Shown here: positions 1 through 12,816 of the stretch, piece by piece
Layout: each line of letters starts with the position of its first letter
How positions within the stretch are numbered: the first letter of the stretch is position 1
The notes under the pieces: model-generated
Told to the model about the DNA's origin: nothing
What the model saw: the letters and a program-made list of their open reading frames with translations, nothing else
Database searches by the model: none
NCBI GenBank assembly: GCA_003243865.1
Contig: QHBQ01000351.1
Location: 1 to 12,816, forward strand
DNA from: Candidatus Chloroheliales bacterium
Lineage (GTDB): Bacteria; Chloroflexota; Chloroflexia; QHBQ01
DNA length: 12,816 nucleotides
Reading direction: 5' to 3'
Program-made: the position numbers and the translations under genes

Positions 1-1
1 G

Positions 2-139
2 GTGGATATCAACTCGGACCCGGCGCTGTTCGAACGCTACAAGTATGTGATTCCGGTGATTGAGATAGATGAACGCGCCCATCTGGAAGCGCCAATCAGT
101 GCCACCGACCTGCGCGCCGCCCTGGAGATGCTGAGTTGA
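2..139 (+). CDS. Glutaredoxin-like (DUF836) family protein, C-terminal fragment
   Basis: The 45 codons before the TGA at 137-139 are open to the left edge of the window, so the N-terminus, including any CXXC active site, is missing. The visible part reads VDINSDPALFERYKYVIPVI, then EIDERAHLEAPIS, then a helix ending EMLS. The pattern 'D-I-x-x-D-P-x-L-x-x-x-Y-x-x-x-I-P-V' is the second half of the small glutaredoxin-like/DUF836 thioredoxin fold; the I-P-V is the usual cis-proline strand. Family members are small cytoplasmic thiol proteins of about 80-90 residues with uncertain substrates. The stop codon overlaps the TTG start of the next gene by 4 nt, so the two are probably translationally coupled. 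Its place ahead of CcdA and a TlpA-like protein supports a thiol-redox role. The family call rests on a fragment. Confidence 0.72.
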   Translation: MDINSDPALFERYKYVIPVIEIDERAHLEAPISATDLRAALEMLS

Positions 140-789
140 GCCAGACTTCGCCGCCGCTACACCACAATCCCGTATTGGGCCGCCTCGACCGCGCCAGCGA
201 CTGGGTGGCCCGCCACTGGCTGGCGCTGCTCAACACCTTCCTGGGCCTTTTCGTCACCCTGCCCTGGCTGTCGCCGCTGCTGATGGCGGTGGGGCTGCGC
301 GGCCCCGCCCAAGTAATCAATCGGGTCTACGTCGCCTTCTGTCACCAGTTGCCGGAACGTAGCTACTTCGTGTTCGGTTATCAGGTGGCCCACTGCCACC
401 GCTGCGTCGCCTTCTACGGCAGCCTGTTCGTTGGTGGCCTCATCTACGCGCGGATGCGACCGGACAGGCACCGCCACGACCCGCATGGGCAGACGCGCTA
501 CGCCGGGTTGAGCATCCCGCTCGCCATCCTGCTCTGCCTGCCGATGCTGCTCGACGCGCTTAGTCACACTTTCGGCCTGCGCGATGCAGGCGCAGCGCTC
601 GGCTGGCTCGGTCAGGATGATACGATTGGCTCAGTCAACTGGTGGCTGCGGCTGATTACTGGCGTCATCGCCGGGCTGGCGCTGGTGTTCGCCATCTGGC
701 CGCGCATTGATAACAGCTTCGCCCGCAGTTTGGCCTACAACGACTATTATCGGCAGTTGCAAAACAGGGGAGACCCCAGCCGGGCGTAA
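136..789 (+). CDS. DUF2085 family integral membrane protein
   Basis: This is a 217-residue membrane protein of unknown function. Hydrophobic segments lie near residues 28-52, 92-104, 127-145 and 168-188. The conserved core is C69-H-Q-L-P-E-R-S, then F-G-Y-Q-V-A-x-C87-x-R-C90. This Cys-His-Gln-x-PERS block followed by a C-x-x-C pair marks the DUF2085 family and could bind metal or exchange disulfides; that function is inferred. The TTG start at 136 is chosen because GGAG at 124-127 lies 8 nt upstream, the codon overlaps the previous stop (TTGA), and the frame is closed by stops at 61-69. The next in-frame ATG would cut off the first membrane segment. The neighbours on both sides are thiol-redox genes, so the cysteines are suggestive. 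Confidence 0.82.
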   Translation: MSQTSPPLHHNPVLGRLDRASDWVARHWLALLNTFLGLFVTLPWLSPLLMAVGLRGPAQVINRVYVAFCHQLPERSYFVFGYQVAHCHRCVAFYGSLFVGGLIYARMRPDRHRHDPHGQTRYAGLSIPLAILLCLPMLLDALSHTFGLRDAGAALGWLGQDDTIGSVNWWLRLITGVIAGLALVFAIWPRIDNSFARSLAYNDYYRQLQNRGDPSRA

Positions 790-824
790 CGAATTGCGCC
801 ACTACAAGTTTGGAGAACATGGTA

Positions 825-1745
825 ATGCTGCCTTTGCTTGATGCCCAAATCCCATCCATCTTTGCCGCCTTCTTTGCCGGGTTGGTGTCCTTCCTCTCGC
901 CCTGCGTGCTGCCGCTGGTGCCGCCCTATCTTGCCTATATCAGCGGCAGAACCGCCCAGAGCGCCAACCCGCTGCTCGAAGGTAGCGGCCCGCTCACCGC
1001 CGCTGACCTGGAGCGACAACCCACCCCCAACCCCATCGTCGCCGCCCGCGCCGCCCTACCCATCTCTGCTGGTGGCGGCGCGGTGACGGCGATCACAGCC
1101 GCCAGGCCGCACCGCGCGATCAGCCCGCGCCTGAACTCATTCATCCATGCCCTCTTCTTCGTACTCGGCTTCGGGGTCATCTTCACCCTGCTGGGCCTCT
1201 CCGCCGGGGCGCTCGGCGGGGTGTTCTATGAGCATCGCGAGACGGTGCGGCAAATCGCCGGTATCCTCCTGATCATCTTCGGGCTACACACCCTCGGCCT
1301 GATCAACATTCCTTTCCTCAACTTCGAGAAGCGGATGAATGTTGATGCCAACCCTCGGCTCGGCTATCTGAGTTCATCGCTGGTGGGGATGGGCTTCGCA
1401 GTGGGCTGGACCCCATGTGTGGGCGTGACCCTCGGCGCGGTCTACAGCCTCGCCTTCGACTCGGCCAACGTGGGCAGCGCGGCGCTGCTCTTCTTCGTCT
1501 TCACCCTCGGCCTGGGCGTACCGTTCCTGATTGCCTCGCTGGCAATCGGCAGCGTCAGCGGCTTCCTGCGCAAGCTCACCAGCCACAGCCTCACCTGGCG
1601 GGTGGGCGGCTGGACCATCATCCGCAACCTCAATATCATCTCATTCATCAGCGGCGTGTTCCTGCTGGTGATGGGCTGGGCCATCTTCCAGGGTTCGCTC
1701 GGCTTCTTCAGCTCGCTCTTCCCTTCCTGGAGCATCAATGTCTGA
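825..1745 (+). CDS. ccdA: Cytochrome c biogenesis protein CcdA (DsbD-type thiol transporter)
   Basis: CcdA carries reducing equivalents from cytoplasmic thioredoxin across the membrane to extracytoplasmic thiol proteins used in cytochrome c maturation and related thiol chemistry. Numbered from 825, the first membrane helix holds S-P-C27-V-L-P-L-V-P-P-Y-L and the fourth holds G-W-T-P-C198; these two cysteines are the family's redox pair. Six hydrophobic helices are visible in 306 residues, longer than the usual 220-250. The excess sits in a Pro/Ala-rich loop (about residues 41-103) between helices 1 and 2. The start at 825 is chosen because GGAG (812-815) lies 9 nt upstream; the ATG at 819 and TTG at 810 are too close to it or overlap it. 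The stop overlaps the next gene's start by 8 nt (ATGTCTGA), so the thioredoxin partner is probably co-translated. Confidence 0.93.
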   Translation: MLPLLDAQIPSIFAAFFAGLVSFLSPCVLPLVPPYLAYISGRTAQSANPLLEGSGPLTAADLERQPTPNPIVAARAALPISAGGGAVTAITAARPHRAISPRLNSFIHALFFVLGFGVIFTLLGLSAGALGGVFYEHRETVRQIAGILLIIFGLHTLGLINIPFLNFEKRMNVDANPRLGYLSSSLVGMGFAVGWTPCVGVTLGAVYSLAFDSANVGSAALLFFVFTLGLGVPFLIASLAIGSVSGFLRKLTSHSLTWRVGGWTIIRNLNIISFISGVFLLVMGWAIFQGSLGFFSSLFPSWSINV

Positions 1746-2985
1746 CCCTAACCCCATCGCAGCGCAAACGCTTGCGCCGGAAGCAGAGCGTAATGAATCA
1801 CACCCCTACGATGCTGGTGATCTAGGGGTGCAATTCGTTGCGCCCGATGTTGCGCCCGATGTTGCGCCCGATGTTGCAGCCCAGGATGACTCGCACCCCC
1901 ACTCAATCTCCCCCGGAGGGGGGGAAGATTATCCCATCCTCACCGGGGGGAGGGATGGTCAGCCCATACTGTCTCCCCAGCGGGTCATCGCCATCGTGCT
2001 GCTCATCGGCCTGGCCTTCGGTGCGCTCTACTTCTATCTGTTCACCGCCGGCGGCGACCCTGCTGCTGACACTATCGTTGCCGTGGTCAACGGCGAACGC
2101 ATCCGCCAGAGCGATGTGGATGTGCAGGTCAATCTCAACAAAGCGATAAACGAAACGATGGGCCGAACCACCAACATCACCGCAGATGATGCGCTCAGTA
2201 GCCTTGTGTTCGAGCATCTGGCCCTGCAAGACATCCGCAAGCACAAGTATCCGCTTGTTAGCGAGACGGATGTGGAGAAGTATCTGGACACCGTCGCCAG
2301 CCTCGGCCACGTGACTGCCACCAGCTTCGGCCCAGCGCTGACCAAGTACGGCGTCGCCCGCAGCGTACTCAGCGACAGCTTGCGCACCAACCTGACGATT
2401 GAGAACTACAAGAATGAGAAGGTCGCCAGTGCCAATCTCGCTGCCGACCAGCGCGATTTGTTGCTCAACAACTGGAAGTCGAGCCTGTACGACGCGCGCA
2501 CCGCGCAGATTAGCTACCCCAATAAGCTGCGCGACGATAACGGCCCTGCGGCGAAAGCAGGCCACCTCTCCCCCGAAGTGGCTGGCAGCGACCTGCACAG
2601 CGGCAAGGCGGTCGCCCTCAGCCAGTTGAAGGGCCATCCGGTGCTGATCAACTTCTGGGCCACCTGGTGCGGCCCCTGCCGCGCGGAGATGCCCACACTG
2701 GTGGATGCCTACAACAAATTCAAGGATAGCAAGGGGTTGGTGGTACTAGCGGTGGACACCGAGGATTCCAGCGTGAAGGACCAGGTGATCAGCTACATCA
2801 ACCAGTTCAAGATGAGCTTCCCAGTGATCATGGATGGCGATGACAACCACCTCGTCCTCGCCTACCATATCCAGGCTACGCCTTCCAGCTTCTTCATTGA
2901 CGCAGACGGCAAGGTGCAGTATGTGCAGATCGGCGCGATGGACGCCGCCACCTTGCAGAGCAACCTGAGCAAGATATTGCCGTGA
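1738..2985 (+). CDS. Membrane-anchored SurA_N-like / TlpA-type thioredoxin fusion protein
   Basis: This 415-residue protein has four parts. Residues 1-80 are a Pro/Asp-rich, probably disordered cytoplasmic tail with three VAPD repeats. Residues 83-104 form a single membrane anchor. Residues about 112-235 start with I-V-A-V-V-N-G-E-R-I and continue as helices, like the SurA_N/PpiC-type chaperone domain (no PPIase domain follows). Residues about 275-415 are a TlpA/ResA-like thioredoxin with W-A-T-W-C311-G-P-C314 and the cis-Pro segment A-T-P382-S-S-F-F-I-D. The topology places the thioredoxin outside the membrane, where CcdA, encoded just upstream with an 8-nt overlap, can reduce it. Known family role: thiol-disulfide reduction, often for cytochrome c. 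The chaperone domain suggests it holds unfolded clients while acting on their cysteines; that is inference. The tail carries a palindromic repeat described separately. Confidence 0.85.
   Translation: MSDPNPIAAQTLAPEAERNESHPYDAGDLGVQFVAPDVAPDVAPDVAAQDDSHPHSISPGGGEDYPILTGGRDGQPILSPQRVIAIVLLIGLAFGALYFYLFTAGGDPAADTIVAVVNGERIRQSDVDVQVNLNKAINETMGRTTNITADDALSSLVFEHLALQDIRKHKYPLVSETDVEKYLDTVASLGHVTATSFGPALTKYGVARSVLSDSLRTNLTIENYKNEKVASANLAADQRDLLLNNWKSSLYDARTAQISYPNKLRDDNGPAAKAGHLSPEVAGSDLHSGKAVALSQLKGHPVLINFWATWCGPCRAEMPTLVDAYNKFKDSKGLVVLAVDTEDSSVKDQVISYINQFKMSFPVIMDGDDNHLVLAYHIQATPSSFFIDADGKVQYVQIGAMDAATLQSNLSKILP
1826..1881 (+). repeat. Palindrome and 12-bp tandem repeat inside the thioredoxin gene
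   Basis: GGGTGCAA (1826-1833), TTCG loop (1834-1837) and TTGCGCCC (1838-1845) form a near-perfect hairpin, with one G-T pair. The unit GTTGCGCCCGAT then repeats three times (1837-1848, 1849-1860, 1861-1872) with a partial fourth copy to 1881. Because the unit is 12 bp the frame is kept and the protein gains VAPD repeats. The hairpin resembles the intergenic palindromes at 4262, 9012 and 9060. A second GC hairpin, CCCCC-GGA-GGGGG, begins at 1910. Confidence 0.8.
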
Positions 2986-3001
2986 ACTAGAACACCCCTC
3001 G

Positions 3002-4150
3002 TTACTCCACAATCTCGCTCAAATTAAACTTCCGCTCTGCCAGCCGCGTCACGTACTCCGCCGCTGGCATCGCTAGCTCCAGCGGTGTCGCTCCGGCGGG
3101 CAGTTCGCGCTTTGCCATCATGTGAGCGACTAGCGCGGTGGGGAAGCCGGTGGTGCGCTCCATCGCGCTGAAGCCGGTTGCTTCGTCGTAAGTGTCGAAC
3201 AGGTCAATCGTCGCCAGCTTGTCGCCGATGCAGATTACCCGCATCACGACCACATCCTGATCTTCGGGGAAGGTGATGCGCGGGGCGAGCAGCGCGGCCA
3301 GCACGTCGCGCGGCCTGACCGGCACGCCGCCCGCATTGACCGGCGCGGCCTCGAACAACCCCAGCTCCTTGAAGGCAATCAGCTGGTCGAGGTGGCCGGG
3401 GTAACGCACCGTCTTCTCTTCGTAGGTCTGCAATTTGCCCTGGAAGTTGTACGGCACGGTCGAGGTGCCGCCGCTGGTGACGAATGCCTCGCAGCGGCCC
3501 AGCGGTGGCGGGAAGTCGAGTTCCTCGCACTCGGTCAGCGCCTCCACCTCAGTTGGCTGCCCGCCGCGCAGGTAGATGGCGCTGCCGCTGTATTCGTTGA
3601 TCAGCCCGTCCATGTTGAAACTGAGCAGGTAGTTGAACGGCGGGCGCGGGGTGAGCGGCAGGCCGCCTACGTAGATGAGCACCTCGCGCGGGTTCGTCAC
3701 CAGCCCCATCGCGTAGACCGCCAGGATGTTGCCCAGCCCCGGCATCAACCCGCAGTCGGGGATGACGCTGATGCCCTGCTCCCTGGCCTGCTCGTCCATA
3801 TCAAGCTGCTGCTTGACCACATCGGTGTTGCCGCCCAGGTCGCAGAAGTGCGCGCCAGCGGCAATCGCCGCCCGCGTTGCTGCCAGATTGAAGACGAACG
3901 GCAGCGCGCTGATGGTCGCCTGCACGCCGGTCAGCAGCGCGGTCATCGCCTGCTCGTCAGTGGCATCTACCCGCTCGGCGTGGGCCAGCCGTCGCCCCAC
4001 CAGTTCGTTGACCCGCACCACCGCGCGAGTGGCGGCATCCAGTTCGCGGTCGGCGATGATAATCTCGTCGGCCTCGCCGAACTGAGCCAGGTCGTAAGCC
4101 GCCGCCGTTCCCTGTCGCCCACCGCCCAGCACGCAGTATTTGTAGCCCAT
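3002..4150 (-). CDS. Saccharopine dehydrogenase-family oxidoreductase, lysine 6-dehydrogenase-like
   Basis: This 382-residue protein starts MGYKYCVLGGGRQG, a Rossmann NAD(P)-binding loop (G9-G-G-R-Q-G14) followed by an acidic strand end (IIIAD). Other family landmarks are ISALPFVFNLAATRAAIAAG, the D-L-G-G-N segment, I-P-D-C-G-L-M-P-G-L-G-N-I, Y-V-G-G-L-P-L-T-P-R-P-P, T-S-G-G-T-S-T and P-V-R-P-R-D-V-L. This series follows bacterial lysine 6-dehydrogenase, which oxidises the epsilon-amino group of L-lysine with NAD+ (product cyclises to piperideine-6-carboxylate), in length and order. Related saccharopine reductases and carboxynorspermidine synthases share the fold, so the substrate is uncertain. 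The frame stays open to 4261, but the start at 4150 is preferred: it is the only one placing the Rossmann strand at the N-terminus, GGGGGA lies about 9 nt upstream, and a strong promoter at 4201-4229 excludes the longer form. It converges on the thiol operon with a 16-bp gap. Confidence 0.85.
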   Translation of the reverse strand: MGYKYCVLGGGRQGTAAAYDLAQFGEADEIIIADRELDAATRAVVRVNELVGRRLAHAERVDATDEQAMTALLTGVQATISALPFVFNLAATRAAIAAGAHFCDLGGNTDVVKQQLDMDEQAREQGISVIPDCGLMPGLGNILAVYAMGLVTNPREVLIYVGGLPLTPRPPFNYLLSFNMDGLINEYSGSAIYLRGGQPTEVEALTECEELDFPPPLGRCEAFVTSGGTSTVPYNFQGKLQTYEEKTVRYPGHLDQLIAFKELGLFEAAPVNAGGVPVRPRDVLAALLAPRITFPEDQDVVVMRVICIGDKLATIDLFDTYDEATGFSAMERTTGFPTALVAHMMAKRELPAGATPLELAMPAAEYVTRLAERKFNLSEIVE

Positions 4151-4200
4151 CGCTCTGCTTCCCCCTCTCATCATATTTTGTCCACATCTTCTTGCGCGGT

Positions 4201-4229
4201 AGTATAGCGGGCGGGCCGATAGTTTGCAA
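4201..4229 (-). promoter_or_regulatory. Sigma70-type promoter of the lysine-dehydrogenase-like gene
   Basis: On the - strand, TTGCAA (4229-4224) is followed after exactly 17 nt by TATACT (4206-4201). Transcription would start near 4194, giving a leader of about 44 nt before the ATG at 4150. The gene is therefore probably transcribed apart from the large hydrolase gene upstream. Confidence 0.72.
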
Positions 4230-4261
4230 GCTGTTGCCAGCTCATGCGTGGCAGACGGCAA

Positions 4262-4281
4262 GGGCGCACTGATGTGCGCCC
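4262..4281 (-). terminator. Palindromic repeat hairpin at the end of the hydrolase gene
   Basis: GGGCGCAC (4262-4269), TGAT loop and GTGCGCCC (4274-4281) form an 8-bp perfect stem directly after the hydrolase stop codon (4282-4284). On the - strand it is followed by only two T, so termination may be weak. It is a near copy of the hairpin at 9060-9079, and both carry the same CCTA(T/C) flank, so they belong to one dispersed repeat family. Confidence 0.65.
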
Positions 4282-7200
4282 CTATGGTATTGTTAATCTA
4301 CAATCTACAATCTGCAATCTACAATCTGCTACGGCGTGGTTACGCCCTTGTAGACGATTTGGGCCATCTCGTCGGGCTCCCCCCGGATGGTGTCTTAACC
4401 TTGCTCGGCGGCGATAGTAGAAAACCGCCAGGACGAGCAGGATACCACTAAAGAACGCCAAAACGAGTAGAACGAGCAGGAGGGCGTTTGGCCCAGAGTC
4501 GCTGGTATTCGGAGCTAGCGGCGTTTGCGATGCTCCCCAATCAATCAAGATGCTATCGCTGACGAAACCGTAGTTCGTCGAAGCCCCGACCACCACCGCC
4601 GATGCTTCGGTGTTGGTGACGGTCGCTACGGCTCGTCCCGCCGCGTCGGTTGTACTCACTGCCGGATTGAGCGTTGTAGTGGCTGGCCCGGCTACCTCGA
4701 ACATGACTGGCACATTCGGGATAGGGTGTCCCTGGGCATCGTGGACTAGCGCAGATAGCTCGATCGGCTCACCGTGCTGTGGGTGGGTGCTGGATGGAGA
4801 CAAGGTCATCTCAACCGGCGAGGGAAGGTTCCAGGTAACATCCAGCGCTGTCCATGCTGTGCCAGAGAAGGCGATCAGGTGTTCAGCGCCGTAACCGCGC
4901 AGCTGGAACGATGCCTTGCCTGAGGCATCCGTCGTCTGGGTCAGCACGGTTAGGCCATCTGATAGGTGGATAGGAACGATTGCGGCAGGCTGGCTCTGGC
5001 TGTTTGACGCCATTACCACGATCTCGGCGGACAAGCCATCAATAGGAGCAGTTGGGGGTGCGGTAGCCTGCAGCGCGGCCACCGGGCTGGATTGTTCCAA
5101 CACTGTCACAAACCCAGCGTTGAAGGATGCTCCCGCGCCCGTCACTCCTATCAATAGGCCGCTGGTCGCTCCCGGTGGTACTGTGAGCGTTACTTTGGTA
5201 TCGGACCACCCGACTATGGAACCCGTAATGGCGTGCATTCCCCCGATCAATGAGACAATACCCACCTGGCCTGGGGCAGCTCCCAACCCAGAACCAGTGA
5301 TGGTCAAGATGCCACCTGGAGCTACCACCGGGCTTGATAGTTGAACAACCGGCCCAGTCGGCAACTGGAGCGAGGTGGTAAGCGCGAGTTGCACGGTGGG
5401 GGTAGCAGATTGGACCGAAGGCAAAGCGTAGGTGCTAGCGAGATGTGGCCCTAGAAGTAGGCTCACCGGATCGAACGTAGAGCGATAGGAGCTAGTTCCC
5501 AACCGTGCTGCCAATGCAGGTATATCGCTTTGCCCAAGCGCGGCATCCTGAACCTGCTGCGTGAGCCAAGCGATGTTGTCGGGGTGCCGGTACACGATGC
5601 CGTGGGTTTCCAGGCCAAAAATGCCCAGGTGTCCACTGTAATTCCCAGGAGTAATCCGGCCCGGTTCCAAGTACGTTTTCACGTCCCCACAGTCTGAATT
5701 AAAATAAGTGAGCAACTGGAAGGCCAACTCGTTGGGCCTGCAGGGGTCGCCCGCTCCAGCCAGTTCCATCACGGCATCTCCTCTTGTACCGATCGGCCAG
5801 AAGATGCCGCGACCTTCTTTTTTCGCCTCAAGCGCCATGTGGATATCATCGTGATCCTTGAGGGCATCTTGAAGCCAGAGTTTTGCCATATCGCTTGCCA
5901 GAGTATTGCAAGGCAAGCTTGATGTGCAATCCTGCTTTGCTCCCAGGGATTGCATCATGCCTAGAGGATTGGATGCCCCGTTAATGGGAGCATCCAGGGT
6001 GAAGACTCCAGCAATGTTCTTCGATTTGGTGGCGCTCTCGGGAAAGTTTCTCCACCACTGCTTTGCGATCAAGCCACCTTCACTATGACCGATAACCACG
6101 ATTTTTACTTGTGACCATTTCTGTCGGATGGACTCTACTTCAATGTCCAAGACCCGTGCTTCGACATTGATGTCGGCGTTATTAGGAACGTGATTGTCGT
6201 ATGCAATGACACGGAACAAACCCGTGCTGCGATTCTCGAAAACAGCGCCCTGATAGCTAAAGGGCAGTATCACGGCCCCTGTGCCAGCCAGGCTGGTCAT
6301 TAGCGTAGGTCCATTGGAACCCTCCCCAGTCGTGTCGAAGGTTTCGGCCAACTGCTTGAGAACAGGATTCTTACCGTATTGAAGTACGGCACATTGCCCC
6401 TCTTTCAGAGGGTCATAAGGGTTGGGTTGCGGGTCAGGCAAGCTACTGTTGAGGCCCATTAGCATGACGACAACAACTTTGGGTGGGTTGATGGGGTAGC
6501 AAGGAAGAATGGGTGTAGGGGTAGGTGGCACAGGAGGGTATGGGCCTGGCTGGGGGGGAGCTACTACGACTCTGAAAGTGACTCTGGAATAGGGCGTAAT
6601 ACCATGCCACTGATCGTTACCGTCCTGGTAGACAGGTTCAGCAAAGTAATCCCCGAGATCTGAGAAGGTGCGGCTTTGGCGGTACTCATATTGTTCACCA
6701 GGCTGTAGGGTTAGGGATGCCGGGGGCCAATCAACGTTTGGAGCATCCCAGTTGCGAGCTTGACCGCCAGGGCCACGGCCTCCGGCGATCAACCGTTTTA
6801 TAGCAATGGCCGCGTTAGATGTATTACGGATGGTGAACACCGCCATCACCTGCTCATCCTGATGCGGGGAGTTGTCTGTGGAAAGGGAATCTCCGCACCA
6901 GGTCCGTCCGTCGCTGGTCGACAGTTGCAGCCCACACGTTCCGTTATGGACGACCACGGCCAAGCCACTGGACTTTGCAGAGACAAGTCGATAGTGGGCG
7001 CTGAGTTCGCTCACGCTCAGGGCAGATGGGTAGATGGCGACCTCGTCTACATCTCCGCTGAGACCGCCTCGCCAACCACTGGTTCCTATGCCTATAGCGC
7101 TAGCAGTTGTATCAATTGGATATGCCAGCGAGAATGGCTGTGTCTTAGGACTTGTTGTGTAGCAATGACCATCCCATACGTAGCCTGAAGGCTGCCGACC

Positions 7201-7845
7201 ATCAAGGACTATATTGACGCTTGCACCACTATTGAAGACAGTGACAGCTACATAGTGCCATTGGGAGTCAGCAAGCTGAAGTCCGGTAAGATGCAGATCA
7301 TCATCCCAAAAGCGGACGTACAAGCCTGAAGATGATTGTGAGCGACAAGCTCCTGGACCGCTGGATCCTACAAGTGATATGTCGAAGGCTTTGACGTGTC
7401 CCGATGCTCCAGTGTGGAAGAGATTCTGATCGCCAGCCTGGGAGGTTTTAAACCAGAGTTCGACCGTTCGGTCGTGGTTGCCCTGGAGTGCTGGAAGGGG
7501 AGTACCCTGGTTTCCCGTCGAGACATAGCCGGAATCACCAGCCAAGTATACTGCGGTATCGCCGCTGCTGCCGCCAAAAATGCCAGGTTGACCGAGCTTG
7601 TATTGGCTTCCCGTGTAAGTTGCATCGTAACCTGCACCTGAGGAGTCGTGTGCGATTGTTCCCGATGTCTCGTCGAGACGATAGTAGGCGCTGGGATGAT
7701 CGCTGAGTACGGCTTGCATATAGGCATTGGGCGGGTCAACGGAAGTGGTGGGGATTGGTTTTGGGAGATCTGCCTGCGCCTGCCCAGGCGGAACCAGCAA
7801 GACCAACAAACTTAGGATCGCGATGACGAAGGATCGGTTTCTCAT
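4282..7845 (-). CDS. Secreted multidomain alpha/beta hydrolase (lipase-like) with LamG, IPT/TIG and Ig-like domains
   Basis: This 1187-residue protein is probably exported and anchored by its C-terminus. Parts in order: signal peptide (1-26, cut after AQA); LamG/concanavalin-like domain (about 46-290, starting S-A-Y-Y-R-L-D-E-T-S-G); a beta-sandwich (about 320-430); a Pro-rich linker (430-447); a lipase-like alpha/beta hydrolase (about 455-770) with nucleophile elbow G-H-S588-E-G-G and candidate catalytic His748 or His754; an IPT/TIG domain (about 838-915); Ig-like domains (about 930-1005 and 1008-1103); a membrane helix (about 1120-1143) and a basic stop-transfer RRR. The substrate is unknown: a surface ester or glycoconjugate is possible. 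The ATG at 7845 has AGGAGGT 8 nt upstream. Base composition is visibly less GC-rich than the neighbours, and mobile elements lie upstream, so acquisition by transfer is likely. The last 36 residues look out of frame (see findings), so the true stop may be 4329. Confidence 0.83.
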   Translation of the reverse strand: MRNRSFVIAILSLLVLLVPPGQAQADLPKPIPTTSVDPPNAYMQAVLSDHPSAYYRLDETSGTIAHDSSGAGYDATYTGSQYKLGQPGIFGGSSGDTAVYLAGDSGYVSTGNQGTPLPALQGNHDRTVELWFKTSQAGDQNLFHTGASGHVKAFDISLVGSSGPGACRSQSSSGLYVRFWDDDLHLTGLQLADSQWHYVAVTVFNSGASVNIVLDGRQPSGYVWDGHCYTTSPKTQPFSLAYPIDTTASAIGIGTSGWRGGLSGDVDEVAIYPSALSVSELSAHYRLVSAKSSGLAVVVHNGTCGLQLSTSDGRTWCGDSLSTDNSPHQDEQVMAVFTIRNTSNAAIAIKRLIAGGRGPGGQARNWDAPNVDWPPASLTLQPGEQYEYRQSRTFSDLGDYFAEPVYQDGNDQWHGITPYSRVTFRVVVAPPQPGPYPPVPPTPTPILPCYPINPPKVVVVMLMGLNSSLPDPQPNPYDPLKEGQCAVLQYGKNPVLKQLAETFDTTGEGSNGPTLMTSLAGTGAVILPFSYQGAVFENRSTGLFRVIAYDNHVPNNADINVEARVLDIEVESIRQKWSQVKIVVIGHSEGGLIAKQWWRNFPESATKSKNIAGVFTLDAPINGASNPLGMMQSLGAKQDCTSSLPCNTLASDMAKLWLQDALKDHDDIHMALEAKKEGRGIFWPIGTRGDAVMELAGAGDPCRPNELAFQLLTYFNSDCGDVKTYLEPGRITPGNYSGHLGIFGLETHGIVYRHPDNIAWLTQQVQDAALGQSDIPALAARLGTSSYRSTFDPVSLLLGPHLASTYALPSVQSATPTVQLALTTSLQLPTGPVVQLSSPVVAPGGILTITGSGLGAAPGQVGIVSLIGGMHAITGSIVGWSDTKVTLTVPPGATSGLLIGVTGAGASFNAGFVTVLEQSSPVAALQATAPPTAPIDGLSAEIVVMASNSQSQPAAIVPIHLSDGLTVLTQTTDASGKASFQLRGYGAEHLIAFSGTAWTALDVTWNLPSPVEMTLSPSSTHPQHGEPIELSALVHDAQGHPIPNVPVMFEVAGPATTTLNPAVSTTDAAGRAVATVTNTEASAVVVGASTNYGFVSDSILIDWGASQTPLAPNTSDSGPNALLLVLLVLAFFSGILLVLAVFYYRRRARLRHHPGGARRDGPNRLQGRNHAVADCRLQIVDCRLTIP
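4296..4330. repeat. Heptamer tandem repeat (ATCTACA-type), five units
   Basis: Five consecutive 7-bp units read ATCTACA, ATCTACA, ATCTGCA, ATCTACA, ATCTGCT. The array adjoins the palindrome at 4262-4281 and is translated as the last residues of the hydrolase frame (VADCRLQIVDCRLTIP). Short heptamer arrays of this kind are known as intergenic repeats in filamentous cyanobacteria (STRR); here it is unlikely to be real protein sequence. Confidence 0.85.
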
Positions 7846-7916
7846 AGCCAGTACCTCCTAGCATAACCTTCCGCTGATTAACTGGCATTACAAATTATGG
7901 CTCGTATTAAGGGTGC

Positions 7917-7938
7917 GGTTATCTTTGGGTTATCTTTG
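7917..7938 (-). repeat. Tandem 11-bp repeat in the hydrolase leader
   Basis: GGTTATCTTTG occurs twice head to tail (7917-7927 and 7928-7938). It lies in the roughly 105-nt leader between the predicted transcription start and the hydrolase ATG. It could be a binding site for a regulator or a chance duplication; nothing in the window decides this. Confidence 0.55.
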
Positions 7939-7956
7939 GTGGGGTTTAATGCTGGT

Positions 7957-7985
7957 ATTGTATCACGATTCTGCCAACTTGTCAA
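7957..7985 (-). promoter_or_regulatory. Near-consensus extended -10 promoter of the hydrolase gene
   Basis: On the - strand, TTGACA (7985-7980, perfect consensus) is followed after 17 nt by TACAAT (7962-7957), preceded by TGA (extended -10). Transcription would start near 7950. The target-site duplication of the MITE begins 3 bp upstream of the -35 box, so the core promoter survived the insertions but everything upstream of it was displaced. Confidence 0.8.
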
Positions 7986-7987
7986 TG

Positions 7988-7996
7988 GGTGATCGC
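7988..7996. repeat. Left 9-bp target-site duplication of the MITE-like element
   Basis: GGTGATCGC here matches exactly the copy at 8926-8934. The two copies flank the 16-bp inverted repeats of the element, whose first 4 bases (TGAC, 7997-8000) are separated from the rest by the IS1-family insertion. Confidence 0.8.
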
Positions 7997-8000
7997 TGAC
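7993..8000. repeat. Left 8-bp target-site duplication of the IS1-family element
   Basis: TCGCTGAC is repeated exactly at 8797-8804, on the other side of the inverted repeats. Eight to nine base pairs is the known duplication length for IS1-family insertion. The duplicated site spans the junction of the older MITE and its own target duplication. Confidence 0.88.
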
Positions 8001-8028
8001 AGGAGTGGCTAAATGAGCAGAGTAATGT

Positions 8029-8034
8029 TATAAT
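8029..8034 (+). promoter_or_regulatory. Possible -10 box of the transposase gene
   Basis: TATAAT lies 6 nt upstream of the ATG at 8041. No good -35 box is seen at 16-18 nt distance, and no clear ribosome binding site precedes the ATG. If used, the transcript would be nearly leaderless, which would keep transposase expression low. Confidence 0.4.
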
Positions 8035-8040
8035 CAGCCC

Positions 8041-8421
8041 ATGACCAACCCCACCTGCCCCGATTGCCACTCCGCCCGCTTTGTCATCAAGAGCGGTCTG
8101 AATGATAGTGGCTCCCAGCGTTTTCGCTGCCAATCTTGCCGCCGTTACTTCACCCCACAGCCTAAACCTGCTGGCTACGACCAAAGCACCCGTGATTTCG
8201 CCCTCAAACTGCACCTCGAAGGCACCAGCTTTCGCGCGATTGGCCGCTTGCTACATCTCAATCATCAAACTGTCGCCAATTGGATTACTGCCGCGGCTGA
8301 CTTGCTGCCCGCCCAGGTAGCCGACCAGGGCGCCACTGAGAACGTCGAGATTGATGAACTATTTACCTTCGTTGGTAAAAAAAGTCCAAGTCTACGTCGG
8401 GCTAGCCATCGCGCGCGATAG
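8041..8421 (+). CDS. IS1-family transposase, N-terminal frame (InsA-like)
   Basis: This 126-residue frame begins with a four-cysteine zinc finger (C6-x-x-C9 and C29-x-x-C32), typical of the DNA-binding part of IS1 InsA. It continues with a helix-turn-helix-like stretch (about 60-90; FRAIGRLLHLNHQTVANWI) and reaches the first catalytic aspartate in V-E-I-D-E-L. After GKK the frame runs out of conserved sequence and ends in SPSLRRASHRAR. The homologous sequence continues in another frame after the seven A at 8377-8383. In known IS1 the InsA product alone represses transposition; whether that applies here is inference. Confidence 0.88.
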   Translation: MTNPTCPDCHSARFVIKSGLNDSGSQRFRCQSCRRYFTPQPKPAGYDQSTRDFALKLHLEGTSFRAIGRLLHLNHQTVANWITAAADLLPAQVADQGATENVEIDELFTFVGKKSPSLRRASHRAR

Positions 8422-8788
8422 TTACCTGATTGTGGGAGCTGCAGTAATGCAACACCGTACCCCTGAGGCGATGCAAGCACTCGCCGACCAACTGCCACTG
8501 GCGCAACGCTATTGTACTGATGGGCTAGCGATTTATCCTGAACTGGTCTACCCCGCCGCTGGTAAGCACATCCTCTCGGTGAATAAAGAAGAGACGCACA
8601 CGGTCGAGAGCAGCAATGCTAATTTGCGTACCTATCTAGGGCGGCTACGGCGCGCCAGCCGCTGCTTTAGCCGCAAGCTAGAAGCATTGTGGCGCGCGGT
8701 GCGGCTATTCGTCTGGCATCACAATCGGCGGCAGCGGGCGATACTTGCCAATCCCAAGTTGAAGAACGCCCTAACTCTGGTCTTTTAG
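8351..8788 (+). CDS. IS1-family transposase, C-terminal frame (InsB-like catalytic part)
   Basis: The frame carries the rest of the IS1 catalytic core: V-Y-V-G-L-A-I-A-R-D, then Y-C-T-D-G-L-A-I-Y (second Asp), then T-V-E-S-S-N-A-N-L-R-T-Y (Glu), and the family's C-terminal R-x-x-R-x-S-R-C-F-S-R. Conserved sequence begins only at VQVYVG after the A run. The first aspartate is in the other frame, so this frame alone is not an active transposase. Removing one A from the run joins both frames into one 248-residue protein. The nominal start (TTG 8351 or ATG 8354) is therefore probably not used. Confidence 0.85.
   Translation: MMNYLPSLVKKVQVYVGLAIARDSYLIVGAAVMQHRTPEAMQALADQLPLAQRYCTDGLAIYPELVYPAAGKHILSVNKEETHTVESSNANLRTYLGRLRRASRCFSRKLEALWRAVRLFVWHHNRRQRAILANPKLKNALTLVF
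8377..8383 (+). other. Run of seven A at the transposase frame junction
   Basis: The first frame reads GGT AAA AAA AGT; the second reads GTA AAA AAA GTC. Passing from one to the other needs a +1 (or -2) shift, not the -1 shift described for classical IS1. Slippage of RNA polymerase on the A run, or a one-base insertion in a formerly single gene, would explain it. Confidence 0.75.
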
Positions 8789-8796
8789 CCACTCCT

Positions 8797-8804
8797 TCGC
8801 TGAC
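8797..8804. repeat. Right 8-bp target-site duplication of the IS1-family element
   Basis: TCGCTGAC matches 7993-8000 exactly. Its last four bases (TGAC) are also the first four bases of the MITE-like element that follows. Confidence 0.88.
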
Positions 8805-8925
8805 ATCACGTCATAACTCCAAGCCACGCACAAATGGGACGCGGCGAGTAGATGTAGCTAGGCGCAAGATTGAGGCTAGCCGATCCATATCCTACAGCAG
8901 CTAGGACATTTATGACGTGATGTCA
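8801..8925. mobile_element. MITE-like element, 125 bp, interrupted upstream by the IS1-family element
   Basis: TGACATCACGTCATAA (8801-8816) and TTATGACGTGATGTCA (8910-8925) form a perfect 16-bp inverted repeat around a non-coding interior of 93 bp. The original left end was at 7997. The IS1-family element inserted after the first 4 bases, and its target duplication recreated those bases here, so this stretch reads as a complete copy. It is flanked by the 9-bp direct repeat GGTGATCGC (7988-7996 and 8926-8934). No reading frame is present, so movement would need a transposase supplied from elsewhere. The parent family is not recognised. Confidence 0.78.
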
Positions 8926-8934
8926 GGTGATCGC
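8926..8934. repeat. Right 9-bp target-site duplication of the MITE-like element
   Basis: GGTGATCGC matches 7988-7996 exactly and adjoins the right inverted repeat. Extending the inverted repeat to 17 bp would shorten the duplication to 7 bp, so the exact boundary is ambiguous by one base. Confidence 0.78.
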
Positions 8935-9059
8935 GGTGCTGGAAGTGCTGTTGCAAAGTCGGCACCCTGCGCGGGATAAATCCACGCCCCTACATCGGTT
9001 TCGCGCTTGTTGGGACGCAAATTCATTGCGCCCTTACAAACAACGATTCAATCTGAAAA
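8935..9059. other. Gene-free spacer with degenerate palindromic repeats
   Basis: No coding region is supported here. Two diverged members of the dispersed palindrome family lie within it. One, at about 8968-8993, reads GCGCGGGAT-AA-ATCCACGCCCC and ends in the flank CCCCTAC. The other, at 9012-9033, pairs GGGACGCAA with TTGCGCCC, with one bulged base, and is followed by TTAC. The same CCC(C/T)TAC flank is seen at the palindromes at 9060 and, as CCCCTAT, at 4262. Confidence 0.6.
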
Positions 9060-9079
9060 GGGCGCACGTCAGTGCGCCC
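9060..9079 (-). terminator. Palindromic repeat hairpin with U-tract, probable terminator of acetyl-CoA synthetase
   Basis: GGGCGCAC (9060-9067), loop GTCA and GTGCGCCC (9072-9079) make a perfect 8-bp GC-rich stem. On the - strand it is followed by TTTT (9059-9056). It lies about 45 nt downstream of the synthetase stop codon, so it can act as an intrinsic terminator even though its sequence belongs to the dispersed repeat family. Confidence 0.65.
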
Positions 9080-9098
9080 CTACGAACAACCTGTTTCA

Positions 9099-9122
9099 TC
9101 ACTAATCACCAATCACTCATCA

Positions 9123-9126
<4 letters not shown>
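9099..9126. repeat. Heptamer repeat (TCACTAA-type), four units
   Basis: Units read TCACTAA, TCACCAA, TCACTCA, TCATTAT. The array sits between the terminator-like palindrome and the synthetase gene and includes its stop codon (9123-9125). As at 4296-4330, a heptamer array is paired with a palindrome at the 3' end of a gene. Confidence 0.7.
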
Positions 9127-11105
<1,979 letters not shown>

Positions 11106-11205
11106 GATTATCTCCTCCTGAATTATTTGCCACTGTTACTTGGATAAAAGCGCAAACATGAACCATCCCGCATCTTGCGGTCAGTGGGCTAGCGAGCTGA
11201 AGCGC

Positions 11206-11240
11206 CGCTAATCTAAGCGCCCAGCCACGCTAATCTAAGC
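11206..11240. repeat. Direct repeat CGCTAATCTAAGC, two copies
   Basis: CGCTAATCTAAGC occurs at 11206-11218 and 11228-11240, a 22-bp period. The second copy runs into the larger inverted repeat that starts at 11235. It lies in the untranslated region ahead of acsA and no function can be assigned. Confidence 0.65.
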
Positions 11241-11368
11241 CCCCAGCGGGGGTTTGGGGGAGAAATGCTGCCCAGCCACAATGCCGCCCTAGCCACGCAA
11301 CGTAGAGCCCCTCAGATGAGCATGACTGGCGCTTCGAGATTCTCCCCCAACCCCCGCTGGGGGCTTAG
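11235..11368. repeat. GC-rich inverted repeat pair, about 29 bp arms, 75-bp spacer
   Basis: The left arm (11235-11264) starts CTAAGCCCCCAGCGGGGG and ends in GGGGGAGAA; the right arm (11340-11368) is its reverse complement with one base missing in a T run. Each arm also holds an internal mini-hairpin (CCCCC, three bases, GGGGG). No target duplication flanks the pair. The interior (11265-11339) is non-coding. In the acsA leader RNA the arms could pair into a long stem. Confidence 0.75.
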
Positions 11369-11409
11369 CATCGTGCTGCCCGCTGCGCTCCACAAAATTA
11401 GGGATGGCT

Positions 11410-11417
11410 TGTGTTTC
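11410..11417. repeat. Left 8-bp target-site duplication of the second MITE-like element
   Basis: TGTGTTTC is repeated exactly at 11541-11548, on the other side of the 16-bp inverted repeats. Confidence 0.8.
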
Positions 11418-11540
11418 GTAACTGTTCACACTTGCGGCCAAAGATAAGAAAAAAGCCTCGTTTGGTGTTTGCACGGCGCAGGGTTTGAGCGCGGCGAGTG
11501 CGAATCCTGAAACTCGTGGACTGTAAGTGTGAACAGTTAC
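11418..11540. mobile_element. Second MITE-like element, 123 bp, IS66-like ends
   Basis: GTAACTGTTCACACTT (11418-11433) and AAGTGTGAACAGTTAC (11525-11540) form a perfect 16-bp inverted repeat around a 91-bp non-coding interior. Exact 8-bp direct repeats (TGTGTTTC) flank it. IS66-family elements are known for ends starting GTAA and for 8-bp target duplications, so this may be a non-autonomous derivative of that family; the family call is inference. It carries no transposase. Confidence 0.8.
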
Positions 11541-11548
11541 TGTGTTTC
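11541..11548. repeat. Right 8-bp target-site duplication of the second MITE-like element
   Basis: TGTGTTTC matches 11410-11417. It adjoins a predicted -10 box at 11549-11554. Confidence 0.8.
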
Positions 11549-11577
11549 ATTATATCACAAAGTGATGGTGACGTTAA
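11549..11577 (-). promoter_or_regulatory. Candidate promoter reading toward acetyl-CoA synthetase
   Basis: On the - strand, TTAACG (11577-11572, 4 of 6 consensus bases) is followed after 17 nt by a perfect TATAAT (11554-11549). Transcription would start near 11542, inside the target duplication of the MITE-like element, and run about 440 nt through it and the inverted repeats to the acsA start. It lies directly downstream of the GNAT stop codon. No better acsA promoter was found nearer the gene. Confidence 0.5.
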
Positions 11578-11584
11578 CAGATCC

Positions 11585-12529
11585 TCAGTCAAGGTCAAAA
11601 GCAACCGGCCAAATCACCCGCCCCGGCGGGCGTTGTCCCTGCTGCACTGCTGCCATGTACTCCTCAAATGGACTGGGGCCGAGCGGGCAAACCATCGCGG
11701 CGTTCCAGGCGGTGGGTGTGGCCTGACCGAACGCCTGGGTCGAGGCAGAGAATGGATGCAGCGGCAGCACATATTCCGTCGGCGGTGTATCTGCTTCCAG
11801 GGCGTGGGCCAGCATCGCCACCATTGCTCGCGCCGCTTCGCTATCCCGCGCCAGGAAGACGCGCGGCTTGGTCGGTTCCTTGGCGTTAATCCGCGTGTAG
11901 CCAACTACCTCGTCATTGCGGGTGTAAACGGTTGCTTGCACCGCAGTATTAGGACTGAGCCAGTCGAGCAGGTCTGGCCCTGGCTCAAGCGCCATATCCA
12001 CCGCGCCTTCCTCGTGCCGCCACAGCTCTTGCAGTGCTGGCACATCCTCGCTGGTTGGCTTGCGTGTTTCCAGCAAATCTTTGGGTAGCACGTTAACGGC
12101 GGCGATGACCTGTGACGGCCCATAAGCACGCTGCTGGTAGCCGAAGCGCGGATAGTAGGTGGGATGCCCCAGCAGGATGCTCAGGCAATAACCTTTCAGC
12201 GCCGCAATCCTGTGTCCTTCCAAGATAAGGCGGCCACCGATGCCCTGCCCTTGATAGGCTGGGTCAATACCAATCGGGCTGAGGTTGACCGCCGGCACGC
12301 TTTGACTAAGCAGGCGAATCCGCTCAGGCGAGAACAGCACGTGACCAACGACGCGGCCATCAAGTTCGGCCACTAGCGAGAGTTCGGGGTCGAAGCTGCG
12401 GCGATGGCGTTGCAGCGAAACGATCAGCGACACATCCACCCGGTTGTCGAAGGCCCGCATGTGAATGTCGGCTATCGCCGGGTAGTCTGCGACCACTTCT
12501 GGCCGGATGATTATCTTTGCTGTGTCCAT
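11585..12529 (-). CDS. GNAT-family N-acetyltransferase with a second, degenerate GNAT-like half
   Basis: This 314-residue protein has an N-terminal GNAT domain (about 5-140). The acetyl-CoA loop is Y-Q-G-Q-G-I-G-G-R (92-100), preceded by L-S-P-I-G-I-D-P, and the domain ends with G-H-P-T-Y-Y-P-R-F-G-Y, the signature of the YhbS-like subgroup. Residues about 155-270 look like a degenerate second GNAT fold (E-V-V-G-Y-T-R-I near 206-215) without a clear acetyl-CoA loop. The acceptor substrate cannot be read from the sequence. The ATG at 12529 has only a weak ribosome binding site (GGGAAG). It follows cofD by 21 bp on the same strand, so both probably share a transcript. A short hairpin (ATCAC-AAA-GTGAT, 11554-11566) lies after the stop but overlaps a promoter candidate. 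Confidence 0.85.
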   Translation of the reverse strand: MDTAKIIIRPEVVADYPAIADIHMRAFDNRVDVSLIVSLQRHRRSFDPELSLVAELDGRVVGHVLFSPERIRLLSQSVPAVNLSPIGIDPAYQGQGIGGRLILEGHRIAALKGYCLSILLGHPTYYPRFGYQQRAYGPSQVIAAVNVLPKDLLETRKPTSEDVPALQELWRHEEGAVDMALEPGPDLLDWLSPNTAVQATVYTRNDEVVGYTRINAKEPTKPRVFLARDSEAARAMVAMLAHALEADTPPTEYVLPLHPFSASTQAFGQATPTAWNAAMVCPLGPSPFEEYMAAVQQGQRPPGRVIWPVAFDLD

Positions 12530-12550
12530 GCCTGCTATCTTCCCCTTTGG

Positions 12551-12816
12551 CTACTCAAAAGCAAATCTCAGCACTTCTTGTGCCAACCGCACCCGATCCT
12601 TTGCGCCACCCATTACCGTCTGCGTCACCAGCACGCGCATACCGAGCGCGACGATGTTAGGCTGCAAGGCGGCGTCGGCATTATCAATCACCATGCCTTG
12701 CACCAGCCCGGCGTAGAGGCGAGCCACGCCCAGCGCGGATGGCTCATGGCCCAGCGAACTGAGCATCTCGGCGGCGGGACCCTTCAACGCCTTGCCGCCC
12801 ACGATCGGGCTGACCG
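12551..12816 (-). CDS. cofD: 2-phospho-L-lactate transferase CofD (F420 synthesis), C-terminal fragment
   Basis: CofD (FbiA in actinobacteria) joins the lactyl or phosphoenolpyruvyl phosphate group to the deazaflavin Fo to make the F420 core. The window holds the last 87 codons; the rest lies beyond the right edge. Landmarks are S-P-I-V-G-G-K-A-L-K-G-P-A, then L-G-H-E-P-S-A-L-G-V-A-R-L-Y, M-V-I-D-N-A-D-A-A-L, and L-G-M-R-V-L-V-T-Q-T-V-M. The order and spacing match the C-terminal third of CofD. The common D-T-L-M at the end of the last motif is Q-T-V-M here. The GTG at 12802 is internal to the family and not the start. The presence of cofD implies an F420-making organism, seen in Actinobacteria, Chloroflexota and some others. 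Confidence 0.88.
   Translation of the reverse strand, partial: VSPIVGGKALKGPAAEMLSSLGHEPSALGVARLYAGLVQGMVIDNADAALQPNIVALGMRVLVTQTVMGGAKDRVRLAQEVLRFAFE

Follow-up and report, generated by a model that had tools for sequence, protein, structure and literature searches.

IS4-family insertion sequences are defined in the family description of PMC2266710 by a single ORF with the signature D(60-110)D(100-150)E and the motif Y(2)R(3)E(6)K, and they move by cut-and-paste transposition. According to the table of that paper, their target duplications measure 7-13 bp over the subgroups, i.e. about one helix turn, with 8-9 bp in the IS50 subgroup and 7-8 bp in the ISPepr1 subgroup, whose elements preferentially have CT ends. 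Nested elements and IS4-linked MITEs are already known kinds, as the relevant part of PMC3852290 indicates; it ties a MITE of 237 bp from H. walsbyi, with 17-bp ends, 5-bp duplications and 34 copies, to ISHwa2. Among the titles and abstract beginnings listed for Chloroflexi MITEs, IS4-linked MITEs, IS1 slippage, nested bacterial elements and IS701 with MITEs we found no description of the element treated here; it may nevertheless have been published.

The window, i.e. the whole analysed stretch of 12,816 nucleotides from a Candidatus Chloroheliales bacterium (contig QHBQ01000351.1), contains two small mobile elements, one inside the other (Table 1). A sequence-only reading had proposed an IS1-family element nested in a MITE-like element, with 796 bp, perfect 13-bp inverted repeats and an 8-bp duplication for the inner one. 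The ends and duplications of both elements are present in the sequence, and the inner element was found exactly as described; its perfect ends form part of longer ends of 23 nt with 91% complementarity. The proposed order of events holds as well. Since the duplication TCGCTGAC combines three bases of the target with five from the MITE end and hence spans the junction between target and MITE, the MITE inserted first and IS1 second. The nested structure is very unlikely to be a product of chance, because only ~0.003 perfect inverted pairs of at least 16 bp within 1 kb are expected in a window-sized sequence of equal base frequencies, and the probability that a given element is bordered precisely by an 8-bp repeat is 1.5e-5. 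A reading frame of 1,187 codons lies downstream of the MITE insertion site.

We consider it very likely that the outer element is a 127-bp MITE of an IS4-type, Tn5-like insertion sequence, that it inserted with a 7-bp duplication, most likely moved in trans, and that an IS1-family element later hit the junction of target and MITE and duplicated 8 bp across it. The IS4-type assignment is based on the identical 17-bp ends of an insertion sequence in a related genome (L024) and on its IS4-type, Tn5-like transposase. The related genome (G001) is the MAG 'Chloroflexi bacterium isolate GL140_3_metabat_63' of 5.2 Mb, the sole relative obtained in a scan with the saccharopine dehydrogenase-like protein of the window. 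The two versions of this protein share 89% amino acid identity in the best segment, and the acetyl-CoA synthetase regions share 86% DNA identity. The stretch of G001 compared with the window (L001) lacks any match to window positions 4374-9058 and thus offers no empty site for comparison.

Table 1. Features of the nested insertion, given in window positions (L002 and L024 are elements of the related genome G001).
Feature	Position	Strand	Evidence
Left copy of the MITE target duplication, GTGATCG, 7 bp	7989..7995		sequence; length set by comparison with L024 and L002
Left copy of the 8-bp IS1 target duplication TCGCTGAC, across the target/MITE junction	7993..8000		
CTGAC, outermost 5 bases of the MITE left end, severed from the remainder by IS1	7996..8000	+	
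IS1-family insertion sequence of 796 bp, bounded by perfect 13-bp inverted repeats (8001-8013 and 8784-8796)	8001..8796	+	
InsA-like reading frame with a zinc ribbon and weak matches to HTH domains	8041..8421	+	PF03811 1.6e-07; NF033558 87.6 bits
InsB-like reading frame (DDE_Tnp_IS1), in a frame different from InsA	8375..8788	+	PF03400 4.3e-05 on 8351-8788; homologues
Seven consecutive A where InsA and InsB overlap, likely site of frameshifting or slippage	8377..8383	+	A7-A9 among 5 copies
Right copy of the IS1 duplication TCGCTGAC; last 5 bases are MITE end sequence	8797..8804		
IS4-type MITE, 127 bp, non-coding; perfect 17-bp inverted repeats 8800-8816 / 8910-8926	8800..8926		copies in G001
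Right copy of the 7-bp MITE target duplication, GTGATCG	8927..8933		

The terminal inverted repeat of the MITE comprises 17 bp (CTGACATCACGTCATAA), and its length is 127 bp with the IS1 duplication counted once. The sequence-only reading had given 125 bp, perfect 16-bp inverted repeats and a 9-bp duplication. Perfect inverted repeats are present, as is a perfect 9-bp repeat GGTGATCGC (7988-7996 and 8926-8934), but the boundaries of the element had to be moved outwards by one base at each end and the target duplication shortened to the 7 bp GTGATCG. L024 is flanked on both sides by CACTCTA and L002, a MITE copy in G001, by ATCAATT. In both cases the exact match ends after 7 bases and is followed, towards the element, by a C at the left end and a G at the right end. 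Among the five elements compared (window, L024, L002, L003 and L025), the outermost base is C on the left in all five and G on the right in four. Consequently, these nearly constant bases, together with the 7-bp stops in L024 and L002, assign C and G to the element and leave a duplication of 7 bp. The 9-bp repeat in the window then represents these 7 bp plus two chance bases (the flanking G and C), since two other elements duplicate exactly 7 bp. Exact 7-bp duplications occur in three of the five elements (window, L024 and L002); L003 and L025 lack one, which counts against this reading. An element with 16-bp ends and 9-bp duplications, the length given for the IS10 subgroup, would make direct use of the perfect repeat GGTGATCGC. 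We nevertheless regard it as unlikely, because L024 and L002 mismatch precisely at the first and last of the nine positions, and the near constancy of the outer C and G marks them as bases of the element.

The absence of a second copy from any genome, which had been named as a refutation of the nested arrangement, is excluded by G001, where the proposed search for further copies was successful. Two full-length copies (L002 and L003) are 78% and 75% identical to the 125-bp query from the window, and a comparison of the two gives 93% identity over 118 bp. A different small element has interrupted a third copy (L025, 408-659), and BLAST revealed a 67-bp fragment on contig C385. A model of the sequence alone, built from the window and the three copies, gave five matches among the 150 of 582 candidates scored, namely the three input copies, which are necessarily recovered, the C385 fragment and one at E 0.21 that was not counted. 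The element is thus short, carries terminal inverted repeats and a target duplication and exists in several copies, as is typical of a MITE, and the sole ORF of at least 20 aa lying wholly within it has 25 codons. The exact 12+12-base end pattern had no match in the genome-contig and viral-contig collections, and the G001 copies have point changes there. A relaxed 20-base end pattern had no match in the viral contigs, and plasmid and phage records contained no DNA match to window positions 7988-8934.

With up to three mismatches the 16-base end occurs at 20 places in G001 versus 21 for the reversed control. Facing pairs are found on C88, C119 and C312, the fragment on C385 and a looser facing pair on C1, while the remaining places look like chance by eye. 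Since these counts are uninformative by themselves, the case for a parent rests on the only two exact 16-base matches in G001. They face each other and bound L024 (1039-2504, contig C88), an insertion sequence of 1,466 bp including the outer C and G (1,464 bp between the exact matches). The looser pair on C1 (L010, 1500-1565) spans 66 bp, with degenerate ends of the same family (CTGAGATCACGGCATAT / CTTACATTACAACATAA). Its flanks are nearly duplicated over exactly 7 bp, GCCGAAG / GCCGAAT (6/7); it is possibly a still smaller relative of the MITE, or chance.

The ends of L024 are identical to those of the MITE at 17 of 17 bases on both sides and agree with each other over 20 bp. Between them lies one long uninterrupted ORF (1069-2493) of 474 codons, or 458 codons from the ATG at position 1117. 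L024 therefore is an element of the kind that the sequence-only reading had proposed to look for, with the ends of the MITE and a transposase frame of 458-474 aa, and is, judged by these ends, the probable parent of the MITE. It was found only in the relative G001, as one complete copy; decayed transposase fragments are present there on C67 (two matches) and C198. The interior of the MITE does not match L024 clearly better than shuffled sequences (29 of 300 shuffles were as good), and a simple deletion derivative of the L024 copy was therefore rejected. Hence, the MITE derives from another member of the family or arose by end capture.

The L024 transposase contains a DDE_Tnp_1 domain (PF01609, 3.6e-06). 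Its best NCBIfam models are of IS4 type but stay below the cut-off (81.5 bits versus 160), and none of the other listed NCBIfam IS4 and IS701 models reaches its cut-off. Among 7,997 scored candidates 1,288 homologues were found at E <=0.001. Six of the 120 homologues listed are from named organisms (four Chloroflexota, one Anaerolineae and one Deltaproteobacteria). An alignment of 16 sequences chosen from these 120, L024's own protein included, preserves Y-x2-R-x3-E-x6-K (YREK) in all 16. The catalytic-signature residues are D111, D200 and E346 of the 458-aa protein, with spacers of 88 and 145 residues. The best PDB match is Tn5 transposase or its inhibitor, both by sequence (E 0.0042) and by fold (E 2.3e-13), as are all six fold matches with E <0.001. 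Normalised by query length, the TM-scores to the Tn5 entries lie at 0.40-0.44 for a model of moderate confidence (mean pLDDT 64), and the fold-aligned identity is 17-19%. Relatives with ~25-41% identity occur in five plasmid records and one phage record; at the two loci inspected in this set (L066 and L067) no end pair with a clear duplication was found. The transposase profile hit 22 stretches in viral contigs, none of them a relative. At L066 (Deinococcus sp. QL22 plasmid, 253133-255466) the IS4-like transposase gene is flanked on either side by a gene with the annotation IS1 family transposase, which may represent a further nesting of the IS4 and IS1 families.

By analogy with Tn5, a transposase dimer would bind both ends of the non-autonomous 127-bp element, excise it and insert it with a 7-bp stagger upstream of the 1,187-codon frame, which would produce the 7-bp target duplication. 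Judged by the ends, the duplications and the transposase frame, the MITE was probably cut and pasted in trans by an L024-type transposase. IS1 then inserted across the junction of target and MITE, so that CTGAC is all that remains of the left end on the outer side. Since the left end is split after 5 bases, this second insertion probably immobilised the MITE.

A structured repeat that does not move, such as a REP-like palindrome or an RNA gene, with a flanking repeat due to chance is a very improbable reading of the 127-bp element. Its interior is conserved between species and, as single-stranded DNA, the window copy folds better than shuffled sequences (z -5.4 on one strand and -4.4 on the other), as does L003 (z -2.4). 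L002, however, folds no better than its shuffles (z 0.14-0.16); hence the excess goes with intact end repeats, and comparison with shuffles gave no support for internal RNA structure beyond them. Furthermore, the Rfam search gave no match at the gathering score, and both the identity of the ends with those of a transposase-bearing element and the exact 7-bp duplications at three sites speak against such a repeat. That the IS1-type element moved the MITE, or that both jumped as one composite, can practically be dismissed despite their lying together, because their ends differ, the IS1 duplication contains MITE end bases, which makes IS1 the later arrival, and the G001 copies L002, L003 and L025 are without IS1.

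Elements of the IS1 family make duplications of 8-9 bp, in agreement with the clean 8 bp of the window copy. For the copies L039-L041 in G001, in which both ends are present, no common flanking repeat of 6-9 bp was found. Like other members of the family, the window element encodes an InsA zinc ribbon (PF03811, 31.4 bits versus 26.1) and, in another frame, an InsB DDE domain (PF03400, 24.3 versus 24.1) with an A-rich overlap; the NF033558 match is split between them, with 87.6 bits in one frame and 35.9 bits in the other, both under 100. Scoring 40 of 50 candidates yielded eight related stretches in G001, the best with 83% identity over the full length. The A-run comprises 7 bases in the window and in L040, 8 in L039 and L041 and 9 in L042. 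Thus, the frames of the window copy (A7) join by +1 (or -2), whereas those of L039 (A8) join by -1. Of 120 InsB homologues listed, 111 have up to 140 aa, 7 have 141-199 aa and 2 at least 200 aa; the latter two do not, by eye, resemble InsA-InsB fusions. On fused one-frame relatives this search is uninformative, since candidates were scored up to ~239 aa and a fusion of ~249 aa lies above this limit. The InsB fragment of the window is recorded in two contigs, a hint that an identical second copy exists or that the same DNA was assembled twice. L042 (G001:C45:29680-30182) is a copy of 503 bp that connects end sequence of the AGGAGTGG type with sequence from the middle of the element, and is possibly a short element derived from IS1.

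A second MITE family was observed in G001 (L025 513-636; L051-L065). Its unit measures 124 bp, with further forms of 174 and 370-393 bp, and its 20-bp ends (TATTACAGCCTCAGTTGGCA) have 216 matches with up to two mismatches in the 5.2 Mb of G001 versus none in the control. Exact 4-bp duplications (CTAA, TTAG or CTAG) flank 12 of the 17 elements examined, and three others show one mismatch. The ends agree with the IS701 end consensus in the table of PMC2266710 at 6 of 7 positions. The copy inside the third copy of the window MITE (L025) is a second nested case, for which L002 represents the uninterrupted target. In L052 (G001:C130:4500-4950) the ends are repeated on one strand with 96-base spacing (positions 115, 211 and 307), a pattern such as tandem amplification of part of the element would produce. 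In the window, a GC-rich palindrome (9060-9083, GGGCGCACGTCAGTGCGCCCCTAC) follows shortly after the acetyl-CoA synthetase gene, and L001 has a comparable one at the equivalent position. The window palindrome is similar to the GTAG-tagged repeats, which PMC3733652 reports from Chloroflexi as well.

The locus otherwise represents ordinary mobile-element biology in a poorly catalogued family, in which the order of two jumps is readable from the DNA. A previously unrecognised MITE gains a likely parent and a testable transposase, the comparison of copies corrects a duplication length read from a single site, and a Tn5-like branch of IS4 is marked out below the curated NCBIfam cut-offs.

Measured against the family description and table of PMC2266710, L024 has the single ORF, D-D and D-E spacers within the given ranges and the YREK motif of the IS4 family, and its 7-bp duplication lies at the lower edge of the tabulated lengths. 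Its 20-bp ends agree with the tabulated consensus at 6 of 7 positions for IS50, 4 of 8 for ISPepr1, 3 of 7 for IS4 and 4 of 8 for IS231; the agreement with IS10 (2 of 2) and IS1634 (2 of 3) carries little information. L024 thus resembles the IS50 (Tn5) subgroup in its single-ORF DDE transposase with YREK motif and matching spacings, in its ends and in having Tn5 as nearest solved structure. It differs from this subgroup in its duplications (7 bp in three of five elements and inexact in the other two, instead of 8-9 bp), in the low fold-aligned identity and in staying below the listed NCBIfam IS4 cut-offs. The ISPepr1 subgroup shares with L024 the duplication length of 7-8 bp and the preference for CT ends, whereas the consensus of its ends fits only at the four positions mentioned. 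We tentatively suggest, as a possibility that we hold to be somewhat short of an even chance, that the L024 parent is the founding member of a so far undescribed subgroup of IS4 that is spread in Chloroflexota and metagenomes and combines IS50/Tn5-like ends with 7-bp duplications and with MITEs whose interior is conserved across species and unrelated to the transposase gene. The MITE of H. walsbyi has the tie to the IS4 family and the 17-bp ends in common with the window MITE, but differs from it in its 5-bp duplications and 34 copies, compared with 7 bp and few copies here.
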